Below are positions 1 through 64,000 of a stretch of 64,000 bases of DNA, in pieces (position 1 is the first letter of the stretch; the number at the start of each line of letters is the position of its first letter). The stretch spans positions 186,001 through 250,000 of the forward strand of contig CAJTDS010000001.1 of the NCBI GenBank assembly GCA_910575165.1, written 5' to 3'. The notes beneath the pieces are model-generated. The model ran no database searches. It was not told the DNA's origin and worked only from the letters and a program-made list of their open reading frames with translations. The position numbers were made by a program, and so were the translations under genes. This DNA is from Eggerthellaceae bacterium. Its GTDB lineage: Bacteria; Actinomycetota; Coriobacteriia; Coriobacteriales; Eggerthellaceae.

Positions 1-633
1 TCCGCCTTCGTCGCTGTTGTCCGCGTCGTCCGCGACGACCTTCTGGGCGATCTCTCCTGTGGCGGCATCCACGGTAAAGCAGGTCCCCGACAGCTCCTCG
101 TCCGAGGGGTTGACGATAACCTCCCACTTCATGGGGCTTGTGGACGTATCGGCGCTTCCGTCGCCCGAAAGGAACATGACCAGGTTGGCGCTGTAGCTTC
201 GCATGGGGTCGTCCGCGCAGGCCTCTGCAACGGCGCGAAGGGCATCGCTGCTGCTCACGGTCACGGAATCCGGTTCCGGAATGCTCTCCCAGCTTTTCTC
301 GGCCCACTCCAGACGTCCGTAGGTGCTTGCGCTGTACTCGCCGCTTTCCGCATCGGGGGTGACCGAGTACATGAAGGACATGGACTTCGACCCGAACAGA
401 TAGGTCCACGTCGGGTCTTCGCCCACCTGGGTGGTCTTGCATTGCACGGCCAGGAGCACGGGGTCGTCCACGCGCTCAGCCATGGCCTCAAGCGCGCGCT
501 CGTAGGAATCCCCGAGCGCTTCGGCGGGGTCTCCCAAGGTGGGTGCTGGCTGAGCGCAGCCTCCCAGCAGCAGAAGGACGAAAAGCAGGCCGGCTAGCAT
601 GCCCGCCGATGCGAAGGCGCGCGTACGACTCAT
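1..633 (-). CDS. Exported lipoprotein of redox module copy 1 (partial, runs off the window)
   Basis: The frame is open from an ATG at 633 down to base 1, so the C-terminus is missing. The first 30 residues are a basic stretch, a Leu/Phe-rich core and a lipobox ending LLLGGC, so the mature protein is a membrane-anchored lipoprotein outside the cell. An AAGGG Shine-Dalgarno lies 7 bases before the ATG. It is divergent from the triheme gene at 1006. It is clearly paralogous to the lipoprotein at 30498-31217: both contain a segment reading LLAV followed about 12 residues later by WT(Y/F)LF, and an upstream (S/D)YE.A...ERxDD helix. Both paralogs occupy the same place next to a triheme protein, so a shared role in that system (sensing, assembly or docking) is inferred. 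I recognise no named family. Confidence 0.8.
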   Translation of the reverse strand, partial: MSRTRAFASAGMLAGLLFVLLLLGGCAQPAPTLGDPAEALGDSYERALEAMAERVDDPVLLAVQCKTTQVGEDPTWTYLFGSKSMSFMYSVTPDAESGEYSASTYGRLEWAEKSWESIPEPDSVTVSSSDALRAVAEACADDPMRSYSANLVMFLSGDGSADTSTSPMKWEVIVNPSDEELSGTCFTVDAATGEIAQKVVADDADNSDEGG

Positions 634-1005
634 AGTGAAGCCCTTTCTCTCGACGATGCGAGCAGGTGCGTCCTGCCCGCGCGATCAAGGCTATCAAAAG
701 GGCTTTCGCCCGTCCTCCACAGAAGATGTTGACTTGTCCTTCGCTCTTTCAACAGGGATGGTTGATTGTCTCGGCTCCTACTTCAACAGCGCCTGTGGAT
801 GACCGCGTCCCCGCCGCTTTCTAAGCTAGGAAGCGCTCGATTAACCAACGAGGGCCGTGCGGAGAGGAGGGTTGGCGATCGATCACGGCGGCTGCGGGCT
901 GCACAGCGTGCTGGCAGCCGGCGGCTACAGGGAGCACCGCAAGGTGCGAAGGGAGGCGAAGCGGTGCAAGCTGCTTCGCGATATACAGAGAGGAGGGTTC
1001 GGAAG
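634..1005. other. Divergent intergenic region of redox module 1
   Basis: This 372-base region separates the leftward lipoprotein from the rightward triheme gene and should hold both promoters. A TTGACT lies at 729-734 on the plus strand but I see no convincing -10 at the right distance. Short open frames here show no coding character. The last 20 bases hold the strong GAGGAGGG ribosome site of the triheme gene. Confidence 0.4.
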
Positions 1006-2631
1006 ATGCGCAAGGGTAACAAGATCATTCTGGTGGTCGGTGCATGCGCGCTTGCTGCGTCGCTGATGCTGGCGGCTGCCGGCTGCGCCCCCGGAAAGAC
1101 GGAGACGCCATCGACGAACACCGCTACTCCGGCGGCAGAGCAGAAGGCCGACGCGTCGTCGACCCAGGCAGCGGCCGGAACCACGGGGAAGAACGTCACC
1201 AACGACTCGGGCTACTTCCCGGACAACCTGATCAACACGGAGTTCCTGAACACGGGCAACCGCGGCTGCGACTCCTGCCACGACGACATCTACGCGTTGG
1301 TGGAGAACCTGAGCCCCGATTACCGTCATATCTGGACCTACCAGCCGGGCTATGGGCAGAAGGCGCGCATCGATGACTGCCTGACCTGCCATCGGTTGCA
1401 TGCGGCCCGCGTAGGGCCGTACCTGGGCGACCTGCTGCATGCGTACCACTACAACAACGAGATGTTCGTGAACGAGCAGAACGGCAACTGCTGGAGCTGC
1501 CATGCCATCAACCCCGAAAGCGAGCCCATCCTGGGCGGTTCGGCCGATGACGAGCATTTCGTGCTCTACGACGAGTTCAAGTACTCGCCGCAGCTGGGCG
1601 GCTACCCTGGCGGCAACGACGCCGGCGTTATCCGCTGGCTCGACTCGCGCGGTTGGGACGGCGGCCACATCACCGAGGTGAGCCTGGACGCGAACATGGG
1701 GCTTGACGTGCAGCTGACCCAGCCGGTGCTCGAGGAGTCCGACATGTTCATCGTGGACAACTGGAAGGCCTACGACGGGCCGGCTTCCACTACGGAAATC
1801 AACATGGACGAGTGGACGCTCACCATCACCGGCGCCAAGGAGACGAAGTCGTTTACCTACGAGGACCTGCTGGCCATGCCCCAGCAGAGCGTCATGGTGA
1901 CCCAGGAGTGCTACTCGGTTATGCCCGGTTCGGTGTTCGTCGGTAACTTCGAGGCCGAGGGCGTGCCCATCTCCTACCTGTTCGAGCTGTGCGGCGGCGT
2001 GCCCGACGACGTGAACGCAGCGCGCTTCACCGGCCACGACGGCTATCGCTGGAACGGCGTGCAGTGGATCGACCTGCTGCTTCGCCAGGATGCCATCATC
2101 GGGCTGAAGATGTGGGGCCACGACCTTACCGAAGACCAGGGCTATCCGGCCACGCTGGTGATCCCCGGCAAGCCCGGCGCCGGCTGGGTGAAGTGGCTGG
2201 AGGACATCGAGCTGTTCTACATCGACGACGACGAGCCCTACGATCCGGAGGTGCAGGGCTTCGATTACCGCGACGACCTGCGCATCTTCTCGAATCCGGT
2301 GACGGGCCATCCGGTGAGCTCCACGCTGTTCTGGATGAACGACGGCGACACCTTCTCCATGGCCGACGGCCCCATCCACTTCCAGGGTTACAGCTGGGTG
2401 TGGGCAAGCGAGGGCCGCTACCTCGACACCGTGAGCTTCAGCTTCGACTACGGTGTGACCTGGGAAACCGTGCAGGTGCCCGAGAACTTCGACCCGAACC
2501 AGTGGACGGTGTGGGACTTCGATTGGACGCCCCCGGCTCCCGGTACCTACATCTTCAAGGTGAAGGCCGCCGACAACACTGGCTACGAGCAGCATTGGGA
2601 AGACAGCACCATCATTCGCGTGACGGAATAG
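1006..2631 (+). CDS. Triheme cytochrome c fused to a sulfite-oxidase-fold molybdopterin domain, lipoprotein (module copy 1)
   Basis: 541 residues. The ATG at 1006 follows GAGGAGGG and starts a lipoprotein signal (lipobox AAAGC near residue 27), so the enzyme is tethered outside the cell. Three haem c motifs lie in the N-terminal third: CDSCH, CLTCH and CWSCH. A sulfite-oxidase-fold domain follows, with a Cys in TQECYS at the place of the molybdenum ligand, then DQGYPATLVIPG and VKWLEDIE, which match the usual GYP..R.vvPG...vKWl signature. The last about 120 residues match the Mo-co dimerisation domain (SFSFDYGVTWE, then W.W.......G.Y...VKA.D). It probably passes electrons between the haems and a Mo-pterin site; the substrate is unknown. 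No twin-arginine motif is visible. It is cotranscribed with the small secreted gene 18 bases downstream. Confidence 0.85.
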   Translation: MRKGNKIILVVGACALAASLMLAAAGCAPGKTETPSTNTATPAAEQKADASSTQAAAGTTGKNVTNDSGYFPDNLINTEFLNTGNRGCDSCHDDIYALVENLSPDYRHIWTYQPGYGQKARIDDCLTCHRLHAARVGPYLGDLLHAYHYNNEMFVNEQNGNCWSCHAINPESEPILGGSADDEHFVLYDEFKYSPQLGGYPGGNDAGVIRWLDSRGWDGGHITEVSLDANMGLDVQLTQPVLEESDMFIVDNWKAYDGPASTTEINMDEWTLTITGAKETKSFTYEDLLAMPQQSVMVTQECYSVMPGSVFVGNFEAEGVPISYLFELCGGVPDDVNAARFTGHDGYRWNGVQWIDLLLRQDAIIGLKMWGHDLTEDQGYPATLVIPGKPGAGWVKWLEDIELFYIDDDEPYDPEVQGFDYRDDLRIFSNPVTGHPVSSTLFWMNDGDTFSMADGPIHFQGYSWVWASEGRYLDTVSFSFDYGVTWETVQVPENFDPNQWTVWDFDWTPPAPGTYIFKVKAADNTGYEQHWEDSTIIRVTE

Positions 2632-2649
2632 CACCAGGAGGTGAATACT

Positions 2650-3120
2650 ATGGCTAAGGCAACAACGATTCTCAGCGCGGTAACCGGTACGTCGCTTCTG
2701 CTTGCAGGCGTGGGCGCTGTGGCCCCCGCAATTGCGCCCGACCAGGCCCTTGCTGTTCAGGAGCAGGTTGTGGCCGGTGCGAGCCAGGACAACGCAGCGG
2801 TGAAGGCCGTGAGCGGCACGTTCTCCTACGACCAGAACGTCGCTACGTCCAACGCCACCATCAGCACGCTGTTCACGAAGGCTGCGGCAACCCTGTGCGC
2901 ATCGCTGCCGGAGTACGGCACGACCCAGGTGGGCATCTGCGTCAGCGTGACCGGCCCGAACGGGCTCTATAGCGGAACCGTCGCCGACATGGCGGCCGAG
3001 GACGGCGCGGCAAGCACCCTTATGGGCTGCGCGTGCGCTACGAACACCGCAGGCGGCGGCGCCATCATGAACGCCCAGGCTCAGGGCGTTGCGCTGGCGA
3101 CCATCGCGGCGCTGGTGTAG
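2650..3120 (+). CDS. Small secreted Cys-containing partner protein (module copy 1)
   Basis: 156 residues. ATG 2650 is chosen because AGGAGG lies 8 bases upstream; an in-frame GTG at 2641 is too close to that site. The N-terminus is a Sec-type signal peptide. The mature part has the pattern TLFTKAAATLC, a later GIC, and MGCACATNTAGGGAI near the C-terminus. All three landmarks are found again in the product at 33067-33564, also directly behind a triheme gene. The spaced cysteines suggest disulfides or bound metal/cofactor, but no CxxCH is present, so covalent haem c is unlikely. Strict pairing with the triheme gene suggests a subunit or electron-transfer partner. I recognise no named family. 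Confidence 0.8.
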   Translation: MAKATTILSAVTGTSLLLAGVGAVAPAIAPDQALAVQEQVVAGASQDNAAVKAVSGTFSYDQNVATSNATISTLFTKAAATLCASLPEYGTTQVGICVSVTGPNGLYSGTVADMAAEDGAASTLMGCACATNTAGGGAIMNAQAQGVALATIAALV

Positions 3121-3195
3121 CGGCAAAGCGTGTACAATGGCCGGGATACTGCGGACGAGCGAGCCAGCATGCTGGCGATAGGGCAGGAGGAAATC

Positions 3196-3756
3196 ATGAG
3201 GAAGAATCTTGGGTCGGCCGGAGAGCTGTTCCCCCAGTCGGTGTTTATCGTGGCGAGCTACGACGATGCCGGCGTGCCGAATGCTATGAACGTGGCGTGG
3301 GGCGGGGAGTGCACCCGCAACGAGATAGCCATCAACATCGGCGATCACAAGACCACCGAGAACATCCTTGCCCGCGGCGCGTTCACCGTGGCCCCGGCCG
3401 ACGCCGCCCACGTGATGGAGGCCGACTACTTCGGAATAGCGACCGGGCGCAAGGTGAACAAGGCCGAAGCGTCCGGCATGACCTTCGTGCGGTCGGCTTT
3501 CGTGGACGCGCCGGTCATCGAGGAGTTTCCGCTGACCATGGAGTGCATCGTGAAGGACGTGCAGGATTGGGGAGGCGAGAAGCGCTTCATCGGCGAGATC
3601 GTGAACACGAGCGTTGACGAGGAAATCCTCGACGACGAAGGCCGTGTCGACTTCGGCAAGATGAGGCCGATCGTCTACGACTCCACCCGCCGCATCTACC
3701 GCGTGGTGGGCGACGTGGTGGGCGGTGCCTGGGAGGCGGGCAAGCCGCTTCTGTAG
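3196..3756 (+). CDS. Flavin reductase-like FMN-binding protein (flavoredoxin type)
   Basis: 186 residues, ATG 3196 after GGCAGGAGG. The sequence follows the flavin reductase-like split-barrel fold: an N-terminal LFPQSVFIVASYDDAGVPNA, then NVAWGG, INIGDHKTTENI, and FTVAPADAAHVMEADYFG. This is the layout of flavoredoxin and related FMN proteins that reduce or carry flavin in anaerobes. It is cytoplasmic (no signal). It lies 75 bases after the small secreted gene and may share its transcript, which would place a cytoplasmic flavin redox step next to an extracellular haem system. That link is inference; such genes are also common alone. Confidence 0.85.
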   Translation: MRKNLGSAGELFPQSVFIVASYDDAGVPNAMNVAWGGECTRNEIAINIGDHKTTENILARGAFTVAPADAAHVMEADYFGIATGRKVNKAEASGMTFVRSAFVDAPVIEEFPLTMECIVKDVQDWGGEKRFIGEIVNTSVDEEILDDEGRVDFGKMRPIVYDSTRRIYRVVGDVVGGAWEAGKPLL

Positions 3757-3849
3757 GCGTATCGCGAGTCCTGCCGGTCCTTTAAGGTCTCCGGACCCGT
3801 CGAACCGACGTCTTGGCACGCTGCAAATGTTGCTCGTGCTGTACAAGCG

Positions 3850-3881
3850 CCCTGCTGGCCCTGCAGCCGGCAGGGTCTTTT
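3850..3881 (+). terminator. Rho-independent terminator after redox module 1
   Basis: A 10-bp stem (CCCTGCTGGC with GCCGGCAGGG, one G-T pair) around a 6-base loop is followed by TCTTTT. It lies about 95 bases after the flavoredoxin-like stop codon. Confidence 0.7.
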
Positions 3882-3996
3882 GCTGCTCGCTGCCCGCTGG
3901 ATTTCTCGCGCTAGCGGAAAAGAGGCGTCTCGGCCAAGGACTTCGGTGCTATACCAGATGGATTGCATTCGCCGAAGTCGAAGGGATGGTGAGAAC

Positions 3997-4911
3997 ATGA
4001 CGGCACGGCCGGAGAATCGCGGGAGCGAGATTCGGGTCAAAGGCAAATCCATGGGGCGCGAGCGCTCCGGGGAGCGGCGTGCCGATCGGGTTGTCGCCGC
4101 TTCGGCTTCGACGGCGGAAAGCCGCGAGCATGTTTGCGGAGGGCCGGCGGTTTGCGAACGCGCATCTGCAAACGGCGCCGGCGCTGGCAGGTTCGGCGAC
4201 ATGCTCGAACGCATGGCTGTCCTGTTCGAAGCGCCCTCCCTCGCCAGTCTGGCGGGACGTACGCTGCTTATGCTGGCGGGCATCGTGGTCATGGCGCTGG
4301 GCATCGACATCGTGGTGCGCGCGGGCCTTGGCAACTCGCCCATTTCCGCATGCCCCAACGTGTTGAGCCTGGCGTTTACCCAGGTGAGCTTCGGCGTGTT
4401 CATGCTGATGTGGCAATGCGTGCTGGTGGCGGTGCAGATCGTCATTCTGCGGCGCGACTTTCGGGTCGTCGATTTGCTGCAGATTCCCATCTCGGTGCTG
4501 TTCGGCCTGTGCATCGATGTGTTCGTGCAGCTGCTGGGCCCGCTCGCTCCGGCTACCTACTGGCAGTCGTGCCTGTGGCTGGTGGCGGGCATGGCGGTGC
4601 TTGCCCTGGGCATCGTGATGACGGTGTTGTCGCGCACGGTCATGAACTGCGGCGAGGCGGTGGTGCAGGCGGTGTCGCGCAAGACGGGCGTTCGCTTCGG
4701 CACGGTGAAGGTGGGCTTCGACTGCACGTGCGCCGCCTTGGCCATCGTCTGCGCCTTCGCCTTCACGGGGCACCTGACCGGCGTGCGCGAGGGCACCATC
4801 GTCTGCGCGGCGTTCACCGGGGTCATTGTGAACGTGTACATGGCCGCCATTCGGAAGGTGCAAGCCCTGCTGAGCGACGACCCCGAGCCCCAACCCGCCG
4901 AAGAGGCCTAG
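3997..4911 (+). CDS. YczE/YitT-like integral membrane protein
   Basis: 304 residues from ATG 3997 (GAAGGG upstream). About 80 N-terminal residues are polar and low complexity. Then come five to six hydrophobic segments starting at TLLMLAGIVVMALGIDIVVRA. The motif RAGLGNSPISACP and the later TVMNCGEAVVQAVSRKTGVRFGTVKVGFD match the YczE/YyaS family of membrane proteins of unknown transport role. The cytoplasmic N-terminal extension is unusual for the family, and an alternative later start near the first membrane segment cannot be excluded. It stands alone between a terminator and a repeat-rich region. Confidence 0.75.
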   Translation: MTARPENRGSEIRVKGKSMGRERSGERRADRVVAASASTAESREHVCGGPAVCERASANGAGAGRFGDMLERMAVLFEAPSLASLAGRTLLMLAGIVVMALGIDIVVRAGLGNSPISACPNVLSLAFTQVSFGVFMLMWQCVLVAVQIVILRRDFRVVDLLQIPISVLFGLCIDVFVQLLGPLAPATYWQSCLWLVAGMAVLALGIVMTVLSRTVMNCGEAVVQAVSRKTGVRFGTVKVGFDCTCAALAIVCAFAFTGHLTGVREGTIVCAAFTGVIVNVYMAAIRKVQALLSDDPEPQPAEEA

Positions 4912-5108
4912 CCGAGAGCGGTCGGACCGAGCGTCCTCAACTGCAGAGATGAGCCGGGCGCCCAGCCAGTGCATGCTGTCCGGGCGTCCCTCCTGCATTT
5001 TGCGAGCGGCGCCCGTGGGACGGCTGAGAGTTCCTGCGCGGCGGCCTGCGGCCATGGCATTTCCTTCGCAGTGGCCACCGCACCCCGCACCCCGCACTCC
5101 GCCGCCGA

Positions 5109-5294
5109 TGTAACGGAAGACGTTTGTGGCAGCTGAATCCTGCCACAAACGTCTTCCGTTACGCGAAATCGCGCATAAACGTCGTTCGTTACAGCGTTTT
5201 CTGCCATAAACGTCTTTCGTTACATGGGGGTGGGTGAAGCTTGCCACAAACGTCTTTCGGTGCACGAAATCGCGCACAATCGTCGTTCGCTGCA
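5109..5294. repeat. Repeat family A, locus 1 (one inverted plus five direct 20-bp dyad units)
   Basis: Units at 5109-5131 (inverted), 5141-5163, 5174-5193, 5205-5224, 5245-5264 and 5275-5294. The first two form a perfect inverted repeat of about 22 bp. The typical unit is CATAAACGTCTTTCGTTACA, itself a dyad around AACG...CGTT; here several units have CACAA for CATAA. The last two units are decayed. The locus lies between two convergent genes. Confidence 0.85.
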
Positions 5295-5541
5295 TCGGGG
5301 GCGGAGCGAATGCCGGGCTGCCGGGCTGCCGCATCCGCTCGCATGCGAGACAGCGGTGCGGGGTCCGGGCGCGCTCGTTCGGCACCGTCGATGCTCAGTG
5401 GCCAGTCCGCCGACGTCGTTGGGGGCTTTCTTCCGGAAGACCGCGAGCGAGTCAGCGGCTTCTGTCGTCGCAAGAGGGTATTGCCTCCGTCGAGCAAGAT
5501 GGGCCTTCCAGGGTTTTTGTTGCTGTCGATGGGCCGAGCGA

Positions 5542-5675
5542 TTTCAAAGTGGTTGAAAAATGCGGTTTTGCATAAAGGGAAGGTGCAAAACCGGAAAAAC
5601 CAGCCATTGGGCGATGCAAAGCCGTCGTTTTCAGCCATCGTCGATGTAAAAGCGGAATTATCAGCCAAAACGGGA
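5542..5675. repeat. Repeat family B (one inverted plus three tandem ~30-bp units)
   Basis: Direct units start with TGCAAAACCGG, TGCAAAGCCG and TGTAAAAGCGG at 5584, 5615 and 5645, each followed by an A/T-rich stretch and (C/T)CAGCCA. An inverted unit covers 5542-5572, giving a CGGTTTTGCA / TGCAAAACCG hairpin. The order (inverted first, then direct) is the same as in family A although the sequence differs. The rest of 5295-5790 shows nothing I can name. Confidence 0.65.
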
Positions 5676-5790
5676 TGATCTCGCAGACAGGGCTTCCGGA
5701 CGAGGTGCCGTGCCGGGCCGTACAGCGCCTGCGGGCCCCATCTCCCATGTTGTGCCCCGTCGGCATAAACAACCTATTGGCACGCAACGT

Positions 5791-7311
5791 CTAGTACACG
5801 TAGAAGCTGATTACTTCGGGATTGTCCGAGGTGCCCGTTACGCGCGCTTCAACGGTGCCATCCGCATTTGCCCCGTTACTACCCGTGACGGTGCAGGTCG
5901 CCTTTAGGAACCAGGTGCTCTCATCCTCGGGAGTTTCGGCGAGAAGGCCGAACGTGCTATGGACCTCGAAGCCGTAAGGGAACTCTTGCTCACCGTATCG
6001 CTGTACCGCCTCCCATGCGTCAAAGGGGTCAAGCTTATTCTCGAGCGCTTTTTGGGTTGCGGCTTTCTGTTCCTGCTCGTCGAGATAGTTCTGCGTAGTC
6101 ACTAGAAGCGTAACGGTTTTTTTATCGGTATCCAGTTTCTTGTAGCCTGTCACAATCCAGTTGAGAGCGTATTCCTGATCAGGGTTTTCGACGCTTGATG
6201 ACACATCGTAGGTGAAGTCGCCGCCAGTTGATGCGTGTTCGGATGCGACGGTGTAACCTTTGTCAAGAAGCGACGGCAAGATTTCTGTGGCGGGTGTGTT
6301 ATCGATGGCATTTAGCATTTCTTTGACGCCGTCTTCCTCGGGAGCTTTGGTTTCGTCTTGCTTCGGATCGGGTTCGCTCTTGGTTGTACTGGCGCTACTG
6401 CTAGAGGTCTTCGGCTTTGACGTAGCTGCGTTGATGGGCTCGTTAGGCTGCTCGTCTTCGAGGCGAACGTCTTCAGCCGCTATGCTACTTTCTCTGTTGT
6501 CGGCAGGCTGTTCACGAGAGCATTGCGAAAACAGAAGGCCGCCGAGTAGCAGAACGATAACCACGCCCGCAGCCGCTGCAACCATATTACGCTTAGTGCG
6601 CTTCTTCTTCAGCGCGTCGTATTCCTCTTTCTCCTGCGGCGATGCGGTGGCAACAAGGTCATCGAGTGTTTTCTGAACAGCGGCGGCCTTTTCTGTGCAT
6701 CGATCGATTTCCTGGGTGTCCGCCTGCCGTTCTTCAAGAAGCCGTCCGAGCTCGGCCGTTTCTCTTTCGACGGTTTCCCTGAGCGCGTCGGCGGAAGCGG
6801 CCGTCGAGCGGACCAAGGCAAGGAACTCAAAGGCACCCTTCTCTTCTTCGGGTCTGATCTCCGTGGAAAACGCGCCGTCGTCGCAGCTCACGCAGAAAAA
6901 GAGCTTTCGGTCGTCATGCACTTTGGAAGACACGGAGGTTTTGTCCTTCTTTCCAGCCACGACTGCGCCGATCGGTCCAGCGATGGCTCCTCCGATCAGG
7001 GCGCCGGTGACGCTAACTCCGGTAGAGTTTTTCGAGGAGACCGTCGTGTAGACCGACCCCGTCGAGTTGATCTCGGCTATTGTGCGCGAGGACAGGCTGT
7101 AGGTTTTTCCTTTGCAGGCGATAGTCGTAGCGGTGAGACGCACGTCGCGAAACGCGTCGACGCTGCGCGTGAGTTTCCTTTTGGTGGACGAGATGCTTTT
7201 CTCGATTTCCTTGATTTTGCCGTTTCGGTCTCGTTTTGCCGCTGCGAGATCTCGATTTGCACTGCGCACTTCTTCTTCGGCTGCGGTGACGCGTTCTAGA
7301 AAGCTAGACAC
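5791..7311 (-). CDS. Coiled-coil single-pass membrane protein of unknown function
   Basis: 506 residues from a GTG at 7311, which sits 5 bases after an AAGGGGGG ribosome site. Order of parts: a charged coiled coil (about 1-50), a beta-rich segment with a small Gly/Ala-rich stretch (GALIGGAIAGPIGAVVAG) that could touch a membrane, a second coiled coil (about 175-235), one membrane segment (VVIVLLLGGLLF, about 250), an acidic Ser/Thr-rich linker and a C-terminal domain of about 180 residues that would lie outside the cell. I do not recognise a family. Its predicted promoter at 7432-7459 has a C9 tract in the spacer, so its expression may switch on and off. Confidence 0.75.
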   Translation of the reverse strand: MSSFLERVTAAEEEVRSANRDLAAAKRDRNGKIKEIEKSISSTKRKLTRSVDAFRDVRLTATTIACKGKTYSLSSRTIAEINSTGSVYTTVSSKNSTGVSVTGALIGGAIAGPIGAVVAGKKDKTSVSSKVHDDRKLFFCVSCDDGAFSTEIRPEEEKGAFEFLALVRSTAASADALRETVERETAELGRLLEERQADTQEIDRCTEKAAAVQKTLDDLVATASPQEKEEYDALKKKRTKRNMVAAAAGVVIVLLLGGLLFSQCSREQPADNRESSIAAEDVRLEDEQPNEPINAATSKPKTSSSSASTTKSEPDPKQDETKAPEEDGVKEMLNAIDNTPATEILPSLLDKGYTVASEHASTGGDFTYDVSSSVENPDQEYALNWIVTGYKKLDTDKKTVTLLVTTQNYLDEQEQKAATQKALENKLDPFDAWEAVQRYGEQEFPYGFEVHSTFGLLAETPEDESTWFLKATCTVTGSNGANADGTVEARVTGTSDNPEVISFYVY

Positions 7312-7431
7312 TGGTTCCCCCCTTATGTTCGTGTGCGAAAGCGCTTAGCGATTGACGTCGCGAATGCACGGTGCTTCGCAGGCTTTTGTTGCGAGTGCGG
7401 CGGTTGCTCTCCGCAGGTTTTCGGCGGTAAA

Positions 7432-7459
7432 AGTGTAATGGGGGGGGGTATCTCGTCAA
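7432..7459 (-). promoter_or_regulatory. Predicted phase-variable promoter with a C9 spacer tract
   Basis: On the minus strand TTGACG (7459-7454) and TACACT (7437-7432) are separated by exactly 16 bases, 9 of which are an uninterrupted run of C (plus-strand G9 at 7440-7448). The start codon of the coiled-coil gene is about 115 bases further on. Gain of one base would give the ideal 17-base spacing. Confidence 0.65.
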
Positions 7460-8053
7460 TGAAAAATGGGAGTCAGATAGGGGTGTGCGGGCGAGCGGGG
7501 CATTGGTGGTTGCTTAATCTCGGGCAGAGTCCAAGAGCATAGCGTGGACGAGATTCTAGTTATTGCGATGGCCGATGCGTACGCTTTCGTTCTGCGCTGC
7601 CCTTTTCGTTGCCGCACTGTTCCAGCGAGCCGTTCTCCCTCTTTCATCCCTGCGTTGCCCGAAAACTAGCTAGTGCCCGAGAGGGCTCAGCTCTCACGCG
7701 CCCCAAACAGCGTCTGCTGTTCGCTACCGTTGATGGGCTATCTTCCGAAAGGCTTAAGGAATACCGAACGAAAGCGTAAGGTGGTGTAAGGCGAATCGAT
7801 GGATGGGTGCGGGCGGGTTCGGTAGGATGGGGTTGCTGGAAGGGCAAGGCGGCAACTCGGCGGTCGAACGTTCGTCTCTCCTGGTACGACTGCGGCGCAG
7901 ATCGCGTATCCCTCGCTTTGCCCGACCGGCGCTACTTCGCCCGAACGTCCGGACCGACCGGCGCCGCCGCGACCGCGTGATCGGTTGCGGCTGCGGCTGC
8001 CGGGACGGTTGGACAGCGGGTCTCTTAGGTAGGATCAGCCGGAAGGAGCCATC
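7460..8053. other. Intergenic stretch without recognised content
   Basis: About 590 bases between the divergent coiled-coil gene and the small gene at 8054. Open frames exist on both strands but lack ribosome sites and family resemblance. The promoter of the small gene should lie in the last 100 bases. Confidence 0.4.
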
Positions 8054-8248
8054 ATGAAATTCCCCGTACCCCTTGTTGCCGCTGCTGCCCTGATTGGAGC
8101 CGTCGTGTTCGTGGGCCGTCAGCTTCCGAAGGTTTCCTATGCGTCGAAGGTGCCTCAAGCCACGACAGGTCATCGCGGGCCGAAGGGGTCCTCGGCCCGA
8201 CAGGCTGCCGAGCAGGCCGCCCAGGCGCAGTCGCAGTCGCAGGCCTAA
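8054..8248 (+). CDS. Small membrane-anchored protein, 64 residues
   Basis: ATG 8054 follows GGAAGGAG at good spacing. The N-terminus is a short hydrophobic segment (PLVAAAALIGAVVFVG) that can act as a membrane anchor or uncleaved signal; the rest is polar and ends in an Ala/Gln/Ser-rich tail (QAAEQAAQAQSQSQA). No named family. The strong ribosome site and the codon pattern are the reasons for calling it real. Confidence 0.6.
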   Translation: MKFPVPLVAAAALIGAVVFVGRQLPKVSYASKVPQATTGHRGPKGSSARQAAEQAAQAQSQSQA

Positions 8249-8325
8249 TCGGCCGGCGAGCAACCGCGGCTGCAGGCACCGGCAGACTCGCGCAGCCGCG
8301 GTGGTCGCAGGCTTAACCGGCGGCT

Positions 8326-8334
8326 CCCCCCCCC
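8326..8334. repeat. C9 homopolymer tract
   Basis: A run of nine C lies 77 bases after the small gene and upstream of no obvious start codon. It belongs to the same class of long tracts as those at 7440, 16574 and 45436. No promoter elements flank it in a convincing way. Confidence 0.6.
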
Positions 8335-8361
8335 TTGCGCTCGGTTACCCCTTTGTCGGCT

Positions 8362-8560
8362 GCAGTTTTTGGCAGAGATTCGGGGTTTGGCAAATTCTCG
8401 ACTCGGACTTTCGAGCTTGCTCGCAAAGCAGTTCAGAATATAGCCTGATAGATTTTATTCCATTATGAGAATATATCCTGAGATGCCCAGATTGCCGCGC
8501 CCGCGCATTAGTTTCGGAGTGATGAAATTTGCCAAGCCCCGAGTCTCTGCCAGAAAACGC
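8362..8560. repeat. ~200-bp element with 36-bp imperfect inverted ends
   Basis: The left arm 8362-8397 contains GGCAGAGATTCGGGG then TTTGGCAAATT; the right arm 8525-8560 is its inverse with about five mismatches. The 127 bases between hold no gene. It lies downstream of the serine dehydratase. It could be a MITE-like remnant or a large transcription-end structure. Confidence 0.6.
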
Positions 8561-8624
8561 GAGAACCTGAGCGGCTGCACGCAGGTCGGGCGCCGATCGA
8601 ATGCGATCGCAAGCAGCGGGCTGC

Positions 8625-10412
8625 CTACTCTACTTCCTCGGGGATGTGCTCGATGGCCAGGGGGTTGCCGCTTCCGCCGCCACTGCCCTCGTCGCGAGTG
8701 CCCTCATCGCGAGCATCCGCATCGCCGCCGCCCGCGATGAAGCCGCCCACGCCGCAGCCGCCGCACAGGGCGCAGCCGGTGGGCGTGGCCGCCAAGCCGC
8801 CCAGGGCGCTTTCGCGCAGCTCGAAGGGGAGGGCGCGGCCCACGGCGTACAGGGCGTCAACAGTCTCGTCGAACCCGACCGCGCTTCCGGTGCCGGCCAA
8901 AGCTAGCTGGGCCGCGGTGAGCGCATTGGCCGCCCCGGTGGCGTTGCGCTTCTGGCAAGGGGCTTCCACCAGGCCGCCGATCGGGTCGCACACTAGGCCC
9001 AACAGCCCGGCGATGGCGATGGCCGCCGCGTCCAGGCACTGCTGCGGCGTGCCGCCCATGAGCTCCACAGCCGCGCTGGCCGCCATGGCCGAGGCCGCGC
9101 CCACTTCCGCTTGGCATCCACCTTCGGCACCGGCAACCGTTGCGTTGCGCATAACCAGCATGCCGATGGCCCCGGCGTTGGCAAGCCCGCGGGTCAGACG
9201 CTCGTCGGACAGCCCGAACACGTCCTGCAGAGCCATGAGCACGGCCGGCACCACCCCCGCCGACCCGGCTGTCGGGGCCGCCACGATGCGCCCCATGGAG
9301 GCGTTGGTCTCAAGCACTGCCTGGGAGTAAACGATTGCCCTGGTGAGCAGCCCGTCTCCCAGCGCCTTCTTCGACTCCACCGCATCCCACAGCTTCGCCG
9401 CCTCGCCGCCGATGAGTCCGCCCATGGACCTCACCGGGTGCGCAAGCGGCTCGGTTGCCGAGGCCTTCATCACCTGCAGCGCCTCGTTCAGGTAGCGGCG
9501 CGTGTCGTCCACGGCGATGTCCTGCGAGGCCAGCATCGCCCGCTCGCGGCGGCAGATGGCGTCCGACAGCGGGATGTCCTCTTGTTGGGCGTAGGCCAGA
9601 AGCTGGGCGCCCGTGGCGAAGTCCATGGTTTCGAACAGACTGGCGGCTTCCTCGGCGGAAAGCTCCGAGCCGAACCCTGTGGGCGTAAGGCCTTCTTCGC
9701 GCGCCTCCTCGTCGGTCATGGGCACGGACGTGGCGCCGAAGCGGTTGCTGGGTACGATGCGCACGCTGAGGATCTTGGGGTTTGCGGACAGCATCTGCTC
9801 GATGGCCGGCGGGATGGGGTCGTCAGTTTCCATGACGGTGTAGGCCACGTCGCCCTTCCGCTCGCGGAACAGCTTGGTGGTGGCAATGTTCACGTCCATC
9901 TCGGCCACGCACCGCGCGATGAAGGCCAGCACGCCGCGCACGTCGCGCTGCTTCACCACCAGCGAGTGGTATTCGCCCGTGAGCAGCACTTCCACGCCGT
10001 TGATCGACCGGATTTGGGCCGCCCCGCCGCCGATGGACTCGCCGCGCACCTGGGTGACGGCTCCGCTGGCATCGCGCACTGCTATGTCGACGGTGTTGGG
10101 ATGGTCGGTGTGAGCGGCGCTGTCGGGCACGAACGAGAAGCCAAGCCCGGCCGCCTCCGCTAGGGCGAAGGAGTCGCGGATGCGCAGGTCGTCGGTGGCA
10201 AGGCCCAGCATGCCGGCAACCAGGGCGCGGTCGGTGCCGTGGCCGCGGTAGGTTTGGGCGAAGCTGCCGTACAGCGTGAACGTCGCCTCCACCGGCTCGG
10301 CCGCAAGCAGCCGCCGCGCCATGAGGGCGATGCGCAGCGCTCCGGCCGTATGGGAGCTGGAGGGCCCCACCATGATGGGGCCGATCACATCACGAAGTCC
10401 GAAACTGCGCAT
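8625..10412 (-). CDS. sdaA: L-serine ammonia-lyase, single-chain iron-sulfur type
   Basis: 595 residues from ATG 10412, which follows GAAAGGACG. It deaminates L-serine to pyruvate and ammonia in the cytoplasm. The N-terminal (beta) domain starts SFGLRDVIGPIMVGPSSSHTAGA, the substrate-binding signature. An ACT-like region (YHSLVVKQRDVRGVLAFIA) follows. The alpha domain has QEDIPLSDAICRRE, VAAPTAGSAGVVPA and CDPIGGLVEAPCQKRNA; these Cys and the C-terminal CALCGGCGVGG fit the 4Fe-4S site of the oxygen-sensitive enzymes. In several bacteria alpha and beta are separate genes; here they are fused, as in SdaA/SdaB of Escherichia coli. A short acidic/Gly-rich tail follows the core. Confidence 0.93.
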   Translation of the reverse strand: MRSFGLRDVIGPIMVGPSSSHTAGALRIALMARRLLAAEPVEATFTLYGSFAQTYRGHGTDRALVAGMLGLATDDLRIRDSFALAEAAGLGFSFVPDSAAHTDHPNTVDIAVRDASGAVTQVRGESIGGGAAQIRSINGVEVLLTGEYHSLVVKQRDVRGVLAFIARCVAEMDVNIATTKLFRERKGDVAYTVMETDDPIPPAIEQMLSANPKILSVRIVPSNRFGATSVPMTDEEAREEGLTPTGFGSELSAEEAASLFETMDFATGAQLLAYAQQEDIPLSDAICRRERAMLASQDIAVDDTRRYLNEALQVMKASATEPLAHPVRSMGGLIGGEAAKLWDAVESKKALGDGLLTRAIVYSQAVLETNASMGRIVAAPTAGSAGVVPAVLMALQDVFGLSDERLTRGLANAGAIGMLVMRNATVAGAEGGCQAEVGAASAMAASAAVELMGGTPQQCLDAAAIAIAGLLGLVCDPIGGLVEAPCQKRNATGAANALTAAQLALAGTGSAVGFDETVDALYAVGRALPFELRESALGGLAATPTGCALCGGCGVGGFIAGGGDADARDEGTRDEGSGGGSGNPLAIEHIPEEVE

Positions 10413-10737
10413 GGTTCGTCCTTTCGGTTCTGCGGCCGGTTCGACCGCGGGGAAAGCACCCGCCGCTCGATGACGGAGGTGCCGGCCTATCGACTGCGGT
10501 TCCCGTAGCCTTCGATAGTGGCAGTATATCCGAGGTGCATACCCGTTTGTTCGCCGCTCGATCGAAGATGGACAAGTGTTAGACAAAGCTGTCCATGCGG
10601 GCAAGAGTGCGGAAGGTTGCTGGCTCTTTTGCACGCCTTTTCGCATAGGGCTTATCGATGGAAGTACGCAAAAGGAACACCTTCGGCTGCGCGGTCTCCG
10701 GCCGGCACGGCGTCAGAAGCGCGGAGCTGGAAGGCCG
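10413..10737. other. Intergenic region upstream of serine dehydratase
   Basis: Presumed promoter region of the leftward sdaA gene. I see no gene and no strong operator. It ends at the C-terminal remnant of a regulator gene. Confidence 0.35.
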
Positions 10738-10905
10738 TCAAGCAGGGCGCCTCTCGCGCCTTTCGCGCACGAAGTCGATGAAATTCTGAACTACGGGGCG
10801 GCAGTTCGCGCTGTAGGCGAAGCTGTGGCGGTAGTGGAACGCGGGAAGGAACGGCAGCGTGCGAAGGCTTTGGAACAGATGCGCCTGGTCCTGGGCGAGC
10901 CGGAC
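10738..10905 (-). pseudogene. C-terminal remnant of a LysR-type regulator
   Basis: A 55-codon open stretch, closed upstream by a stop at 10906-10908, has no start or ribosome site. It ends with ...PVVQNFIDFVRERR, which is how the effector-binding domain of LysR-type regulators usually ends, preceded by PFLPAFHYRHSFAYSANCR. The DNA-binding domain is gone: 10906-11237 has no in-frame continuation. It may once have regulated sdaA. The family call rests on a short match. Confidence 0.45.
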
Positions 10906-11237
10906 TCACGCATGCCCGCCGGCTCCGTCAAGGATTCGCGGCGGAGCCTCCGGGGAAGCCCGCATAATCGTCAGCTTCGTCAATTAAGCTTAATGAAACT
11001 GCCGATTTTGTATGATGTTTGCCTTGGTTAACCGGGGGCGAGGCGGGCTGCCGGGGTCGAGAGCGGGGAAGGGGCCGCAGGGGGGGAGGGGCCGCAGAGG
11101 GAAGGAGGCGACGGCGGGAGGTCGGAGAGGTGGGACGGGCAGATTTTACTTTCTCTTTACGTGCGGCTTACTCTGAGCGCTCATGAGCTTCGTAAGCTGT
11201 GCGCCAGCACGAGAAGGGGGCAGGCGCGGCTTCGGCT
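10906..11237. other. GC-rich intergenic DNA
   Basis: No gene recognised. It contains purine-rich runs (a G7 near 11082) and a T-rich TTTTACTTTCTCTTTACG at 11143-11160, which could belong to the promoter of the transporter gene. Confidence 0.3.
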
Positions 11238-11356
11238 AACGCGAGCCGCAGGCGCCCGCCGAACGCGAGCCGCAGGCGCCCGCAGACCGCAAGCTGCCAG
11301 CGAGTGCCGAATGCAAGCTGCCAGCGAGCGCAGACCGCAAGCTGCAAGCGCGGACG
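11238..11356 (+). repeat. Five 24-bp tandem repeats upstream of the phosphate transporter
   Basis: Units start at 11238, 11262, 11286, 11310 and 11334, e.g. AACGCGAGCCGCAGGCGCCC. Two subtypes exist (units 1-2 and 3-5). The array is in frame with the following gene and would encode 8-residue repeats if translation started further upstream, but the good ribosome site is at 11440. Confidence 0.75.
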
Positions 11357-11451
11357 ATTTCGGCCCGAAGCGCGCCCTTGGCTCTATGTGCCGCCGCCCA
11401 TGCGACCTGCGAATGGCGGCAACGACGACAACTGTCGCAAGGAGGCGTTGC

Positions 11452-12531
11452 ATGCACGAGTTTCTGCAGATAGGAATGGGCCTTCTGGGAGGCCTGGCCG
11501 TTTTCCTCTACGGTATGAACCTCATGAGCGGAAGCCTTCAGGAGGCGGCGGGCGACCGGATGCGCTCCATCCTGGCCGCCATGACGAAGAACCCGCTGGT
11601 GGGCGTGCTGGCGGGCGCGGTGGCCACGGCGGTGCTGCAAAGCTCCAGCGCCACCACGGTGATGACCATCGGCTTCGTGAGTGCGCGCCTGATGAGCCTT
11701 CGCCAGGCCATCCCCATCATCATGGGCGCCAACATCGGCACCACCATCACCGCGCAGCTGCTGGCGTTCAAATTGTCCGACTACGTGCTGGCCATCGTGT
11801 TCGCGGGCTTCATCTTTATGAGCCTGGCGAAGACCGAGCGCCGCAAGCTGGCGGGCAAGGCGCTGTTCGGCTTCGGGCTGCTGTTCCTAGGAATCGACAC
11901 CATGGGGGGCGTTATGAAGCCGCTGGCCGACAACCCCCTGTTCACCGATGCGATCGCCCAGGTAACGGGCGTGCCGGTGCTGGGTATTTTGGTAGGTACG
12001 CTCATGACTGTGGTGGTGCAAAGTTCAAGCGCTACCATCGCCGTGCTGCAGAACCTGGCGTCGGTGCCGGGCGCCGACGGCGGCAGCCTTATCGGGCTTG
12101 AGGGTGCCGTGCCCGTCCTGCTGGGCGACAACCTGGGCACCACCGTCACGGCGCTGTTGGCAGCCATCGGCCAGTCGCGCGACGCCAAGCGCGTGGCCCT
12201 TTCGCACTGCGTCTTCAATCTGTCGGGATGCCTGCTGTTCGTGTGGCTGGTAGGTCCCTTTGCCGCCGTGGTGGCCGCCATCCCGCCTGCCGGCCCCGAG
12301 GTGCAGGTCATCGCGCGGCAGATCGCCAACGCGCATACCCTGTTCAACGTGGCGATGACTGCGTTGTGGCTGCCCTGCGTGCCGGTGATGGCGAAGATCG
12401 TCATGGCGCTGCTGCCCGACCACCCGCGTCGCCCCCGCCGTCTTCGCCGGACGCACCTTGCGCCCGAGGAATCGCCGGCCGTTGCGGCGGTTCCCACCGC
12501 GGCGACTGCTCCCGACAGTGCGGCAGCCTAA
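11452..12531 (+). CDS. Na+/phosphate symporter (NptA/PF02690 type) without PhoU domain
   Basis: 359 residues from ATG 11452 (CAAGGAGG upstream). Two inverted repeats of the Na/Pi cotransporter fold carry the hallmark QSSSATT near residue 64 and QSSSATI near residue 190, each followed by GANIGTT / GDNLGTT. At least eight membrane segments. Family members in bacteria often end in a PhoU-like regulatory domain; here the C-terminus is only a short basic, then Ala-rich tail. A two-component pair follows, so control by phosphate is a reasonable inference. A GTG at 11161 would add about 97 low-complexity residues and is less likely. Confidence 0.9.
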   Translation: MHEFLQIGMGLLGGLAVFLYGMNLMSGSLQEAAGDRMRSILAAMTKNPLVGVLAGAVATAVLQSSSATTVMTIGFVSARLMSLRQAIPIIMGANIGTTITAQLLAFKLSDYVLAIVFAGFIFMSLAKTERRKLAGKALFGFGLLFLGIDTMGGVMKPLADNPLFTDAIAQVTGVPVLGILVGTLMTVVVQSSSATIAVLQNLASVPGADGGSLIGLEGAVPVLLGDNLGTTVTALLAAIGQSRDAKRVALSHCVFNLSGCLLFVWLVGPFAAVVAAIPPAGPEVQVIARQIANAHTLFNVAMTALWLPCVPVMAKIVMALLPDHPRRPRRLRRTHLAPEESPAVAAVPTAATAPDSAAA

Positions 12532-12647
12532 GGGTGCGGTCATTGGTGGTTGGCGTGCCCTTGGGCGTCGGCGTTTCAACGGTTGGGCGAAACGGGGAAG
12601 AGCGGGCCGCCGGGTGCTCTAGAATAGGCTGCGAAGGAAGGAGCCCC

Positions 12648-13478
12648 ATGGAGGAATCGCCGCTCATATACTATGTGGAGGACGACGAGCACGTCCGCGA
12701 CCTAACGTCCTACGCCCTGCGCCAGGCTGGCTTTCAGGTGCACGCCCTTCCGGAAGCGCGGAAGCGCGACTTCGTGGCCGAGTGCGCGAAGGCCCAACCG
12801 GCGGCGGTGCTGCTGGACATCATGCTGCCCGGCGACGACGGGATGGAGCTGCTGCGAGCGCTGCGAGCAAGTGACGCCACGGAGGCGATCCCCGTGCTGA
12901 TGTTGACGGCCAAGGGCACCGAGTTCGACAAGGTGGTTGGCCTGGACGCCGGCGCCGACGACTACCTGTCCAAGCCTTATGGCATGATGGAGCTCATCTC
13001 GCGGGTGAACGCCCTGGTAAGACGGGCGTCACGCCCTGCGCACGTGTCGGGGAAGGCCGCCGGCGCTGCTGGTGCCCCAGGCGCTGCTGGTGCCGCACGT
13101 GCAGCCAGCGCGCTAGGAGCTGCAAGCGCTGCCACCAACACCGCCGCAAGCGCGCCCGACTTAGACGACGTGCTGCGGGCGGGCGATATCGAGCTATCCC
13201 CGCTGGCGCGCACCGCAGAGGTGGGCGGCGTGGAGCTTGCCCTTACGCGCAAGGAGTTCGACCTGCTGCGCTTCCTCATGGAAAACCGCGGCCGCGTGCT
13301 CACCCGCGAGCAGTTGCTGCAAGCGGTGTGGGGTATCAGCTTCGTCGGCGAGACGCGCACGGTGGACATGCACGTAAAGACGCTGCGCAAGAAGTTGGCG
13401 CAGGCGCGTCCCGGCGCCGAAGAGGCCATTGTGACGGTACGCGGCTCGGGTTACCGTCTGCGGAAGGGCGACCGATGA
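12648..13478 (+). CDS. OmpR/PhoB-family response regulator
   Basis: 276 residues, ATG 12648 after GAAGGAAGGAG. Receiver domain: acidic pair ED..., phospho-acceptor D57 in LLDIML, LTA near 87 and K109 in LSKP. The winged-helix DNA-binding domain is C-terminal (LTRKEFDLLRFLMENRGRVLTREQLLQAVWG, then TVDMHVKTLRKKL and TVRGSGYRL; cut here into pieces). The linker is expanded by an Ala/Gly-rich low-complexity run of about 40 residues (roughly 128-165). The stop overlaps the kinase start (ATGA). The neighbouring phosphate transporter makes a PhoB-like role plausible. Confidence 0.92.
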   Translation: MEESPLIYYVEDDEHVRDLTSYALRQAGFQVHALPEARKRDFVAECAKAQPAAVLLDIMLPGDDGMELLRALRASDATEAIPVLMLTAKGTEFDKVVGLDAGADDYLSKPYGMMELISRVNALVRRASRPAHVSGKAAGAAGAPGAAGAARAASALGAASAATNTAASAPDLDDVLRAGDIELSPLARTAEVGGVELALTRKEFDLLRFLMENRGRVLTREQLLQAVWGISFVGETRTVDMHVKTLRKKLAQARPGAEEAIVTVRGSGYRLRKGDR

Positions 13479-14242
13479 GTGCCTCGCGAACGCGCAACGA
13501 AGAGCTGGCCAGGGCCGAGAAGATGCGGCGCGACTTTACGGCCAACGTGTCCCACGAGATGAAGACGCCCCTGCAGGTGATCTCCGGCTACGCTGAGCTG
13601 ATGGCCAACGGCCTGGTGCCGCCTGAAGACGTGCCGCGGTTCGCCAAGCTCATCTACGACGAATCCCAGGCCATGCGGGCGCTCATCGACGATGTGCTGG
13701 TGCTCTCGCGCTTAGATGAGGTCGCCCCCGACGCCGAAGACGCCGCCGACGTGGACCTGTCGGCGGCGGCGGAGCATGTGGCCCAGCGACTGGCGAAACC
13801 GGCGCGGGACGCAGGGGTGCGGCTGCGGGTGCAGCTTGAGCCCGTCCTGGTGCGCGGGAACGAGACGCTGCTGGAGCAGATGATCTACAACCTGGTGGAA
13901 AACGGCATCCGCTACAATCGCGAAGACGGCTTGGTGATCGTGGAAACCTCCGAAGAGCGGGCCGCCGACAACGCGCAGGTGGCGATCGTGCGGGTGAGCG
14001 ACACGGGCGCGGGCATTCCGCCGGACAAGCGCGACAAGGTGTTCGAGCGCTTCTACCGGCTGGAGAAGAGCCGCTCGAAGGAGACCGGCGGCACGGGGCT
14101 GGGCCTGGCTATCGTGAAGCACGCGGCCCTCTACCACGGCGGCGACGTAACTGTGGAAAGCCAGGAAGACAAAGGCACCTGCTTCACCGTGCGCCTGCCC
14201 GTCGCGTCTTCATCGAGCGGCTCATGCGGGAGCTCGGGCTGA
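13475..14242 (+). CDS. Sensor-less histidine kinase (HisKA-HATPase core only)
   Basis: 255 residues; the ATG at 13475 overlaps the regulator stop. Phospho-acceptor H27 lies in FTANVSHEMKTPL. N box YNLVENGIRYN, G1 DTGAGIP and G2 GTGLGLAIVKH are intact. PhoR-type partners normally have one or two membrane helices and a PAS or HAMP region before HisKA; here only 20 residues precede the H box, so there is no input domain. The last about 12 codons (Ser/Gly rich) overlap a hipA-like remnant in another frame, so the original C-terminus may be changed. It may be a true cytosolic kinase or a truncated one that has lost signal control. Confidence 0.85.
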   Translation: MSASRTRNEELARAEKMRRDFTANVSHEMKTPLQVISGYAELMANGLVPPEDVPRFAKLIYDESQAMRALIDDVLVLSRLDEVAPDAEDAADVDLSAAAEHVAQRLAKPARDAGVRLRVQLEPVLVRGNETLLEQMIYNLVENGIRYNREDGLVIVETSEERAADNAQVAIVRVSDTGAGIPPDKRDKVFERFYRLEKSRSKETGGTGLGLAIVKHAALYHGGDVTVESQEDKGTCFTVRLPVASSSSGSCGSSG

Positions 14243-14413
14243 CCACCAGCCACGACCTCATCGTCATGGCGCGCTGCCTCTCTTACCGACGCGTTCTGGA
14301 TGAAGCGGGTCGACGAGGCGATCACCTGGGACGATGTCTCCCTGTACCGCAACCCCTTCGACGACGCGATTGTGCGCACTGCCTTCGATGGCATGGGCGC
14401 GTGTCTGGTGTAG
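14206..14413 (+). pseudogene. Remnant of a HipA-like kinase gene
   Basis: Reading from 14206 gives VFIERLMRELGLTTSHDLIV, and after a one-base shift near 14277 LTDAFWMKRVDEAITWDDVS then LYRNPFDDAIVRTAFDG. Several HipA-like proteins have the pattern alSltDtfWv....ltW.dVs.f.NpFd..va..afdG. No start, no kinase core, and a frameshift are present, so this is a fragment. It overlaps the end of the kinase gene. Confidence 0.55.
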
Positions 14414-14544
14414 CTCGGCGATTCCCCGTACTGCCCCGATACCCCTTGCAGGTACCCCTTTTCGGTATGGGGAACGCATTTTCCTGGTCGTAGAGTTTCC
14501 CCAGAGGTAATTCTGCGAAACGCACGGCGGGAAAGGGGTGGCTT

Positions 14545-15066
14545 GTGGGCACATACGATGCACGGCCGATTCGCTGGCAGTTCCCGCTTCTGCGCGACCA
14601 TCCGCAGCTGTCGTATCTGGATAGTGCCGCCACCTCCTAGGTGCCGAACTGCGTGCTGGAGGCGGGCACGCCCAACATCGCCGGCGCCGTGGGATTCGCC
14701 CGAGCCTGCGACTTCCTGGCATCCCTTGACCGCGAGGCGTTGCAGGTGCATACGCGCGAGCTGTGCAACCAGGTGATCGACTTGGTGTCGTCCCTCCGCG
14801 GGGCGCGCATCCTGGGCCCGCAGGAGCCGGGCTCCCACGATGCGCTGGTGTCGTTTGCCCTGGACGGCGTGCACCCCCACGATTTGGCGGAAGCCTTGGG
14901 CGAGCGCGGCGTGGCGGTGCGCGCCGGAAGCCACTGCGCCATGCCCATCCACCAGGAGCTGGGCGTGCCGGCCAGCCTGCGCGTGAGCTTCGGGGCCTAT
15001 TCCACCGAAGGCGACGTCGAACGGTTCGCAGGCGCGCTGCTGGAATGTTGGGAGGAACTGCGATGA
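14545..15066 (+). pseudogene. sufS: Cysteine desulfurase sufS with large internal deletion and in-frame amber
   Basis: From GTG 14545 (GGGAAAGGGG upstream) the product starts like SufS: FPLLRDHPQLSYLDSAATS, then TAG at 14638. The same frame goes on directly into the C-terminal part of SufS: LEAGTPNIAGAVGFARACDF, then RAGSHCAMPIHQELGVP (the active-site Cys loop) and LRVSFGAYSTEGDVE. About 240 residues, with the PLP lysine, are missing. In family members the residue after AATS is often Gln, so TAG may be a mutated CAG. The protein cannot work as a desulfurase. It overlaps a decayed sufU, so a former sufSU pair. Confidence 0.8.
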
Positions 15067-15400
15067 ACGACACCGTTATGCAGCTGCACCGAAATCCGCA
15101 GCATAAGGGCTCCCTTGACGAAGGATGCGTTGGGCCGCACCAGGCGCTGCCCTGCGGTCAGGCGGCCAACCCTCTGTGCGGCGACTCGGTGCGCTTCCAT
15201 GTGCTGCTTGAGGCTGTTCAGGCGCAAGCGGGTGCGAGCGCGGCGCCATCCCCGTTGCGAGAGCGGTCGGCTGCCGGTTCGGCCGCGCGCGAGGGCGGGG
15301 GAGGTGCCAAGCGCGCGTTCCAACAGCGTTACTCCCGCCGCCGTGGCAGCTTCGGGTTCTGGTGCGTCGTCGCAGGCCGTCGCTGCGAGCGCCTTCCCGC
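15063..15400 (+). pseudogene. sufU: Decayed Fe-S scaffold gene sufU
   Basis: ATG 15063 overlaps the sufS stop (ATGA). The first part reads HRNPQHKGSLD, then NPLCGDSVRFHVLLE, which is SufU/NifU-N-like with the first ligand Cys in place. Downstream, a different frame holds VAASGSGASSQAVAASAF, close to the expected GxGCAISQASAS but without its Cys. Frameshift and missing ligand mean no function. The exact end is not definable. Confidence 0.6.
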
Positions 15401-16014
15401 CCGATGCTTCGCCGTTGGCTGCCTCGCGCTGCGACGGGCTGCTGCCAGCCGTCGTCGCAGCTGCCGCCGGAGTTCCCCCGTTTGCAGGATTCGGCCCCGT
15501 TGTCGTTGCCCCCCTGCTTGCGGAATTCGGTCACATTTCCGTGACGGCTTCCGTTTCGGCGGGGAAAGGCAGCAGCAGCTTCGGGCGTCCCATACGCCGC
15601 GAGGCGCCCGCGGCCAGCACGCATATCCCTATGCTTGCCGCAGGAGCCCCAGAAACTGCGCGCCCCTGCGCTCGCATCTGTGCGTGTGCGGGGGCGTGCA
15701 TTCCCCTGGCGGCGTTTGCAGGCGCCGCCTTGCTTGCTCGGGCGTCGTTTCCGAGGCAACTATCGCGGAAGCCCCTTCAGGTGAGACCGTTAGAGCATCG
15801 CTTCGCACCGCCTCGCCCATCCTTTCCCGTGCCCTGCCGTCTGCCTGCTGTGTTGCCCATACCATACCGCCGCGAAACCGAAGAGGGCATACCCCGAAAG
15901 AGGTATTCGGAAAGCCCGCCGCCCCGCCCTGCACGTTCCGACGGCTGTCGCGTCATCAGACTCCGGCGCTTCTGCGAGCCCCCACTGCCTTCGCGCCTCA
16001 TCACAGCTGCTCGA
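15401..16014. other. Intergenic DNA after the suf remnants
   Basis: Long open frames exist here on several strands only because of high GC; their translations are Arg/Pro/Ala-rich and show no family. Further suf remnants could be hidden. Family A repeats follow. Confidence 0.35.
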
Positions 16015-16210
16015 TGTAACGGAAGACGTTTATGGCAATCGAAACCTGCCATAAACGTCTTCCGTTACAGAAAATCGTACATAACCGTCATCGGTTACAG
16101 TGTTTTCTGCCATAAACGTCGTTCGTTACACGGGCGATAGCTGGAGCGCGCCATAAACGTCTCCCGTTACATCGGAGGCCCGCGAAGCGCCACAACCGTC
16201 ACCGGTTACA
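16015..16210. repeat. Repeat family A, locus 2 (one inverted plus five direct units)
   Basis: Units at 16015-16037 (inverted), 16047-16069, 16080-16099, 16111-16130, 16152-16171 and 16191-16210. Units 1 and 2 form a perfect 23-bp inverted repeat with a 9-base loop. Unit cores alternate between AAACGTCTTCCGTT and AACCGTCATCGGTT types. Spacers of 10-20 bases are partly conserved with the other loci, e.g. TGTTTTCTGC. It lies 245 bases upstream of the adhesin start. Confidence 0.9.
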
Positions 16211-16454
16211 TCGTTTCCCGTCCGAATGCGGGCAACGCCTCGGCGCCGGAACGTGAAGGTGACATGACAGTTTCCTTAAGGTAACGGTTCGGCGAAACGA
16301 AATCGTTGCTGCAAGCCATCCGAATGGCTATTATGAGACTGGGTGAGAAGCGCGCACGATCATGTTCGGAATATATTCTGCCTGGTCATGGTTCTTCTCT
16401 CTTGAGAGGCAAACGCCGGTTTTCGCAAGGGGCCGGTGGGGGATAGGAGTTGCA

Positions 16455-19400
16455 ATGAGGAAGTCTACTGCTCGTATTAAGGTAGTGAACAGCCTGCTGG
16501 CGTGCACGCTGGTACTGGGGCTGATGCCGTCGCTGGGATCGGTTGCCTACGGCGATCCAGCTGAAAATCTCATGGGGGGGGGGTCGCCTGAAAGCGGTTT
16601 GCTAGGGGCGGTTTCTGACCTCATGATACCCGAAGCGCAGGATGAGCCCGTCGGCGACCCTGCGTCGGAGGATGACGCTGCCCCCGATAACGCCGGCAAC
16701 CCCGAAGGCTCCGTTTCGGCCGCCGACCCCAACTCCGAAGGCGCCGAAGCGAACGCTCCCACCCCTGTTTCCGAAGGTGACGATTCCCCCGACGCCGCCT
16801 CCGACCCCAACGCTGACGACGCCGACGACTCGGCGATCGAGCTCAAATCCTTGGCCACCTTCGACGCTGGCGACGGCTTCACCGACTGCGGCGGCCTGTC
16901 CATCAAGAGCGCCGACGGCTCCACGGACGGCTTCGGCTACGAAGAGGTCACTTGGACGCGCATCGGCCGCGGCTACACCGAGAACGGGTATAGCAGCAGC
17001 GGCCGCAATCCCGAAATCCCCCGTACCACTCCGGTTACCGCTACCCTCAACATGCTGGTTATCAAGAAGAGCGGCACGTACACCATCAAGAACACCGCGG
17101 ACGCGGCCACGGGCACCGGCATCCGCGTCATGCCCGGCTTGAACGTGAACCTGGTGTTCGCCGGCGTAAACATCAACGGCGGCTACCCCATGGAAATCGT
17201 CACCAACAGCCACGTGTCCTCTACCTACGACTTCCTGACCGAAGAGATGGAGGGCTCCGACGTGGCGAATCCCACGCGCGTGCACATCACCCTGGCCGAC
17301 GGTACCACGAACAACCTGACCTCGCTCTACAACAGCATCGCTCACAGCTCGGGCAGCAACCAGAACTACAACGAGTACCAGTTCCCCGGCCTGCGCTGCG
17401 GCGAGGGGTCGTACCTGACCATCGACGACGCGGTGCTCAACGTGGACACGGCGGGCAACCACATCACGCCCGTTGACGGCGCCATCCCCGACGGCACCAC
17501 CTACGTGGACCGCACCGGCACCGTGCGCACCGCCGACTCCACCAAGAAGAAGGAAAGCGAGCGCTTCAACAGCCTGTCGAACCTGGAGTCCTCGAACCCC
17601 GGCGTGCTGAACGTGTACGGCGGCGTGCGCTCGGCTGCCATCGGCGGCGGTCCGCTGGAGAATTCCGGCGTCATGACCTTCGACGGCGGCACCATCAACA
17701 CCTATGCCGCGGCCTTCAACGGTAACGGCGCCGGCTGCGGCATCGGCGGCGGCCATGCGGGCGGCAGCACCCAGACCACCATCAACGGCGGCGTCATCTA
17801 CGCACGGTCGTCCTTCCACGGCGCGGCTATCGGCGGCGGATGCACCTACGTCGGCGGCATGTCGTCCTACCTCACCTTCCCCCTGGCCGACGCGCTGCTC
17901 TCCCGCAACGCCAACTCCACCATCGCCGGCGACATCACCATCAACGGCGGCTTCACCACGGCCCAGGGCGACGAGCACTCCAATGCCTTCGGTCAGGGTT
18001 GCGGTGGCTCCAATACCGGCAAGACCATCCTCATCACCGGCGGCACCCTGTATCCTCTTTGGGGTGGTGGCGGCGGCTTTCTGGAAATCGGTGGCGATGG
18101 CGGCAAGGTCATCATCACCGGCGGCTCCATCAACTGCACGCGCTTCCAGGGCAACGACAACGACGGCAAGGCCTACGGCGGCAAGACCGATGAGAACGGC
18201 AACTACCTGTTCGACAGCACCAACAAGGTGGCCATGATCAACGTGAAGGTGGGCCCGAAGATTGAGTCCATGGTCAAGCAGCTCATGCGCGACAAGCTGG
18301 GCGACGCCTACGACGAGAGCACCATTGCCTCCAATCCGGAGTACCAGAAGCTGCTGGCCGAGGGCATGAACGCCAAGATTGAGTCTTGGGAGTTCAAGAT
18401 TAACGACATGCCCATGGAGCCCTACTACGGCGCGCCGGCCCGTCTGCAGAACGGCATTCTGTACCTGTGGCTGCCCGAGGGCACCTACGGCCGCGACAAG
18501 GTGGACGCGAACTTCAGCTACTACGTGGGCGACCAGCTGCTCACCTCTTACACCAACGTGCCGGCGAACCCCGACTCCGCCGACGGTACCATCAAGGAAT
18601 GGGAGGTCTTCGAGCTGGACGAGGCCTTCATCGAGGCCAACTGGTCCAAGTACTACGATGGCGTCTCCCTTGACTCCGCGGGTATCTTAGGCTCGGGCGG
18701 TATCTCGGTGAACAACCCTCCCAGTGGCAAGCTGACCGATGCGAACAAGCTGACCTTCGGCGCCCAGAAAATGGACGAGCTGGGCAACGGCACGGCGGCT
18801 TCCACCAGCTCTTCGAAGATGCCGGCCGATTCGGGCATGTACAACGTAGAGGTCATGTCCTCTCAGTACGCCTCCGATACCAACTTCGCCGTGACCTACT
18901 GGGGGCACCGCGCCTACGGCACCGCCACGGTGTCTCCCATCTCGTCGCGCTCCGTAACCGAGGTTCCCGAAGAGCTGGGTCGCGTGGTGGGCGACGATAC
19001 CTACACCAGCCCCGTGTGGCTGCAGGACGAGGCTCCCGAAGGGACCGACTTCAACACGGCGCTGCAGAACCACATGTTCGTTCCCGTGGACGTGACCAGC
19101 TACAAGGTGCCCTTCGGAGACACCTACAAGGACGGCACCGACACGGCGAAGGCCTCGTGCGTGGTTCCCCAAGGCCGCATCACGCTGTACCTGGACGGCG
19201 TGCAGATTCCCGCGCGCCTGGGCGGCGTGATTGACTATCGCCTGAGCTATGATGACACCGGCAAGCCGGTTATGGGCGATAACGGTTCGCAAGCTACTAC
19301 CAACAGCGACGTGGTCACCTATGTCGACGACGACGGTCGCATGCACGCGGTGGCCTACTTCGACCTGAACGAGAAGAAGATCAACGAGCTGTTCCGCTCG

Positions 19401-22400
19401 GCGGACTACCGTGCGAACAACACCTTCGACAAGAAGGTTGCCGAGGCTGGCCCCGACGACCCCGCGCCGCTGCACGAGGTGCATGCGGTGTACACGTCGG
19501 CCGTGCGCGACAACCTGATCGACCGCGACGATGTCGACCAGGCTGTGGAAGGCTACAGCCTGGAAGCGCCGCAGGATGAGGAGCCGGCGGCGGAGGAGCA
19601 GGCCGCAGACGACGCGGCCGATGCGACGGTGGGCGCCCTGGCGGCAGGCGGCGAGCTTGATCCGGCGGCCTTCGGAGCCCTGGTGGCGCAGAAGGTGTTG
19701 CTGTTCGCCGAGGGCGCCGACGACGACGCCGGCAGCTTGATCGCGAAGGAGGCCACCTCGGCCGGCATCGACGGCGTGGCGCCCCGGTGGTCCGACTCCG
19801 GCTACGAGAACTACTACGAGTCCACCACGCCTGTGACCTTCGTGGACATCGCCATGGTGGACCCCACGGGCACCCTGTACAACGAGATGGGCCAGCCCCA
19901 GGAGAACCCCGATGGCACCAATTCCTACGACCGCGTGTCCTACGACCCGGCGCTGCCGGTGGATGCGTCCAACATGCCCTCCACCGACGACAAGTACAAG
20001 GCCAGCTACGTGGTGGAAAAGCCCGTCGAGGGCGGCACGGAGAAGGAAGTGGTCTGTGAGGAGTACAAGTTCTACCACGTGACTGACTTCCGCGATTCGG
20101 AGACCTCTCGGGCGTCTACTCCTGACTGGTTCCCCGTTTACCTGACTACGAACTCCCTGGGCGACGTGACCTTCACAAGCTCCGACCCTGCTGCCGTCAC
20201 CTTCGACCCCGCCACGGTGACCAACCGCGAGTACGAGGACGGCACGGTGGAGTACGGCATTGGCGCGCGGGCTCATGTGAACTCGGCAGGTAAGGTGACG
20301 CTCAAGGCTCGGGTGGCTCCCAACGGTGCCTACAACGGGCTGGAGCGCAGCTTCACGCTGTACATCTACCCCGACCTGTCGAAGAAGCCGGTGCTGGACA
20401 TGAAGGAGACGGCTTACGACACCAGCCGCTCCGACGGCACCATCCGCCCCGGCGACGTGCTGGCCTACACTGCCACGCTCACGAACACCACGCCTGACTC
20501 GGCGCTGTTCCGCGGCAAGATGCAGATGCAACTGCCCGACACCCTGGAAGTGGGCCGCGTATTCTATACCGATCCCAACGGAGCGGAGCGCGAGCTTGAC
20601 CCCAGCGAGTACACGGTGACCACCGATCCCGCCACCGGTGTGTCCACCATCGAGTTCACGTCCACCGAGGTGCTCTACGGCTTGGGCCAGATGAGCCTGA
20701 CGGTGGAGGCTGCGGTGAAGGCCGATGTTGCCTGGCGCGCCCTGACCGACCCTGATTCGGTGAGCTTCCATTCCACCACCACGGGCAGCGGCGTGTACGG
20801 TATCGGCGACAGCGACTTCGACTGGGATACCCGTTACGACTACGTGGACGGCACGCCCACCGACGAGGCCAGCGCCGAATGCGACCCCACGCTTCCACCC
20901 GAGCGTGAGCCCGAACAGCCCAAGCCGCCCTATACTCCCGACGAGCTTGAGGAGATTCTCGGCGGTGGCCTGGTGGACCCCGAGCCCGGCACGCCCGACG
21001 ACCCGGAGCCCGGCCCCGGCGTACTGGTGGGCGGCACTGACCCGGTGCCCGGTTCGCCCTTCGACCAGGCGGTGGAGGACAGCGACTATACCGACGACCC
21101 CAAGCCGAACCCCATTGTGCCGGGCGACCGTATCATCAAGTTCGGCGAGAAGGACGATCCCGAGACCCCCGATGACATCGCCGAGGAGCTGAAGCGCATC
21201 ATCGACAAGGTGGTGGAGGAGAACAAGGGCAAGCCCGAGGACGAGCGCCAGACCACGGTTGACATCCCGGTGACTATCCTGACGCCCAACCCCGACGACC
21301 CGGACGGCGAGCCGGTGGAGAAGCACGTGATCATCACGGTGCCCGTGCCCGATACCCCCGATACGCCCGACGTCCCCAGCAACCCCGACGACCCCGACAA
21401 CCCGGACGACCCCGACAATCCGGACGATCCGAGCAACCCGGACGACCCGAAGAACCCCCACGATCCCGATCGCGACGACCACGGTTTGACGGTGCTGCCG
21501 AACGACCCGGTGGTTCCCGACCCCGGCAACCCGGACGACCCCGACGACCCGGACGACCCCGACGACCCGGACACCCCGGCGAAAAGCGACATCGTGGTGA
21601 CCAAGGAGCTTCGCAACGTTACGCCCGGGTTCGCTGACCGCGGCAACACCTACGCGCTGGTGGGCGATACGCTGGAGTACACCATCGTGGCCAAGAACCT
21701 GAAGGAGGGCACGGCGTGGCTTGCGGCCCAGGTGTACGATCCGCTGCCCCAGGGCGTGGCCTACGTGTCCGGTTCGGCGGTCATCACCGATCAGTTCGGC
21801 AAGCAGCATGCGGTGAAGGCCGAAGACGAGCTTCACGGCGAAGGCGGCAAGCTGGGCTTCAACCTGGGCGACATCTACGGCGGCAAGCAGGCTAGCGTCA
21901 CGTTCAAGGTGACGGTCACGGCCGACGCGGTGGCCGACGGCGCCCCGGTGCCGTCCAACGTGGCCTACGGCCAGGGCACGAAGCCTTCCGGCACCGTCGT
22001 GTACCCGGAGGGAACCGACCCCGACACCTTCGATCCCACCACCGACCTGCCTATCGAGATTCAGCTTCCCGACCCCACGCCGGGCACGTTCGACCCGGGC
22101 AGCGAGGATGAGAAGGACAAGTGGGAGGAAGAGGATCCGGACAACCCCGGTACCACCAAGCCCAAGGACCTGCTGCCCACCGACCCGGCCAAGCCTGACG
22201 GCACGAGCCACACCGACCCCGACCATGGGAAGTTCTCCACGGTCAAGGACGCCACGGTGGTGACCGAGCACGAGGGTGCGCCCGAGGGCACTGTGTACGT
22301 GGGCGACGTGGTGGCCTATACCATCACGTTCGCGAATCACGACGAGCCGTGGACTGCGTGGTACAACGTGACCCTGTACGACAAGCTGCCCAAGGGCCTG

Positions 22401-23027
22401 GCGCCGGTGGCGGGCTCCTTCGCGCTGAAGGCCCCTGGCGCCGATGAGGCCCAGCCGCTTGACGACTCGGTCTACAACGCGCAAAGCGGGGACATCTCGG
22501 TGTATGTGGGGCGCGTGTTGGGCGGTCAGGAAGCGGTGCTCACGTTCCAGTGCACCGTCACTGACGAGGCTGTGGGCTCCGACATCGGCAACACAGCGGC
22601 TGTGTACGGCACCGACCCGTCGAAGACCGAGCCCTCAGTGCTGGATGGTACGCCGGGTGCCACTCCCGGGGTGGGTGACCGCTACGCCCCCGAAGAGGGC
22701 TGGGACGGATTCGTGGAGGATAACGGCTCTGATTCGGCGAACTTCTCGTCGGTGAGCTATCCCGACAGCGAAGGCCCTGTGGACGTGGTCGACCCGAATG
22801 GCGACCCGAACCGCAAGCCCACGCCGCTGCCTTCCGGCGACGGCAACGGTAACGGCGACGGTAACGGCGGCCCGGGCGGCTCGTCGGCGGCCACGGGTGA
22901 CAGCCTGCCCGTGACGGCGCTTGCGGGCCTGGCGTTCGCGGCCTTCGTGGTGCTGGCGACCGCCCTGTGGCGCCGCCGGGTAGACGCCCTCAGGGAGCAG
23001 GCGCCGCACGGCAAGCACGTGCGGTAA
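16455..23027 (+). CDS. Giant cell-surface adhesin-like protein with a phase-variable G10 tract
   Basis: 2190 residues from ATG 16455 (ATAGGAG upstream; an upstream in-frame ATG at 16362 lacks a ribosome site). Residues 1-32 are a signal peptide ending SVAYG-D. An acidic Pro/Ala-rich region (33-135) follows and holds three Gly encoded by the G10 tract. Residues about 135-650 are Gly/Asn-rich with GGG(x) turns (AAIGGGPLENSG, CGIGGGHAGG), as in beta-helix surface proteins. DUF11-like repeats start near 1312, 1712 and 1927 (e.g. VLAYTATLTNTT, LEYTIVAKNL, VAYTITFANHD). Asp-Pro-rich linkers (DNPDDPDNPDD type) lie at about 1635-1675 and 1689-1709. The C-terminus is AATGDSLPVT, a 20-residue membrane segment and RRR, like a sortase signal but without LPxTG. 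Role in adhesion is inferred. Confidence 0.9.
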   Translation: MRKSTARIKVVNSLLACTLVLGLMPSLGSVAYGDPAENLMGGGSPESGLLGAVSDLMIPEAQDEPVGDPASEDDAAPDNAGNPEGSVSAADPNSEGAEANAPTPVSEGDDSPDAASDPNADDADDSAIELKSLATFDAGDGFTDCGGLSIKSADGSTDGFGYEEVTWTRIGRGYTENGYSSSGRNPEIPRTTPVTATLNMLVIKKSGTYTIKNTADAATGTGIRVMPGLNVNLVFAGVNINGGYPMEIVTNSHVSSTYDFLTEEMEGSDVANPTRVHITLADGTTNNLTSLYNSIAHSSGSNQNYNEYQFPGLRCGEGSYLTIDDAVLNVDTAGNHITPVDGAIPDGTTYVDRTGTVRTADSTKKKESERFNSLSNLESSNPGVLNVYGGVRSAAIGGGPLENSGVMTFDGGTINTYAAAFNGNGAGCGIGGGHAGGSTQTTINGGVIYARSSFHGAAIGGGCTYVGGMSSYLTFPLADALLSRNANSTIAGDITINGGFTTAQGDEHSNAFGQGCGGSNTGKTILITGGTLYPLWGGGGGFLEIGGDGGKVIITGGSINCTRFQGNDNDGKAYGGKTDENGNYLFDSTNKVAMINVKVGPKIESMVKQLMRDKLGDAYDESTIASNPEYQKLLAEGMNAKIESWEFKINDMPMEPYYGAPARLQNGILYLWLPEGTYGRDKVDANFSYYVGDQLLTSYTNVPANPDSADGTIKEWEVFELDEAFIEANWSKYYDGVSLDSAGILGSGGISVNNPPSGKLTDANKLTFGAQKMDELGNGTAASTSSSKMPADSGMYNVEVMSSQYASDTNFAVTYWGHRAYGTATVSPISSRSVTEVPEELGRVVGDDTYTSPVWLQDEAPEGTDFNTALQNHMFVPVDVTSYKVPFGDTYKDGTDTAKASCVVPQGRITLYLDGVQIPARLGGVIDYRLSYDDTGKPVMGDNGSQATTNSDVVTYVDDDGRMHAVAYFDLNEKKINELFRSADYRANNTFDKKVAEAGPDDPAPLHEVHAVYTSAVRDNLIDRDDVDQAVEGYSLEAPQDEEPAAEEQAADDAADATVGALAAGGELDPAAFGALVAQKVLLFAEGADDDAGSLIAKEATSAGIDGVAPRWSDSGYENYYESTTPVTFVDIAMVDPTGTLYNEMGQPQENPDGTNSYDRVSYDPALPVDASNMPSTDDKYKASYVVEKPVEGGTEKEVVCEEYKFYHVTDFRDSETSRASTPDWFPVYLTTNSLGDVTFTSSDPAAVTFDPATVTNREYEDGTVEYGIGARAHVNSAGKVTLKARVAPNGAYNGLERSFTLYIYPDLSKKPVLDMKETAYDTSRSDGTIRPGDVLAYTATLTNTTPDSALFRGKMQMQLPDTLEVGRVFYTDPNGAERELDPSEYTVTTDPATGVSTIEFTSTEVLYGLGQMSLTVEAAVKADVAWRALTDPDSVSFHSTTTGSGVYGIGDSDFDWDTRYDYVDGTPTDEASAECDPTLPPEREPEQPKPPYTPDELEEILGGGLVDPEPGTPDDPEPGPGVLVGGTDPVPGSPFDQAVEDSDYTDDPKPNPIVPGDRIIKFGEKDDPETPDDIAEELKRIIDKVVEENKGKPEDERQTTVDIPVTILTPNPDDPDGEPVEKHVIITVPVPDTPDTPDVPSNPDDPDNPDDPDNPDDPSNPDDPKNPHDPDRDDHGLTVLPNDPVVPDPGNPDDPDDPDDPDDPDTPAKSDIVVTKELRNVTPGFADRGNTYALVGDTLEYTIVAKNLKEGTAWLAAQVYDPLPQGVAYVSGSAVITDQFGKQHAVKAEDELHGEGGKLGFNLGDIYGGKQASVTFKVTVTADAVADGAPVPSNVAYGQGTKPSGTVVYPEGTDPDTFDPTTDLPIEIQLPDPTPGTFDPGSEDEKDKWEEEDPDNPGTTKPKDLLPTDPAKPDGTSHTDPDHGKFSTVKDATVVTEHEGAPEGTVYVGDVVAYTITFANHDEPWTAWYNVTLYDKLPKGLAPVAGSFALKAPGADEAQPLDDSVYNAQSGDISVYVGRVLGGQEAVLTFQCTVTDEAVGSDIGNTAAVYGTDPSKTEPSVLDGTPGATPGVGDRYAPEEGWDGFVEDNGSDSANFSSVSYPDSEGPVDVVDPNGDPNRKPTPLPSGDGNGNGDGNGGPGGSSAATGDSLPVTALAGLAFAAFVVLATALWRRRVDALREQAPHGKHVR
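16574..16583 (+). repeat. G10 homopolymer inside the adhesin reading frame
   Basis: Ten consecutive G follow CAT at codons 40-43, just after the signal peptide. With ten G the frame is open; gain or loss of one base would shift it and stop the protein early. Confidence 0.85.
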
Positions 23028-23109
23028 GGAGGCCTGCCGGCAGCGGACGCGGCTGACAGAAGCGTTCGGCGGCCGCTGATAGCGGGGCGATTTCAAGCCC
23101 ATGTAACCA

Positions 23110-23137
23110 GGGGCGCGGCAACAAGTCGCGCCCCTTT
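23110..23137 (+). terminator. Rho-independent terminator of the adhesin gene
   Basis: Perfect 8-bp stem GGGGCGCG / CGCGCCCC with a 9-base loop, followed by TTTCATTT, about 85 bases after the adhesin stop codon. Confidence 0.85.
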
Positions 23138-23318
23138 CATTTGCCGCGCGCGGGGTGCGACTGCCGTTTCGCCGGGGCAGGGCGAGCGCCTGGACTTCGC
23201 CGTGCATTTGCTTGGCTCTTTCGTTCGAGCCGAGGTGTTTCATTCCGCGTGTCTCTGCCCGTTGATTGCCGTCCTATGCGAGCCTGTGGTGCTTTCTCGC
23301 TTCACGGTAGCCACTCGA

Positions 23319-23434
23319 TGTAACGGATGACGTTTATGGCAATGGAAACCTGCCATAAACGTCTTTCGTTACAGGAAATCGCACATAACCGTCATCGGTT
23401 ACAGTGTTTTCTGCCATAAACGTCATCCATTACA
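23319..23434. repeat. Repeat family A, locus 3 (one inverted plus three direct units)
   Basis: Units at 23319-23341 (inverted), 23351-23373, 23384-23403 and 23415-23434. Spacers between units match those of loci 1, 2 and 4. It lies between two convergent genes, about 70 bases past the metH stop. Confidence 0.88.
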
Positions 23435-23505
23435 TCGAGTCCATCCGAACGCGAACAGGGTCTCGGCGCCGGTCTGATTTCAGCCGCGGGATGGGCTGGC
23501 TCCTG

Positions 23506-26169
23506 CTACTTCGCGAAGAAGGCGCTGGCTATGCGAGCGGATTCCGAGGCGTCTTTGGCGTAGAAGTCGGCGGCTATGGAATCGGCGAACTCCTGGGTGA
23601 CCACGGCGCCTCCCACCATGACCGCCGCGTCAGGGCACCGCTCGTGCACCAGGCGGATGGTGCGCTCCATGGCGCCTACCGTGGTGGTCATGAGCGCGGA
23701 GAGGCCTACCAGACGCGCGCCGGTTTGTTGCACGGCGGCCAGCACGGCTTCCGGCGCCACGTCTTTGCCCAGGTCGATGATGGGGAAGCCGTAGTTCTCC
23801 AACAGCATCTTCACGATGTTCTTCCCGATGTCGTGTATGTCACCTTCCACGGTGGCCAAAACGATGGCGTTGGGGGCTGCGGCGGCTGTTGCGGCGCCGA
23901 CTGTTGCAGAGGTGGTGTCTGCGCCTGCGCCAGATGTGGCGGTGTTGGCGTTAACGTCGGTCGGGCGCTCGTCGGCGGTACGTTCGCGGATGACGTCGAA
24001 ACCGGCTTTCACCGCTTCGGCGGCGGCCATGAGCTGGGGCAGGAAGAAGACGCCGGATTCGTAGCGGGCCCCCACCACGTCCAGCACGGGAACGAAGACG
24101 TCGTTGATGATGGCGATGGGGTCGTGGCGTTTCAGAAGCGATTCGGTAGCGGCGGCCATGGGGGCGCTGCGACCGGAAAGTACCAGGTCGACCATGGCGT
24201 GCACGGTGTCGGCGTCGGCGGAGAAGGACTCGGGGATGGCGATGGGGCACTGCTCGCTCGGGGCGGCTGCCTCGGGGGCTGCGGCGGTTGCGGCCGACAG
24301 GGAGGCGTCTGCGCCCGCCGTTGCCGCCGCGTTCGCCGGCCCATCGCCGGCAGGTCCATCGTAGGGGTCGCTTGCCTGGGCGTAGGCTTCCAGGAATGCT
24401 CGAGCGCCGCTGTCTTGGCCGTTCAGCACGCGGAAAGTGTTCACCGTGTCGCGGTAACGGGGCGAAAGCGGGTTCAAGATGGGCATGTCCAGCCCGGCGC
24501 CCAGCGCGGCGGCCAGGAACACCGAGTTCACCATCGGCCGCTGGGGAAGCCCGAAGCTCACGTTGGAGACCCCCAGCACCGTGCGCACTCCCAGCTCCTG
24601 CTTGCACAGGGCGGTGGCGCGCAGGATTTCGCGCACTTCGCTTTGGTTCGTGGCGGCGGCCATGACCAGGCAGTCTATGGCCACGTCTTCCTTCGGGATG
24701 CCGTAGGAGGCGGCCGCGTCCACGATGCGCCGCGCGATCGCAAGGCGCCCTTCGGCCGTGGAGGGGATGCCGTCCTCATCCAGGGTGAGCCCCACCACGG
24801 TGCAGCCGTAGCGGGCGACGGTGGGCAGCACCGCTTCCAGGTTCGCGCGCTTGCCGTTGACGGAGTTCACCATGGGTCGTCCTGTGTAGCGGCGGCAGGC
24901 GGCTTCGACGGCGGCGGGGTCGGACGAGTCGATCTGCAGCGGCAGCGGCACGGTGGCTTGCAGCGTTTCCACGGCGCGGGCAAGCACAGCAGGCTCGTCA
25001 AGTCCCGGCACGCCCACGTTCACGTCCAGGATGTCGGCGTCGGCGCGCTGCTGGGCCACGGCCTCGCCCACCAGGTAGTCGAAGTCGCCCGCCTGCAGCG
25101 CCGCCTTCAGCTTCTTCTTGCCCGTAGGATTGATGCGCTCGCCGATGACGGCTATCCGCGCCTCGCCTTCCGGCAGGCTTACCATCTCCTGGGCGCTGGT
25201 GACGGTGAAGGCGGGGCAGTAGCGGGGGTTGGGGAAGCTCGGCGCCGCGTTCCCGGGGCGTGCCGCGGCGGGCGAGGGTTGCCCGTCCACCAGCTGGCGC
25301 AGGGCGCGGATGTGGTCGGGCGTGGTGCCGCAGCAGCCGCCCACCACCGTGATACCGGCTTCGATGATAGGCAGCATGGCCTGGGCGAACGCTTCCGGAC
25401 CAACGTCGAACACCGTGGCGCCGTCCACCATGCGGGGCAGGCCTGCGTTGGGCTGGGCCATAAGGGGGCAGCGGGAGAAAGGTGTCATCTGGCGGGCCAG
25501 CGGGGCGATCTCGTCCGGCCCGAGCGAGCAGTTCAGACCCACCACCTGGGCGCCCAGGGCCGAAAGCGTGGCGGCGGCGATGGCCGGCGTGGTGCCCAGG
25601 AAGGTGCGCCCGTCTTCCCCGAAGCTCATGGTGGCGAACACTGGCAGGCTGGTGCTCTCGACGGCGGCCAGCACGGCGGCCTTGATTTCCCGCAGGTCGG
25701 TCATGGTCTCCACCACGATGAGGTCGCAGCCGGCGGCTTCGGCGGCGCGGGCCTGCTCGGCGAAGATGTCGTAGGCCTCCTCGAAGGCGAGCGTGCCCAT
25801 GGGCTCGAGCAGCTGGCCGGTGGGCCCGATGTCGCCGGCCACCAGCGAGGCCCCTGCAGCTTTGGCGATGGCGGCTGCGGCGGCGTAGACCTCTGCCACG
25901 GTGGCGCCGGTCCCTTCCAGCTTCAGGCGGTTCGACCCGAAGGTGTTCGTGGTGATGCAGTCGCTCCCGGCTTCGACGTAGCGGTGCTGGATGGCCTGGA
26001 TGTCGGCGGGGTGCGTGAGGTTCAGCAGGTCGGGATTCTGGTGGACCTGATGAAGGCCCGCCTGCTGCACCAGCGTACCCATGCCGCCGTCCATCAGCAG
26101 AAACGCTTTGCCGGCCAGCACGCGTTCCAGATGGTCGCTGGCAGTGGTCAGCTTACGAGGGCATGCCAT
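23506..26169 (-). CDS. metH: Cobalamin-dependent methionine synthase without reactivation domain
   Basis: 887 residues from ATG 26169. It moves the methyl group of methyltetrahydrofolate to homocysteine through B12, in the cytoplasm. Homocysteine domain (1-300): LLMDGGMGTLVQQAG, with zinc Cys in GLNCS and GGCCGT. Pterin domain (about 330-590): GERINPTGKKKLKAAL, LDVNVG, LQIDSSDPAAVEAA. Cap and B12 domains (about 650-887): GDIHDIGKNIV gives the DxHxxG lower-ligand His. Full MetH has about 1200 residues; the S-adenosylmethionine reactivation domain is missing and is supplied by the gene directly upstream, which it overlaps by 17 bases. Two Ala/Thr/Gly-rich inserts lie before the cap and B12 domains. 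No B12 riboswitch was recognised. Confidence 0.93.
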   Translation of the reverse strand: MACPRKLTTASDHLERVLAGKAFLLMDGGMGTLVQQAGLHQVHQNPDLLNLTHPADIQAIQHRYVEAGSDCITTNTFGSNRLKLEGTGATVAEVYAAAAAIAKAAGASLVAGDIGPTGQLLEPMGTLAFEEAYDIFAEQARAAEAAGCDLIVVETMTDLREIKAAVLAAVESTSLPVFATMSFGEDGRTFLGTTPAIAAATLSALGAQVVGLNCSLGPDEIAPLARQMTPFSRCPLMAQPNAGLPRMVDGATVFDVGPEAFAQAMLPIIEAGITVVGGCCGTTPDHIRALRQLVDGQPSPAAARPGNAAPSFPNPRYCPAFTVTSAQEMVSLPEGEARIAVIGERINPTGKKKLKAALQAGDFDYLVGEAVAQQRADADILDVNVGVPGLDEPAVLARAVETLQATVPLPLQIDSSDPAAVEAACRRYTGRPMVNSVNGKRANLEAVLPTVARYGCTVVGLTLDEDGIPSTAEGRLAIARRIVDAAASYGIPKEDVAIDCLVMAAATNQSEVREILRATALCKQELGVRTVLGVSNVSFGLPQRPMVNSVFLAAALGAGLDMPILNPLSPRYRDTVNTFRVLNGQDSGARAFLEAYAQASDPYDGPAGDGPANAAATAGADASLSAATAAAPEAAAPSEQCPIAIPESFSADADTVHAMVDLVLSGRSAPMAAATESLLKRHDPIAIINDVFVPVLDVVGARYESGVFFLPQLMAAAEAVKAGFDVIRERTADERPTDVNANTATSGAGADTTSATVGAATAAAAPNAIVLATVEGDIHDIGKNIVKMLLENYGFPIIDLGKDVAPEAVLAAVQQTGARLVGLSALMTTTVGAMERTIRLVHERCPDAAVMVGGAVVTQEFADSIAADFYAKDASESARIASAFFAK

Positions 26170-27067
26170 CTTCGGTTCCTTTCCTTAGGGAAGCGCCTTC
26201 GCGCAGCTTGGCGGTTGGGCGGGCTGTGCCCGCGGGGGCTGTGGTCTCCTGGGACGCGCTGGCGGGTTTTGCGTCCTTCCGAGACGCGGCGGCTTTCTGT
26301 TTGCCTACGTGCGCCAGGGAGGGAGCGGCGATTTCGCCCCGATCGCCTATCTCGGCCCCGGGCTGGTCGGCGGTCTTTTCCAGATGGCGCACCTCGTCTC
26401 TGGGGCGGTCGGCGGGACGGTACAGGCCCACGATGGCCGTGATGGTCTTGGCGGGCACCAGCATGAGCGCCGCCGTGAGCGAGATGCCCAGCGCCTTGCT
26501 CGCCCCCAGGGCTTTCAGGAAGCCGGGTTGCACGCTAAGGGGCAGGTCGCCGTAGCCGGGGCTGAAACGCCATGTGGTGGCGAAACCGCGCTGATTGGCC
26601 TGCGCGCGCAGGTGCTCGTTCAGGACGTTGGCCGCCTGCTCTACCGCCGACGACGCGCAAAAGTCAGCCAGCATGCCGCCGGTGGCCGAAAGCGCCGTCT
26701 CGCGTCGCAGCAGCATCTCGCTCTTCGCTCCCAAGGTGACCGCCATGAAAGCCACTTCGCTGCATCCCCGCAGATGACGGGCGATAGCGCGCCCCGGCAG
26801 CTCTAGAGGCCCGATGGGCGTTTCAACGGTTACAGCCGCCTGCTCCCTTTCCTCGGCGTGAACGAGCGGGAAGATGGCGAACATGCCGGTGGGCTGAAGT
26901 TCCCGTTCGCACAGGGAGGCCGCCGCATCGAGACGTTTTCGCAGGTCGTCGTCGAGCGTTTGCCCGCGGTACCCCAGGTACCTCAGCGCTTCGTCGGCGT
27001 CGACGCGGCAGGGAAGCGCAATGGGCTTGCCTGCCCGAGCCGTTTCGATCCCGTTCGCGCCGTCCAT
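26153..27067 (-). CDS. Methionine synthase reactivation-domain protein
   Basis: 304 residues, ATG 27067, 17 bases after the metF stop; a GTG at 27127 inside metF is possible but less likely. The core (residues about 10-215) resembles the stand-alone vitamin B12-dependent methionine synthase activation region: EALRYLGYRG, CSEVAFMAVTLG, and FSPGYGDLPLSVQPGFLKAL, the last being the hallmark of the S-adenosylmethionine-binding site. It would re-methylate oxidised B12 on MetH. A charged Ala/Lys-rich tail of about 85 residues follows and has no match. Its stop overlaps the metH start, so coupled translation is likely. Confidence 0.85.
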   Translation of the reverse strand: MDGANGIETARAGKPIALPCRVDADEALRYLGYRGQTLDDDLRKRLDAAASLCERELQPTGMFAIFPLVHAEEREQAAVTVETPIGPLELPGRAIARHLRGCSEVAFMAVTLGAKSEMLLRRETALSATGGMLADFCASSAVEQAANVLNEHLRAQANQRGFATTWRFSPGYGDLPLSVQPGFLKALGASKALGISLTAALMLVPAKTITAIVGLYRPADRPRDEVRHLEKTADQPGAEIGDRGEIAAPSLAHVGKQKAAASRKDAKPASASQETTAPAGTARPTAKLREGASLRKGTEDGMPS

Positions 27068-27083
27068 AGGATGCCTGTGCCGC

Positions 27084-28151
27084 CTAGTCCCGCAGGCCCG
27101 CCTCGGCCAGCGCCCGGGCGGCGGCAAGCGCGATGTCGGGATGGTTCATGGAGTAGACGTGCACGCCGTCCACGCGGTTGCGCCCCAGGTCGACCAGCTG
27201 CGCGCAGGCGTAGTCGATGCCGGCTTGGCGCAGGGCCGCCGGGTCGTCCTCGTAGCGGGCGAGCAGCTTGATGATGGGGGAGGGCAGCGAGCTTCCGCAG
27301 AGAAACACCATGCGCTCTATCTGGGATTTCCCGAGAAACGGCATGACGCCGCAGGTGATGGGACGGGTGATGCCCGCAGCTCGGGCGCGTTCGCGGAATC
27401 GGTAAAAGTCGTCGTTGTCGAAGAACAGCTGCGTGATGAAGAAGTCGGCGCCGGCATCCTGCTTGCGCTTGAGGTGCTCGACGTCGGCCTGCAAATCCAG
27501 GCAGTCGATGTGGCCTTCCGGATAGGCAGCCGCTCCCACGCAGAACCCGGCGTCTTTCAGCAGCGGGATGAGGTCGGTCGCATGGGCGAATTCGGGCGTG
27601 CCGACCGTGGAGTTGCTGACGTTTCCGGGTGCGTCCGCCACGGTCCCGGTCCCCGGCGCATCGTTGCTTGCGCCTATCTCATGCGCGGCAGCCTCGGTAG
27701 TGCCGCCCGCCGCAGCATTCGTTGCGCCTGTGTGCGAGGCGCTCGTTCCTGCAGTGCTCTTGCTGTCGGTGCCGCTTGCGTTTGCGCTGGGCGTCCCCGC
27801 GGCGGGCTTCTTGATGGGGTCGCCACGCAGGGCCAGCACCGTGGTGATACCGGCGGCTTTCATAGCGGCGATGGCTGTCTCGACGGTTTCGCGGCTAGAG
27901 TTCACGCAGGTCAGGTGCGCAACGCTGGGAATGCCCACCTCGTTTTGAATCAGCGAGGCCACCTCCACGGTCTGCGATCCGTTGCCGCTTCCCCCGGCTG
28001 AGCAGGTGACGGAGATGAAGTCCGGGTGCGCCTGCGCCATGCCCGCCACCACGTCGCGGGCAGCGTCGAGCGTAAGCTGCCCTTTCGGCGGGAAGATTTC
28101 GATGGAGAAGGGAATGGCGGCAGGTTTCAGAATAGAAGCGGGCGTGTTCAT
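27084..28151 (-). CDS. metF: 5,10-methylenetetrahydrofolate reductase
   Basis: 355 residues from ATG 28151. It makes methyltetrahydrofolate, the methyl donor for MetH encoded in the same operon. Features: N-terminal FSIEIFPPKG (catalytic Glu), HLTC, LALRGD, AAYPEGH, and FFITQLFFDNDDFYRF with GVMPFLGKSQIERM. Between LRGDPIKKP and FAHATDLIPLL there is an insert of about 65 Ala/Ser/Thr/Gly-rich residues (roughly 120-185) where family members have a loop of about 15. The insert lies beside the folate/FAD site and is presumably flexible. First gene of the metF - activation - metH operon. Confidence 0.93.
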   Translation of the reverse strand: MNTPASILKPAAIPFSIEIFPPKGQLTLDAARDVVAGMAQAHPDFISVTCSAGGSGNGSQTVEVASLIQNEVGIPSVAHLTCVNSSRETVETAIAAMKAAGITTVLALRGDPIKKPAAGTPSANASGTDSKSTAGTSASHTGATNAAAGGTTEAAAHEIGASNDAPGTGTVADAPGNVSNSTVGTPEFAHATDLIPLLKDAGFCVGAAAYPEGHIDCLDLQADVEHLKRKQDAGADFFITQLFFDNDDFYRFRERARAAGITRPITCGVMPFLGKSQIERMVFLCGSSLPSPIIKLLARYEDDPAALRQAGIDYACAQLVDLGRNRVDGVHVYSMNHPDIALAAARALAEAGLRD

Positions 28152-28411
28152 AGCTCTCTTTCGGTCGGCTGATGTTCAGCGGAGGCTTATGATAGCCGTT
28201 TGATGCGGCGAGCGGCCTTGCGCTCCCCCAAAACCGCAGGATACCATCGAAAACGACTATGAAGCGCGGCCAGAGCAACACCCGAGCGGCGCTCGGGCGA
28301 CAACAACGACAACGCCAGCAGTCCGCGTGCGACGCGCCCGCCGATCCAGTTGGGAGCAGTGGTGGCGGTGTCGCGGCAACGTTAGCGCCCCGCGTGCGAC
28401 GCGCCCGCCGA

Positions 28412-28567
28412 TGTAACGGAAGACGGTTGTGGCAATCGAAACCTGCCATAAACGTCTTTCGTTACAGAAAATCGTACATAACCGTCATCGGCTACATCGT
28501 TTTCTGCCATAACCGTCATCGGTTACACGGGGATGGCTGGGGCGTGCCATAACCGTCATCGGTTACA
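28412..28567. repeat. Repeat family A, locus 4 (one inverted plus four direct units)
   Basis: Units at 28412-28434 (inverted), 28444-28466, 28477-28496, 28508-28527 and 28548-28567. Three of them have the AACCG...CGG form. Bases 28568-28819 hold several weak look-alikes (e.g. GCGTCTTCCGTTGTATCG near 28740) and no gene, and may be decayed units. Confidence 0.88.
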
Positions 28568-28819
28568 TGAGGCAGTGGGGGCTTGCTGCAACGCCGTCGC
28601 TACGCTAGCGGAAAGTGGGGTTGTCGCGACGCTATTCCGTTGCGCGGGCGCGGACGGGCGCGCGCCGCAACAATGCTCGTTGTATCTGGAGGCAGAGGGC
28701 CCGCCTTCCGTTGCGCCTTCGAGCCTGGGGAGCATCCGTCGCGTCTTCCGTTGTATCGCCGACCCTGCAAACGTCCCCGCGCCCGCCTTCCGCTGCGGCG
28801 GCTTGCTTGCTTCCGGGGG

Positions 28820-30415
28820 TCACTCTCCGCTGCGCACCAGACGGTCCAGCTCGTCGGCGGAGTGAACTCCCAGCTTGCTGTACACGCCCTGCACGTGGGT
28901 GCGCACGGTAGCGATGGACACGGTGCGAATCTCGCTAATCTGCTTCGGCCGCTTGCCCTCGGCCAGCAGTAGCAGCGTTTCGCGTTCGCGGGCAGTCAGC
29001 CCGTGCTCGTCGGCTAGCTCGTTGCAGCGCCGTTCGCGATTGCGGGCGTACAGCGCCTTGGGAGTCTCCTTCGGCAGGATGCCCCAGGCCGTCTTCGCGT
29101 ACTTCTCGCCGTTGGTGTTGAAGGTGACCACGGTGAGCAGTAGGAAGATGGCGATGCCCATCAGCCCGAAGGTCCAGTCGTTCAGCGGCACCGTATCGTG
29201 CACGACGGCCCCCACTATGTTGCCGCCCAAAAACCCGGCGTTGTAAACCAGCATGGCGTAGGAGAACACCTGGGTATAGCCGACGCCCGTGGTCCGGCAC
29301 ACCACGAAGCAGCCGATGATTAGCAGCGCTACGAAGAAGAACTGGGCGCTTTCAACGAAGGAAAGGGACGACACGTACTCGTCGGCGCTGGTGTAGGGCA
29401 CGAGCAGCGCCGCAAGCACCACGAACGGAAAAGAGATGCGGTAGATGCGGTTCCATACCAGCACGGTAGAGGGCTCGGACCGGGGCACCGTGATCACGAA
29501 CAGCGCCATGGCCACCGCGGCGCCTATGAGGTTGGGCAGCACGCGCGGCAGTTGGAAGACGGGCAGCCCCAGGGGAATGACGTGCAGAAAGCCGAACACT
29601 AGCCCGCAGGAGGCCAGGATGATGGCGAAGTAGGACAGCGGTCGCGAGTCGGCGCTTGTGGCGAAGGGCCGCTCTGACTCCTGTTCCTGGTCGGCGGCTA
29701 GGTATCCCTTCCGCGTGCGACCGTTCCGCTCACCGGAGGCGTTTGGCTTGTCAGGACGGATGGCCGACAGAAAGCAGATGCCGCCGACGGCCATGATGAG
29801 GGCCTGGACGCCCAGGCTGGCCAGCAGCGGCGTGCGCACCGCCAGCGCGCTCAGCAGCCCATAGGTGATAGCAACCGTCAGCACGACGGCGCAGGCCATG
29901 AGCGTGCGGAAGCGGGCGAAGCTGCAATAGCGCGCGAATCCCATGCAGGCGGTCAGGAACACGGCCACGCTCGCCCCCGATGCGAACTGCGTTGCTACGG
30001 TGCCCAGGCACGGTCCTTGGGGCGAGAGCGTCAGGCAGAAGGCGGCGGTCAGCAGCTCTTGCACGGCGAAGAAGCCGACCCAGAACCAGCGGTTGCGCCG
30101 GAGGGACGAGAACGAGGCGGCGCAACGGGTGGACACGGCGAAGCCGGCCGTGATGCCGGTGATGTTGGCCAGGCACGAAACCGCGCGGGCATTCACCGCG
30201 AACCCCAGCAGCGTGCCTTCGGCGAGCAGGCGGTTTCCCGTCTCGTGCAGGAACAGCGACGACGAGACCACGGAAACCAGCGCCACCAGCAGCAGAATCG
30301 AGCGTCGGTTCCCCAGCGCCGACGCTGTCGCGGGCCTTCCCCCGGCAGACGCTGCATCCGCGCTTGGCTCGCGGACCGGTGCGTTGCTTGGGGCGTCGAA
30401 ACCTGAACGCGCCAT
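28820..30415 (-). CDS. Membrane-spanning LuxR-family transcriptional regulator
   Basis: 531 residues from ATG 30415 after GGAGAGGGG. Residues about 40-440 contain around twelve hydrophobic helices in two sets, separated by a polar loop near 225-255, like a transporter-derived sensor. The last 65 residues are a LuxR-type helix-turn-helix: LTARERETLLLLAEGKRPKQ, then SIATVRTHVQGVYSKLGVHS. Membrane LuxR regulators of this build are numerous in Eggerthella, where members of the family have been linked to induction of catechol dehydroxylase. It lies next to redox module 2 with the same orientation as the lipoprotein gene, so control of that module by a small-molecule signal is a good hypothesis. 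Confidence 0.9.
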   Translation of the reverse strand: MARSGFDAPSNAPVREPSADAASAGGRPATASALGNRRSILLLVALVSVVSSSLFLHETGNRLLAEGTLLGFAVNARAVSCLANITGITAGFAVSTRCAASFSSLRRNRWFWVGFFAVQELLTAAFCLTLSPQGPCLGTVATQFASGASVAVFLTACMGFARYCSFARFRTLMACAVVLTVAITYGLLSALAVRTPLLASLGVQALIMAVGGICFLSAIRPDKPNASGERNGRTRKGYLAADQEQESERPFATSADSRPLSYFAIILASCGLVFGFLHVIPLGLPVFQLPRVLPNLIGAAVAMALFVITVPRSEPSTVLVWNRIYRISFPFVVLAALLVPYTSADEYVSSLSFVESAQFFFVALLIIGCFVVCRTTGVGYTQVFSYAMLVYNAGFLGGNIVGAVVHDTVPLNDWTFGLMGIAIFLLLTVVTFNTNGEKYAKTAWGILPKETPKALYARNRERRCNELADEHGLTARERETLLLLAEGKRPKQISEIRTVSIATVRTHVQGVYSKLGVHSADELDRLVRSGE

Positions 30416-30497
30416 GGCTTCCCCTCTCCTGTTCTCCTACGGTATTCGACGGCAGGCCACGTCCCCGTCGCAAGCTGTTGCGGCGAAGTCTGCGAGA

Positions 30498-31217
30498 TTA
30501 TAAGGCCGAAGCCGGCTCGCCAGCGCAAGCGCTCACCGAGAAGGTGGCTGCCGGGGCCAAAACGGCATTCGGGTCTAGGTGGATTTCCTTCAGATCGGCT
30601 TCCTCGTTGAACGAGAACGTCCAGGTGAGAGCATTTGATTCGGCGCCGTCGGTGGGGTTGTAGGTGGCGAGGGAAGCGCGGCACGTCAGGTACTCGCCGT
30701 CTCCGTCAAGCGACGCCGCCAGCTGCTCGTAGGCTTCGTCGCAGTCCAGAGCGATGGCGGCAGGATCAGCCATGGCGTCGAAGTCGTCCTGGGTGATGGC
30801 CGCGCCCGGATTGTCGCGCACGGAGGCCTTGTCGTTCTCAACCGTTACAGTGTAGGCGCTGGCCCGTCGCCGCGAGTAGAACAGAAACGTCCAGCTTGGG
30901 GTGAAATGCGCCTGGGAGAAGGTGGTGGAGGTCACGGCCAGCAGCTTGGCGTCGTCGGCGCGCTCGGTTACGGCGCTGCGGGCCGTTTCGTAGTCCTTGG
31001 CGAAGGCGGCGTCGAACGTTATGCGCGAGGCGCTTGCGGCGCCGGCCGACTGTGCTGCGCATCCCGTCAGGCCTGCGCTGCCAGCGACGCACCAGGCGGC
31101 TACCAGGGCGACTGACAGCGCGAGAGCGAGGATGCGGGCGGCGCAGCGGTGCGGAGTGCCTGGGACGCGGCGTGCGGCGCTTGCGACAGGATGCGAGGCG
31201 TTGGGGGCGGTTTCCAT
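30498..31217 (-). CDS. Exported lipoprotein of redox module copy 2
   Basis: 239 residues, ATG 31217 after AAGGAGCC. The long N-region (about 28 residues) is followed by a hydrophobic core and lipobox AGLTGC near residue 53. The mature part is paralogous to the lipoprotein at 1-633: DYETARSAVTERADDAKLLA lines up with SYERALEAMAERVDDPVLLA, and SWTFLFYS with TWTYLFGS. It is divergent from the triheme gene at 31435. Function unknown; position in both module copies argues for a linked role. Confidence 0.82.
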   Translation of the reverse strand: METAPNASHPVASAARRVPGTPHRCAARILALALSVALVAAWCVAGSAGLTGCAAQSAGAASASRITFDAAFAKDYETARSAVTERADDAKLLAVTSTTFSQAHFTPSWTFLFYSRRRASAYTVTVENDKASVRDNPGAAITQDDFDAMADPAAIALDCDEAYEQLAASLDGDGEYLTCRASLATYNPTDGAESNALTWTFSFNEEADLKEIHLDPNAVLAPAATFSVSACAGEPASAL

Positions 31218-31273
31218 AGGGGGCTCCTTGGCGTAACGGGGCTTCCTTGTTGCTGTCGATGATATTTCGAAAG

Positions 31274-31349
31274 ATTGATGAGCGCTTCAGCAACTATTGA
31301 TGAATTTTCGTCGAGTGTCGATGAGAGGTTCATCAGCCCTTGCCGATGA
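31274..31349. promoter_or_regulatory. Phased direct repeats in the divergent region of module 2
   Basis: ATTGATGA at 31274 and 31296, GTCGATGA at 31317 and a weaker CCGATGA at 31343 are spaced 22, 21 and 26 bases, about two helical turns. They lie between the divergent lipoprotein and triheme genes and could bind the LuxR-type regulator encoded next door. Confidence 0.4.
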
Positions 31350-31434
31350 CCTGCCCTGGTGTCGGCGAGTACCGTTGGGACGAGGGTCCGCTCGGGGAAG
31401 GGCCGAGCGGGAAGGACCAATGATAGGAGGAACT

Positions 31435-33054
31435 ATGAAAGCTCTGAAAGCGAAGGGTGGGCAGCGCAAGCTGGCCATGCTCGCTCTGCCGCTGGCGGTC
31501 GCCCTGATCGCTGGCTCGCTGTACGCGTGCTCGCCTTCTGCGTCTGCCGCGTCGAGCGAGAAGAAGACGCCGGTAGCGGAGGCTTCCCAGGAAGCCGACA
31601 AGGCCGATGCTGCGACGACGACCGTGAGCGGCTACCCGGACTTCCTGGAGAACAGCGCGGGGATGTTCGAGGATACGTACTTCAACTCCCAGCTGCTCAA
31701 CACCGGCAACCGCGGTTGCAATGCCTGCCATACCGACCTGTTCGCGGTTATGGACATGAACGATGACGGCTTCGAGCACATCCTAGTGTCCGCCGGCTTC
31801 GGCAAAAACGGCACCTACAAGGACTGCGAGCCGTGCCATCGCACCCACGAGGCGCTGACCGGCATGTACATGGGCGACATCATCCATGCGAGCCACTACA
31901 GCAACGAGCTGTTCGTGGAAAGCAACGGCAACTGCTGGAGCTGCCATGCGGTGAACGCCGACCCCGAGACCGGCGAGTTCGAGCTGGTCATGTTCGACGA
32001 CATCGCCGACACGGCTGCCCTGGGCGGCTATCCCACCGCTGGCACCGACTCGCTCGTGCGCGACTGGATTGCCTCGCGCGGCTTCAAGAACGGCTTCGTC
32101 ACCAGCATGGGCGTGGAGTCCCAGCCCAAGGTAGAGGTGACCTTCGACCAGGAGCCTGCGGCTGCCGAAGACGTGTTCGTGGTCAATAACTGGGGCACCG
32201 AAGTGACCGGCAAGGGCGAGGGAGACAACGCCTTCAAGATCGAGGGCGAAGGCGATACCTTCGACTTCAACGCTATCTGCGACGAGAACAGCACTGTCAC
32301 CATCACTGGCGTGAACGAGCCTAAGACCTTCACCAAGGCCGAACTTCAGGCCATGCCCCAGACCGAGTTCACCATGAACCTTGCCTGCGGCACCAACGGC
32401 AACGGCGGTGCGCTGGTGGCCAACGTCCCCATGACCGGCGTACCCATGGAGTACATCATCGAGCAGTGCGGCGGCCTGGTAGAGGGCAACAACGCCGTCA
32501 CCGTGCAGGCTTACGACGGCTGGATGTCGTTCCCCGTGCCGCTGGTCGCCAGCACCTACACCGAGGATGCCTTCCTGGTGACGAAGCACTACGGCCAGGA
32601 TCTGACCGACGATCAGGGTGGCCCCATCATGGTGGCCTCCAAGGGCCATGCGGGCGTGGTGCAGGTCAAGCACATCAAGACCATCAACTTCGTGCAGTCC
32701 GACATGTACGTTGACGGTGCCGGCCAGCTGGACGTAAACGGCATGTGGTTCCAGAACAACGGCACTGCCTACAAGTTGGGCGACACCGTGGAAGTGTCCG
32801 CCGCAGCCTACTCCTTCACCCGCGAGTGCGGCGACATCCAGACCGTGAGCTTCAGCTTCGACATGGGCGTCACCTGGCAGGACTTCACCATGGCCTCCGA
32901 GGTTGCCGGCTACGATCCCGACCAGTGGTCCCGCGCCACGCTGAAGTGGACCCCCTCTGCGGCGGGCACCTACACCATCATGATGCAGGCGAAGACCGAC
33001 CAGGGCATTCAGATGGACGATCCCGTGTCGTTGATCGTGGTCGTGGAAGAATAG
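31435..33054 (+). CDS. Triheme cytochrome c fused to a sulfite-oxidase-fold domain, lipoprotein (module copy 2)
   Basis: 539 residues, ATG 31435 after TAGGAGG. Lipobox GSLYAC near residue 26. Three haem c motifs, CNACH, CEPCH and CWSCH, at the same spacing as in the copy at 1006. The sulfite-oxidase-fold domain keeps the likely Mo ligand in MNLACGTNGNGGAL and the C-terminal dimerisation domain (SFSFDMGVTWQDF). The pterin-contact signature is altered: DQGGPIMVASKGHAGVVQVK instead of DQGYP..vvPG...vKW. Substrate, or even molybdopterin use, may therefore differ from copy 1. No twin-arginine signal. Followed after 12 bases by the small partner gene. Confidence 0.85.
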   Translation: MKALKAKGGQRKLAMLALPLAVALIAGSLYACSPSASAASSEKKTPVAEASQEADKADAATTTVSGYPDFLENSAGMFEDTYFNSQLLNTGNRGCNACHTDLFAVMDMNDDGFEHILVSAGFGKNGTYKDCEPCHRTHEALTGMYMGDIIHASHYSNELFVESNGNCWSCHAVNADPETGEFELVMFDDIADTAALGGYPTAGTDSLVRDWIASRGFKNGFVTSMGVESQPKVEVTFDQEPAAAEDVFVVNNWGTEVTGKGEGDNAFKIEGEGDTFDFNAICDENSTVTITGVNEPKTFTKAELQAMPQTEFTMNLACGTNGNGGALVANVPMTGVPMEYIIEQCGGLVEGNNAVTVQAYDGWMSFPVPLVASTYTEDAFLVTKHYGQDLTDDQGGPIMVASKGHAGVVQVKHIKTINFVQSDMYVDGAGQLDVNGMWFQNNGTAYKLGDTVEVSAAAYSFTRECGDIQTVSFSFDMGVTWQDFTMASEVAGYDPDQWSRATLKWTPSAAGTYTIMMQAKTDQGIQMDDPVSLIVVVEE

Positions 33055-33066
33055 GAGAGATGCAAG

Positions 33067-33564
33067 ATGAGCAAGTGGAACGGTAAGACCGTAGGCGCTT
33101 TCGCCGGGGCTGCTATGCTGGCCGTGTCCGGTGCCGCTACCGTGGTGCCCGCTGTGGCCCAGCCCGCCGACGCCGCTGGCGTTGTGGCAACCGACCAGGC
33201 CGCTGCGGCGAAGGCCGGCGCCACCAGCGCCACCGTGCAGGGCTCCTTCACCTTCGCCCAGGATGTGGTGACGTCCAACGATACCATCAGCACCGTGTTC
33301 GCCAAGGCCGCGGCCACGCTGTGCCAGTGCACCACCGCCGAGGCGGCTACGTGCTGCGCCTCCGCCATCGCTGTGGGCGGCGACGTGGCGAACAGCTATT
33401 CGGCCACGGTGGCCGAGATGGCCGGCAGCGACGCATCCACCCGCGTAATCATGGGTTGCAGCTGCGCCTCGAACGTGGCCGGTGGCGGCGCCGTCGCCAA
33501 TGCCGAGGCCGAGGGCGTAACCCTGGAGAGCGTGCTCGCCCAAGCCCAGGCCGTCGCGAAGTAG
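33067..33564 (+). CDS. Small secreted Cys-rich partner protein (module copy 2)
   Basis: 165 residues, ATG 33067 with AGGAGAGATGCAAG before it. Sec signal peptide ending near VAQPADA. Homologous to the protein at 2650: GSFTFAQDVVTSNDTISTVF matches GTFSYDQNVATSNATISTLF, and MGCSCASNVAGGGAV matches MGCACATNTAGGGAI. Extra cysteines are present here (CQCT, TCCAS). Cys positions shared by both are ATLC, one in the middle and the GCxC pair. Likely a dedicated partner of the triheme protein; function unknown. Confidence 0.8.
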   Translation: MSKWNGKTVGAFAGAAMLAVSGAATVVPAVAQPADAAGVVATDQAAAAKAGATSATVQGSFTFAQDVVTSNDTISTVFAKAAATLCQCTTAEAATCCASAIAVGGDVANSYSATVAEMAGSDASTRVIMGCSCASNVAGGGAVANAEAEGVTLESVLAQAQAVAK

Positions 33565-33587
33565 CGGCTAGCGCGAAGCAGCTTTCC

Positions 33588-33639
33588 GAGAAGCCTGCAG
33601 GCCCGCTCTGAGCCGGGCAGCCTGCGGGCTTCTCTTTTT
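33588..33639 (+). terminator. Strong rho-independent terminator of redox module 2
   Basis: Stem GAGAAGCC...GGCTTCTC, extended by further pairing inside (CTGCAGGCCCG region with CGGGCAGCCTGCGG), followed by TTTTT. It begins 23 bases after the stop codon. Confidence 0.9.
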
Positions 33640-33673
33640 GGCCTTCCTTTTTAGGCCTGCGGGTCTTCGGAAG

Positions 33674-33729
33674 AGTGCACGAGGGCGGGGTTCTGCAGGA
33701 ATTTGCGCAGAACCCCGCCCTCGTGCACT
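33674..33729. repeat. Perfect 23-bp inverted repeat between terminator and tRNA
   Basis: Arms 33674-33696 and 33707-33729 (core GAGGGCGGGGTTCTGC) enclose 10 bases. No T run follows on either strand, so it is not an ordinary terminator. Confidence 0.85.
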
Positions 33730-33792
33730 GTGCGTTTGTGGGAGGGCGGCCTGCGGGCCGTCGGTCTCGTGGGTCTGGCCGAAAAAAAGTGG

Positions 33793-33821
33793 TTGACAAC
33801 CTCCTTCGCATCCGTCATACT
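33793..33821 (+). promoter_or_regulatory. Promoter of tRNA-Arg
   Basis: TTGACA (33793-33798), 17-base spacer, CATACT (33816-33821). The tRNA begins 20 bases after the -10 box. Confidence 0.85.
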
Positions 33822-33841
33822 AGCTTCTGCTGTTTCGACGT

Positions 33842-33918
33842 GCGCCGTTACCTCAGCTGGATAGAGGGACTGACTACGAATCAGTACGTCGGGGGTTCGA
33901 ATCCCTCACGGCGCACCA
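33842..33918 (+). tRNA. tRNA-Arg(ACG)
   Basis: 77 bases with encoded CCA. Acceptor stem GCGCCGT / ACGGCGC, D-arm with CAGCTGGATAGAG, anticodon stem CTGACTACGAATCAG with anticodon ACG, T-arm GGGGGTTCGAATCCC. It is the left boundary and probable attachment site of the prophage. Confidence 0.95.
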
Positions 33919-35385
33919 CTTGCGTATCAGGCGAACACCTTGTTCATCAGGGAGTTCGCCTTTTATTATGCCCTGAACGGTACCTAAGTCGAACTCCTTC
34001 GCGCCGTCGCCGAGGTCGAAGACGACCATAATCGACTCGCCGTCCGTGTAGATTTTGTCGACGAACGCGGCAACGGCGTCGGCGGCGCGGGACGGATCGC
34101 GGTCTATCCGCTCCACTATCTCCCGCACCATGGCGCGCACCTTGGCCGGATCGACCATCTCGGTGCGGTCGAAGCGCGCCCTGGCGAGCTCCATCTCGAT
34201 GTCGTCCATGCGCGCCTGCAGGGGCGGCAGGGCGTCGGTGAGGGCGGGCAGGTCGCCGCACCTCGCGATGGCGGACACGACGTTCTCGGCCTGCTTGCGC
34301 ACCTCGGCGAGCTCGGCCTCCAGCTCCCGGGTCCTGTCTGGCTTCGCGGCGGTGGAGCGCATGACCTCCTCGACCATCCTGTCCACCGAGCCGTCCTCCC
34401 GCAGCAGGGACACGAGCTCGGAGACGACGGCCCCCTCTATCGCCTCCTTGGGCACGGACAGCCCGCAGCCGCCGTTGTCGCGGTAGTAGCAGTACTTGCG
34501 CCCCGCCTTCCCGGTGCCGGAGTACCCGCCCATCGGCCGTCCGTCGAGGGCGCAGAACAGCCTGCCCGTGAGCGAGTAGTCCTCGGTGCTGCGCCGCGCG
34601 GCGCTGCGGTGGTCCCTGCGCGCGTCCATCTCCTCCTGCACCATGTCGAACTCCCTTCTCCCGATTATCGCCGGCATGCCGCCCGGTATCTCCACACCGG
34701 CGTAGCGGTAGACCCCAGCGTACGCGTCGTTGCGCAGCATCTTGCTGATCCCCTGCGGGCGCCATCTCCCTCCGCGCACGGTCGGAACGCCGTCGCGTTC
34801 GAGGCGCTCGGCTATGCGCGTCGTGCTCTCGCCTCCCAGGTAGGCCGCGAACACGGACCTGACGACCTCGGCCTCGCGCGCCTCCTCGGCGAACCTCCCG
34901 TCCTCCCCGGTGCGGTAGCCGTAGATGCGCACGCCCGCGGCAAGCCCTAGCTCGGCGCTCTTCCGTATGCCGCCCTTGACGAGCACGCTGAGGTTGCGGC
35001 TGTAGTACTCGGCGAACAGCTCCGCCACGCCCTCCCCGAGCATGCCGTCGGGGGTGTCCGGCATCTCGCCCTCGCGCACCGACACGATGCGCACGCCTGC
35101 CGCGCGCAGCTCCCTCTTGTACCTGCGCGACACCTCCACGTTGCGGGCGAACCGGTCGGTCTTGTAGATGACCAGTACGTCGAACAGCCCCGCGCTCCCG
35201 TCCGCTATGCAGCGCCGGAACGCGGGGCGATTGTCGTTGGTGCCGGTCTTGGCGTAATCGGCGTACACCTCGCCCGTTTCCCATCCCTCGCGCTCTATGA
35301 GCGCCGCGCACTGCTCGACCTGGATCTCGATGGACTCGTCGCGCTGCGCGTCCGAGGAGTACCTGGCGTATATGGCGGCGCGCAT
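33874..35385 (-). CDS. int: Large serine integrase
   Basis: 503 residues from ATG 35385. Catalytic domain 1-150: AIYARYSSDAQRDESIEIQV with the nucleophile Ser near 10, and YKTDRFARN. Recombinase domain about 155-260 (GYRTGEDGRF..., MLRNDAYAGVY), zinc ribbon (FCALDGRPMGGYS... CGLS; one typical Cys pair is not clear) and a coiled coil near 345-410. It cuts and joins attP and attB. The last 13 or so codons read the tRNA-Arg gene backwards, and the stop TAG is in its anticodon arm. It starts 4 bases after the repressor stop, so both are probably cotranscribed. Confidence 0.92.
   Translation of the reverse strand: MRAAIYARYSSDAQRDESIEIQVEQCAALIEREGWETGEVYADYAKTGTNDNRPAFRRCIADGSAGLFDVLVIYKTDRFARNVEVSRRYKRELRAAGVRIVSVREGEMPDTPDGMLGEGVAELFAEYYSRNLSVLVKGGIRKSAELGLAAGVRIYGYRTGEDGRFAEEAREAEVVRSVFAAYLGGESTTRIAERLERDGVPTVRGGRWRPQGISKMLRNDAYAGVYRYAGVEIPGGMPAIIGRREFDMVQEEMDARRDHRSAARRSTEDYSLTGRLFCALDGRPMGGYSGTGKAGRKYCYYRDNGGCGLSVPKEAIEGAVVSELVSLLREDGSVDRMVEEVMRSTAAKPDRTRELEAELAEVRKQAENVVSAIARCGDLPALTDALPPLQARMDDIEMELARARFDRTEMVDPAKVRAMVREIVERIDRDPSRAADAVAAFVDKIYTDGESIMVVFDLGDGAKEFDLGTVQGIIKGELPDEQGVRLIRKWCAVRDSNPRRTDS
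33930..33965 (+). terminator. Terminator of tRNA-Arg, inside the integrase gene on the other strand
   Basis: GGCGAAC (33930-33936) pairs with GTTCGCC (33954-33960), followed by TTTTATT. It lies 12 bases after the tRNA and is also codons of the integrase C-terminus. Confidence 0.75.
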
Positions 35386-35389
35386 GTCG

Positions 35390-35803
35390 CTACTCCCGCT
35401 CCTGGTTGACTATCGCCTCGTCCTCGAAGCGGTAGACCATCGTCATGAACTGGTTGCGCAGGCGCGGCGTGGAGCACTTGCCGTACACGCGCAGCATCTC
35501 AGCTACATTCTCGTCCCTAGTATCGTCTTGAGGCTCATAAATGGTGATTTGTGTTCCTTCGCTGAATTCGTACCTGGACTTGACGTTGTTTATGGCCTCT
35601 TCGAAAGAGCCGACAGGTGCGAAGAAGTCAGCGACGGTGCATCCGAGGAGCTCGCTCATTTGTTTCAGCTCGGACTCCTTCGGTATTGTCCTATTCCTCT
35701 TCCATGCCGAGGGCGTGCTTTTGTTGAGTCCCAGAGCAAGTCCGACGGCGCTAGGAGTGGTCTCGTTCTCCCTGCATATCCTCTCGAAGTTCTCGTAAAA
35801 CAT
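35390..35803 (-). CDS. Phage repressor, helix-turn-helix type
   Basis: 137 residues from ATG 35803 (TCGGAGGG upstream). Residues 1-60 are a Cro/CI-type helix-turn-helix: FERICRENETTPSAVGLALG, LNKSTPSAWKRNRTIPKESE, LKQMSELLGCTVADFF. The C-terminal half (about 65-137) is a small domain with no peptidase residues that I can see, so RecA-stimulated self-cleavage is not expected. It should keep the lytic promoters off by binding the TTACGCA sites at 35841-35993 and it controls itself and the integrase. Confidence 0.85.
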   Translation of the reverse strand: MFYENFERICRENETTPSAVGLALGLNKSTPSAWKRNRTIPKESELKQMSELLGCTVADFFAPVGSFEEAINNVKSRYEFSEGTQITIYEPQDDTRDENVAEMLRVYGKCSTPRLRNQFMTMVYRFEDEAIVNQERE

Positions 35804-35834
35804 AGTCCCTCCGAAGTTTTTTCGAAAATAGCCG

Positions 35835-35993
35835 TTGACATTACGCAAATACCACGTAATAATGCGTAACCAGTTCGGAAATACGCAAAAACATAGAATG
35901 GTAAAGCTCCTCATAGGGAGCCTAGCCATCCGCGTCTTTACGTACCTCTGAGCAGCTGATGTTACTAAAAGATTGCGTAACAGTCAAGCGTAA
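35835..35993. promoter_or_regulatory. Lysis-lysogeny control region with face-to-face promoters and TTACGCA operators
   Basis: Rightward promoter: TTGACA 35835-35840, 17 bases, AATAAT 35858-35863. Leftward promoter: TTGACT (35987-35982), 17 bases, TAACAT (35964-35959). Half-site TTACGCA or its inverse TGCGTAA at 35841, 35863, 35882 (shortened), 35974 and, weaker, 35988. One site lies in the spacer of each promoter. Confidence 0.7.
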
Positions 35994-36137
35994 TCATAAG
36001 TAACTTCGACTGAACCTTGAAAACCGAATGGTCTGCCGGGCGGAATGGAAACGCTGCTAGCGCATGGGATTGCGCTGAGATGCGGCGTCGAAAGGCCCGG
36101 TTCCTTTTCACGAACACAACGACCGGAAGGAGGAGGT

Positions 36138-36380
36138 ATGAGCGAGAACATCCGATGGGAGATCAAGCGCCTGCTCGAAGAGCTGTGCCTGACGCAGGCA
36201 GAGGTCTGCCGCCGCATAGAGCGGGTGTACGGCTACAAGGTGCAGACGAGCGGCTTCAGCTCCGCCATGCACGGCCTGGACACGCCGAAGACGCGGCGCA
36301 TGCTCACCGACGCGCTGTCGGTGCTGACCGAGGAGAGGATGCGCCAGAAGTCGCTCCTCGACATGGCGAAGAGGGTGTGA
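36138..36380 (+). CDS. Small early DNA-binding protein (Cro-like position)
   Basis: 80 residues, ATG 36138 after AGGAGGAGG. LEELCLTQAEVCRRIERVYG then VQTSGFSSAMHGLDTPKTRR suggests a helix-turn-helix. First gene of the rightward operon, opposite the repressor, where Cro-like proteins usually are. The family itself is not recognised. Confidence 0.65.
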   Translation: MSENIRWEIKRLLEELCLTQAEVCRRIERVYGYKVQTSGFSSAMHGLDTPKTRRMLTDALSVLTEERMRQKSLLDMAKRV

Positions 36381-36382
36381 CG

Positions 36383-36577
36383 ATGGACGAGAAGGAGTGG
36401 CGCCGCCCCGACCAAGGAAACGGCGCCGATCTGCGTGAGGCCACGCAGGATGATTGTACTACGGGAAGCCCCGGCGGGGGAACGTGCCTCTTCGACATGC
36501 TGCCGCCGCTCAAGCGCGAGTGGCTGGTGGGGCGGCTGCGGGCGTACGCCGCGAGCGAGGGGGTGCTCGATGGGTAG
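36383..36577 (+). CDS. Small early phage protein, 64 residues
   Basis: ATG 36383 lies 2 bases after the previous stop. Polar, with CLFDMLPPLKREWLVGRLRA near the C-terminus, probably helical. No family recognised. Overlaps the next gene by 8 bases. Confidence 0.55.
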   Translation: MDEKEWRRPDQGNGADLREATQDDCTTGSPGGGTCLFDMLPPLKREWLVGRLRAYAASEGVLDG

Positions 36578-36740
36578 GGTGCTCGGTGCGCTGCTGAAGG
36601 CCGCCGCCGTGGCGGGACCCGTCGCCGGCATCGCGCTCTGCGCTTCGGAGCCGAACGTCGGAGGCACGGTCGTCGCGGCGTTCCTGGGCATGTGCCTGGG
36701 GCTCGTCGCAAGCGAGTGGAAGCAGGTGTTCCCGTGGTGA
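36570..36740 (+). CDS. Small membrane protein, 56 residues
   Basis: Two hydrophobic segments (ALLKAAAVAGPVAGIAL and VVAAFLGMCLGLVAS), starting at ATG 36570 inside the end of the previous gene. Such small two-helix proteins in early phage operons may act on the host membrane; nothing specific can be said. Confidence 0.5.
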   Translation: MGRVLGALLKAAAVAGPVAGIALCASEPNVGGTVVAAFLGMCLGLVASEWKQVFPW

Positions 36741-38077
36741 GGCTCTACGCGCACCAGGAGACGGCGCTCGCGCTGCTGCGCCTGAACGACGGCTTCGCGC
36801 TGTTCATGGAGCAGGGGACGGGCAAGACGTTCCCCGTGCTGTTCCGCCTGGCCGAGCTGTCGGCGTCGGGGCGGGCCTCGTCGGCGCTCGTCGTGGCGCC
36901 CAAGGCGGTGTGCGCGTCCTGGGAGGCGAAGGTCGGAATGCTGTCCGAGGGCCAACGAGACGCCCTCTCGCGGCTCGACATGCGCATCGTGAGCTACGAC
37001 ACCATGTGGCGCAGGAAGGAGCTCTACGGCGGCTCCTGGGACGTCCTGGTGCTCGATGAGAGCCATTTCGTCAAGTCGCCGTCGGCCAAGCGCACCAAGG
37101 CGTGCCTGAGGGTGGCCGCGAGGGCGAGGTACCGCTACATCCTCACCGGGACCCCGACGAGCAACGGGCAGCTGTGCAACCTCTGGTCCCAGCTCGCCGT
37201 CGTCGATCCCGTCGTGGTCGAGTGCGGGAACGGGCAGCGCAACGTCTACCCGGCGTGCCTGGGCGGGGACAGCTACTACAAGTGGCTCGAACGCGCCGCG
37301 TACCTGAACCAATGGCACAAGCCCTACAAGTACAGGAACGTCTCGGAGCTGCAGGAGGTGATGGGCGGGCTGTCCTACCGCATCACCAAGGAGGAGTGCC
37401 TCGACCTGCCCGAGAAGCTACCGGACGAGGTGCTGCACGTGGGGCTCCCGCCCGACGCGGGGAAGCTGTACCGGGAGATGGCGAGGAGCTCGGCGATAGA
37501 GTCGCTCGACACGCTCGCGGGGAACCCGCTGACGCGATCGCTGCGGCTCAGGCAGATCTGCTCGGGGTTCCTGGAGACGGACTCCGGCGAGAGGGTCGAG
37601 CTCGGCTGCGGCAAGCTGGCCGCGCTCGGCGACCTGCTCTCGGACTTCGAGGGCAAGGTCGTCGTCTTCTGCGAGTTCAGGCGCAGCATCGACGCGGTGG
37701 CGCGGTCCCTAGAATCGCAGGGCCGCAGGACGGTGGTGCTCGACGGCAGGTCGAGGGGCGACGAGTGGGTCGCGTTCCAGGAGGACCCGTCGGTCGGCGC
37801 CATCGTGTGCCAGTACCAGAGCGGCTCGGCGGGCATCGACCTGTACGCGGCCGACACGTGCGTTTTCTTCGAGCCGACGCTCAGGAGCGACCTCAACGAG
37901 CAGGCGAAGGACCGCATCCACAGGGCGGGGCAGACGAGGCCCTGCTCCTACTACTACCTGCTCGCCGACGGGACCGTCGAGCGGGCGATCTACTCGGCGC
38001 TCCTCAACTACCAGGACTTCGGGGAGGCGCTGTTCACCAAGTACATGCAGGAGTACACGAAAGGAGAGGCTCTATGA
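36737..38077 (+). CDS. SNF2-like superfamily 2 helicase
   Basis: 446 residues from GTG 36737 (overlapping the previous stop; GTG 36734 also possible). Motif I MEQGTGKT near 26, motif II LVLDESHFVKS near 107, motif III TGTPTSNG, and C-terminal motifs VVVFCEFRRS, YQSGSAGIDL and QAKDRIHRAGQ. This is the SNF2/RapA pattern found in many siphophages next to a VRR-NUC nuclease and a polymerase; it is thought to act in phage DNA replication or repair. No accessory domains. Overlaps the next gene by 4 bases (ATGA). Confidence 0.9.
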   Translation: MRLYAHQETALALLRLNDGFALFMEQGTGKTFPVLFRLAELSASGRASSALVVAPKAVCASWEAKVGMLSEGQRDALSRLDMRIVSYDTMWRRKELYGGSWDVLVLDESHFVKSPSAKRTKACLRVAARARYRYILTGTPTSNGQLCNLWSQLAVVDPVVVECGNGQRNVYPACLGGDSYYKWLERAAYLNQWHKPYKYRNVSELQEVMGGLSYRITKEECLDLPEKLPDEVLHVGLPPDAGKLYREMARSSAIESLDTLAGNPLTRSLRLRQICSGFLETDSGERVELGCGKLAALGDLLSDFEGKVVVFCEFRRSIDAVARSLESQGRRTVVLDGRSRGDEWVAFQEDPSVGAIVCQYQSGSAGIDLYAADTCVFFEPTLRSDLNEQAKDRIHRAGQTRPCSYYYLLADGTVERAIYSALLNYQDFGEALFTKYMQEYTKGEAL

Positions 38078-38544
38078 GGAAGAGGGTCATAACCGCCATG
38101 GGCAAGTGCGCGATGCGCAACACCAGGAGAATCTTAGAGAGCGTCGTGGTGAAGGGAGGGGCGATGTACGCGAGCGACGAGACGGTCCTCGTCCGCATCC
38201 GCTCGGAGGAGCTCGCCGCCGTCCCCGAAGGCGCCTGGAAGGTGGCGATGGCTCCGCTGGCGGCGATGCGGCCCACGGACGACGTGCCCGTGGCGAGCCT
38301 GCTGCTGCCCGAGGAGCGCCCGGTGCCGGGCTACGACGAGTGCCTGGCATCGCTCGGGAAGACGGGCAGGGGGGAGCGCGAGCACGCGTTCGACCCCGCG
38401 CTCGTCCGCAAGGTGGCCGACGTGTTCTCGGCGGCGGGCGCCGACATGCGCGTCGAGGACATGGGCTACTGCATCGTCGCCGAGGGCTCCGGCGAGCGCG
38501 GGCTGGAGATCTCGGCCGCGGTCATGGGCAAGGTGCTGCGATGA
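38074..38544 (+). CDS. Phage protein between helicase and DNA polymerase
   Basis: 156 residues, ATG 38074 after AAAGGAGAGG. Mixed alpha/beta: GKCAMRNTRRILESVVVKGG, then AMYASDETVLVRI. Position in the replication operon and the pattern (short strands, an ATD-like SDET turn) leave a sliding-clamp-like fold possible, but this is weak. No catalytic motif seen. Overlaps both neighbours by 4 bases. Confidence 0.7.
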   Translation: MRKRVITAMGKCAMRNTRRILESVVVKGGAMYASDETVLVRIRSEELAAVPEGAWKVAMAPLAAMRPTDDVPVASLLLPEERPVPGYDECLASLGKTGRGEREHAFDPALVRKVADVFSAAGADMRVEDMGYCIVAEGSGERGLEISAAVMGKVLR

Positions 38545-41219
38545 CGCTCGACGACTTCGAGGTCGTCGTCTACGACTGCGAGGTGTTCGCGGAGGACTGG
38601 CTCTTCGTGCTCAAGGGACGGTTCGGAACCGAGGCGGTGTGGAACGACCCGGGCAGGCTCGCCGAGTTCGTCGAGGAGCACGCCGACGCCGTGTTCGCCG
38701 GGTTCAACAGCAAGCACTACGACCGGTGGATCCTGGCGGCCGTGCTCGCCGGGTGCGACCCTCCCGAGGTCAAGGAGGTCAACGACTGGATAATCGGGAC
38801 GGACGAGCCGCCGTGGGAGCATCCCTACCTGAAGGGATCGTTCGGCTGCGGCATCCACAGCACCGACCTCATGGACGACATGCAGAAGGGCACGTCGCTG
38901 AAGTCGATCGAGGGCCATCTCGGCATGAGCATCGAGGAGTCCTCGGTGCCGTTCGACATCGGCCGCAAGCTCACCGCTGAGGAGCGCGAGGAGGTCGAGC
39001 GCTACTGCGTACACGACGTGGAGGCGACCGAGCGACTCCTGGACCTCAGGCGCGGCTACCTCGATACGAAGCTGCACCTGGCCGAGCTCGCGGGCATCGA
39101 CCCGTACAGGGCGCTGGGGATGACCGACCCCAAGCTCGCGGCGGCGCTGTTCGGGGCGTCGCCCCTCGAAGACCCCGACAGGGACGCCAGGGCCTACGAG
39201 TTCCCGGACAAGCTCGACTACTCGCTCGTGCCGCAGGGGGTCGTCGGGTTCTTCGAGCGCATATCCGACGAATCCGTGGGTGACGACGAGCTGTTCGCGT
39301 CCACCTACGAGACTGAGATAGCCGGATGCCCCGTGACCTACGCCTTCGGCGGCATACACGGGGCGCTCCCGAAGCACAGGGAGGGGGCCGGGGACGGGCG
39401 GATCATCCTCAACTACGACGTATCGAGCCTGTACCCGTCGCTCATGATCGGCTTCGGCTACGTGTCCCGCTCGGTTCCCGACCCGGCGGTGTTCTCGGAC
39501 ATCCGGGACGAAAGGTTCGCCGCGAAGAAGCAGGGCGACAAGGCCACCGCCAACGCGCTCAAGTCGCCGATGAACAAGGCGTACGGGGCCATGGGCAACC
39601 AGTACAACGACATGTACGACCCCCTCATGAAGCTGAGCGTGTGTGTGAGCGGGCAGCTCGCCATCACGCAGCTGGCGTGCTCGTACGAGCGCATAGACGG
39701 ACTGCGGATCATCCAGCTCAACACGGACGGCATCATGCTCAGCATCCCCGAGGCGCGCTACGGCGACGTGCTCGCCGCGAACGAAGAGTGGCAGGAGGCG
39801 ACGGCCCTGGAGCTGGAGGAGGACCGCGTGGCCCTCGTCTGGCAGAAGGACGTGAACAACTACGCGATGCGGAAGACCGACGGCTCCGTGAAGCTCAAGG
39901 GCGGCTACCTCGTGAGGGGCGTAAGCCCCGTCGGCGCGTGGAGCATCAACAACAACGCCCCCGTCGTCGCGGACGCCGTGGCGGCGTACCTGCTCGACGG
40001 CACCCCCGTGCGCGAGACCGTCGAGGCGTGCGACGACGTGTCGCGGTTCCAGCTCATCGCGAAGGCGTCGCACAAGTACTCGCGGGTCTTCCAGGAGGTG
40101 TTCCCCGAGCCCGTCGGCACGTCCGTCGAGACGGTAGAAAGGCAGAAGTGCAACCGCGTGTTCGCCACGGCGGACGCCAGGTACGGTCGCCTCTACAAGG
40201 TGAAGAGGGAGAACGGGCAGGTCGCCAAGATCGAGAACCTCCCGGAGCACTGCCTCGTGGCGAACGGGGGAAAAGAAACGTTTCCCGAAAAATCGTTAAT
40301 AGACATCACGTACTACGTGGCGCTCGCGGAGAAGCGGGCGCGCGATTTCGAGAAGGAGGAAGAAGTGGCAACAACGAAGAGCGCCCCGAAGGCGCAGGAG
40401 AAGCCGGACTACAGCGGGTGGAACGTCCACCGCAAGCTCGCGGCGGCGCGGCGCATGTTCGCCGACAGCGGGGTGACCAAGAGCGGCGTCAACTCCCCCC
40501 AGGAGTACGACTACTTCGAGCTGGATGACATCGTGCCCGCCCAGAACCGTATCTTCGAGGAGCTCGGGCTCTTCGAGAAGTTCGACTACGTGCAGCCGTA
40601 TGTGATCGGCTACGCCGGGGACGGGACCCCTGTGCTCAGCGAGGCCGTGGCGACGGCCACGGTCTACAACACCGACGACCCGGCGCAGTTCCTCGTGTTC
40701 TGGCTCAAGTGGGGCGAGGTTCCGCCGATCCTCAACAAGAACGGCAAGGAGGTGAACATCGACGCCCAGCGCAGAGGGGGCGAGATGACCTACATGCGGC
40801 GCTACCTGAAGATGGCCGTCCTCGACATCGTGGAGAGCGACAGCGTGGACTCCGCCGCCACGGCGAAGGCAGCCGAGGCAGCCGCGCCGAAGGAGAAGGC
40901 CCCGAGCGCGTCGAAGGCGGCCAAGCCGCCGACCCCCGTCCAGCGCAAGAAGGCGGCGGAGGCGGAGGCGTCCGCCGACGGCGAGGCGACGCCGCTCCAG
41001 ATCCGACAGCTCAAGAAGGGCATCAAGACGATCTCGGACGAGTTCGGCTCGGAGCATCCCGAGGTAGGCGAGTTCATCGCGAACCTCTCCGCAACGACCG
41101 CGAAGCTCGCGCACAGCGCGTCCGACGAGTCGAAGCCGTTCTCGAAGGCCGAGTGCGAGTCGGCGATCCGCGCCATCGGCGAGATGCGCGAGAAGCTCTC
41201 GGCGGGTGAGCGGGCATGA
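38541..41219 (+). CDS. Family B DNA polymerase fused to an ERF single-strand annealing protein
   Basis: 892 residues. Residues 1-175: 3'-5' exonuclease, Exo I VVYDCEVFAED, Exo III YCVHDVEATERL. Polymerase: motif A NYDVSSLYPSLM near 291, motif B KSPMNKAYGAMGNQYN near 341, motif C LNTDGIML near 394. The polymerase would normally end near IDITYYVALAEKRARDF (about 604). Instead the frame goes on into an ERF-type recombinase: YSGWNVHRKLAAARRMFAD, YDYFELDDIVPAQNRIFEE, AQRRGGEMTYMRRYLKMAVL, then a Lys/Ala-rich linker and a C-terminal domain. At 40353-40367 AAGGAGG-AAGAA-GTG gives a perfect internal start for the ERF part alone. Confidence 0.88.
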   Translation: MTLDDFEVVVYDCEVFAEDWLFVLKGRFGTEAVWNDPGRLAEFVEEHADAVFAGFNSKHYDRWILAAVLAGCDPPEVKEVNDWIIGTDEPPWEHPYLKGSFGCGIHSTDLMDDMQKGTSLKSIEGHLGMSIEESSVPFDIGRKLTAEEREEVERYCVHDVEATERLLDLRRGYLDTKLHLAELAGIDPYRALGMTDPKLAAALFGASPLEDPDRDARAYEFPDKLDYSLVPQGVVGFFERISDESVGDDELFASTYETEIAGCPVTYAFGGIHGALPKHREGAGDGRIILNYDVSSLYPSLMIGFGYVSRSVPDPAVFSDIRDERFAAKKQGDKATANALKSPMNKAYGAMGNQYNDMYDPLMKLSVCVSGQLAITQLACSYERIDGLRIIQLNTDGIMLSIPEARYGDVLAANEEWQEATALELEEDRVALVWQKDVNNYAMRKTDGSVKLKGGYLVRGVSPVGAWSINNNAPVVADAVAAYLLDGTPVRETVEACDDVSRFQLIAKASHKYSRVFQEVFPEPVGTSVETVERQKCNRVFATADARYGRLYKVKRENGQVAKIENLPEHCLVANGGKETFPEKSLIDITYYVALAEKRARDFEKEEEVATTKSAPKAQEKPDYSGWNVHRKLAAARRMFADSGVTKSGVNSPQEYDYFELDDIVPAQNRIFEELGLFEKFDYVQPYVIGYAGDGTPVLSEAVATATVYNTDDPAQFLVFWLKWGEVPPILNKNGKEVNIDAQRRGGEMTYMRRYLKMAVLDIVESDSVDSAATAKAAEAAAPKEKAPSASKAAKPPTPVQRKKAAEAEASADGEATPLQIRQLKKGIKTISDEFGSEHPEVGEFIANLSATTAKLAHSASDESKPFSKAECESAIRAIGEMREKLSAGERA
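40365..41219 (+). CDS. erf: ERF annealing protein, predicted nested product
   Basis: 284 residues from an internal GTG with AAGGAGG 5 bases before it, in the same frame as the polymerase. The start lies exactly at the domain border. ERF proteins anneal complementary single strands, working with a 5'-3' exonuclease such as the YqaJ-type gene that follows. Whether both fusion and free ERF are made cannot be told from sequence. Confidence 0.6.
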   Translation: MATTKSAPKAQEKPDYSGWNVHRKLAAARRMFADSGVTKSGVNSPQEYDYFELDDIVPAQNRIFEELGLFEKFDYVQPYVIGYAGDGTPVLSEAVATATVYNTDDPAQFLVFWLKWGEVPPILNKNGKEVNIDAQRRGGEMTYMRRYLKMAVLDIVESDSVDSAATAKAAEAAAPKEKAPSASKAAKPPTPVQRKKAAEAEASADGEATPLQIRQLKKGIKTISDEFGSEHPEVGEFIANLSATTAKLAHSASDESKPFSKAECESAIRAIGEMREKLSAGERA

Positions 41220-42289
41220 GGGTGCAGTGGAACACCGACGGGACGGTAAGCATCGAGCCGCCGAAGCGGCCGAAGAAGCTGACGGGCACCCGCCTGGCCG
41301 GGGTGCTCGGGCTCAACCGGTGGACGACGCCGTTCCAGATATGGTGCGAGGTCACGAAAACCTGGCAGGAGCCGTTCGAGGACACGAAGTACACGCTCGC
41401 AGGGAAGGCCGTAGAGCCGAAGCAGATAGCCTACATGCGCGAGGCGTACGGCATGGACGACCTCATCGACCCCCACGACGTGTGGGGCGCGGACCCTTTC
41501 TCCAAGACGTACGGCAACTTCTACCGCCATCCCGTGCTCGGCGGCATGTGGGACGCGCTGCTCGTGGACAAGGACCGATGGGACGGGAGCGCCGACGGCC
41601 TGCGCGGATGCACGGACGCCGTTCTCGAGTTCAAGACGACCAAGCGGGCCGAGGACTGGGCGGACGGCGCGATCCCCGAGTACTACGCGATGCAGGCCGC
41701 GCTATACGCATGGCTGCTGGGATGCGACGACGTGATCATGGTCGTCTCGTTCCTGCAGGAGGGCGACTACGACCGCCCGGAGGAGTTCGCCCCGTCGGCG
41801 GCGAACACGGCGACGCGGGAGTTCAAGGTGAGCGAGCGGTACCCGTCGTTCGAGCGCGACGTGGTGGGGAAGGCCCTCGCCTGGTGGGAGCTGCACGTCG
41901 AGACGGGCGACAGCCCGGAGTACGACGAGAGGCGCGACGCGGAGCCGCTCAAGGCCCTGCGCACCGAGACGCTCAACCCCGAGAGCGACGTCGAGGCGCT
42001 GCTCTCGGAGCTGTCCGACCTCAACGCGAAGGTGTCCGCCGCGCACGCGGCCGTGGCCGAATCCGAGAAGCGCATGAAGGTGGTCAAGGACCAGCTCAAG
42101 CAGTACGCCCTGGAGCGCATCGGCGATTCCGAGGCCTGCGAGCTGTCGGGGGGCGGCGTCACGTGCAAGCTCGTGCGCACGGTGTCCGACAAGGTTGACG
42201 AGAAGGCCATGAAGGCCGACGGAGTTTACGAGAAGTACCTGGTGAAGAGCGAGTCGTCCCGCTTCACGGTGACGTTCGCGAAAGAGTAG
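41216..42289 (+). CDS. YqaJ-family exonuclease (lambda exonuclease fold)
   Basis: 357 residues, ATGA overlap with the polymerase-ERF gene. N-terminal GTRLAGVLGLNRWTTPFQIW is typical of YqaJ; active-site residues in HPVLGGMWDALLVD and VLEFKTTK (PD-(D/E)xK), then YYAMQAALYAWLLG. A C-terminal coiled coil (about 260-300) follows. With ERF it forms a two-protein recombination system. Confidence 0.9.
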   Translation: MRVQWNTDGTVSIEPPKRPKKLTGTRLAGVLGLNRWTTPFQIWCEVTKTWQEPFEDTKYTLAGKAVEPKQIAYMREAYGMDDLIDPHDVWGADPFSKTYGNFYRHPVLGGMWDALLVDKDRWDGSADGLRGCTDAVLEFKTTKRAEDWADGAIPEYYAMQAALYAWLLGCDDVIMVVSFLQEGDYDRPEEFAPSAANTATREFKVSERYPSFERDVVGKALAWWELHVETGDSPEYDERRDAEPLKALRTETLNPESDVEALLSELSDLNAKVSAAHAAVAESEKRMKVVKDQLKQYALERIGDSEACELSGGGVTCKLVRTVSDKVDEKAMKADGVYEKYLVKSESSRFTVTFAKE

Positions 42290-42296
42290 AGAGGAC

Positions 42297-42734
42297 ATGA
42301 CGTTGAAGATCGAACTAGTTCAGGGGTTCACCAACCTCGCCATCGGAGACGCCCAGCTGCTTCGTATCAAGAAGGTCGCGGTGGACGAGAAGTTCAAGAA
42401 GGTGAAGCTCACCTTCGAGGACGAGAAGGGGCGCACGCTCGTCGAGCAGTACATGCTCTCCCCGTCCAAGGAGGGGAAGAGCGTGGGGCTCATGATCCTG
42501 TCCACCATCGCGAAGTGCGCGACCGACAACTTCGCCGACCGCCCGTTCGACCCCGAGGACCTCAAGGGCCTCTACATCGTGGCGGACGTGTACGAGCAGG
42601 TGAGCACGGCCGAAGACGGCAAGGTGAGCCGCTACGTCCATCTGCGCAACTACAACGTGGCGAGCGGCACGTTCGACGATGATGCCGACGTGGGCAGCGA
42701 GGACGACGAGGACGATGACGACATCTGGGGATAG
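42297..42734 (+). CDS. Phage single-stranded DNA-binding-like protein
   Basis: 145 residues, ATG 42297 after AGAGAGG. Beta-rich core (KIELVQGFTNLAIGDAQLLR, LKGLYIVADVYEQVS) and a very acidic tail ending DDEDDDDIWG, like the acidic tip by which SSB proteins hold their partners. Position behind the exonuclease fits. Called by build and place, not by a firm family match; DUF669-like is an alternative. Confidence 0.7.
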   Translation: MTLKIELVQGFTNLAIGDAQLLRIKKVAVDEKFKKVKLTFEDEKGRTLVEQYMLSPSKEGKSVGLMILSTIAKCATDNFADRPFDPEDLKGLYIVADVYEQVSTAEDGKVSRYVHLRNYNVASGTFDDDADVGSEDDEDDDDIWG

Positions 42735-42737
42735 GCC

Positions 42738-43043
42738 ATGAGGGAGTCGTCGCTGCAGCGCAGGTGCCTGCAGCTCGCGCGGGAGAGGTTCAGGGGCAGG
42801 GTCGTGGCGGTCAACGTCCACGGCGGGGGCTACTCGAACAAGGGGTTCCCGGACCTGCTCCTGCTCGGCGCGGGCAAGGCCGTCGCGGTGGAGCTCAAGT
42901 CGCCGACGAGCGGCTACAAGGTGCAGCCAGACCAGGCTGTTTGGAAGAGAAGGCTCGAAGAGGCGGGGGTCGCGCACCACGTGGTGAGCGACCTCCCCTC
43001 TTTCGGGCGCGTGATGAAGGAGGAGTTCGATGATCAGCCTTAA
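42738..43043 (+). CDS. VRR-NUC domain nuclease
   Basis: 101 residues. GFPDLLLL, AVAVELKSP and the preceding Q..C form the PD-(D/E)xK core of stand-alone VRR-NUC proteins, which phages often carry with an SNF2 helicase. Probably cuts branched or flapped DNA during replication. Overlaps the next gene. Confidence 0.9.
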   Translation: MRESSLQRRCLQLARERFRGRVVAVNVHGGGYSNKGFPDLLLLGAGKAVAVELKSPTSGYKVQPDQAVWKRRLEEAGVAHHVVSDLPSFGRVMKEEFDDQP

Positions 43044-43302
43044 GGACGAGTTCAAGGGCGGAGAGGTGCCCTACGTGCTGGACGTCGGCGACGGGATCTA
43101 CGTCGAGTCGGCGATGCCCGCCCCCGTCGCGGACGAGGTGGCGCGGCGCGCCAAGGACGTCCGCGAGAGCGGACGCGACGGCTTCGGCCTGATGGTGGAC
43201 GGGAAGATGATGTTCCCCGCCGAGATGTTCCTCGACGACGAGGCTCCGAAGCCCGAGCGCAAGCGCAAGCCGGCTGCGGGCGGCCAGCGATGCCGACGCT
43301 GA
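43030..43302 (+). CDS. Small phage protein, 90 residues
   Basis: ATG 43030 overlaps the nuclease end by 14 bases. Starts SLKDEFKGGEVPYVLDVGDG; C-terminus is basic (PERKRKPAAGG). Not recognised. Confidence 0.6.
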   Translation: MISLKDEFKGGEVPYVLDVGDGIYVESAMPAPVADEVARRAKDVRESGRDGFGLMVDGKMMFPAEMFLDDEAPKPERKRKPAAGGQRCRR

Positions 43303-44078
43303 TTGAGAACGTACCGGAGCCGCTGAGGCGCCTTCAGCGATGGGTGTGCGCGAGCGACGGGTCCAAGCGGCCCATGCAGTGCACGTCGGACAGGCCCGCG
43401 TCCACGACGAAGCCGGACACGTGGTGCGACTTCGACGAGGCGGCCGATGCCGTAGCGTCGGGCGCCTACGACTGGGCAGGCTTCGTGTTCGCAGGGGACG
43501 GGCTGGTCGGCATCGACATCGACCACGCCTTCGGGGACGACGGCATGCCGACCGACGAGGCCATGGAGGCCGTGCTCGCGTGCCGGAGCTACACGGAGCT
43601 CAGCAGGAGCGGGAACGGCTTCCACATCATATGCTTCGGCGACGTACCGTTCCCCGGGCGCAACAACCGCGAGGGATGGGAGATATACCGCGAGGCGCGG
43701 TACTTCCTCCTTACCGGCAGGGGCGTGATGTTCCGGGAGGTCCGCGAGGCGCAGGACGGCATAGACGCGGTGGTCGCCAAGCACTTCCGCGAGCGCCCCG
43801 AGGCGGCCCCGGGGAGCGGCGGCGGGAGCACCATATGGGCGCCGGAGTGGGCCGTGGACGCCGACGGGCGCCGCATCTCGGCCTCCTACCCGAGGGTGGG
43901 CAGCGGCGCGAGGCACATCTCGATGGTGAGCCTCTGCGGGCAGGTGCACGGATGCGGCGCCCACGGCGACGCCGTGCTGGCCAGCGCCCTGGCCGCCAAC
44001 AAGGAGTACTTCGACCCGCCCCTTCCCGAGGAGGAGGTGCGGCAGGTGGCCGCATCGGTGGCCAGGTACAGGAGGTGA
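43290..44078 (+). CDS. Prim-pol type primase (AEP superfamily)
   Basis: 262 residues, ATG 43290. Catalytic GLVGIDIDHAF (DxD) and SRSGNGFHI (the sxH motif) mark the bifunctional primase-polymerase N-terminal domain. C-terminal GARHISMVSLCGQVHG, EYFDPPLPEEEVRQVAASV is PriCT-like. It would make primers for the phage polymerase; the D5-type helicase at 49398 is the natural partner. Confidence 0.88.
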   Translation: MPTLIENVPEPLRRLQRWVCASDGSKRPMQCTSDRPASTTKPDTWCDFDEAADAVASGAYDWAGFVFAGDGLVGIDIDHAFGDDGMPTDEAMEAVLACRSYTELSRSGNGFHIICFGDVPFPGRNNREGWEIYREARYFLLTGRGVMFREVREAQDGIDAVVAKHFRERPEAAPGSGGGSTIWAPEWAVDADGRRISASYPRVGSGARHISMVSLCGQVHGCGAHGDAVLASALAANKEYFDPPLPEEEVRQVAASVARYRR

Positions 44079-44082
44079 GCGC

Positions 44083-44376
44083 GTGGAGGACATGTCCGAC
44101 TACCTCGCGCCGTGCGACGAGCATGTGACGCTGACCAGGAACGGCACGGAGCTGAGCAGGTTCTCCGAGGGCCTGCTCGTCTCCTTCCTGAGGTACGGGG
44201 CGTCGCACGCCGTCGTCAGGCACGAGATGAGCCCGTTCGCGATCGAGAAGCTGTACTCGGGGCTCCGCAACGTGTGCGCCAAGAACGACTACAGGGGGCT
44301 TGCCAAGGTGCACAGGCAGAACGGCAAGCTGATCCTGGTGAGGATGCGCCCGGCAGGGCGCGGAGAGGAGGCATGA
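44083..44376 (+). CDS. Small phage protein, 97 residues
   Basis: GTG 44083 with AGGAGG 7 bases upstream (ATG 44092 is too near). Contains VSFLRYGASHAVVRHEMSPF and a basic C-terminal half. Not recognised. Overlaps the next gene (ATGA). Confidence 0.6.
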   Translation: MEDMSDYLAPCDEHVTLTRNGTELSRFSEGLLVSFLRYGASHAVVRHEMSPFAIEKLYSGLRNVCAKNDYRGLAKVHRQNGKLILVRMRPAGRGEEA

Positions 44377-44639
44377 TGGAGGAACGCGAGCGCGGGGAGA
44401 CGATCGAGGACTTCTCGAAGCGGCTCGACGAGAGGTTCCGCGACGTTTCGGAGGCGGCATCGTCGTTCGTGAGCGGATACGTCGCTGCCACCGTCTACTT
44501 CATGGCCGGCGGAGGGCTCGACGAGGTTCCGGGCGAGCTTGAGAAGAACCTCGACTTCTCGCTGATGCTGTACGTCCTGGGCAGCTCCGGCATGGGCGAC
44601 CACGTGGACGGCGCCCTCGGGAGAGTCGGGGCGCGGTGA
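44373..44639 (+). CDS. Small phage protein, 88 residues
   Basis: ATG 44373. Charged N-terminal helix (ETIEDFSKRLDERFRDVSEA) and a hydrophobic centre (SGYVAATVYFMAGG). Unknown. Confidence 0.55.
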   Translation: MMEERERGETIEDFSKRLDERFRDVSEAASSFVSGYVAATVYFMAGGGLDEVPGELEKNLDFSLMLYVLGSSGMGDHVDGALGRVGAR

Positions 44640-45031
44640 TGGGCGGGAAGGCGATAGTCCGCGCCGTGGTGAGCCCGATGCTCCCCGAGTTCGAGGTGGC
44701 GCTCTGGCACTCGCGCAAGCGGATGCTCCGGCGCCTCGGCAGCCGCGGGCTGTCTCCGAAGCTGCTCGAATGGCCGTGCGCACAGGTGACGGTATGCGGG
44801 AACGCGTACCACGTGCTCGACGAGTCGCCGAAGGGCGCGCCGGAGCACGAGAGGCTCGCTCTGCTCGCCCACGAGGCCGTGCACGTGGCTCTCTGGCACC
44901 TGAGGTCCATCGGCGAGGAGCGGTACGGCGACGAGGAGCTGGCCTACACGGTGCAGGCCGCGTGCGCGGCGCTCTTCGAGGCGCACATAGCCCACGAGGC
45001 CGGCAATGACATGGAGGGGGTGCGCCAGTGA
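44636..45031 (+). CDS. Putative small zinc metalloprotease-like protein
   Basis: 131 residues. HEAVHVALWH gives the HExxH zinc motif with a further His, in the middle of a helix-rich protein, and TVQAACAALFEAHIAHEAG follows. Similar small zincin-like proteins occur in phage early regions; target unknown. Overlaps the methyltransferase start by 4 bases. Confidence 0.65.
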   Translation: MMGGKAIVRAVVSPMLPEFEVALWHSRKRMLRRLGSRGLSPKLLEWPCAQVTVCGNAYHVLDESPKGAPEHERLALLAHEAVHVALWHLRSIGEERYGDEELAYTVQAACAALFEAHIAHEAGNDMEGVRQ

Positions 45032-46230
45032 GGTACATAAGCCTGTTCAGCGGCGTAGAGGCCGCGTCGGTGGCGTGGGAGCCGCTCGGCTGGGAGCCGG
45101 TGGCGTTCGCCGAGGTCGAGCCGTTCCCCTGCGCCGTTCTGGAAGAGAGGTTCCCCGGGGTGCCGAACCTCGGGGACGTGACGAAGGTCGATTGGAGGGA
45201 GTGGCGTGGAAAAGCCGATCTCGTCGTCGGAGGAAGCCCGTGCCAGGCGTTCAGCGTCGCTGGACTACGCAAGGGGCTTGCTGACCCTCGGGGAAACCTC
45301 ATGCTCGAATACCTGCGAGCTTGCTACGAGATTGGACCCGAGTGGATCGTCTGGGAGAACGTCCCGGGAGTTCTATCCGCTGACGGAAGGCGGGCTTTCC
45401 AGGCCTTCCTCGAAGCGGTGGTTGAACTGTGGCCTGGGGGGGGGTTCTGCTGGAGGGTGCTGGACGCTCAGTTCTTCGGAGTGGCCCAGCGACGCCGCCG
45501 TGTGTTCGTTGTCGTCAATACTAGAGACTGGCGACGGGCCGCTGCGGTACTGCTTGAGCGCGACTGCCTGCGCGGGGATTCTCCGTCGAGCCGCGACAAG
45601 AGGAAAGCCCTTGCCGGGCTTCCTGGAGGCGGCGCTGTGGAGCGTCGTGCTCAAGCACCTGGGGAAGCGCATGTGCGAGCTGGTGGATGCGGACCTGGAC
45701 CAGTTCGAGGCGAAGGGGCAGCGCCTGGCGCTGCCTACGCTCTGCAGGTACGTTGCGGATGCGAGGGAGGCGGAAAGGGCGCTTTGCTACAGGAGGACGT
45801 GAGCGCGACGCTCGCAACGTCCAACACGCAGACGCTCTTCCAGCCCACGGCGTGCTACTCGATCGCCGGCGACATCGCGAGGGGAGCCCATATGCGGCAG
45901 AACGGGAAGGGGTGGTCTGACGACGGTGCGTCCCCCACGGTCACGACGCTCGACGTGCCTGCCGTGGCTTTCACGCAGAACCAGCGCGACGAGGTGCGTC
46001 TGGAAGGATGCGACGGGCAGGTTGTCGGAGCAATCGCCGCGAGTCCGGGCTCCAAGAACCAGCATTACGTGTGCATGGCCGATGACGCCGCGAAGTCGGC
46101 GGTTGACTGCGACATGTGCGGCACGCTCAAGCGCGGGGGACTTCCCTTCGTAGCCTACCGAGCAGCGGAGAGGACTACATCGGGACCCTGTGCGCCAGGG
46201 ACTACAAGGGGCCGGGTAACCAGGACATAG
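45028..46230 (+). CDS. C5-cytosine DNA methyltransferase, main part, with G9 tract and a broken C-terminal frame
   Basis: 400 residues. Motif I YISLFSGVEAASVAW, motif IV GGSPCQAFS near 69, motif VI WENVPG near 112, motif VIII QRRRRVFVV near 153. A G9 run (45436-45444) encodes three Gly at about 137-139. A long variable region (GGCEGGGKGALL... type) follows. Near 46160 the expected frame (SSGEDYIGTLCARDYKG, next frame) is left and the ORF ends in an unrelated tail. Motifs IX and X lie in the separate ORF at 46253. Either two frameshifts have killed the gene or it works as a split enzyme. It could protect phage DNA from host restriction. Confidence 0.85.
   Translation: MRYISLFSGVEAASVAWEPLGWEPVAFAEVEPFPCAVLEERFPGVPNLGDVTKVDWREWRGKADLVVGGSPCQAFSVAGLRKGLADPRGNLMLEYLRACYEIGPEWIVWENVPGVLSADGRRAFQAFLEAVVELWPGGGFCWRVLDAQFFGVAQRRRRVFVVVNTRDWRRAAAVLLERDCLRGDSPSSRDKRKALAGLPGGGAVERRAQAPGEAHVRAGGCGPGPVRGEGAAPGAAYALQVRCGCEGGGKGALLQEDVSATLATSNTQTLFQPTACYSIAGDIARGAHMRQNGKGWSDDGASPTVTTLDVPAVAFTQNQRDEVRLEGCDGQVVGAIAASPGSKNQHYVCMADDAAKSAVDCDMCGTLKRGGLPFVAYRAAERTTSGPCAPGTTRGRVTRT
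45436..45444 (+). repeat. G9 homopolymer inside the methyltransferase reading frame
   Basis: Nine G between motifs VI and VIII of the methyltransferase. The present length keeps the frame open through motif VIII. Confidence 0.85.
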
Positions 46231-46252
46231 GCGAAGGGAAGGTGATAGTGCA

Positions 46253-46474
46253 GTGGGATACATCGTCAGACGCCTGACGCCCACGGAGTGCGAGAGGCTC
46301 CAGGGGTTCCCGGACGGATGGAGCGACATCGAGTACAAGGGAAAGCGGGCTGCGGACGGCCCGCGATACAAGGCCATGGGCAACTCCATGGCGGTCCCGG
46401 TCATGAGGTGGATCGGGGAGAGGATAGAGATGGTGGACGACCTGGCGGCCGACATCATCATGGAAGGAGACTGA
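46253..46474 (+). CDS. C-terminal part of the C5 methyltransferase (motifs IX and X)
   Basis: 73 residues from GTG 46253. IVRRLTPTECERLQGFPDGW is motif IX and RYKAMGNSMAVPVMRWIG motif X of C5 methyltransferases. The main ORF upstream lacks both. A purine-rich GGGAAGG lies about 13 bases before the GTG, so separate translation is thinkable but weak. Confidence 0.75.
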   Translation: MGYIVRRLTPTECERLQGFPDGWSDIEYKGKRAADGPRYKAMGNSMAVPVMRWIGERIEMVDDLAADIIMEGD

Positions 46475-46475
46475 C

Positions 46476-46634
46476 ATGGATTGGAACTTCTTGATCGGAT
46501 GCGTCGCAGCAGTGGTCTGCACGGCGCTCGTGTGCGCGGCGGCAATCGAGGTGGCGTCGCGGGTGAGCGCCATGGTCGCCGTGCGCGACCTGCTCGGAGG
46601 GAAACGGGAGGGCGATGATGGCGAACGAGATTGA
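46476..46634 (+). CDS. Small membrane protein, 52 residues
   Basis: ATG 46476 with GAAGGAGA upstream. One hydrophobic segment (LIGCVAAVVCTALVCAAAI) then a charged tail. Unknown phage function. Overlaps the next gene. Confidence 0.6.
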   Translation: MDWNFLIGCVAAVVCTALVCAAAIEVASRVSAMVAVRDLLGGKREGDDGERD

Positions 46635-46875
46635 CGGGCTTATGGGCATAGACGAATGGTCCGGCTTCGTAGACCCGTGGGACAAGGCGGAGGAGCCGGA
46701 CGACCCCTTCGACGAGACCTGCCTCGACTGTGCCGTATGCACCGAGCTCGACGGGAGCGAGGCGCGGTACGCGCTCAAGCCGGGGAGGCGAGTCGGGTGG
46801 TGCCATGGCGAGGAATGCTTCGTAACTGACGAGGACACTGTTAGAGGCAAGCAGCTCGACTGCTTCGAAAGGTGA
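46615..46875 (+). CDS. Small acidic Cys-containing phage protein, 86 residues
   Basis: ATG 46615. CLDCAVCTELDG and WCHGEECF suggest a metal site. Unknown. Overlaps the next start. Confidence 0.6.
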   Translation: MMANEIDGLMGIDEWSGFVDPWDKAEEPDDPFDETCLDCAVCTELDGSEARYALKPGRRVGWCHGEECFVTDEDTVRGKQLDCFER

Positions 46876-47183
46876 TGGTTTGCATGGACGATCTTGAGCT
46901 GCCGGAAGACGTTGCCGCGGACGCCGACGAGGTGTTCCGCTTCGAGCGAGACGTGAGGCCGCAGGACAGGGCGCACGCCTACCTTGGGCGCAACCGGATA
47001 CGACGGGAGCCGTGCGACACGGCGATGCTCTGCACGGTGCTCGACCTGTGCAGGCGCTCCTATGCGGCTGGCATAGCGAAGGGTATGCGGGGGATGGCCA
47101 GCGACGGGCGCGTGTCCGACGCCGCGGAGACCGCGGCGAGGCTCGCCCGCATGTTGGCGGAGATCGAGGAGGAGCTGCTATGA
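46872..47183 (+). CDS. Small phage protein, 103 residues
   Basis: GTG 46872 or ATG 46875. Helical: VLDLCRRSYAAGIAKGMRGM, AETAARLARMLAEIEEELL. Unknown. Confidence 0.6.
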   Translation: MMVCMDDLELPEDVAADADEVFRFERDVRPQDRAHAYLGRNRIRREPCDTAMLCTVLDLCRRSYAAGIAKGMRGMASDGRVSDAAETAARLARMLAEIEEELL

Positions 47184-47395
47184 GGAACAGGTTCCCCGGC
47201 TACTGCTACAAGTGCGGATGCCGCGTGCCCACGGGGTACGGGTTCTTCGAGAAGCTGAGGCGCCCGGAGAACGGCCGCAAATGGCGCGTGCAGTGCGTGA
47301 GGTGCTGCGACGGCCGCGACGTGAGGCCGTGGCACAGGGAGGTCGCCCGCGCGGAGAGGCTGCGGGACGGGAATACGGAGGGAGGCGCTCTATGA
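47180..47395 (+). CDS. Small zinc-ribbon-like phage protein, 71 residues
   Basis: ATG 47180 after GAGGAGG. CYKCGCRVPTG and VQCVRCCDG form a CxxC...CxxC pair; basic. Possibly binds nucleic acid. Confidence 0.65.
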   Translation: MRNRFPGYCYKCGCRVPTGYGFFEKLRRPENGRKWRVQCVRCCDGRDVRPWHREVARAERLRDGNTEGGAL

Positions 47396-48057
47396 GTGAC
47401 GAGAGGAAAACGCCGGCGCAGATACTGCGGCAATGGGCCGATGAGGAATATAACAGCTGCGAACTGTGTAAAAAGCTGACGAACATCGGCAACGATGATT
47501 GCTACGGCGATTGCGCTGCATGGCGCTGCATACTTGCGGATATGGCGGAGGAAGAGGTGGAGAAGGCCCGGGAGGACGGCGTTGCCGCCTACTTCGCGGG
47601 GATGTCGGCGGAGCGAGGATGGCCCGAGCGCGAGCCCTTCGAGCTGGTGGACGAGTACATCGCCCGGTGCTTCGAGCCGCGCTTCGCGGTGATCGAGGGC
47701 AGGGCCGCCATGCCCGGCGACAAGCTGTTGTTCGGCGGCGATCGCGTGACCGTCCGCTACGTGCGTGACGGCCACATCATGACCGACTACACCACGACGG
47801 ACGCCGACGGCAACGAGATCGTCTACCCGTTCGAGCCGGGAGAGCTGTCGTGGGAGCGCCAAGACAGCATGGAGCGTATCAGGGAGGACGCGAGGAAGAG
47901 GATGACCGCGTACTGGGGATGCGAAGGTGTGCTATGCACGGACTGCCCCGCAAAGGTCGGCGGGAAAAGACCGGCAGATCGGTACGGGGTCGGCGAGTGC
48001 ATGAGTGCCATGAAGCTCGACCTCGTTCGACGCACTAAGAAGGTGTGCGGGAGATGA
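47392..48057 (+). CDS. Phage protein of unknown function, 221 residues
   Basis: ATG 47392 after GGAGGGAGG. N-terminal Cys cluster (CELCKKL...CYGDCAAWRC), a central beta segment (LLFGGDRVTVRYVRDG), C-terminal CEGVLCTDCPAK. Metal binding is likely. No family recognised. Confidence 0.65.
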   Translation: MSDERKTPAQILRQWADEEYNSCELCKKLTNIGNDDCYGDCAAWRCILADMAEEEVEKAREDGVAAYFAGMSAERGWPEREPFELVDEYIARCFEPRFAVIEGRAAMPGDKLLFGGDRVTVRYVRDGHIMTDYTTTDADGNEIVYPFEPGELSWERQDSMERIREDARKRMTAYWGCEGVLCTDCPAKVGGKRPADRYGVGECMSAMKLDLVRRTKKVCGR

Positions 48058-48233
48058 GCGAAGAGAAGAGCTGCAGGACGTGCAGCCGGTGGGTGCCGCG
48101 CGACTTCCGCATGGAGTACGGCGACGAGGGCGGCTGGTGGTGCAATGCCGTCGGTACCCGCGTTGACTGGTACGAGGACGGCTACATGCCGTGCCGTGGC
48201 GAGAAGTGGGAGGAGGCCGACGATGACGAATGA
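48054..48233 (+). CDS. Small Cys-containing phage protein, 59 residues
   Basis: ATG 48054. CRTCSRWVPRDF, WWCNAVG and CRGEKWEEA are spaced like a small zinc knuckle. Unknown. Confidence 0.6.
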   Translation: MSEEKSCRTCSRWVPRDFRMEYGDEGGWWCNAVGTRVDWYEDGYMPCRGEKWEEADDDE

Positions 48234-48570
48234 GCTGAAGCCGTGCCCGTTCTGCGGCGGCAGCGTCCATCAGCAGGGGGTCGACAACGTGATCAAGTGC
48301 GATGCATGCGGCGTCACTATCTGCATACCCATGAGCAATAAGCAGGAAGAGGCCTTCGATCAGGGCCTCGTGTTCGACAACTGGGACATTGCGCATGTTG
48401 CCGAGTTCTGGAACGCACGCGCCGAGCGCACGTGCCACTTGAAGGCCGGAGTCGGCGGATGGTTCTGCTCGGAGTGCGGCGTGTTCATAAACAAGGAATG
48501 CATAGCCGATGCGCAACATTGGATCACGCCTCCGTATTGTGCCAACTGCAGAGCGAAGGTGGTGGGGTAG
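48223..48570 (+). CDS. Lar-like zinc-ribbon protein (possible restriction alleviation)
   Basis: 115 residues, ATG 48223. LKPCPFCGGSV and KCDACG at the N-terminus are the Lar-type signature; VAEFWNARA follows at the usual place (eWNtR). A second zinc module (WFCSECGVFI...PPYCANCRA) is added at the C-terminus. In Rac prophage, Lar dampens type I restriction; here the role is by analogy only. Confidence 0.75.
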   Translation: MTNELKPCPFCGGSVHQQGVDNVIKCDACGVTICIPMSNKQEEAFDQGLVFDNWDIAHVAEFWNARAERTCHLKAGVGGWFCSECGVFINKECIADAQHWITPPYCANCRAKVVG

Positions 48571-48858
48571 ATGGCCGAATACTGCAAGATGTGCGAGTGG
48601 AGCATCGAAACAGACGACTATGGGCCGTGCATCAGCATGGATGTGACCGATGACGATGAGGAGTGCCGTGACTTCTCGCCGGTCTTCGCGGGAAAGCCGG
48701 AAAGGTGCGCGGTGTGCGGAGGCGTGCTCGAAGAGGTGGCGATCGCCGGCTACGCAGATGTCGTGTGGGTAATCGAATCGACAGATAAGACGCGGAGACG
48801 CGTCGGGATTGTAGCAGCATGCACGGCGTGCGGCACGCTGAAAGGGGTGAGGCGATGA
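48571..48858 (+). CDS. Small Cys-rich phage protein, 95 residues
   Basis: YCKMCEWS, CAVCGGVLEE and ACTACGTLKG give three CxxC pairs, so zinc binding is likely. Unknown role. ATGA overlap with the next gene. Confidence 0.65.
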   Translation: MAEYCKMCEWSIETDDYGPCISMDVTDDDEECRDFSPVFAGKPERCAVCGGVLEEVAIAGYADVVWVIESTDKTRRRVGIVAACTACGTLKGVRR

Positions 48859-49214
48859 ACGGGTTCTACAGGTTCCCTGAGATTAGACATCGGAACAAGG
48901 TCGGATCGCGCAAGCAGCTCGCGAAGGTGCTCGAAGAGTGCTCGGAGGCCTACGATGCGCACAACGACTGGAGCATCGAAACCGCCTTGTACTGCAGCGG
49001 TGGCTGGGCGCTGGAAAACGTTGTCGAGGCGCGCGACGCCTACGGCATGGAGCTGATGGACGTGATACATGCCGCCGAGACCGTGCTGCGCATGGAGTTC
49101 AGCGAGACCGAGGTGGAGATGCTGCGAGACGCCGTTGAGCGAAAGAACAGGGAGATGGGCTACTACGGCGCGGCCGCGGGAGAAGGAGGCGCGGGATGCA
49201 CAGCTCCAGCGTGA
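48855..49214 (+). CDS. MazG-like nucleotide pyrophosphohydrolase
   Basis: 119 residues, ATG 48855. QLAKVLEECSEAYDA (ExxE) and GMELMDVIHAAETVLR (ExxD) fit the all-alpha NTP pyrophosphohydrolase fold of MazG-like proteins that phages use to shape nucleotide or alarmone pools. Substrate unknown. Confidence 0.75.
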   Translation: MNGFYRFPEIRHRNKVGSRKQLAKVLEECSEAYDAHNDWSIETALYCSGGWALENVVEARDAYGMELMDVIHAAETVLRMEFSETEVEMLRDAVERKNREMGYYGAAAGEGGAGCTAPA

Positions 49215-49438
49215 GGTACCCGCCGCGCATGCCCGCGCAGGCCATGAGCGGCGCGCCGCCCGCCTGGGCGAGGCCCGGCGAGACGAGGGTGTACGCGGTC
49301 GGGCCGGACGGCACGGCGCGGCACGTTAGGACGGAGGCGGCGCCAGCGCGCGTACGGCGCGAGGCGCTGCCGGACGAGCTGAGGAAGGAGGACGTAGATG
49401 GCGGGGACGGAATGGGCGACGACGCCCTACGAGCTTGA
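49196..49438 (+). CDS. Small phage protein, 80 residues
   Basis: ATG 49196, overlapping both neighbours. Pro/Ala/Arg-rich with VYAVGPDGTARHV. Unknown and only moderately supported. Confidence 0.45.
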   Translation: MHSSSVRYPPRMPAQAMSGAPPAWARPGETRVYAVGPDGTARHVRTEAAPARVRREALPDELRKEDVDGGDGMGDDALRA

Positions 49439-51137
49439 CGACGGCACGGTGTGGAGGGGCATGGACGCGGCGGCGCTGCGCATGCTCGACGAGGTGGACC
49501 CGCTGGCGAACCGCCTGCCGGACAACGACGACGAGCTGGTGCGCGAGCTGGCGCTGCTGCGGCCTAAGACGGGGTGGTGCGCCGCGCTCGGATGCACCGT
49601 GTCGTTCCGCTGGCCGGACATGCTGTCGCTGTCGCAGGGCGAGTCGGAGCTGTACGCCGAGGTGGAGCACCTGCACAGGATGCGCCGCATCTGGGCGCTC
49701 TCCCAGGCGCGGCGGGCGGCGGGCGCGGACAAGGCCGCGCGCAAGGCCGCGCTGGGGATGGCGAGGCGGGCGGAGGGCGGCGGCAACTCGGCCAGGGTGG
49801 CCGGGGCCGTGCGGACCGCCAAGAACCGCCTGAGGGTGGAGCCGGAGGAGCTGGACACCGAGCCGACCGTGATGGGCACGCCGTACGGGGTCATGGACCT
49901 CGACGACGGGGAGCTGGTCGCCGAGAAATGGTCCCGCGACGGGTACAACGAGCTGGCGGACGACTCGCCCGCCGAGATGTTCAACGTCACGAAGCAGGCT
50001 GCGGGGATCCCATCCTGCGTGTTCTCGCGCGACCTCGACCTCGACCCCGACCCGCGCTGGGAGGAGTTCGTCCTGGAGGTGTGCTGCGGCGACGCGGACC
50101 TCGCCGGGTACCTGCAGCGGGCGCTCGGCTACTCGATGCTCGGCGGCAACCCCGAGGAGTGCATGTTCGTCGCCTACGGGCCGACGACGCGCAACGGCAA
50201 GGACACGCTGCTCGAATCGGTGAAGGGGGCGATGGGGGAGTACGCCGGCACGGCCGAGCGCACGTTCCTCTCGCGCAGGCGCGGGGAGGGCTCGGGCCCG
50301 GACGAGGCGCTCGCGTCGCTCGTCGGAAAGCGGCTCGTCACGCTCGCCGAGCCGCCCAAGGGCATGGTGCTCGACGAGGGCAAGGTCAAGGACCTCACGG
50401 CCTGCTCGACCCAATCGACGTCGCGCAAGTACGGGGCGCAGTTCGAGTTCGTGCCGCAGTGCACGATCTGGATGAACGTGAACAACCTGCCGAGCGTGAG
50501 CGACGACTCGGTGTTCGAGGGCGGGCGCATCCGCGTCATCCCCTTCGACAGGCACTTCGCCCCGGAGGAGCGCGACCCCTCGCTCAAGAAGAGGTTCGCC
50601 ACCGAGGCGGGCAGGCACACGGCGATGCTCTGGCTGCTCGAGGGCTACCGGGAATGGAAGGAGAGGGGCCTCGACGAGCCGGAGGCGGTGCAGCGCGCCA
50701 CCGACGACTACGCCGACACCGCCGGCACCAGCGCCGTGCGCTTCCTGCGCAAGCACTGCCGTATCAGGGCGGGGGCGCGGTGCGGCGTCAAGGAGGTGCG
50801 CGAGCTGTACGCGGAGTTCTGCGAGAAGCTGCTCGGCGACGCGCCCATGAGCCAGCAGGCCTTCGCCGAGGAGCTGCGCCCGTTCGGCATCGGGAAGAAG
50901 AAGAGCAACGGCAGGCAGTACTGGCTCGGCATGGAGATAGCGTCGCCTGTGGACGAGGCCGAGCGGATCATCGAACGCGCTGCCGGCGACGGTGAGGCGA
51001 AGGAGGCCCGCGAAGCTTCGGAATCGACGCCGGGCGACGAATCGTCGGGCGATGCGAGAAACGTCACTCCGAAAGTCACTGACGACGGCGGAGAAGGCAC
51101 GGAATGCGGCGGAGGCCTCATAATTTACTTACAGTAA
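49398..51137 (+). CDS. D5/P4-type phage replication helicase (primase-helicase C-terminal type)
   Basis: 579 residues from ATG 49398. D5_N-like region (about 130-270), then the SF3-type ATPase: AYGPTTRNGKDTLLESV (P-loop with GKDT in place of the usual GKST/GKGT), LVTLAEPPKGMVLDEGKVK (Walker B region), FVPQCTIWMNVNNLP (sensor/motif C) and RIRVIPFDRHF. A winged-helix-like end follows (GVKEVRELYAEFCEK). It should unwind the origin, with the prim-pol protein at 43290 making primers. An AT-rich region directly after the gene is a candidate origin. Confidence 0.9.
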   Translation: MAGTEWATTPYELDDGTVWRGMDAAALRMLDEVDPLANRLPDNDDELVRELALLRPKTGWCAALGCTVSFRWPDMLSLSQGESELYAEVEHLHRMRRIWALSQARRAAGADKAARKAALGMARRAEGGGNSARVAGAVRTAKNRLRVEPEELDTEPTVMGTPYGVMDLDDGELVAEKWSRDGYNELADDSPAEMFNVTKQAAGIPSCVFSRDLDLDPDPRWEEFVLEVCCGDADLAGYLQRALGYSMLGGNPEECMFVAYGPTTRNGKDTLLESVKGAMGEYAGTAERTFLSRRRGEGSGPDEALASLVGKRLVTLAEPPKGMVLDEGKVKDLTACSTQSTSRKYGAQFEFVPQCTIWMNVNNLPSVSDDSVFEGGRIRVIPFDRHFAPEERDPSLKKRFATEAGRHTAMLWLLEGYREWKERGLDEPEAVQRATDDYADTAGTSAVRFLRKHCRIRAGARCGVKEVRELYAEFCEKLLGDAPMSQQAFAEELRPFGIGKKKSNGRQYWLGMEIASPVDEAERIIERAAGDGEAKEAREASESTPGDESSGDARNVTPKVTDDGGEGTECGGGLIIYLQ

Positions 51138-51376
51138 CAAAAAAAGGAGTGAAAGATAGGGAAGGGATAGTGCAGCTTTCAGGGGATTAGTCACTTTGAA
51201 ATTCAAGTGACCATCTGCATATATACTATCATCAGTGAACGAAGTGATTGTTATTCTTATACTTGTATATAGATAGGAATAATATAAATAGTATATATAT
51301 ATAAAGAGTATTGCACTGAAACGTCACTTGCGTACCTGACCTATCCTCACACCCTTGCTTAGGAAGGAGCTTGCCT
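51138..51376. other. AT-rich island, candidate phage replication origin
   Basis: About 240 bases, strongly AT-rich in otherwise GC-rich DNA (TATATATATA-like stretch near 51290). GTCACTT (51190-51196) and AAGTGAC (51205-51211) form an inverted repeat, another GTCACTT is near 51323 and two GTCACT lie in the end of the helicase gene. No gene inside. Confidence 0.5.
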
Positions 51377-51982
51377 ATGGGAGGCAAGGGAAGCGGGGGC
51401 AGGCGCGGGAGCGGCGTGCCCAGGGAGAGCAACCCGGTGCTGCGGGGGTCCGACCCGTCCGGCGTGGACGCGGCGGTCAACTCGCGGGTGATGAGGTTCG
51501 GCATGGCGCTCATGGGGATGGAGCCGCCAGACTGGCGCGACGAGGCGTCGGTGAGGGGCAGGGTGATGGAGTTCCTGGGGCTGTGCGACGAGCTCGGGAT
51601 AAGGCCGATGGTCAACGGGCTCGCCGCCGCGCTGTGCATGGACAGGCGGGTGCTCTGGGGGCTCGGCACGGGGCATCCGAAGTACGACGGGTGGCACCAG
51701 ATAACGCCCTCGTGCAGGGACGTGGTGCAAAAAGCCTACAACTTTCTGCAGGTTTCCTGGGAGACCTACCTGGTCGAGGAGAAGGGCAACCCCGTCAAGT
51801 GGCTCTTCCTCGGGAAGAACTACTTCGGATACGAGGATCAGACCGTGCGCATCCAGCGCCGGGAGGACGACCGCCGCGACCTGCCCGACCCCGACGAGGT
51901 TGCCGCGAAGTACGCCCTCAGGGTCGGGAGGGAGGCGCCGGCGCTCGAAGCCGTCGTCGAGGATGTCGTGGACGCGGGCTAG
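51377..51982 (+). CDS. terS: Terminase small subunit-like protein
   Basis: 201 residues, ATG 51377 after GGAAGGAG (TTG 51371 possible). Gly-rich start, DNA-binding-like middle (GIRPMVNGLAAALCMDRRVL) and the typical NPVKWLFLGKNYFGYEDQT end of many small terminases. It would recognise phage DNA for packaging. The large subunit gene is not next to it but 4 kb away. Confidence 0.75.
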   Translation: MGGKGSGGRRGSGVPRESNPVLRGSDPSGVDAAVNSRVMRFGMALMGMEPPDWRDEASVRGRVMEFLGLCDELGIRPMVNGLAAALCMDRRVLWGLGTGHPKYDGWHQITPSCRDVVQKAYNFLQVSWETYLVEEKGNPVKWLFLGKNYFGYEDQTVRIQRREDDRRDLPDPDEVAAKYALRVGREAPALEAVVEDVVDAG

Positions 51983-52052
51983 CGACTTTCGGCCTTGCGA
52001 CTTTCCGACTTTCGGGCGTTCCGACTTTCGCCCTTGCGACTTTCCGACTTTC
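51983..52052. repeat. CGACTTTC repeats in a 39-bp duplication
   Basis: CGACTTTC at 51983, 51998, 52006, 52022, 52037 and 52045: two blocks of three with identical internal spacing. Starts directly at the terS stop codon. Confidence 0.8.
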
Positions 52053-52282
52053 CCGGGCCCGCACGCAGGCGCAGTGCGCTCCCGCTTTCGGCACGCGCGC
52101 CCTGGGCGCCGCTCGCACCCGGTGCGCGGCCCGGCGCCGCCGTCGATCCGCGGCTCATGCGCGGGGCGTGCCGTCCGGCTTCGCGAACCGCCCCGCGGGC
52201 CCCGTGCCGGGCTTGCGGGCGCGAAGGCGCAAGGCGACGCGCGGCGAAACGTCGTTTGAAGGCGTTTTTAGCCGAAATAAGG
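52053..52282. other. GC-rich DNA after the CGACTTTC repeats
   Basis: No gene recognised; an Ala/Arg-rich open frame exists without ribosome site. Confidence 0.3.
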
Positions 52283-52405
52283 CCGTGTTTTAATCTCGTT
52301 CGAGTCCCTTATAGCAAACGAGTAAAACACGGGTTTAGAATCGATTAGAACGGCTAGAAGAATCCCGTGAAACGAGAACGCCCCCGGCATGCCGGGGGCG
52401 TTTTT
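52283..52405 (+). terminator. Overlapping hairpins followed by a strong terminator
   Basis: Hairpin 1: CCGTGTTTTA plus CTCGTT (52283-52300) with AACGAG and TAAAACACGG (52316-52332). Hairpin 2: CACGGG (near 52328) with CCCGTG (near 52364). Both use the same CACGG. Then a perfect 12-bp stem AACGCCCCCGGC / GCCGGGGGCGTT (52377-52402) with TTTTT. It ends transcription from the terS side. Confidence 0.75.
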
Positions 52406-52423
52406 GCGTTACGGGAAGAAGAA

Positions 52424-52441
52424 GGCCCGCAGAAGCGGGCC
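52424..52441 (-). terminator. Terminator of the leftward cargo genes
   Basis: GGCCCGC / GCGGGCC stem with a 4-base loop, followed on the minus strand by TTCTTCTTCC. Weak T run. Confidence 0.5.
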
Positions 52442-52450
52442 CGTGGTCAG

Positions 52451-52522
52451 TTACTGCATGCGAAGAAGATTGATGATGAACAGTACCGGGAATATTGCCA
52501 GACAGAACAGTATTTCGAGCAT
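52451..52522 (-). CDS. 23-residue hydrophobic peptide
   Basis: ATG 52522 with TAAGGAGG 7 bases upstream; the TAA is the stop of the gene before it. The peptide is MLEILFCLAIFPVL followed by FIINLLRMQ: one membrane helix with a charged start and a basic end, like type I toxins or small membrane regulators. The near-perfect ribosome site is the main evidence that it is translated. Confidence 0.6.
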   Translation of the reverse strand: MLEILFCLAIFPVLFIINLLRMQ

Positions 52523-52534
52523 TTCGCCACCTCC

Positions 52535-52960
52535 TTAACCGTTAACGACAGTGTACCAGGTTTCGTCGTTGCCGAATCGCGCGGCGACGGCGTATTTTGC
52601 AAACCCGTATTCGGGCGCCAAGCGGTCGAGAGTTTTGTTTACGCGTCGGACCTCGCGGCGGTACGCGCGCACGGCCGCGGATCGGCACATGCCGAAATAG
52701 TATTGCGTCTCGTCGTTGTCCAGGCTTTCGGGGTCCTCGTCGGCCTCTATAAGCAGTTGCACGCCGCTATAGTACCCGCTGACGAGCTTTGCCGTGTGGA
52801 ATGGCATTTCGTTGTTTAGCTGGGCCACGAGCTCCAGGGCGTAGGCGTGCCAGTCGGCGCAAGCGTCCGGGTCGTAGCCGCCGCCCTCGTCCTCGAAGGC
52901 GTCATCAGCTATCGCCTACAGCGGGAAATTCGGGGTTTCGCGGAAATTGCAGGTTGCCAT
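52535..52960 (-). pseudogene. Cargo gene interrupted by one amber codon
   Basis: ATG 52960 has an ideal GGAAGGAG site. The frame reads MATCNFRETPNFPL, then TAG (52918-52916), then AIADDAFEDEGGGYDPDA and goes on to TAA at 52535 with no other stop, 141 codons in all. The ribosome site fits only the upstream start, so the TAG is either a recent nonsense mutation (TAC or TAT to TAG) or read through. A shorter protein of 97 residues from GTG 52828 has no ribosome site. Function unknown. Confidence 0.65.
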
Positions 52961-53017
52961 AGTCGTTTCTCCTTCCAGGCGGGCCGCCCCGGTTGCCCAG
53001 GGCGGCGTGGTCGTTGG

Positions 53018-53686
53018 TTACAGCTCGACGGTCCGGGCGTAGCCGTCGGCGAGTCGGGCGCTCACGTCGGGGTTTGCGTCGAGGTAGTCGATCAGGCCCG
53101 TCTCGTCGGCGAATACATGCGCCTCGCATCCGCAAGACGGCGCGCCCAGGCTGTCCAGGACCGCGAAGCGCGCCACGGCTTCGCCGTCATCGATCTGGTA
53201 CGCCCCCCAGTCGCCCGGGTCCCGGTGGTAGCTGCACCGGCACACCGGGCAGTAAAACGTGCCGTCGTCGAGCTGATCCAGCGGCACGCTCACGCCGCCC
53301 GTCCCGGTGCTGCAGTCCGTGCACGCCCAGGCTCGACCGCTTTTCAGCCCGTCGAAAATGCTTTCAAGCGCCCCGGACACCTCGCCGAGGGCCAGGCAAC
53401 GGGCTATGACGTCCACGGCCTCGGGGGCCTCCTCCACGGGCACATGGTCGTACCCGTACGAGCGGAACAGCTCCAACACGTCCAGGTCGAACACGATCCC
53501 GCCCACGTTTTCGGCGGCTTGCGCCCGCGAGAACGTATAAGAGCCGGACCCGTTGCCGGTAACATGGTCCGAAACAAACAGCAATTCGCTCATCTCGTCC
53601 CAATCCCGACAATTGCTATATTCCTCCTCGATGCACTCGCGCGCGTCGGCTGCTACCTCGTCCAAGTAGTCTTCCCAGGTCATCAT
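53018..53686 (-). CDS. Cargo protein of unknown function, 222 residues
   Basis: ATG 53686 after GAAGGAGAAACG. Acidic. N-terminal half: WDEMSELLFVSDHVTGNGSG, SYTFSRAQAAENVGGIVFDL; this VTGNGSGSYTF type recurs in proteins of Gram-positive mobile elements without assigned role. C-terminal half: a zinc ribbon (CTDCSTGTGG ... CPVCRCSYH). Middle gene of the leftward cargo operon. Confidence 0.7.
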   Translation of the reverse strand: MMTWEDYLDEVAADARECIEEEYSNCRDWDEMSELLFVSDHVTGNGSGSYTFSRAQAAENVGGIVFDLDVLELFRSYGYDHVPVEEAPEAVDVIARCLALGEVSGALESIFDGLKSGRAWACTDCSTGTGGVSVPLDQLDDGTFYCPVCRCSYHRDPGDWGAYQIDDGEAVARFAVLDSLGAPSCGCEAHVFADETGLIDYLDANPDVSARLADGYARTVEL

Positions 53687-53717
53687 TTCGTTTCTCCTTC
53701 CCTTCGGTTTCCCGTCG

Positions 53718-54044
53718 TTACGCTATTTCCGCGGCTTCGTCTGTGGCGCGCGGGATGAACGCCACGCTGTCCGGGCGCCTCTCCACCATGATTTCCTCTT
53801 GGTCCAGGGCCGCCGCCAGGGCGGGCACCTTGTCGAGGATCGCGGCGGCCTCGTCGTCCTGCAGCGCGCACACCTCCACCCTGATTGACGTTTCGGCCTC
53901 GCCCCTCCACCACCCGGCGCACCGGTATGCCGTCATGGCCTCCACGCCCAGGACGCGCCCGGCCGTCTCCACCACGTGCGCGGGGTCGTGGGTGGGCGTG
54001 CCGCCCACGTTGCAGCCGATCGTTAGCGTTACCGTGTTGCCCAT
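53718..54044 (-). CDS. Cargo protein of unknown function, 108 residues
   Basis: ATG 54044 after ATAAGGAGGG. Starts NTVTLTIGCNVGGTPTHDPA; alpha/beta, no motif of known activity. First gene of the leftward cargo operon, 45 bases behind its promoter. Confidence 0.7.
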   Translation of the reverse strand: MGNTVTLTIGCNVGGTPTHDPAHVVETAGRVLGVEAMTAYRCAGWWRGEAETSIRVEVCALQDDEAAAILDKVPALAAALDQEEIMVERRPDSVAFIPRATDEAAEIA

Positions 54045-54063
54045 GTTGTGCCCTCCTTATGAT

Positions 54064-54152
54064 ATAGCCGGTTTTGTTTACACGTTGCACTATAGCCGTT
54101 TTTGGCTATGCGTCAATGATTATCTGTATCCATTTTTGGCTATACAATAGCC
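54064..54152 (-). promoter_or_regulatory. Promoter of the cargo operon with ATAGCC operators
   Basis: Minus strand TTGACG (54116-54111), 16 bases, TATAGT (54094-54089). ATAGCC half-sites: 54064, 54092 with inverse at 54104 (inside the promoter), and the palindrome GGCTAT-ACA-ATAGCC at 54138-54152. Confidence 0.75.
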
Positions 54153-54159
54153 TCACAAT

Positions 54160-54346
54160 TAGGGCGTGCCCTATTTACCCGCCCTGGATCGTGTGCGAGA
54201 TGGCGGACCGTCCCGGATGGATACCCCCCGGGGGTAAATAGTCCACGAATGATCTAGGGAGGTAAGTGCTTTGAACAGCCGAGAAAAATAAAAACCGATA
54301 GTAATAAACATTTTTGTTGACAACAAAATACACTAAGTGCTAAACT
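54160..54346 (+). promoter_or_regulatory. Rightward promoter and palindromes before the HTH-resolvase operon
   Basis: TTGACA 54317-54322, 18 bases, TAAACT 54341-54346. The -35 box is the centre of a palindrome TTTTGTTG-A-CAACAAAA (54312-54328). Further palindromes: TAGGGCGTGCCCTA (54160-54173) and TACCCCCCGGGGGTA (54222-54236). Confidence 0.65.
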
Positions 54347-54367
54347 CGCCTGGTCGAAAGGAGAGGT

Positions 54368-54607
54368 ATGGACGCCAAGGATGTTTTGCGGGACCTCATC
54401 GAGGAGTCGCCCGTGTGGAGCCAGAACAAGCTGGGGGCCAAGCTCGGCTTCACCCCGCAGGCCATGAACCACAGGATGAGGGCCGTTGACCTGAAGGCCG
54501 GCTTCCTCGCGGACGCGCTGTCTGCGCTAGGCTACGAGCTCGTCGCGGTGCCCGTTGGCTCCAGGCTTCCGAACGGCTCCCGCACCATAGGGGGCGAAGG
54601 GCGATGA
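54368..54607 (+). CDS. Small helix-turn-helix protein, 79 residues
   Basis: ATG 54368 after GAAAGGAGAGG. VLRDLIEESPVWSQNKLGAK, LGFTPQAMNHRMRAVDLKAG reads like a Cro/CI-type DNA-binding domain. It may bind the palindrome over its own promoter (54312-54328) and control the resolvase. ATGA overlap with the next gene. Confidence 0.7.
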   Translation: MDAKDVLRDLIEESPVWSQNKLGAKLGFTPQAMNHRMRAVDLKAGFLADALSALGYELVAVPVGSRLPNGSRTIGGEGR

Positions 54608-55212
54608 TCTACGGGTACGTCCGCGTGTCCACTGCCGACCAGAACGTGGCGCGCCAGCTCGTGAAGATGCGCTCGCTCGGCATAGGCGACGACGCGCTGT
54701 TCGTGGACAGGTGCAGCGGAAGGGACATGGACCGCCCCGAGTGGGCGAGGCTGATGGCGGCCATCGCAGAGGGCGACCGCATCGTCATCGACTCGCTCGA
54801 CCGCCTCGGAAGGAGCTACGATATGGTCACGTCCGAGTGGAAGCGCATAACGCGGGAGGTCGGATGCGACATCTCGTGCCTGGACATAGAGTTCATGGAC
54901 AGCGCCGCCATGAGAGCCATGGGGGACGTGGGCAAGGTTGTCGAGGACATGTTGCTGTCGCTGCTGTCGTACGTCGCCGAGGCGGAGCGCAAGAAGAACC
55001 TCCAGCGGCAGGCCGAGGGCATCGCCATCGCCAAGGCCCGCGGCGCGTACAAGGGGCGGTCGAAGGTCGAGTATCCTGCGGACGTGCTCGCCTCGGCCGC
55101 GCTGGCTTACGCGTCGGGCGGCAGGGCGGCTGCGGCGTCGGTGCTCGGGTGCAGCGTCGGCACGGTGTCCAACATGCTCAAGGACGGGAGGCTGTCCCAT
55201 GCCGTTGCTTAA
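54604..55212 (+). CDS. Small serine recombinase (resolvase/invertase family)
   Basis: 202 residues, ATG 54604. MIYGYVRVSTADQNVARQL with Ser 9, IDSLDRLGRS with the active-site Arg, YVAEAERKKNLQRQAEGIA (E helix) and a C-terminal helix-turn-helix (AAASVLGCSVGTVSNMLKDG). A second site-specific recombinase in the same prophage besides the integrase; it may resolve multimers or invert a segment. Confidence 0.9.
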   Translation: MIYGYVRVSTADQNVARQLVKMRSLGIGDDALFVDRCSGRDMDRPEWARLMAAIAEGDRIVIDSLDRLGRSYDMVTSEWKRITREVGCDISCLDIEFMDSAAMRAMGDVGKVVEDMLLSLLSYVAEAERKKNLQRQAEGIAIAKARGAYKGRSKVEYPADVLASAALAYASGGRAAAASVLGCSVGTVSNMLKDGRLSHAVA

Positions 55213-55555
55213 CCCATACCTGCAGCACCTCGCCTCGCGCAGGCGCCTCTGCCCGGAGTGCCTCGAAGGGACGGCGGTCGTGCTGCCGTCGCTCGACCCG
55301 AACACCGGCTACGAGGCCTGCACGCGCTGCGGACGCGTCGCGACCGTGACCTCGCCTGCAGCGGCACGTGTGGGCTGGCCCGCGAACGACCCTCGCGAGG
55401 TCGCAGCGGCCACCGTCGCGCTGTGCCCGCCCGACGCGCCGCGGGAGAGCTTCCTCCACGGCATCCGCAGGCGGCTGATCCTCGAGTACGGGGAGCCCCC
55501 GCGGTCGCCGAGGCCGAAGGGACGTATAATACGCGCAGGGTTCGCTTCGAGATAG
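55199..55555 (+). CDS. Zinc-ribbon-like phage protein, 118 residues
   Basis: ATG 55199, overlapping the resolvase. CPECLEGTAVV ... CTRCGRVATV is a four-Cys ribbon; the rest is helical. Position just before packaging genes. Unknown (an HNH look-alike without catalytic His cannot be claimed). Confidence 0.65.
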   Translation: MPLLNPYLQHLASRRRLCPECLEGTAVVLPSLDPNTGYEACTRCGRVATVTSPAAARVGWPANDPREVAAATVALCPPDAPRESFLHGIRRRLILEYGEPPRSPRPKGRIIRAGFASR

Positions 55556-55564
55556 GGGGACGGT

Positions 55565-55903
55565 ATGGCTTCATGCGGATGCGGCGGCGCGCGCGAGCGC
55601 GTCGAGGTAATGGCGAGGCCCGTGTACAAGGTGCCGCTCGGATTGCTCTACCTGGTCTGCCTCGCGCTGGTGCTTGTCAGGGGCTTCTGGAAGATGGCTG
55701 AGCCGTACACGACCGCCGCCGCGTACGGTACCGCCGTGGCGATGATGGCGGTGTGCCTGGTCGCGGCCGTGGTGCTCACGGTCATGTACCTGAGGATGCG
55801 CAGGTACCGCAAGGTGCCGGCCGATAGGTGCGGCTCGTGCGGCGCTGCCGAGGTGTCGGCGAAGCTCCCGTCGGGAGCGAAGGGCTGGCGCGTGCGAGGG
55901 TAG
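55565..55903 (+). CDS. Two-helix membrane protein, 112 residues
   Basis: ATG 55565. Hydrophobic helices VPLGLLYLVCLALVLVRG and GTAVAMMAVCLVAAVVLTVM, Cys pairs at both ends (CGCGG, CGSCGA). ATG at 55610 is an alternative start. Unknown; holin-like topology but far from any lysis gene. Confidence 0.6.
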   Translation: MASCGCGGARERVEVMARPVYKVPLGLLYLVCLALVLVRGFWKMAEPYTTAAAYGTAVAMMAVCLVAAVVLTVMYLRMRRYRKVPADRCGSCGAAEVSAKLPSGAKGWRVRG

Positions 55904-55946
55904 GGATTCGAGGGGCTGGCGCCCCGGGGACGACATGGGAGAGGCT

Positions 55947-55972
55947 CCGCCGAATACGTTCGGCGGGGTCTT
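55947..55972 (+). terminator. Terminator before the large terminase gene
   Basis: CCGCCGAA / TTCGGCGG stem, 4-base loop TACG, then GGTCTTT. It closes the cargo/resolvase transcript. Confidence 0.7.
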
Positions 55973-55995
55973 TCGTCGTCTTCGGGAGGTTTCCT

Positions 55996-57774
55996 ATGGC
56001 AGAATCCGGCATCGCGCGGGCGCGCAGGGCGCAGCTCGTGCTCGACCAGGTGGCGAGGGACGCGGCGTCATCGTCGTCCGCGGAGCCGTTCCGCGACGCC
56101 CTGGCGATGCTGACCATCATGGCCCGGGAGGAGCCCGTCGTCGAGTCCGCGTACGCGCGGCGCTTCTACGAGCTGGCGTCGGACGCCGTGGTGAGGGCGG
56201 GCGGCGACCTCGCCGAGGCCGAGGAGGTCCTGCGCTGCGTGGAGGGCATCCTGAGGCTCAACGCGCCGTTCGACCTCGACTGCTACATGCTCTTCACCGA
56301 GTGGAACCGCGATCCGTCCAAGCAGTTCTGGCTACCCAGGCGCGACGTGCTGATGCCCGTGTGCGAGGGGTTCCAGGACCTCGCCGACGACCTGCTGGAC
56401 GTGCTCACGGTGTCGCTCCCTCCGCGCGTCGGCAAGTCCACGACGGGCATCTTCGCGGTGACGTGGCAGATGGGGCGCCACCCCCTGGACGCGAACGTCA
56501 TGAGCGGCCATTCGGACAAGCTGACCAAGAACTTCCACATGGAGGCGCTCGGCATAATCTCGGACGCCTACACCTACCGGTTCCGCGAGGTGTTCCCCGA
56601 CGCGCGGATGGTGGGCAGCTCCATGGCGGAGGAGACTGTGAGCCTTGTGCGCGAGGGGCGCTTCCCGACGCTCACGTGCCGCGCCGTCAAGGGTACGCTC
56701 ACGGGCGCCGTGGAGGTGGGCCACAACGGTCTGCTCTACTGCGACGACATGGTGTCGGACCGCGAGGAGGCGCTGTCGGCCGACCGCATGGACAAGCTCT
56801 ACGACGCCTACCTCAGCCAGCTTTTCGACCGAAAGCTGTCCGGCGCCAAGGAGGTGCACGTGGGGACGCGGTGGGTGCCCAACGACGTGATCGGCCGCGT
56901 GGTCGAGTCGAACGCCGGCAGCAGGCGCTGCAGGACCATCGTGATACCGGCCCTCGACGGCGTGCCGTGGAGCGAGGTCATGGGCAGGCGGGAGGCGGAG
57001 GACAGGCACGCGTTCGTGTCGGAGGACCTCGGCGACGGCACGGTGGTGGTCGAGCATCCGTGGGGCAGGTCCAACTTCGAGTACAAGTTCGGCACCGGCT
57101 TCGACACCTTCTACTACGAGAACGTCAGGCGCAAGCTGGAGGAGGCCGGCGCGGCCGACTCGTGGTGGGCGAAGTACATGGGCGCCCCGTACTGGATAGA
57201 CGGCCTCATGTTCCCCGAGTCCGAGCTGAAGTTCTACGACGAGCTGCCCGAGGGGGAGCCGGACGGCGTGATCGCCGTGTGCGACACCAAGGACAGGGGC
57301 GCTGACTACGCCGTGGAGCCGATAGGCTACGTGTACGGCGACCGCCACTACATACACGACGTGGTGTGCGACAACTCGCTGCCCGAGGTGGTCGAGCCAA
57401 AGCTCGCCGCCGCGCTCGTGCGCAACGGCGTCGGCATAGCGCAGTTCGAATCGAACAGCGCGGGAGGCCGCGTCGCAGACTCCGTGGCCCAGCGGTGCCG
57501 CGAGGCCGGGCACAGCGTGGAGATCCGCAAGAAGTTCTCCACCGAGAACAAGGAGACGCGCATCCTCGTCGATTCCGCGTGGGTGAAGGAGCACTGCTAC
57601 TTCCGCTCCGAGCCGCCGAGCGAGGAGTACGCGATGTTCATGGGGATGCTCACGCGGTACACGACGGAGGGGCGGAACAAGCACGACGACGCCCCCGACG
57701 CCATGTCGATGTACAAGCGCTTCGCGTCGGGCATTATCTCCGCCTCGGTCGAGCCGATGGACAGGCCGTTCTAG
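55996..57774 (+). CDS. terL: Terminase large subunit
   Basis: 592 residues, ATG 55996 after GGGAGG. ATPase: LPPRVGKSTTG (Walker A, 141-151), LLYCDDMVSD (Walker B). Nuclease: VCDTKDRGADY, and the C-terminal NKHDDAPDAMSM. It cuts and pumps DNA into the prohead through the portal. An N-terminal extension of about 130 residues precedes the ATPase, longer than in many phage terminases. Confidence 0.93.
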   Translation: MAESGIARARRAQLVLDQVARDAASSSSAEPFRDALAMLTIMAREEPVVESAYARRFYELASDAVVRAGGDLAEAEEVLRCVEGILRLNAPFDLDCYMLFTEWNRDPSKQFWLPRRDVLMPVCEGFQDLADDLLDVLTVSLPPRVGKSTTGIFAVTWQMGRHPLDANVMSGHSDKLTKNFHMEALGIISDAYTYRFREVFPDARMVGSSMAEETVSLVREGRFPTLTCRAVKGTLTGAVEVGHNGLLYCDDMVSDREEALSADRMDKLYDAYLSQLFDRKLSGAKEVHVGTRWVPNDVIGRVVESNAGSRRCRTIVIPALDGVPWSEVMGRREAEDRHAFVSEDLGDGTVVVEHPWGRSNFEYKFGTGFDTFYYENVRRKLEEAGAADSWWAKYMGAPYWIDGLMFPESELKFYDELPEGEPDGVIAVCDTKDRGADYAVEPIGYVYGDRHYIHDVVCDNSLPEVVEPKLAAALVRNGVGIAQFESNSAGGRVADSVAQRCREAGHSVEIRKKFSTENKETRILVDSAWVKEHCYFRSEPPSEEYAMFMGMLTRYTTEGRNKHDDAPDAMSMYKRFASGIISASVEPMDRPF

Positions 57775-57966
57775 CCGCATCACAGCGCCCCGAAGCGCAT
57801 CTATGCGCCCCACTTCGCCGAGCCGTTTACACGGACGGCGCCCGCCGTCAGGATACGCCGAGGCGGACCCTCTCCGCCGCGACGGCCCGTGCCGCAAGAC
57901 CCCGGCGGGCTCAACCTCGGGCCGTCGCGTCCCCTCATGCGCCCGCAGGGCGAGGAAGGCTGCACG

Positions 57967-59478
57967 GTGGAAGAAGCTGCGAGCATGGAAGGCAACGTCG
58001 AGGGCGCGCCCCTCTTCCTCGGCCGCGCCCGCGTCATGACGCGCTTCGGCCGCATCGACGAGTCGAACGTCGTCGAGGCGCTCGAAGAGGCGCTTCCCGC
58101 GTTCGGCCTCAACTCGGCGCAGATAAGCGCACTGTGGCGGTACTACAAGGGCGACCAGCGCATCCTCCGCCGCAAGAAGGAGGTCCGCCCCGAGATCGAC
58201 AACCGGATCGTGGAGAACCACGCCCAGGAGATCGTAGCCTTCAAGATCGGCTACCAGCTCTCCGAGCCGATGCAGTACACGTGCCGCATGCAGAGCGACG
58301 GGGACGAGAAGGCGTACGACGAGCGGCTGGGCTCCGTGAACGAGCTGAACACGATGATGTTCGCAGAGGACAAGGCGTCCTGCGACCGCGACCTGTTCGA
58401 GTGGATGTGCGTGGGCGGGATCGGCTACCGCATGGCCGAGGCCGACACGGCGCACGACGTCGAGGACGGCGGTGCCCCCTTCGAGGTGTACACGCTCGAC
58501 CCGCGCGTCACCTGCGTCGTGTGCTCCGCGCAGTACCACCACCGCCCGCTCATGGCGTTCTGGCTCGGGTACGACTCGGCGTCGGAGAAGCCCGTCTACA
58601 ACGTCTACACCGACAAGATGTGGTTCAAGGTCTGCGGCAGCGAGGTCGTCGATAAGAAGGGGCACACCTACGGGAGCGTCCCCATCGTCGAGTACCGCCT
58701 CAACAACGCGCGCATGGGCGTGTTCGAGCCGGTGATCCCCCTCCTGGACGCCATCAACACCATAGAGTCGGACCGGGTGGACGACATCGAGCAGGTCGTC
58801 CAGTCCCTCATGGTCTTCAAGGACTGCGGCATCGACGCCGAGTCGTACGACGCGATGCGCGAGAAGGGCGCCGTGAAGATAAGGAGCCTGGACCCGAACG
58901 TCAAGGCGTCCATCGAGATGCTCAACAGCCCGCTCGACCAGACGGGCACGCAGACCGTCAAGGAGGACCTCTACCAGAGCGTCGTGAACATCTGCGGCAT
59001 GCCCAACAGGAACGGCGTGTCCGGCTCGTCCTCCGACACCGGGGCGGCAGTGCTGCTGCGGGACGGCTGGACGCTCGCCGAGAGCCACGCGAAGAGCTAC
59101 GAGCTGCAGTTCAAGCGCTCCGAGCGCCAGTTCCTGCGGGTGGTCCTGTCGATATGCCGGCAGAGCTCCGCTACTGACCTCGACCTGCGCATACGCGACA
59201 TCGAGCTGGCCTTCAACAGGCGCAACTACGAGAACATCCTGGTCAAGTCCCAGGTGCTGACCACGATGCTGCAGACGGGGAAGATCCATCCGCAGCTCGC
59301 GTTCCAATCGTGCGGCCTCTTCACGGACCCGGATGCCGCGTACAAGCAGTCGGCGGAGTGGGCCGAGGACAACGCGCCCGTCGTGCCCCCGGCGCCCGGT
59401 CGCGACGATGCCGAGCCCGTCGGGTCGGCCGAGGGGCCGCAGGCGGGCGTGCCCCAGGAAGGCGACACCGCGGCGTAG
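57967..59478 (+). CDS. Portal protein, SPP1 gp6 family
   Basis: 503 residues from GTG 57967, the best ribosome site (GAGGAAGG); ATG 57889 would add 26 residues. WRYYKGDQRILRR, VENHAQEIVAFKIGYQLSEP, VPIVEYRLNNARMGVFEPV and SDRVDDIEQVVQSLMVF are typical. The acidic Pro-rich C-terminus is disordered. Twelve copies form the DNA channel. No Mu gpF-like head morphogenesis gene follows. Confidence 0.9.
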   Translation: MEEAASMEGNVEGAPLFLGRARVMTRFGRIDESNVVEALEEALPAFGLNSAQISALWRYYKGDQRILRRKKEVRPEIDNRIVENHAQEIVAFKIGYQLSEPMQYTCRMQSDGDEKAYDERLGSVNELNTMMFAEDKASCDRDLFEWMCVGGIGYRMAEADTAHDVEDGGAPFEVYTLDPRVTCVVCSAQYHHRPLMAFWLGYDSASEKPVYNVYTDKMWFKVCGSEVVDKKGHTYGSVPIVEYRLNNARMGVFEPVIPLLDAINTIESDRVDDIEQVVQSLMVFKDCGIDAESYDAMREKGAVKIRSLDPNVKASIEMLNSPLDQTGTQTVKEDLYQSVVNICGMPNRNGVSGSSSDTGAAVLLRDGWTLAESHAKSYELQFKRSERQFLRVVLSICRQSSATDLDLRIRDIELAFNRRNYENILVKSQVLTTMLQTGKIHPQLAFQSCGLFTDPDAAYKQSAEWAEDNAPVVPPAPGRDDAEPVGSAEGPQAGVPQEGDTAA

Positions 59479-59568
59479 CGCCGCGTGAGCGATACGGCCG
59501 CGCGAGCGGCCACGAGAAAGCGGCGGAGCCGTCCGCGTGAACAACAGGCGTCAACCGAAAGGTAGCAG

Positions 59569-60195
59569 ATGAAGAGAGAAGAAGTCCGGGAGATCTTCCC
59601 CAACGCCACCGAGGACGACATCGACGCGATCCTCAACAAGGTCGGCTCCGAGCTCAACCCGCTCAAGCGCCGCCTCAGCGAAGCCGAGTCGAAGCTCGGC
59701 GAGGCCGAAGCGTCCCTGGGGGACGCGAAGAGCAGCGAGGCGCTGCTCAAGGCCGCGCTCGAAGAGGCCAACGCGCGGATCGAGGAGGGCATGACCGAAG
59801 AGGAGCGCATCGCCCAGCGAGAGAAGGCCGCAGAGGCGCGCGAGCGGGAGTTCCTGCTCAAGTCCAACGGCCTCGACGCGAGGGAGATATTCGTATCGGC
59901 CGGATGCTTCGACGCCGAGTCAATCGACGAGCTGGTCAAGCAGGTCGTCTGCGACGATGCGGAGAAGACGCGTGCGGGGGCGAACCTGCTCGTCAGCATG
60001 GTTGCCAAGCAGCGCGAGGCCGTGGAGAAGTCAACCCGCGATGCCCTGCTCAAGGACAACCCGAAGCTGCAGGGAGACGACGGGGCGGATTCCGTTCCGA
60101 AGACCGTCTCCGATTTCCTGAAGCTCCCGTACGAGCAGCAGATCGCCCTGAAGCAGACGGACCACTCGATCATCTCCCGCCTGAAGAAAGACTAG
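59569..60195 (+). CDS. Scaffold protein (GP20 type)
   Basis: 208 residues, ATG 59569. Coiled-coil rich (LKRRLSEAESKLGEAEASLG, AQREKAAEAREREFLLKSNG) with a charged C-terminus ending SRLKKD. Place between portal and capsid and the build match phage scaffold proteins; it guides capsid assembly and leaves later. Confidence 0.85.
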   Translation: MKREEVREIFPNATEDDIDAILNKVGSELNPLKRRLSEAESKLGEAEASLGDAKSSEALLKAALEEANARIEEGMTEEERIAQREKAAEAREREFLLKSNGLDAREIFVSAGCFDAESIDELVKQVVCDDAEKTRAGANLLVSMVAKQREAVEKSTRDALLKDNPKLQGDDGADSVPKTVSDFLKLPYEQQIALKQTDHSIISRLKKD

Positions 60196-60208
60196 TTAGG
60201 AGGCAAAG

Positions 60209-61210
60209 ATGCCCGGAACGCTTACCATCGGAAACACCCAGTACCCCTTCGACGAGGAGATCTTCGCGCTCGAATGGGGACAGGTGCCTGACCTGTACCG
60301 CAACGCGATGGTGTCTAGCGGCGCCATGGTCGAGGACGCCTACATCGCATCCCTCATCGCGAACGGGTCCAACCTGTTCACCATCCCGTTCTTCAACGAC
60401 CTCGCGGACGAGGAAGAGGACAACTACGACGGCAAGACCGACATGACCGCCAGCGAGAGCAGCGGCGCGTCCCAGACCGGCGTTGTGTTCGGACGCATGA
60501 AGGCGTGGAAGGCGCCGCAGTTCGTGTCCGACTTCACCACCGCGAAGCCCATGGCCCACATTGCGAGCCGCATCTCCCCGTTCTACCAGCGCCGGACCCA
60601 GAAGAACATTCTCGGCATCAGCAACGGCGTTCTCGGCGTGGCCGACATGGCGGCAAACGCGGTCGCCAAGGCCAAGCTCGACGAGAACACCCTGTCCGAC
60701 GTGTGCCAGGAGATCTGGGGCGACCGCAAGGGCCTCATCGTCATGGCTATCATGCACTCGGCGGTAGCCCAGGAGTTCGAGGACCTCAACCGGTCGAACT
60801 TCCTCCGCTACACCGACGCCAACGGCATGACGACCGAGGTGCGCACCATCAACGTCAACGGCATCACCTGCCTCATCGACGACACGATGCCGGCCACGGT
60901 CGCCGAGGGCGGGGCGAAGACCTACGACACCTACCTGTACGGCGTCGGAGCGCTGCGCCATGCGTCCGCCCCGGTGGAGCACCCCGTCGAGTTCTGGCGC
61001 GACCCGGTGGCGAACGGCGGCATGGATTTCATCGGGACCCGCCGCCGCGAGACCATCCACCCCAACGGGATGAGCTTCAAGGCTCCTACCAAGATGGGCG
61101 AGTCTCCCACGAACGACCAGCTGTTCGCGAAGGCGAACTGGCAGATGGCCTACCCGGACGCCCGCGGCATCCTCATCGGCAAGATGACGACCCCCGGTCA
61201 CGAGGCCTAG
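60209..61210 (+). CDS. Major capsid protein
   Basis: 333 residues, ATG 60209 after TTAGGAGG. WGQVPDLYRNAMVSSGAMVE, FFNDLADEEEDNYDG, DAMA-like segments and a conserved end (KANWQMAYPDARGILIGKM). HK97-fold capsid proteins of this type have no long delta domain because scaffold is separate. The next gene starts 10 bases later. Confidence 0.88.
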   Translation: MPGTLTIGNTQYPFDEEIFALEWGQVPDLYRNAMVSSGAMVEDAYIASLIANGSNLFTIPFFNDLADEEEDNYDGKTDMTASESSGASQTGVVFGRMKAWKAPQFVSDFTTAKPMAHIASRISPFYQRRTQKNILGISNGVLGVADMAANAVAKAKLDENTLSDVCQEIWGDRKGLIVMAIMHSAVAQEFEDLNRSNFLRYTDANGMTTEVRTINVNGITCLIDDTMPATVAEGGAKTYDTYLYGVGALRHASAPVEHPVEFWRDPVANGGMDFIGTRRRETIHPNGMSFKAPTKMGESPTNDQLFAKANWQMAYPDARGILIGKMTTPGHEA

Positions 61211-61219
61211 GCGGCACCC

Positions 61220-61543
61220 ATGACCGACGAGGAGATGCTGGCCGAGGTGGAGCTGCTGGTGGACGACGCGCGCCTGTCGCGCTTCGCCCCGCACTACCTG
61301 GAGCTCGCGAAGGGGGAGGTCGTGTCGCGCATGTGGCCGTTCGCCCCCGAGGCGGGCTGGGAGGACGTTCCGGAGCGCCTGCATCGCCAGACGGTCGCGA
61401 TAGCCGTCTACCTGGTCAACCGCCGTGGGGCGGAGGGGGAGACCTCCCACACCGAGAGCGGCGTGTCCCGCAGCTACGAGTCGGCCGGCATCCCCCTGAG
61501 CTACCTCTCCGGAATCGTGCCGCAGGCGGGGGTGCCCCGATGA
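61220..61543 (+). CDS. Head-tail connector protein
   Basis: 107 residues, ATG 61220. Short helical protein ending SYESAGIPLSYLSGIVPQAG, at the usual place of the gp15/gp6-like adaptor. ATGA overlap with the next gene. Confidence 0.75.
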   Translation: MTDEEMLAEVELLVDDARLSRFAPHYLELAKGEVVSRMWPFAPEAGWEDVPERLHRQTVAIAVYLVNRRGAEGETSHTESGVSRSYESAGIPLSYLSGIVPQAGVPR

Positions 61544-61899
61544 GGAGCATCGACCGAGACCGCCGGGCCGTCCACATCGCCCGCTTCGAGCGGGTCGTGC
61601 CCGAGGAGGCCGACGGCAGGCTCACGGGGAAGAACATCGTCGAGCGCTCGGACCCGGAAGGGTTCCTGGCGACAGCGACGATGCCGACCGGCAGGGCCGA
61701 CGGAGCGTACTTCGGCGTGAAGCTCGACTACGACCGCCAGCTCACCGTGGACGACCCGCTGTTCGACGTTGGCGAGGCCGACGTGCTCTGGATAGACTCG
61801 CCGCCCGACGACGGCCCCCACGACCACGTGGTCAAGAAGGTCGCCCGGCACGGGGACTTCACGGTCATCGCGGCCAAGCGTGTGGAGGTGCGGCCGTGA
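61540..61899 (+). CDS. Head completion/stopper-like protein
   Basis: 119 residues, ATG 61540. Beta-rich (GAYFGVKLDYDRQLTVDD, EADVLWIDSPP, DFTVIAAKRVEVRP), typical of small stopper proteins. Family not certain. Confidence 0.65.
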   Translation: MRSIDRDRRAVHIARFERVVPEEADGRLTGKNIVERSDPEGFLATATMPTGRADGAYFGVKLDYDRQLTVDDPLFDVGEADVLWIDSPPDDGPHDHVVKKVARHGDFTVIAAKRVEVRP

Positions 61900-62387
61900 G
61901 GGTGCGCATGAGGCTCTTCGAGTCGTCCGTTGCGCAGGCGGCGGCGAAGGTGCGGTCCTACGCCGAGTCGCTCGAAGGCAAGTGCTCCCGCCTCTGCGAG
62001 GAGCTTGCCGCGATAGGCGTGGAGGCCGCTGTGGCGACGGTCCGCAAGGACACGGGCGCCCTCGCCGGCACCATCCGCTACGAGCAGGAAGGCCCGTCCG
62101 AGTTCCTCGTGGTGTGCGACGGCGAGTACGCGGCGTTCGTGGAGTTCGGCACGGGCGTCGTCGGGCAGGGCACCTATCCTGGCAGCCTGCCGGCATCGTG
62201 GGGATACGACGAGCGCAGGACGCCCGCGGCGCACGACCCGGACGACCCCACCCGGTGGTTCTACCGGGACGCGGACGGCAACGTCCGCAGCACGCGGGGC
62301 CAGACGGCCAACGCGTTCATGGCGACTGCGGCCGAGGAGATGCGCCAGTCGGTGCTCTCGGTGGCGAGGGAGGTGTTCGGGACGTGA
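61896..62387 (+). CDS. HK97 gp10-like tail-head protein
   Basis: 163 residues from GTG 61896. ATVRKDTGALAGTIRYEQEG and VEFGTGVVGQG are the gp10 landmarks. Joins tail and head. Confidence 0.85.
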   Translation: MRVRMRLFESSVAQAAAKVRSYAESLEGKCSRLCEELAAIGVEAAVATVRKDTGALAGTIRYEQEGPSEFLVVCDGEYAAFVEFGTGVVGQGTYPGSLPASWGYDERRTPAAHDPDDPTRWFYRDADGNVRSTRGQTANAFMATAAEEMRQSVLSVAREVFGT

Positions 62388-62788
62388 TCGACATCGAGGC
62401 GAGCCTCTACGACGAGCTCGCACGGCTCGTGCTCGCAGAGTTCCCCGACGCCTACGTGTCCAACGAGCACGTGCTGACGCCGCCCATGTTCCCGGCCGTG
62501 TTCATCGAGCAGACGTTCTCGTCCGAGGTGGACGGCAGGCGCGACTCGTCCAGCGGCGAGAACGCCAACGCGATCATCTGGACCGCGAACGTCTACAGCA
62601 ACTCGCAGTCCGGGGCGAAGCAGGAGTGCAGGGCGATCCTCTCGATCATCGACGAGAGGATGCGGCTCTACAACATGAAGCGCCTCACGGCGAGGCCCAT
62701 AGACAACGCCGCCGACCCCAGCATCTACCGATACGTCGGGAGGTACACGGGGCTGGTGGACAAGCAAGGCAACATGTATTGGAGGTAA
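62384..62788 (+). CDS. Tail completion (terminator-like) protein
   Basis: 134 residues from GTG 62384, overlapping by 4 bases. MIDIEASLYDELARLVLAEF, ENANAIIWTANVYSNSQ and IYRYVGRYTGLVDKQG fit small tail terminator proteins placed before the tail tube gene. Confidence 0.75.
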   Translation: MIDIEASLYDELARLVLAEFPDAYVSNEHVLTPPMFPAVFIEQTFSSEVDGRRDSSSGENANAIIWTANVYSNSQSGAKQECRAILSIIDERMRLYNMKRLTARPIDNAADPSIYRYVGRYTGLVDKQGNMYWR

Positions 62789-62792
62789 GGAA

Positions 62793-63245
62793 ATGGCAGA
62801 GCAGGCCCACAACACGTACATGACCTACCTGATGAACTCGACCGACGGGACCACCTGGTCGAAGCTCGTGGACATCAAGGAGTTCCCCGACCTGGGCAGC
62901 GCGCCCCCGACGCTGGACACCACCACGCTCAGCGACGCGATGCACACCTACATCAACGACATCCTCGACACGGGCGGCGGCCTGGAGTTCACCTGCAACT
63001 ACAAGCTGGAGGACTACAAGAAGCTCAGCGGGCACGTCGGCAAGGACGAGCACTACGCCCTCTGGTTCGGCGGCACCGTGACCGGGAACGTCGTCACCCC
63101 GAGCGGCGACTTCGGCAAGTTCGCCTTCACCGGGCAGCTGTCCGTGTGGAAGAAGGGCGGCGGCGTCGGCGCCGTGCAGGACATGGGCGTGTCGATCGCC
63201 CCCAGCAGCGAGGTTAAGCTCGACGAGGGAACGTCGGGCGAGTAG
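62793..63245 (+). CDS. Major tail (tube) protein
   Basis: 150 residues, ATG 62793 after GGAGGTAAGG. WSKLVDIKEFPDLGSAPPTL, DTGGGLEFTCNYKLEDYKKL, HYALWFGG are typical of siphophage tube proteins of about this length. Confidence 0.88.
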   Translation: MAEQAHNTYMTYLMNSTDGTTWSKLVDIKEFPDLGSAPPTLDTTTLSDAMHTYINDILDTGGGLEFTCNYKLEDYKKLSGHVGKDEHYALWFGGTVTGNVVTPSGDFGKFAFTGQLSVWKKGGGVGAVQDMGVSIAPSSEVKLDEGTSGE

Positions 63246-63265
63246 CAGAAAGGAGAGGTTCCGCA

Positions 63266-63610
63266 ATGGCAGAACGAAACGAGGCGGCGAGCCGAATCGA
63301 GCTCGTCTACGAGGGCACGACCTACACGATGGAGTTCGACCGGAGCACGGTCCTCAACACCGAGAAGACCTACGGGCTGTCCATGCGCGACGTGCAGGAG
63401 GGCAAGCTGGCGGCCTTCGACGCGATATTCCGCGGCGCGTTCCTCAAGCACCATCCGCGCATGAAGCCCGCGACCGTCGAGGCGATCATGGACCGCATCC
63501 CGAACAAGAGCGAGCTGTACGCAACCCTGGTGGGCATGTACTCCGAGAACATCGAGAGCCTGCTCGGCGAGCCGGAAGAGGGAAAAGCGATCAGCTGGAC
63601 GGCGGTGTAG
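63266..63610 (+). CDS. Tail assembly chaperone (G-type product)
   Basis: 114 residues, ATG 63266 after GAAAGGAGAGG. RIELVYEGTTYTMEFDRSTV, LNTEKTYGLSMRDVQEGKLA. Near its 3' end G-GGA-AAA (63580-63586) is in the right phase for -1 frameshifting into the next frame. Confidence 0.88.
   Translation: MAERNEAASRIELVYEGTTYTMEFDRSTVLNTEKTYGLSMRDVQEGKLAAFDAIFRGAFLKHHPRMKPATVEAIMDRIPNKSELYATLVGMYSENIESLLGEPEEGKAISWTAV
63580..63586 (+). promoter_or_regulatory. -1 ribosomal slippery heptamer GGGAAAA
   Basis: In the chaperone frame the codons are ..G GGA AAA, the X XXY YYZ pattern. Eight codons later the zero frame stops; the -1 frame is open to the window end. Confidence 0.8.
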
Positions 63611-64000
63611 GCGACCGGCCAGACGACGGCGAGCGATACGGGACCGCAGAGGAGCTCTTCCGCGCCGCCCTCCCCGCCTACCTGGCGATAGGGATGGGCG
63701 CGGAGGAGTTCTGGCATGGGGAGCCGTGGCTCGCGGGAGCCTACAGGGAGGCGGAGTCCATCCGACGGGACAACGCCTACGCTGCCGAGTGGAGGACGGG
63801 CTACTACGTGGTCGAGGCGCTGCTCGCGGCGGCTCCCGCCATCAACCCGTTCGCGGCCAAGTCGGCGCGCGAGTACCCGCGCAAGCCCCTCTTCGGGAGC
63901 ATGGCCGAGAAGCCGATGACGGAGGAGGAGAAGCGCAGGGAGGCCATGGAGCGCAACAAGGCGCTGTTCATGGCGATGGCCGAGAAGGCCAACGAGAAGC
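63587..64000 (+). CDS. Frameshift extension of the tail chaperone (GT-type), partial
   Basis: In the -1 frame the reading goes on as SDQLDGGVGDRPDDGERYGT, AEELFRAALPAYLAIGMGAE, then EFWHGEPWLAGAYREA and EYPRKPLFGSMAEKPMTEEE without a stop to base 64000. YPrKPLF is frequent in these extensions. No own start with a ribosome site is visible, which supports synthesis only by frameshifting. The tape measure gene should follow outside. Confidence 0.8.

Follow-up and report, generated by a model that had tools for sequence, protein, structure and literature searches.

Homopolymer tracts in bacterial promoters

The promoters of Bordetella fim, which control surface appendages, have a poly-C tract in the promoter region and depend on the activator BvgA bound upstream. 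In the porA promoter of Neisseria meningitidis the tract sits in the spacer; the poly-C of opc covers the -35 element (PMC7864442). For Treponema pallidum tp0126, transcription is best at a spacing of 17 nt, and its dependence on tract length has been measured (PMC7864442). Strains of Cutibacterium (Propionibacterium) acnes differ in tract length and in expression at HPT_37 (PMC4746626). The phase variation published for Eggerthella lenta consists of large inversions of capsule loci (PMC13174815), and no description of promoter switching by slipped tracts in the lineage considered here was found in the open-access literature.

A C9 run between promoter elements

The window, the whole stretch of 64,000 nucleotides of Eggerthellaceae DNA that was analysed, reads TTGACG-AGATA-C9-AT-TACACT on the minus strand from 7459 to 7432, with a spacer of 16 nt (on the plus strand, 7433-7459 is gtgtaat ggggggggg tatctcgtcaa). 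This bears out a sequence-only reading, which had described TTGACG and TACACT separated by 16 bases with nine C. That reading was also right to place the site upstream of a coiled-coil membrane protein, as 120 nt separate the promoter from the GTG of a gene whose 506-aa product has one TM-like segment. The features of the locus are as follows.

7454..7459, minus strand: -35 element TTGACG, 5/6 consensus
7440..7448, minus strand: C9 homopolymer within the 16-nt spacer
7432..7437, minus strand: -10 element TACACT, 4/6 consensus
7422..7427, minus strand: probable transcription start zone, 5-10 nt past the -10, from promoter geometry
7317..7323, minus strand: Shine-Dalgarno-like AGGGGGG, 5 nt ahead of the GTG, read from the sequence
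5791..7311, minus strand: gene for the 506-aa protein, GTG start, with two coiled coils, one TM-like segment and a YPYG domain

Promoters of the porA type have a homopolymer of at least about 8 wholly between the -35 and -10 elements, and here C9 lies within a spacer of 16 nt. This spacing is in the range where a single base alters promoter strength. A consensus scan of 5600-8700 found two promoter-like sites, compared to 1.0 expected in shuffles, and the C9 promoter was the only sigma-70-like site upstream of the 506-aa gene. About 740 bp of DNA that looks intergenic separates this gene from the next one, a likely small gene at 8054. The RNA fold of the 5' leader is not unusual (z 0.99) and gives no hint of a leader RNA element. 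We think it rather likely that the 506-aa gene has in the C9 site a real promoter of the sigma-70 type, and that the spacer of this promoter acts as a stochastic regulator of its strength.

The 506-aa protein

The protein begins with a coiled coil, followed by a second coiled coil, a TM-like segment at about 243-261 and a C-terminal region with the YPYG domain at 431-506 (NF052676, E 4.8e-24); no Pfam family reached its cut-off. Surface exposure is possible: one TM segment is predicted, with the C-terminal region following it. A single-sequence AlphaFold model had low confidence (pLDDT 47.8). The gene is accessory. Its product was matched at all in 7 of 138 family genomes, its own included, and in the other genomes of the genus there was no match to the protein and the locus was absent. 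The protein is mosaic-like and its two parts match different proteins from other genera, the N-terminal half a protein of genome G118 and the C-terminal YPYG part proteins of G014 and G135. None of these distant homologues has an upstream C/G tract, and no orthologue carrying the same promoter was found. Searches of wider genome contigs and viral contigs gave no match to the gene, and those of viral contigs none to its promoter DNA; a plasmid search with the protein gave one weak Bifidobacterium match, to the YPYG domain.

C/G runs in the genome and its relatives

Taken alone, a C9 run is unremarkable in this genome. The window holds 9 C8 words, compared to 5.0 in shuffles, and 14 of 100 shuffles reach 9. 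The 2.72-Mb genome has 43 C/G runs of at least 9 (29 of length 9, 10 of length 10, three of length 11 and one of length 12) and 12 of exactly 8, a figure derived by counting C8 and C9 words. In family DNA totalling 464 kb, window included, the runs of lengths 3 to 10 number 10425, 2502, 609, 48, 4, 0, 4 and 2. Runs of 7-8 are almost lacking and those of 9-10 are in excess, which means that the long runs form a population of their own instead of tailing off from the short ones. Further C/G runs stand in the window at 8326-8334, 16574-16583 and 45436-45444, and the excess at 9-10 in the genome and the sampled relatives is mostly between genes. A rough gene prediction places 32 of the genome's 43 long runs in intergenic DNA, which makes up 14% of the sequence; about 10 of the 43 have only 3' ends nearby. 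At two predicted gene ends (L064 and L088) a C9 run directly follows the apparent stop codon (tag-C9), a possible tie to 3' ends or termination.

What is unusual in this genome is the combination of a C9 run with a promoter spacer. Only one of the 43 runs lies in a canonical spacer, and the expected number of such sites for the genome is about 0.01, or up to 0.06 allowing for the intergenic enrichment of tracts.

Spacer tracts across the family

A search of 137 family genomes, one per species, used the pattern TTGAC, a C or G tract, and TANNNT, in which spacings of 8-22 were allowed and a tract of at least 7 sufficed. The pattern was designed after the window's own site was known, and that site is one of the 15 long-tract matches counted below. 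The C-tract form gave 8 matches compared to 2 for a reversed control, and the G-tract form likewise gave 8 compared to 2. Of the permitted 8-22, only spacings of 15-18 occur among the 16 matches, and 15 of them have a tract of at least 9; under chance placement, the probability that 15 such runs fall at this spacing is about 1e-6.

As an upstream control, tracts 0-13 nt ahead of the -35 of the same promoter type were collected, a zone with 56 placements compared to 31 for the spacer. It held 9 distinct runs, of which seven were only 7-8 long and two were of length at least 9. The ratio of spacer to upstream is thus 15:2 for runs of at least 9 and 1:7 for runs of 7-8 (Fisher p 5e-4). Given the placements, 15 of 17 long runs in spacers has a p of about 1e-5, which becomes 3e-5 when the G097/G098 pair is taken as one. 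Runs of 7-8 show no bias toward spacers across the family; they favour the upstream zone, and therefore the base composition of spacers is not the explanation. Once the intergenic enrichment of tracts is allowed for, about 6 spacer cases would be expected where 14 independent ones are observed (p 0.004); for the upstream zone about 11 would be expected where 2 are observed. These expectations are rough and come from small samples. In a worldwide scan for C9 spacers, the matches listed came from diffuse taxa with a wide distribution of spacings.

Genes behind the spacer tracts

Where readable, the genes downstream of the spacer tracts mostly encode secreted or membrane proteins, a descriptive count made without a matched background of gene types.

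L072: sortase-anchored-like protein, below the NCBIfam cut-off
L079: choline-binding repeats
L081, L084: two large secreted proteins, 5 kb apart, in genome G111
L082: secreted protein
L070: SdpI-like
L073, L074: one-TM proteins
L083, L085 and, less surely, L071: small TM proteins
L080: Tat-signal flavoprotein
L078: RpoN, a non-envelope exception
L075: HNH protein, a non-envelope exception

The promoters of L081 (G111:C1:2550090-2550116) and L084 (2555198-2555224) are similar G9 promoters with 15-nt spacing, each preceding its large secreted protein. L078 (G041:C8:14896-14923) is a G10 spacer promoter upstream of the RpoN (sigma-54) gene, and a slippery promoter on this sigma factor would touch many genes.

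Promoters could be read for 11 close orthologues of the gene behind L073 and L074 (L243-L253), and they form a natural series for how spacer tracts arise. They keep the -35, the -10 and a spacing within 17-19; the spacers are C-rich in most, and a pure C10 is present in only 2 of the 11 species (G097 and G098). Comparison of these sequences indicates constraint on the spacing and not on the purity of the tract, a pure tract having apparently been either gained or lost more than once.

Mismatch repair and the proposed mechanism

MutS1 was found in none of 20 genomes (the host's own and 19 relatives) in which the controls were positive, and NucS was above its cut-off in none of them, with partial matches below the cut-off only. 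All Coriobacteriia analysed earlier were without both MutS and NucS (PMC5290159), and gene content points to this genome being coriobacterial, probably of the Eggerthellaceae. With MutS absent and NucS not above its cut-off, slippage at C9 is probably left unrepaired.

In the mechanism proposed here, slipped-strand mispairing would add or remove C residues in the C9 spacer and shift the spacing of the -35 and -10 elements by a base or two, and promoter strength would thus differ among cells. C9 gives a spacing of 16, slightly under the optimum, and C10 would give 17; from the usual 17-nt optimum, it is sound to expect that one added C would raise expression. The slippage rate, the effect on transcription and the benefit of varying a surface protein are what we infer. 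A functional, slippery spacer is supported by the family-wide statistics together with the missing mismatch repair, and a spacing switch or rheostat like that of porA and Tp0126 is the most likely mechanism, one toward which we lean. The genes behind spacer tracts probably vary their output at random by run slippage. A wider and more tentative proposal, possible and on balance doubtful, is that this gut-type actinobacterial family without MutS and NucS has evolved poly-C/G spacers again and again as a general switch of envelope genes; once mismatch repair is lost, any C-rich spacer would be a contingency locus from the start.

If tract length varies, cells of one commensal clone would differ randomly in their surface make-up, which would affect phage sensitivity and host contact, and the variation would be readable from existing deep sequence data.

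Alternative explanations

The main rival to the porA-like spacer-tract reading accepts the promoter as real and takes the pure run as a by-product. A C-rich spacer would have turned into a pure run by mutation without mismatch repair, leaving a slippery site whose strain-level expression drifts slowly, with no selected switching. The wealth of long tracts in the genome and their intergenic excess, convergent 3' regions included, are in keeping with this, and the tracts that lie only near 3' ends point to a mutational origin for many. The variable G/C tracts of P. acnes track clades, suggesting slow accumulation (PMC4746626). The orthologues of L073 and L074, which keep the spacing and not the pure tract, fit the by-product as well as the switch. 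Other points against the switch are the single canonical-spacer case among the 43 runs, the non-envelope genes behind some spacer tracts and the distant homologues of the 506-aa protein, whose genes have no tract upstream. However, intergenic enrichment accounts for no more than about 6 spacer cases in the family and would give about 11 upstream ones, where 14 and 2 are observed, and the shorter runs of 7-8 lack the spacer enrichment. We consider the by-product explanation unlikely overall.

It is also conceivable that the two hexamers meet by chance, form no working promoter, and that the 506-aa gene is transcribed from elsewhere. TTGAC/TANNNT pairs in the sampled family DNA have no clear peak at 16-18 nt, which means that most such pairs are chance, and a start at this site implies a 5' leader of about 115 nt. 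However, the small number of sites expected in the genome, the lack of any other promoter-like site upstream of the gene and the clustering of the family matches at functional spacing make this a slim prospect. Slimmer still is the prospect that the tract acts by the shape it gives the DNA or by binding a protein. Such effects are discussed for tprL (PMC7864442), C and G versions are both found, and the position of the tract within the spacer varies; the spacing nevertheless stays at 15-18 regardless of tract position, which points to the spacing requirement of RNA polymerase.

Comparison with known systems

Bordetella fim shares with the C9 site a poly-C tract in its promoter region; the -35 of the C9 site is near consensus, which an activator-dependent promoter of the fim type would not need. 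The sequence-only reading had likened the site to poly-G/C promoters, and the porA part of that likeness holds, with the tract in the spacer, while the opc part is loose given its covered -35 (PMC7864442). Both porA and the C9 site have a homopolymer in the spacer and a spacing near 17 nt, and the surface-associated product of porA may have a counterpart in the 506-aa protein (PMC2791445, PMC7864442). The porA tract differs in being poly-G and in serving a Gram-negative outer membrane protein, and its length variation and effect on expression have been demonstrated, whereas those of the C9 site are predicted (PMC2791445, PMC7864442). In Treponema pallidum, tp0126 likewise has its tract, a poly-G, between -35 and -10, in another phylum than that of the C9-site host. 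The HPT_37 tract of Cutibacterium acnes, upstream of PPA1943, is a C-tract in another actinobacterium, with an inferred place between -10 and -35; it differs in having 5 or 7 C, in preceding a quinone-biosynthesis gene and in varying at the level of clades, not fast (PMC4746626). Spacer tracts were thus already known in Neisseria, Treponema and P. acnes, and what is new is their recurrence across a family without mismatch repair.

Follow-up and report, generated by a model that had tools for sequence, protein, structure and literature searches.

The window analysed here is a stretch of 64,000 nucleotides (C1:186001-250000) from the 2.72-Mb draft assembly, in 41 contigs, of an Eggerthellaceae bacterium. 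Its gene content includes LuxR regulators and many oxidoreductases. A prophage seems to begin at a tRNA-Arg gene (33842-33918) and would take up positions 33842-64000, with genes for ERF and YqaJ recombination, a D5-type primase, a large terminase (56038-57774), a portal protein (57937-59478) and a major head protein (60209-61210), as well as tandem CGACTTTC-type repeats at 51983-52052. Four intergenic loci, none of them inside this prophage-like region, carry copies of a repeat element built from a 22-bp unit, GCCAYAAMCGTCNTYSGTTACA. Each copy consists of one inverted unit (R) and three direct units (F1, F2 and F3), in some cases followed by extra units. The features of the four loci are as follows:

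16015..16036, minus strand: unit R of the element at 16015-16130, 0 mismatches; the element scores 145.1 bits with the covariance model
16037..16047, plus strand: 11-bp loop (AATCGAAACCT) from R to F1, conserved in most of the 26 copies
16048..16069, plus strand: unit F1, pairing with R as a 22-23 bp hairpin (R-F1 pairing in 96.5% of cells against 92.5% in shuffles)
16070..16077, plus strand: spacer 1, containing the conserved AAATCG box; near-invariant columns, box kept in the old C24 array
16078..16099, plus strand: unit F2, starting with YRCATAA rather than GCCATAA
16100..16108, plus strand: spacer 2 (GYGWTTTCT), T-rich
16109..16130, plus strand: unit F3, closing the 116-bp core (145.1 bits)
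16150..16171, plus strand: extra unit, 41 bp past F3
16189..16210, plus strand: extra unit, 39 bp beyond the extra unit at 16150..16171
5109..5224, plus strand: core element (R 5109-5130, F1 5142-5163, F2 5172-5193, F3 5203-5224), 134.4 bits
5243..5294, plus strand: decayed extra block (F1' 5243-5264, F2' 5273-5294; 2 and 5 mismatches)
23319..23434, plus strand: core element (R 23319-23340, F1 23352-23373, F2 23382-23403, F3 23413-23434), 136.1 bits
28412..28527, plus strand: core element (R 28412-28433, F1 28445-28466, F2 28475-28496, F3 28506-28527), 134.2 bits
28546..28567, plus strand: extra unit, 40 bp past F3, matching the degenerate unit pattern

The gene at 16362-23027, between two of the copies, encodes a surface-type protein of 2221 aa that has DUF11/DUF7927 domains; at about 21335-21600 it includes a stretch rich in proline and aspartate, with a 9-nt period. 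A 39-bp direct repeat (28307-28345 and 28374-28412; 67 bp apart and 85% identical) runs exactly up to the first position of the element, 28412.

Genome-wide family of 116-bp elements

The degenerate unit pattern matched the window 21 times, against 1.4 matches expected in shuffles (0/100 shuffles reached 21), and the covariance model recovered exactly four full-length elements in it, scoring 134-145 bits. A sequence-only reading of the window had described four loci sharing a unit, its order and parts of the spacers; coordinates, unit, order and common spacers proved exact at 4/4 loci. Pattern and covariance searches of the whole genome then identified 26 full-length elements of about 116 bp (124-145 bits) and approximately 138 units, so that the family extends well past the four copies first seen. 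The elements are distributed over contigs C1 (12), C12 (4), C24 (4), C2 (3), C9 (2) and C4 (1). The genome was read as stretches around elements together with samples of other contigs. The sole additional locus is an old decayed array of many diverged units (C24:19790-20150), in which the R-F1-F2-F3 frame and the AAATCG box are still visible, and the same genome-wide searches found no truncated element copies.

Every copy has the same core geometry, with the inverted unit R followed by F1 at +33, F2 at +30 and F3 at +31; the lone exception in spacing is a 1-bp insertion at C1:171599. F2 is distinct in beginning with YRCATAA where the other units have GCCATAA, and the boxes flanking it (AAATCG and TTT) are distinct as well. 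Extra units past the core tend to decay and are mostly spaced 30-32 or 39-41 bp apart. The near-perfect 23-bp hairpin noticed between the first two units is real, R and F1 forming a hairpin of 22-23 bp with a stable predicted fold. Its 11-bp loop is inverted at C2:89294 (2/11 matches forward, 10/11 reversed). The 26 copies share common descent from one ancestral non-coding element of about 116 bp.

Constraint on the four core units

Conservation was analysed in 25 copies, with four core units each. Unit positions 5, 8, 13, 15 and 16 accounted for 154 minor alleles over the four units, and the same five positions were variable in all four; the other 17 positions together had 27 minor alleles, 11 of which fell in the first two bases of F2. 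Expressed per column, this corresponds to 7.7 minor alleles at the five variable positions, 0.40 at the 17 constrained positions and 3.8 in the spacers. Mismatches at constrained positions affected 1.1% of cells in core units, compared with 11.4% in extra units of the same loci (p ~1e-22). Variation at the degenerate positions is free and, from one unit to the next, largely independent, which shows that the copies are not merely recent. Given that, throughout the copies, each of the four sites has five free and 17 near-fixed positions, something recognises these sites, and the pattern suggests that each 22-bp unit is recognised, most simply by a putative DNA-binding protein.

The dyad symmetry inside the unit is a different matter. 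Its arms had been described as changing together, which was taken as selection for a palindrome, either a protein site or an RNA hairpin. Here the arms are independent (position 8 versus 16: 47/20/30/15, Fisher p=0.84), and selection for a palindrome within the unit was rejected on this ground; the pattern of unit conservation does speak for the protein site.

The same data bear on the idea that the family is a neutral repeat, spread via replication slippage and local duplication, with units under no selection. Intergenic DNA in this genome is long and repeat-rich, extra units decay, and flanks are locally duplicated among neighbouring copies on C24 and C12, all of which would suit such an origin. 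Nevertheless, neutral decay could not have fixed an identical set of 17 positions in four units with five positions and the spacers left free to vary, nor could it have held the exact 33/30/31 spacing in 25/26 copies, and we regard a neutral repeat as highly improbable.

Covariation between R and F1

Covariation over all copies is present between the first and second units, and absent inside units. R and F1 correlate (z=5.3), with the pairing excess over shuffles given above, and two-sided changes involve 5 pairs and 21 cells against 9.7 in shuffles. The combinations R-F2, R-F3, F1-F2 and F1-F3 gave no correlation signal, and F2-F3 identity was slightly raised (z=2.3). Several copies have 2-3 mismatches in the centre of the R-F1 stem. 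On the element strand, G-T pairs (16) exceed A-C pairs (7), so that a degree of RNA pairing is conceivable.

REP sequences have been proposed as stability, processing or termination signals at transcript ends. A transcribed RNA element of this kind, with the R/F1 hairpin and an F2 hairpin closed by AAATCG/YGWTTT, would account for the two-sided changes, the G-T excess and the stable predicted fold. It fits less well with the central mismatches, with the lack of a U-tract following the hairpin and with the fact that F2 and F3, although they do not pair with R, are equally constrained. Further, element direction is independent of the genes and six copies lie between divergent genes, and Rfam returned no element match for the window and 16 other element regions, only tRNAs and one yjdF riboswitch. 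We consider an RNA role quite unlikely.

Template switching between inverted repeats is known to yield arm homogenisation and spacer inversion (PMC8604942), and it can imitate compensatory change (PMC8794818). Because the loop at C2:89294 is inverted and covariation is confined to the adjacent inverted pair, the R-F1 signal looks like template switching. The covariation of the R/F1 hairpin is real but no proof of RNA function, being limited to one adjacent inverted pair with 2-3 central mismatches in several copies and one inverted loop.

Genomic context and clustering

None of the 26 copies overlaps a predicted gene (0/26), which bears out the intergenic placement seen in the window. Flanking genes are codirectional at 12 copies (10 ++ and 2 --), convergent at 7 copies and divergent at 6, with 1 copy at a contig edge. 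Element direction had no consistent relation to that of neighbouring genes (26 copies) and no bias with local GC skew (~14/25), and a replication-polarity role of the KOPS or Chi type was rejected according to the latter figure. The absence of direction bias relative to genes or GC skew fits double-stranded DNA sites. The neighbours scanned share no theme (POR, HK/RR, MerR, GcpE, CdsA/Dxr, LuxR and PH-domain proteins); they are ordinary genes and none is a transposase, so a linked gene or transposase was rejected. One copy lies in a cdsA-dxr gap of about 526 bp, compared with approximately 40-200 bp in congeners. This copy breaks up an operon that is more compact in relatives, and looks like an insertion rather than design.

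The copies are strongly clustered. They are absent from contigs totalling 59% of the genome (P ~8e-11), and C1, C12 and C24, with 16.6% of the genome, carry 20/26 copies (P ~2e-11), although both P values assume independent copies and are overstated given local duplication. With contig order here only inferred from a closed congener (2.26 Mb, dnaA at 0.5 kb) and C2 and C24 outside the placement, pieces of C1 and C12 mapped mostly to 1.97-2.25 Mb (one C1 piece to 1.67 Mb), C4, with one copy, to about 1.06-1.10 Mb near mid-chromosome, and eight sampled element-free contigs to 0.45-0.93 and 1.67-1.79 Mb. Going by congener order, most C1 and C12 pieces would thus lie towards the origin side. Free intergenic space alone does not explain the clustering: predicted coding density is low on C8, C10, C15 and C16 as well, in stretches where no element occurs.

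Neighbouring copies on C24 and C12 have up to 159 bp of flank in common, and therefore arose by local duplication. A perfect 52-bp tandem repeat of 2.2 copies (C24:19389-19503) adjoins an element. The flanks of distant elements on C1, C2, C9, C12 and C24 have other dispersed sequences in common (41-95 bp, 74-82% alike), and from these flank sequences further intergenic repeat families probably exist in the genome.

Comparison with known repeats and other genomes

The family belongs among bacterial intergenic dispersed repeats and is distinct from REP/BIME, CGTC-REP and canonical MITE families. With REP/BIME/REPIN sequences it has in common short units, many intergenic copies, head-to-head pairs, mosaic blocks and conserved linkers. 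Those sequences are GTAG-tagged and RAYT-associated, whereas the unit GCCAYAAMCGTCNTYSGTTACA is no GTAG-tagged 20-40 bp stem-loop, the R-F1-F2-F3 order is fixed with further units direct rather than alternating, and unit constraint is not hairpin-like, within-unit arms being without covariation. A linked RayT-like gene or transposase had been proposed as something to look for; no RAYT gene (Y1_Tnp, PF01797) matched anywhere in the genome, with positive controls, and no transposase lies beside the copies scanned. Mobilisation by RAYT was accordingly rejected.

CGTC-tagged REPs (PMC3733652) likewise have no known dedicated transposase, many are species-limited, and the unit here includes CGTC. 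They are defined by an unpaired CGTC at one end and, after it, a stem of 8-9 bp with a loop of 4-5 bases and a CCA tail (PMC3733652), whereas CGTC here is internal (unit positions 9-12) and no such stem follows. The survey of Di Nocera et al. (2013, PMC3733652) does not mention Actinobacteria in its main text. The BrickBuilt MITE of Porphyromonas gingivalis (PMC4596501) resembles the family in its ~20 intergenic copies per genome and its internal 23-nt direct repeats of variable number. It differs in having IS5-like terminal repeats and some target duplications, of which this family showed neither, and no inverted unit with phased direct units is described among its repeats (PMC4596501). CRISPR arrays have identical direct repeats and unique spacers of equal length beside cas genes; here the loci have conserved spacers in common, one of the units is inverted, and no cas genes were found among the immediate neighbours scanned. 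The unit does not appear to resemble the parS or matS consensus. Ori- or ter-specific chromosome-organising sites of the parS or matS type are concentrated in one chromosomal domain; here 20/26 copies fall in 16.6% of the genome, on three contigs whose order may or may not bring them into a single domain.

The element was absent from 137 other genomes of the family (three congeners and 134 others), and an earlier pattern search of relatives gave scattered chance matches only. Collections of plasmids, phages and viral contigs contained no element, and a species-level genome collection, from which own-species records were possibly left out, returned unrelated hairpins only. Matches in Timonella senegalensis and elsewhere were rejected as relatives, being single terminator-like hairpins lacking F2 and F3. 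Timonella senegalensis, an unrelated actinobacterium, has a separate dispersed hairpin family (GACGATTNTGGCTGG...CCAGCCANAATCGTC) that matches the R/F1 pattern by chance. Literature on REPs in Coriobacteria and on MITEs in Eggerthella, covered mostly outside subscription journals, yielded no such family, and the impression that no named family resembles this dispersed intergenic one is supported.

The closest competitor to a host-used array is a non-autonomous, MITE-like mobile element whose units would bind a transposase or recombinase supplied in trans, R forming one end (TGTAAC...) and F1-F3 the other (...GTTACA), in the manner of a Tn7/Mu-type element that lost its cargo. Copies are dispersed and species-limited, their spacers are conserved, the outermost units are inverted with TGT...ACA ends, and one element interrupts cdsA-dxr, which is compact in congeners. 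Ends of the TnsB/MuA type similarly have several asymmetric 22-bp sites inverted between sides with TGT/ACA outer ends, and multiple 22-bp sites at each end are typical of TnsB (PMC9371665). Unlike such ends, the sides here are only 11 bp apart, with no transposase beside copies, no 5-bp duplication and no cargo. The terminal inverted repeats of a MITE could be represented by R and the last F unit, which lie in inverted orientation with a common CGATGTAAC/GTTACATCG edge, but these are the internal repeat units themselves. Among 891 length/offset combinations no consistent target-site duplication emerged (best z 3.2), none exceeding chance. As for a MITE parent, neither a transposase beside any copy scanned nor unit clusters elsewhere in the draft assembly were found. 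Truncated copies are absent, extra units sit outside the presumed ends, plasmids, phages and viral contigs are without a match, and regional clustering is strong. We therefore hold a mobile origin of this kind to be plausible but doubtful.

Discussion

We favour a protein-bound array over the MITE-like element, the RNA element and the neutral repeat, in that order, and do so tentatively, at somewhat short of even confidence. According to this explanation, each locus is a copy of an ancestral element carrying four sites for a putative DNA-binding protein, with the core kept. Of the four 22-bp sites, R and F1 would stand head to head with a step of 33 bp, and F2 and F3 would come next after steps of 30 and 31 bp, with about three turns of the helix between sites; the putative protein may bind cooperatively along this array. 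Use of the bound array, for instance to organise or insulate the chromosome locally, would be the reason why the core is kept. Extra units would arise by local duplication and then decay, and copies would have spread inside the species' lineage, partly through local duplication. R-F1 complementarity would be kept mainly by template-switching homogenisation of adjacent inverted repeats, not by a need for an RNA hairpin. We favour the array because 17 positions are near-fixed and core units are less mismatched than extra units, because 26/26 copies are full-length and the old C24 array retains frame and box, and because most extra units follow at a distance of 30-32 or 39-41 bp.

Several observations count against the array. 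Identical conservation could also result if the sites served mobility only and copies were often re-made. The family is missing from three congeners, and any host role is thus recent and dispensable in the genus. The cdsA-dxr copy, in an operon more compact in relatives, looks inserted rather than designed. Spacings of 31 and 40 bp are only a rough fit to three and four helical turns, and the best period of extra units is about 9 bp, not 10.5.

A bolder version, which we think unlikely as a whole, is a species-specific system in which a dedicated putative protein would act on at least 26 four-site arrays in one domain, organising or insulating it, a class undescribed for Coriobacteria. To our knowledge, most dispersed bacterial repeats have been read as hairpins or transposon relics. 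The identity of the putative protein would distinguish a regulatory or chromosome-organising system from an unusual mobile element built of multiple sites. Furthermore, covariation between inverted repeats is often read as proof of RNA structure, and this family is a natural case where it looks mutational.

Follow-up and report, generated by a model that had tools for sequence, protein, structure and literature searches.

RESULTS

Giant gene with a G10 run behind its signal peptide

The window, a stretch of 64,000 nt from an Eggerthellaceae bacterium, carries on its forward strand a 2190-codon open reading frame with the ATG at 16455 and the stop at 23027 (16455..23027, +); the frame itself, its domain matches and a structure model mark it as the gene of a giant surface protein. 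A ribosome-binding site (AGGAG) and its spacer (16443..16454, +) stand ahead of the ATG, and neither an Rfam match nor a promoter-like site was found near the start of the gene. Its first ∼33 codons (16455..16553, +) were read by eye from the translation as a signal peptide, MRKSTARIKVVNSLLACTLVLGLMPSLGSVAYG, terminating shortly 5′ of a run of ten G, GGGGGGGGGG, at 16574–16583 (+). The first-pass annotation had placed such a run right after the signal peptide and had stated that, lying in codons 40–43, it keeps the frame open; both statements were confirmed, as ATG GGG GGG GGG TCG spans the run, which begins at the last base of codon 40, and the frame continues through all 2190 codons.

The run thus occupies the 5′ coding part of the gene, as the repeats of slipped-strand phase-variable genes do, and, again as in such genes, a change by a single unit alters the frame. 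With the run set in silico to G7, G10 or G13 the protein stays whole; with G8, G9, G11 or G12 it stops after 44–50 residues, so that the earlier claim that slippage would turn the gene off holds for G9 and G11. Based on the sequence, these in silico frames and the relatives described below, we propose that the run is an ON/OFF switch that is ON in the assembly.

The protein consists of the signal peptide, the G10 run, a conserved N-terminal region of ∼600 residues, repeats and a C-terminal membrane segment. Toward the C-terminus Pfam and NCBIfam models identified DUF11-type repeats and isopeptide-forming pilin-type domains (TIGR04226, 53.6 bits at a cutoff of 30). The C-terminus itself, ...SSAATGDSLPVTALAGLAFAAFVVLATALWRRR, is a membrane segment followed by a basic tail; the canonical LPXTG is absent from it. 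For the conserved N-terminal region a beta-rich structure is predicted; an AlphaFold2 model of residues 200–815 (mean pLDDT 79) had no significant match in PDB (best E 0.45), nor did the conserved region match a solved relative in sequence, and we therefore claim no binding function for the protein. By its domains and membrane segment the product is a cell-surface protein; its size, the pilin-type and DUF11 domains and the C-terminal segment together suggest an adhesin. Neighbouring genes code for a two-component system, a phosphate transporter and methionine synthesis; Pfam scans of 16 ORFs of the window, mostly around the giant gene, found no sortase gene.

Runs of G or C in the same genome

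Counted over the window, GGGGGGGGG occurs five times, with 1.54 occurrences expected, and five or more were seen in 8 of 100 shuffles; by count alone the G10 run is not beyond chance. As the window count is not significant alone, we used position and recurrence as evidence.

Genome-wide, exact runs of G or C of lengths 7 to 12 number 30, 12, 29, 10, 3 and 1, respectively; the counts peak again at length 9 instead of falling steadily. GGG encodes 17% of glycines, and none of the 91 other Gly-Gly-Gly stretches in called genes uses GGG three times. There are 43 runs of at least nine bases, mostly intergenic by crude gene calling; the caller missed at least three genes overlying runs, and the stretch around each run was analyzed. 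Intergenic runs of 9 to 12 bases lie at 7440–7448 and 8326–8334 of the window and at ∼30 further places in the genome; several are 50–400 bases upstream of genes and could be promoter-type switches.

Ten runs are coding, counting those in the window gene and in its paralogue at C8:63060, which has a C10 after its own signal peptide and is ON; seven of the ten fall in the first 41 codons, where ∼9% of codons lie. The other 5′ runs belong to envelope genes: (i) a ‘titan’ gene at C2:138370 (L034:8371 on), with G9 near codon 17, ON; (ii) three lipoprotein genes, one ON with C10 (C2:234527) and two OFF, with signal peptide and body in different frames, at C16:58640 (G9, L020:7641–7649) and C18:54093 (C9, L024:7594–7602); (iii) dltA, the D-alanine ligase for teichoic acids, at C6:103173–104735 (L049:6171–7736, − strand), with G9 at codon 34, ON. 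Three runs lie further inside genes, at codon 187 of an FHA protein, at codon 244 of a secreted protein (C3:281) and at codon 137 of a cytosine-5 DNA methyltransferase (window 45028–46230, +; in-frame G9 at 45436–45444). C-terminal motifs of the methyltransferase were seen further on, in other frames; this gene may be broken or switched.

Titan open frames measured 11,693 codons (C2:138370) and 24,208 codons, and one of 34,927 codons was seen in a relative; the loci are C2:138370 on in the own genome, G002:C39 and G000:C1:29764. Titan relatives carry G9–G12 near the start, some of these runs being coding and some located in the 5′ leader. Among dltA orthologues with at least 57% identity we saw, in the position of the codon 34 run, G10 ON (G023), G9 ON (G012), G10 OFF (G006) and C9 OFF (G107); in G081 the run lies where the contig ends, and two genes had no run; more distant dltA genes had no run. 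Judged from these alleles, D-alanylation of the wall is likely to be phase-variable through the dltA run.

Recurrence of the run among relatives

When 137 genomes of the family were searched, 13 of them, from four genera, proved to contain relatives of the window gene. A scan of named genomes located relatives in Adlercreutzia muris, A. caecimuris, A. mucosicola and A. faecimuris, in Enterorhabdus bins, in ‘Bacterium D16-34’ and in Olsenella sp. KGMB02461; distant relatives occur in Bacillota. We took 51 relatives with upstream DNA and left out three that were truncated or contained N; with the window gene, 49 genes were assessable.

A G9/G10 or C9/C10 run is present in the 5′ coding part of 38 of the 49 assessable genes (Eggerthellaceae, window gene counted), while not a single run of at least eight was found further downstream in the coding sequence of these family genes (169,506 bases in total). 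Were the runs evenly spread, all 38 would fall within the 5′ 300 bases with a probability of ∼10^-41, a rough figure that ignores the shared descent of many runs. A further G10, in G082 (L121/L148), was dropped from the count, being located ∼350 bases upstream of the gene. The run consists of G in some family genes and of C in others, and flanks and codon positions differ as well, indicating that the runs arose more than once. Runs also occur in genomes of lower G+C content: C9 in the relative L106 of G001 (49% G+C) and G9 following the signal peptide of the Bacillota relative L133 (46% G+C).

No run was found in the nearest orthologues from G001, A. agrestimuris and Olsenella sp. KGMB02461, which counts against a switch. 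The A. muris gene L103 reads ETPHDA at the place where its counterpart in G012, L097, carries the run; in L103 and some other relatives the run has been lost or was never present.

ON and OFF alleles

An allele was called ON where signal peptide and body share a frame and OFF where their frames differ, with one consensus allele per genome. The state could be called in 36 of the 38 run-bearing genes: 15 were ON and 21 OFF. The clearest pair, orthologues of two closely related species, consists of G012 (G9, ON) and G007 of A. muris (G10, OFF). Except for one G, their aligned sequences agree over the 179 bases that precede the run and the 41 bases that separate it from the next indel; the signal-peptide frame of A. 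muris stops two codons past the run. A second pair, G062 (C9, ON) and G064 (C10, OFF), is slightly more diverged. Thus, between closely related members of the family of the window gene, run length differs and the ON/OFF outcome differs with it, as expected of slipped-strand phase-variable genes.

The bodies of OFF genes are open for ∼680 to 1500 codons past the run, nearly all of them to the end of the fetched stretch. Downstream of the run dN/dS was 0.09 in each of the two ON/OFF pairs and 0.18–0.55 in OFF/OFF pairs. OFF alleles, therefore, have retained intact and constrained bodies, L091 being an exception. A second frameshift was seen in the OFF relative L091, L123b (G006:C14); this copy may be decaying or misassembled.

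Several observations count against a switch. Most runs of the family are exactly nine bases long irrespective of the ON or OFF state. Also, a large subgroup (signal peptide ending in ETPP, C9, ATCGAG) was OFF in every copy examined, a uniformity not required by free switching. The further frameshift of L091 and the intergenic location of most runs of the genome likewise count against it.

DISCUSSION

Proposed mechanism and alternatives

Because many related genes carry a similar run at the same place, some being ON and some OFF, we consider it highly probable that the G10 run works as a slipped-strand phase-variation switch. At replication the run would occasionally gain or lose one G; G10 joins signal peptide and 2150-residue body in one frame (ON), with G9 or G11 translation stops within a few codons (OFF), and later slips would bring the ON state back, making a population a mixture of ON and OFF cells. 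The consequence for the frame, the recurrence of runs at the same place and the occurrence of both allele states among related genomes were observed directly; the rate of slippage and its reversibility within a population we infer. The benefit may be evasion of antibodies or phages, or altered adhesion. The first-pass annotation had called the position of the run early in a surface gene typical of contingency loci, a reading that gains support from the recurrent runs in relatives, their ON and OFF alleles and the constrained OFF bodies.

Out-of-frame alleles might instead be expressed by recoding, either +1 ribosomal frameshifting on CCC-C or RNA polymerase slippage; the run would then set the level of expression rather than a heritable ON or OFF state. 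In one subgroup, indeed, every gene has C9 and an identical +1 offset, and recoding would likewise explain why the bodies of OFF genes are conserved. However, C9 and C10, G9 and G10, and offsets of both +1 and −1 all occur among relatives, so no single direction of shift could serve all of them and recoding is not general; moreover, ON alleles, with no need for recoding, carry runs too. Given the two offset signs and the two lengths, we rejected programmed frameshifting as a sole mechanism, and we regard the recoding explanation as improbable, although it may apply to the subgroup with C9 throughout.

Still less probable is that the run plays no part in switching and is present by chance or neutrally, in a G+C-rich genome tolerant of long G/C runs. 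The window count is within chance, as noted, and most runs of the genome are outside called genes, where no coding switch is possible; yet the same family genes have 38 runs in the 5′ part and none downstream, runs appear in the 49% and 46% G+C genomes as well, and seven of ten coding runs of the own genome crowd into the first 41 codons. The OFF alleles might, finally, be decayed pseudogenes or result from faulty sequencing or assembly: homopolymers are prone to errors, a further frameshift is present in L091, and L112, which has no run, contains an in-frame TAG; against this, both states were present in independent assemblies, of isolates as well as of metagenome bins, and OFF bodies are open and constrained. 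We give this explanation the least credence of all. Neither neutral runs nor sequence errors explain the position of the runs, their recurrence and the constraint on OFF bodies. Slipped-strand phase variation accounts for all of these observations.

Returning to slipped-strand switching, we lean, with less confidence than for the window gene, towards the idea that slippage switches form a combinatorial set throughout the Eggerthellaceae lineage, in several copies per genome of the giant family, in other giant surface genes, in lipoproteins and in dltA. If so, every cell would show its own subset of surface proteins and its own wall charge. Eggerthellaceae are common gut bacteria, and some members metabolise drugs and polyphenols. 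If slippage governs a set of giant proteins and a wall-charging enzyme, pure cultures would be mixtures, OFF alleles would be annotated as broken genes in reference genomes, and run-length typing would be needed in studies of host or phage interaction.

Comparison with known systems

Reversible surface variation is known in the same family: the capsule of Eggerthella lenta is switched, although by inversion instead of slippage (PMC13174815). The text of that paper on the capsule never mentions homopolymers. In the open literature on phase variation in Eggerthella and Adlercreutzia (subscription papers are largely outside it) the only reports found concerned capsule inversion, prophage retroelements or unrelated matters, and none described slippage.

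Contingency genes with poly-G/C runs switch surface determinants ON and OFF in Neisseria and Campylobacter (PMC5084427, PMC4965091); these are Gram-negative bacteria and the genes are different from the window gene. In Gardnerella, runs of at least eight bases lie near surface-protein genes, and colonies of one strain differ in having nine or ten bases (PMC11287997); the protein families and the order of bacteria differ from ours.

The nearest system is that of Bifidobacterium breve UCC2003, where in the sortase-dependent pilus genes bbr_0113 and bbr_1889 a G run joins or splits secretion signal and body (PMC9187656); ON/OFF variation by replication slippage was demonstrated there by deep sequencing and was apparently selected in mice (PMC9187656). 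Both cases concern gut Actinomycetota, in both a G run separates the secretion signal from a large surface body, and the window protein, like the products of these pilus genes, has a pilin-type isopeptide domain. The differences are that the B. breve runs are G11/G12, in a pilin operon with sortase and in measured populations, whereas the window family has 9–10 G or C, codes for giant proteins, belongs to another class and is known from assemblies; a pilus operon with an adjacent sortase gene was not seen among the 16 ORFs scanned in the window. The slipped-strand mechanism is thus known; what is new is the giant-protein family, its repeated use throughout the lineage, and the probable control of dltA in the same way.

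Follow-up and report, generated by a model that had tools for sequence, protein, structure and literature searches.

Results

Genes of the two loci

The window, that is, the whole 64,000-nt stretch of Eggerthellaceae DNA analysed, carries two loci with the same three gene types in the same divergent layout (Table 1). The triheme/sulfite-oxidase (SuOx) protein was designated alpha and the small Cys protein beta; a third gene, located outside the window, was designated gamma. An earlier note on this DNA had described the three proteins as paralogous pairs, and pairwise comparison confirmed it: the two copies are 32% identical for alpha (562 columns, E 7e-92), 48% for beta (100 aa, E 4e-27), and 44% for the lipoprotein (55 aa, E 3e-10).

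Table 1. Coordinates of the predicted features in the window
Feature	Position	Strand
Optional divergent lipoprotein, copy 1; gene cut by the window edge, full length 231 aa	1..633	-
Alpha, copy 1 (P0002)	1006..2631	+
Beta, copy 1 (P0003); alternative start GTG at 2641	about 2650..3120	+
LuxR-type regulator adjoining copy 2, ~10 hydrophobic segments	28820..30415	-
Optional divergent lipoprotein, copy 2 (P0004)	30498..31217	-
Alpha, copy 2 (P0005): Sec-type lipoprotein with triheme c, SuOx, and Ig (dimerisation-type) domains	31435..33054	+
Triheme region of alpha, copy 2 (residues ~93-171; CXXCH from Cys95, Cys131, and Cys167; distal His 115, 151, and 154)	31711..31947	+
SuOx (Oxidored_molyb) domain of alpha, copy 2 (residues ~239-423; Mo-ligand-position Cys318)	32149..32703	+
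Beta, copy 2 (P0006): exported half-SuOx protein, 165 aa	33067..33564	+
Stretch of beta, copy 2, homologous to the SuOx N-terminal half (residues ~57-163; Cys86, CxC pair Cys131/Cys133)	33235..33555	+

Several other genes lie near the two loci. The gene after copy 1 (3130-3756) is flavin-reductase-like (PF01613), and one of similar appearance adjoins gamma in Adlercreutzia caecimuris (L151:4675-5043). Just outside the window, upstream of copy 1, a small cytochrome with three CXXCH motifs and then a FAD_binding_2 gene (L022:1617-3804) make up a further reductase locus, one of a familiar type. An ORF of 2134 aa (16623-23027) is located between the two copies. Directly downstream of copy 2 there is a serine recombinase-like gene (33874-35385, minus strand), with many short phage-like ORFs from there to the end of the window, and the region 33874-64000 is a probable prophage inserted beside copy 2.

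Alpha: haems and an altered sulfite-oxidase site

Alpha has a triheme domain, followed by SuOx and Ig domains. The two copies matched Pfam Oxidored_molyb (PF00174) with E 2e-23 and 2e-19, and alpha matched a PDB profile with E 1e-31. The AF2 model (pLDDT 79.8) matched SorT/SorA in Foldseek with E 1e-20. The haem c motifs and the sulfite-oxidase fold recognised in the earlier note were thus verified. Alphas of this genome have three CXXCH motifs and three further invariant His residues (H115, H151, and H154), and the Cys at the lipobox position is invariant among them. One of them (L030:8306-9886) has two CXXCH motifs only, its first haem motif, CLGSSCH, being a CX4CH variant.

In an alignment of 40 alphas, the Cys at the Mo-ligand position is kept in all, and so is the pocket Lys, as K or R. 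Of the other residues known from SorA, the substrate Arg R55 is kept in 0/40 and R109 in none, the loop bearing R109 being a gap in 37/40; the Arg of GxPxR is kept in three alphas and Y236 in two. We take these four residues to belong to the active site and pterin pocket, as in SuOx enzymes. Because the canonical Arg and Tyr residues are lost, ordinary sulfite-oxidase chemistry, i.e., canonical sulfite oxidation by alpha, appears unlikely. Known exported SuOx enzymes are loaded with Moco in the cytoplasm and exported by Tat. The signals of alpha are of the lipoprotein type; a simple pattern for the full twin-Arg motif matched in 0/11 alphas of this genome, and RR, present in some, is not conserved.

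Beta: the N-terminal half of a SuOx domain

Sequence comparison, first visual and then profile-based, aligned the mature part of beta with the N-terminal half of a SuOx domain, to which it is homologous; the protein ends just before the C-terminal half. Short beta matched Pfam Oxidored_molyb with E 0.0036, at profile positions 13/14-84/85 of 169 only, and this N-terminal half with E 1.1e-5 in profile-profile comparison. In phmmer, beta matched the L030 alpha frame with E 2.8e-9 (small database), and the beta HMM matched SuOx domains of alphas in other genomes with E values reaching 4e-12. Longer betas exist as well, the length types being judged partly from open-frame length: those of ~270 aa match the whole Oxidored_molyb profile (E 1e-18), and those of ~370 aa consist of SuOx and Ig domains. 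These relatives with the whole domain settle the SuOx ancestry of beta. The AF2 model of beta was poor (pLDDT 63.8) and its PDB matches were weak (Z ≤ 3.3), 11 of the 12 listed being SuOx-family chains aligned to the N-terminal half; a fold search with this model was set aside as too weak to be the sole support for SuOx homology.

Residues G59, F61, Q65, C86, C131, C133, and G150 are invariant over all beta length types in the alignment. C133 falls on the Mo-ligand column, where beta reads CASNVAGGG and alpha CGTNGNGG. A hydrophobic leader was present in 40/40 betas examined.

Pairing, regulators, and distribution

The genome carrying the window (G000, 2.72 Mb, 41 contigs) encodes 11 alphas and 11 betas, and every beta adjoins an alpha. 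Among 119 Eggerthellaceae genomes, alpha was found in 30, beta in 30, and both in 29, with one genome on each side having a weak or partial match only. In the same genomes, 122 of 126 betas adjoin an alpha, 121 of them downstream of it on the same strand with a median gap of 75 nt; the sole surveyed pair with beta upstream of alpha is L026:7628-9769, in the genome of the window. One further beta-type domain is naturally fused to a triheme domain. The unit is thus an alpha-beta pair and not a trio, and the pairing is near-obligatory. Among 298 genomes of the class, alpha was detected in Eggerthellaceae alone, but distant relatives occur in MAGs labelled Clostridia/Lachnospiraceae. Viral relatives were not found with the beta query.

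The lipoprotein family comprises seven genes in 5/119 genomes, two of them in the genome of the window, and all seven are located beside an alpha. With seven genes for about 124 alphas, the lipoprotein is an optional extra and was rejected as a core component.

At 9 of the 11 pairs of this genome, a neighbouring gene encodes a LuxR-HTH protein, in most cases with about 10-12 hydrophobic segments. GerE was identified in nine of ten scanned neighbours; one pair is accompanied by LysR, and one is cut by a contig end. In E. lenta, genes for substrate-specific enzymes are switched on by transmembrane LuxR regulators (PMC9734109). A set of surface oxidoreductases, each with its own substrate, would agree with the large number of divergent paralogues and with the regulator of this type that accompanies each.

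Phylogeny of alpha and beta

In the beta tree, computed from 112 columns, short betas form one clade (support 96/94). The alphas of short betas are scattered: partner type changes five times on the alpha tree, and a grouping of these alphas as a single clade was rejected (AU test, p 5e-64). P0005 is placed with alphas of Slackia equolifaciens and of an Enterorhabdus MAG, whose betas have 270 aa, and its partner P0006 belongs to the short-beta clade. Two further alphas of this genome, L030 and L023:6201, are likewise placed among alphas with long betas. Short betas are one clade but their alphas are unrelated, and partners have therefore been swapped; the trees suggest that in a gamma-bearing genome several alpha lineages had their beta either replaced by the short type or converted to it. 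Mirror-tree analysis of alpha and beta gave r 0.51 over all pairs and no agreement within this genome (r -0.07). A recent duplication of the module was ruled out by the trees, the nearest relatives of P0005 being alphas of other species.

Gamma: a separate gene for the other half

Gamma is a gene of ~190 aa coding for the C-terminal half of SuOx with an Ig domain, found beside short betas in other genomes. It covers columns 331-530 of the alpha profile, and beta covers columns 235-334. A single gamma accompanies the 11 short betas of the window's genome; it is located at L103:7943-8518 (minus strand) on contig 2, away from all 11 pairs. Adlercreutzia hattorii likewise has one gamma, there with five short betas. 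With gamma called at E below 1e-50 in 138 family genomes, it was present in 15/18 genomes with short beta and in 0/120 others (Fisher 2e-17, uncorrected for kinship). Genera g1, g32, g41, and g48 each include both states, and the association holds within them. The short-beta genomes without gamma are G059 and G346, both with the beta near a contig end, and G082; the last is near-complete and so far a genuine counter-example. Eleven of the 18 gamma genes follow a short beta at a distance of no more than 900 bp, in the operon order alpha-beta-gamma, and gamma is unlinked to any beta in the genome of the window and in G067, G005, and G036. Selection on gamma is purifying (dN about 0.05-0.18, dS about 0.3-1.4 and so higher, or saturated, dN/dS about 0.1-0.2).

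No hydrophobic leader was found at the 11 gamma and two Ig-only starts examined. With no signal peptide on gamma, there is no support for the two halves being reassembled outside the cell. Gamma is likelier to act in the cytoplasm, for instance by holding or maturing beta precursors, than to be a lasting part of the exported enzyme, and on the basis of its predicted N-terminus the favoured reading of gamma is a cytoplasmic maturation factor shared by the short betas.

In G070 (L150:2637-5408), a separate Ig-only ORF in another frame accompanies a 270-aa beta, and 270-aa betas may thus be paired with a separate Ig-only ORF in a way similar to the gamma case. A stand-alone Ig-domain ORF of 93 aa without a leader (L104:6542-6823) is present also in the genome of the window, and despite it no 270-aa beta was found there.

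Discussion

Each locus could encode a two-subunit surface oxidoreductase, an explanation to which we give an even chance on the basis of these sequences. As a lipoprotein, alpha would combine three bis-His c-haems and a SuOx plus Ig scaffold in one chain. Beta would be an exported second subunit of SuOx descent, cut to the N-terminal half and bringing C86 and a CxC pair at the former Mo-ligand position. The two are expected to form a complex, in which electrons would pass from the membrane through the three haems to a substrate site built from both SuOx-derived parts, with the cysteines of beta in place of the Mo site. Each pair would serve its own substrate and be induced through its own transmembrane LuxR regulator, and gamma would act for all the short betas that a cell makes, as their common partner or as a maturation factor. 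A more specific form, doubtful at present, is a hub-and-spoke split protein, in which one gamma completes or matures 11 betas, each tied to its own alpha, and a Cys-based centre has replaced the Mo site. If so, the bacterium adds oxidoreductases by duplicating alpha-beta pairs only.

The extracellular electron-transfer system proposed in the earlier note thus stands in part. The dedicated small partner and the tie of an accessory lipoprotein to the triheme gene were borne out; betas and lipoproteins adjoin alphas, and so these families do not occur mostly without the triheme gene, the pattern named there as contrary to the proposal. Different substrates for the copies are compatible with the divergent paralogues and separate regulators. 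The three-gene module is reduced to a pair, the supposed duplication to two of 11 pairs spread over the family tree, and the system is not self-contained, as the other half of the beta fold is encoded by a separate, unlinked gene. The SuOx origin of beta had been missed.

The clear SuOx homology and fold of alpha, and the ligand-position Cys and pocket Lys or Arg kept in every alpha aligned, would also suit an ordinary exported Moco enzyme similar to sulfite dehydrogenase, in which the SuOx domain binds Mo-molybdopterin, the haems carry electrons, and beta is accessory. The loss of Arg55, of the Arg109 loop in most alphas, and of nearly every GxPxR Arg and Tyr236 makes such an enzyme rather improbable, as may lipoprotein-type signals that seem to lack a conserved twin-Arg, compared with the Tat exit of known exported SuOx enzymes. 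Beta might instead be secreted and act as a free redox carrier of SuOx descent, based on thiols or a metal, independent of gamma and shuttling electrons to distant acceptors, which is near the view of the earlier note. Its exported-type N-terminus, the three Cys residues invariant across all length types, and the occurrence of beta without gamma in G082 agree with that; but the immediate operon pairing with alpha and the natural fusion of triheme and beta-type domains argue for a fixed complex, many beta relatives keep the whole domain, and gamma tracks short beta, so that a free carrier is similarly improbable.

Gamma, too, could be read otherwise, as a detached fragment with a separate cytoplasmic function, linked to short beta by common descent only and not its partner. 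The missing signal peptide, the location apart from any beta in four genomes including this one, and the absence from G082 are in favour of such a fragment, which we consider possible though unlikely, since against it stand the distribution over 138 genomes with its contrasts inside four genera, the 11 gamma genes closely downstream of a short beta, and the exact complementarity of the two halves. The probability that readthrough of a stop codon joins beta and gamma into one protein is negligible. The piece after the stop continues in the same frame in several genomes, but the stop varies between them (TAG or TGA), gamma starts at an ATG of its own, which in examples including L084 and L075 is preceded by a purine-rich stretch resembling a ribosome-binding site, and the Ig piece of G070 is in a different frame. 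For the genome of the window, readthrough is ruled out by the location of gamma on another contig.

If the two-subunit oxidoreductase is real, the pairs represent a large undescribed class of surface oxidoreductases in Eggerthellaceae, beside the known flavin and molybdenum reductases. Some genomes, probably that of E. lenta among them, carry several to roughly a dozen such pairs, and each pair would probably be tied to a different gut compound. They would also be a natural example of a domain split over two genes, with halves seemingly in different compartments and one half-domain common to many partners, which could be tested by genetics in relatives of E. lenta. A description of the alpha-beta(-gamma) set was not found in the literature searched, with subscription papers mostly outside its scope, in agreement with the earlier note, whose author knew of none.

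Comparison with known systems

The SuOx-fold enzymes SorA, SorT, SoxC, and chicken and plant sulfite oxidases (PF00174 with PF03404) share with alpha the fold, the order of SuOx and Ig domains, the Cys at the Mo-ligand position, and the pocket Lys, and beta is homologous to their N-terminal half. Alpha differs from them by a triheme N-terminal domain on the same chain and by the lost active-site Arg and Tyr residues, and the loci described here have in addition a second SuOx-derived subunit with CxC, split between two genes. In SorAB and SoxCD, which consist of SuOx and cytochrome c subunits, the SuOx fold is likewise paired with c-type haem for electron transfer; here, in contrast, the haems are fused to the SuOx chain, and the separate partner is not a cytochrome but a haem-free protein of SuOx descent. 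The inducible enzymes Dadh, Hcdh, Cadh, and Cgr2 of Eggerthella and Gordonibacter (PMC9734109), from the same bacterial family, resemble the present loci in having a multi-transmembrane LuxR regulator beside each of many paralogous loci, but they are DMSO-reductase-type Moco or flavin enzymes, whereas the loci here have the SuOx fold. The fold is therefore known, and its split, its sharing, and its pairing appear to be new.
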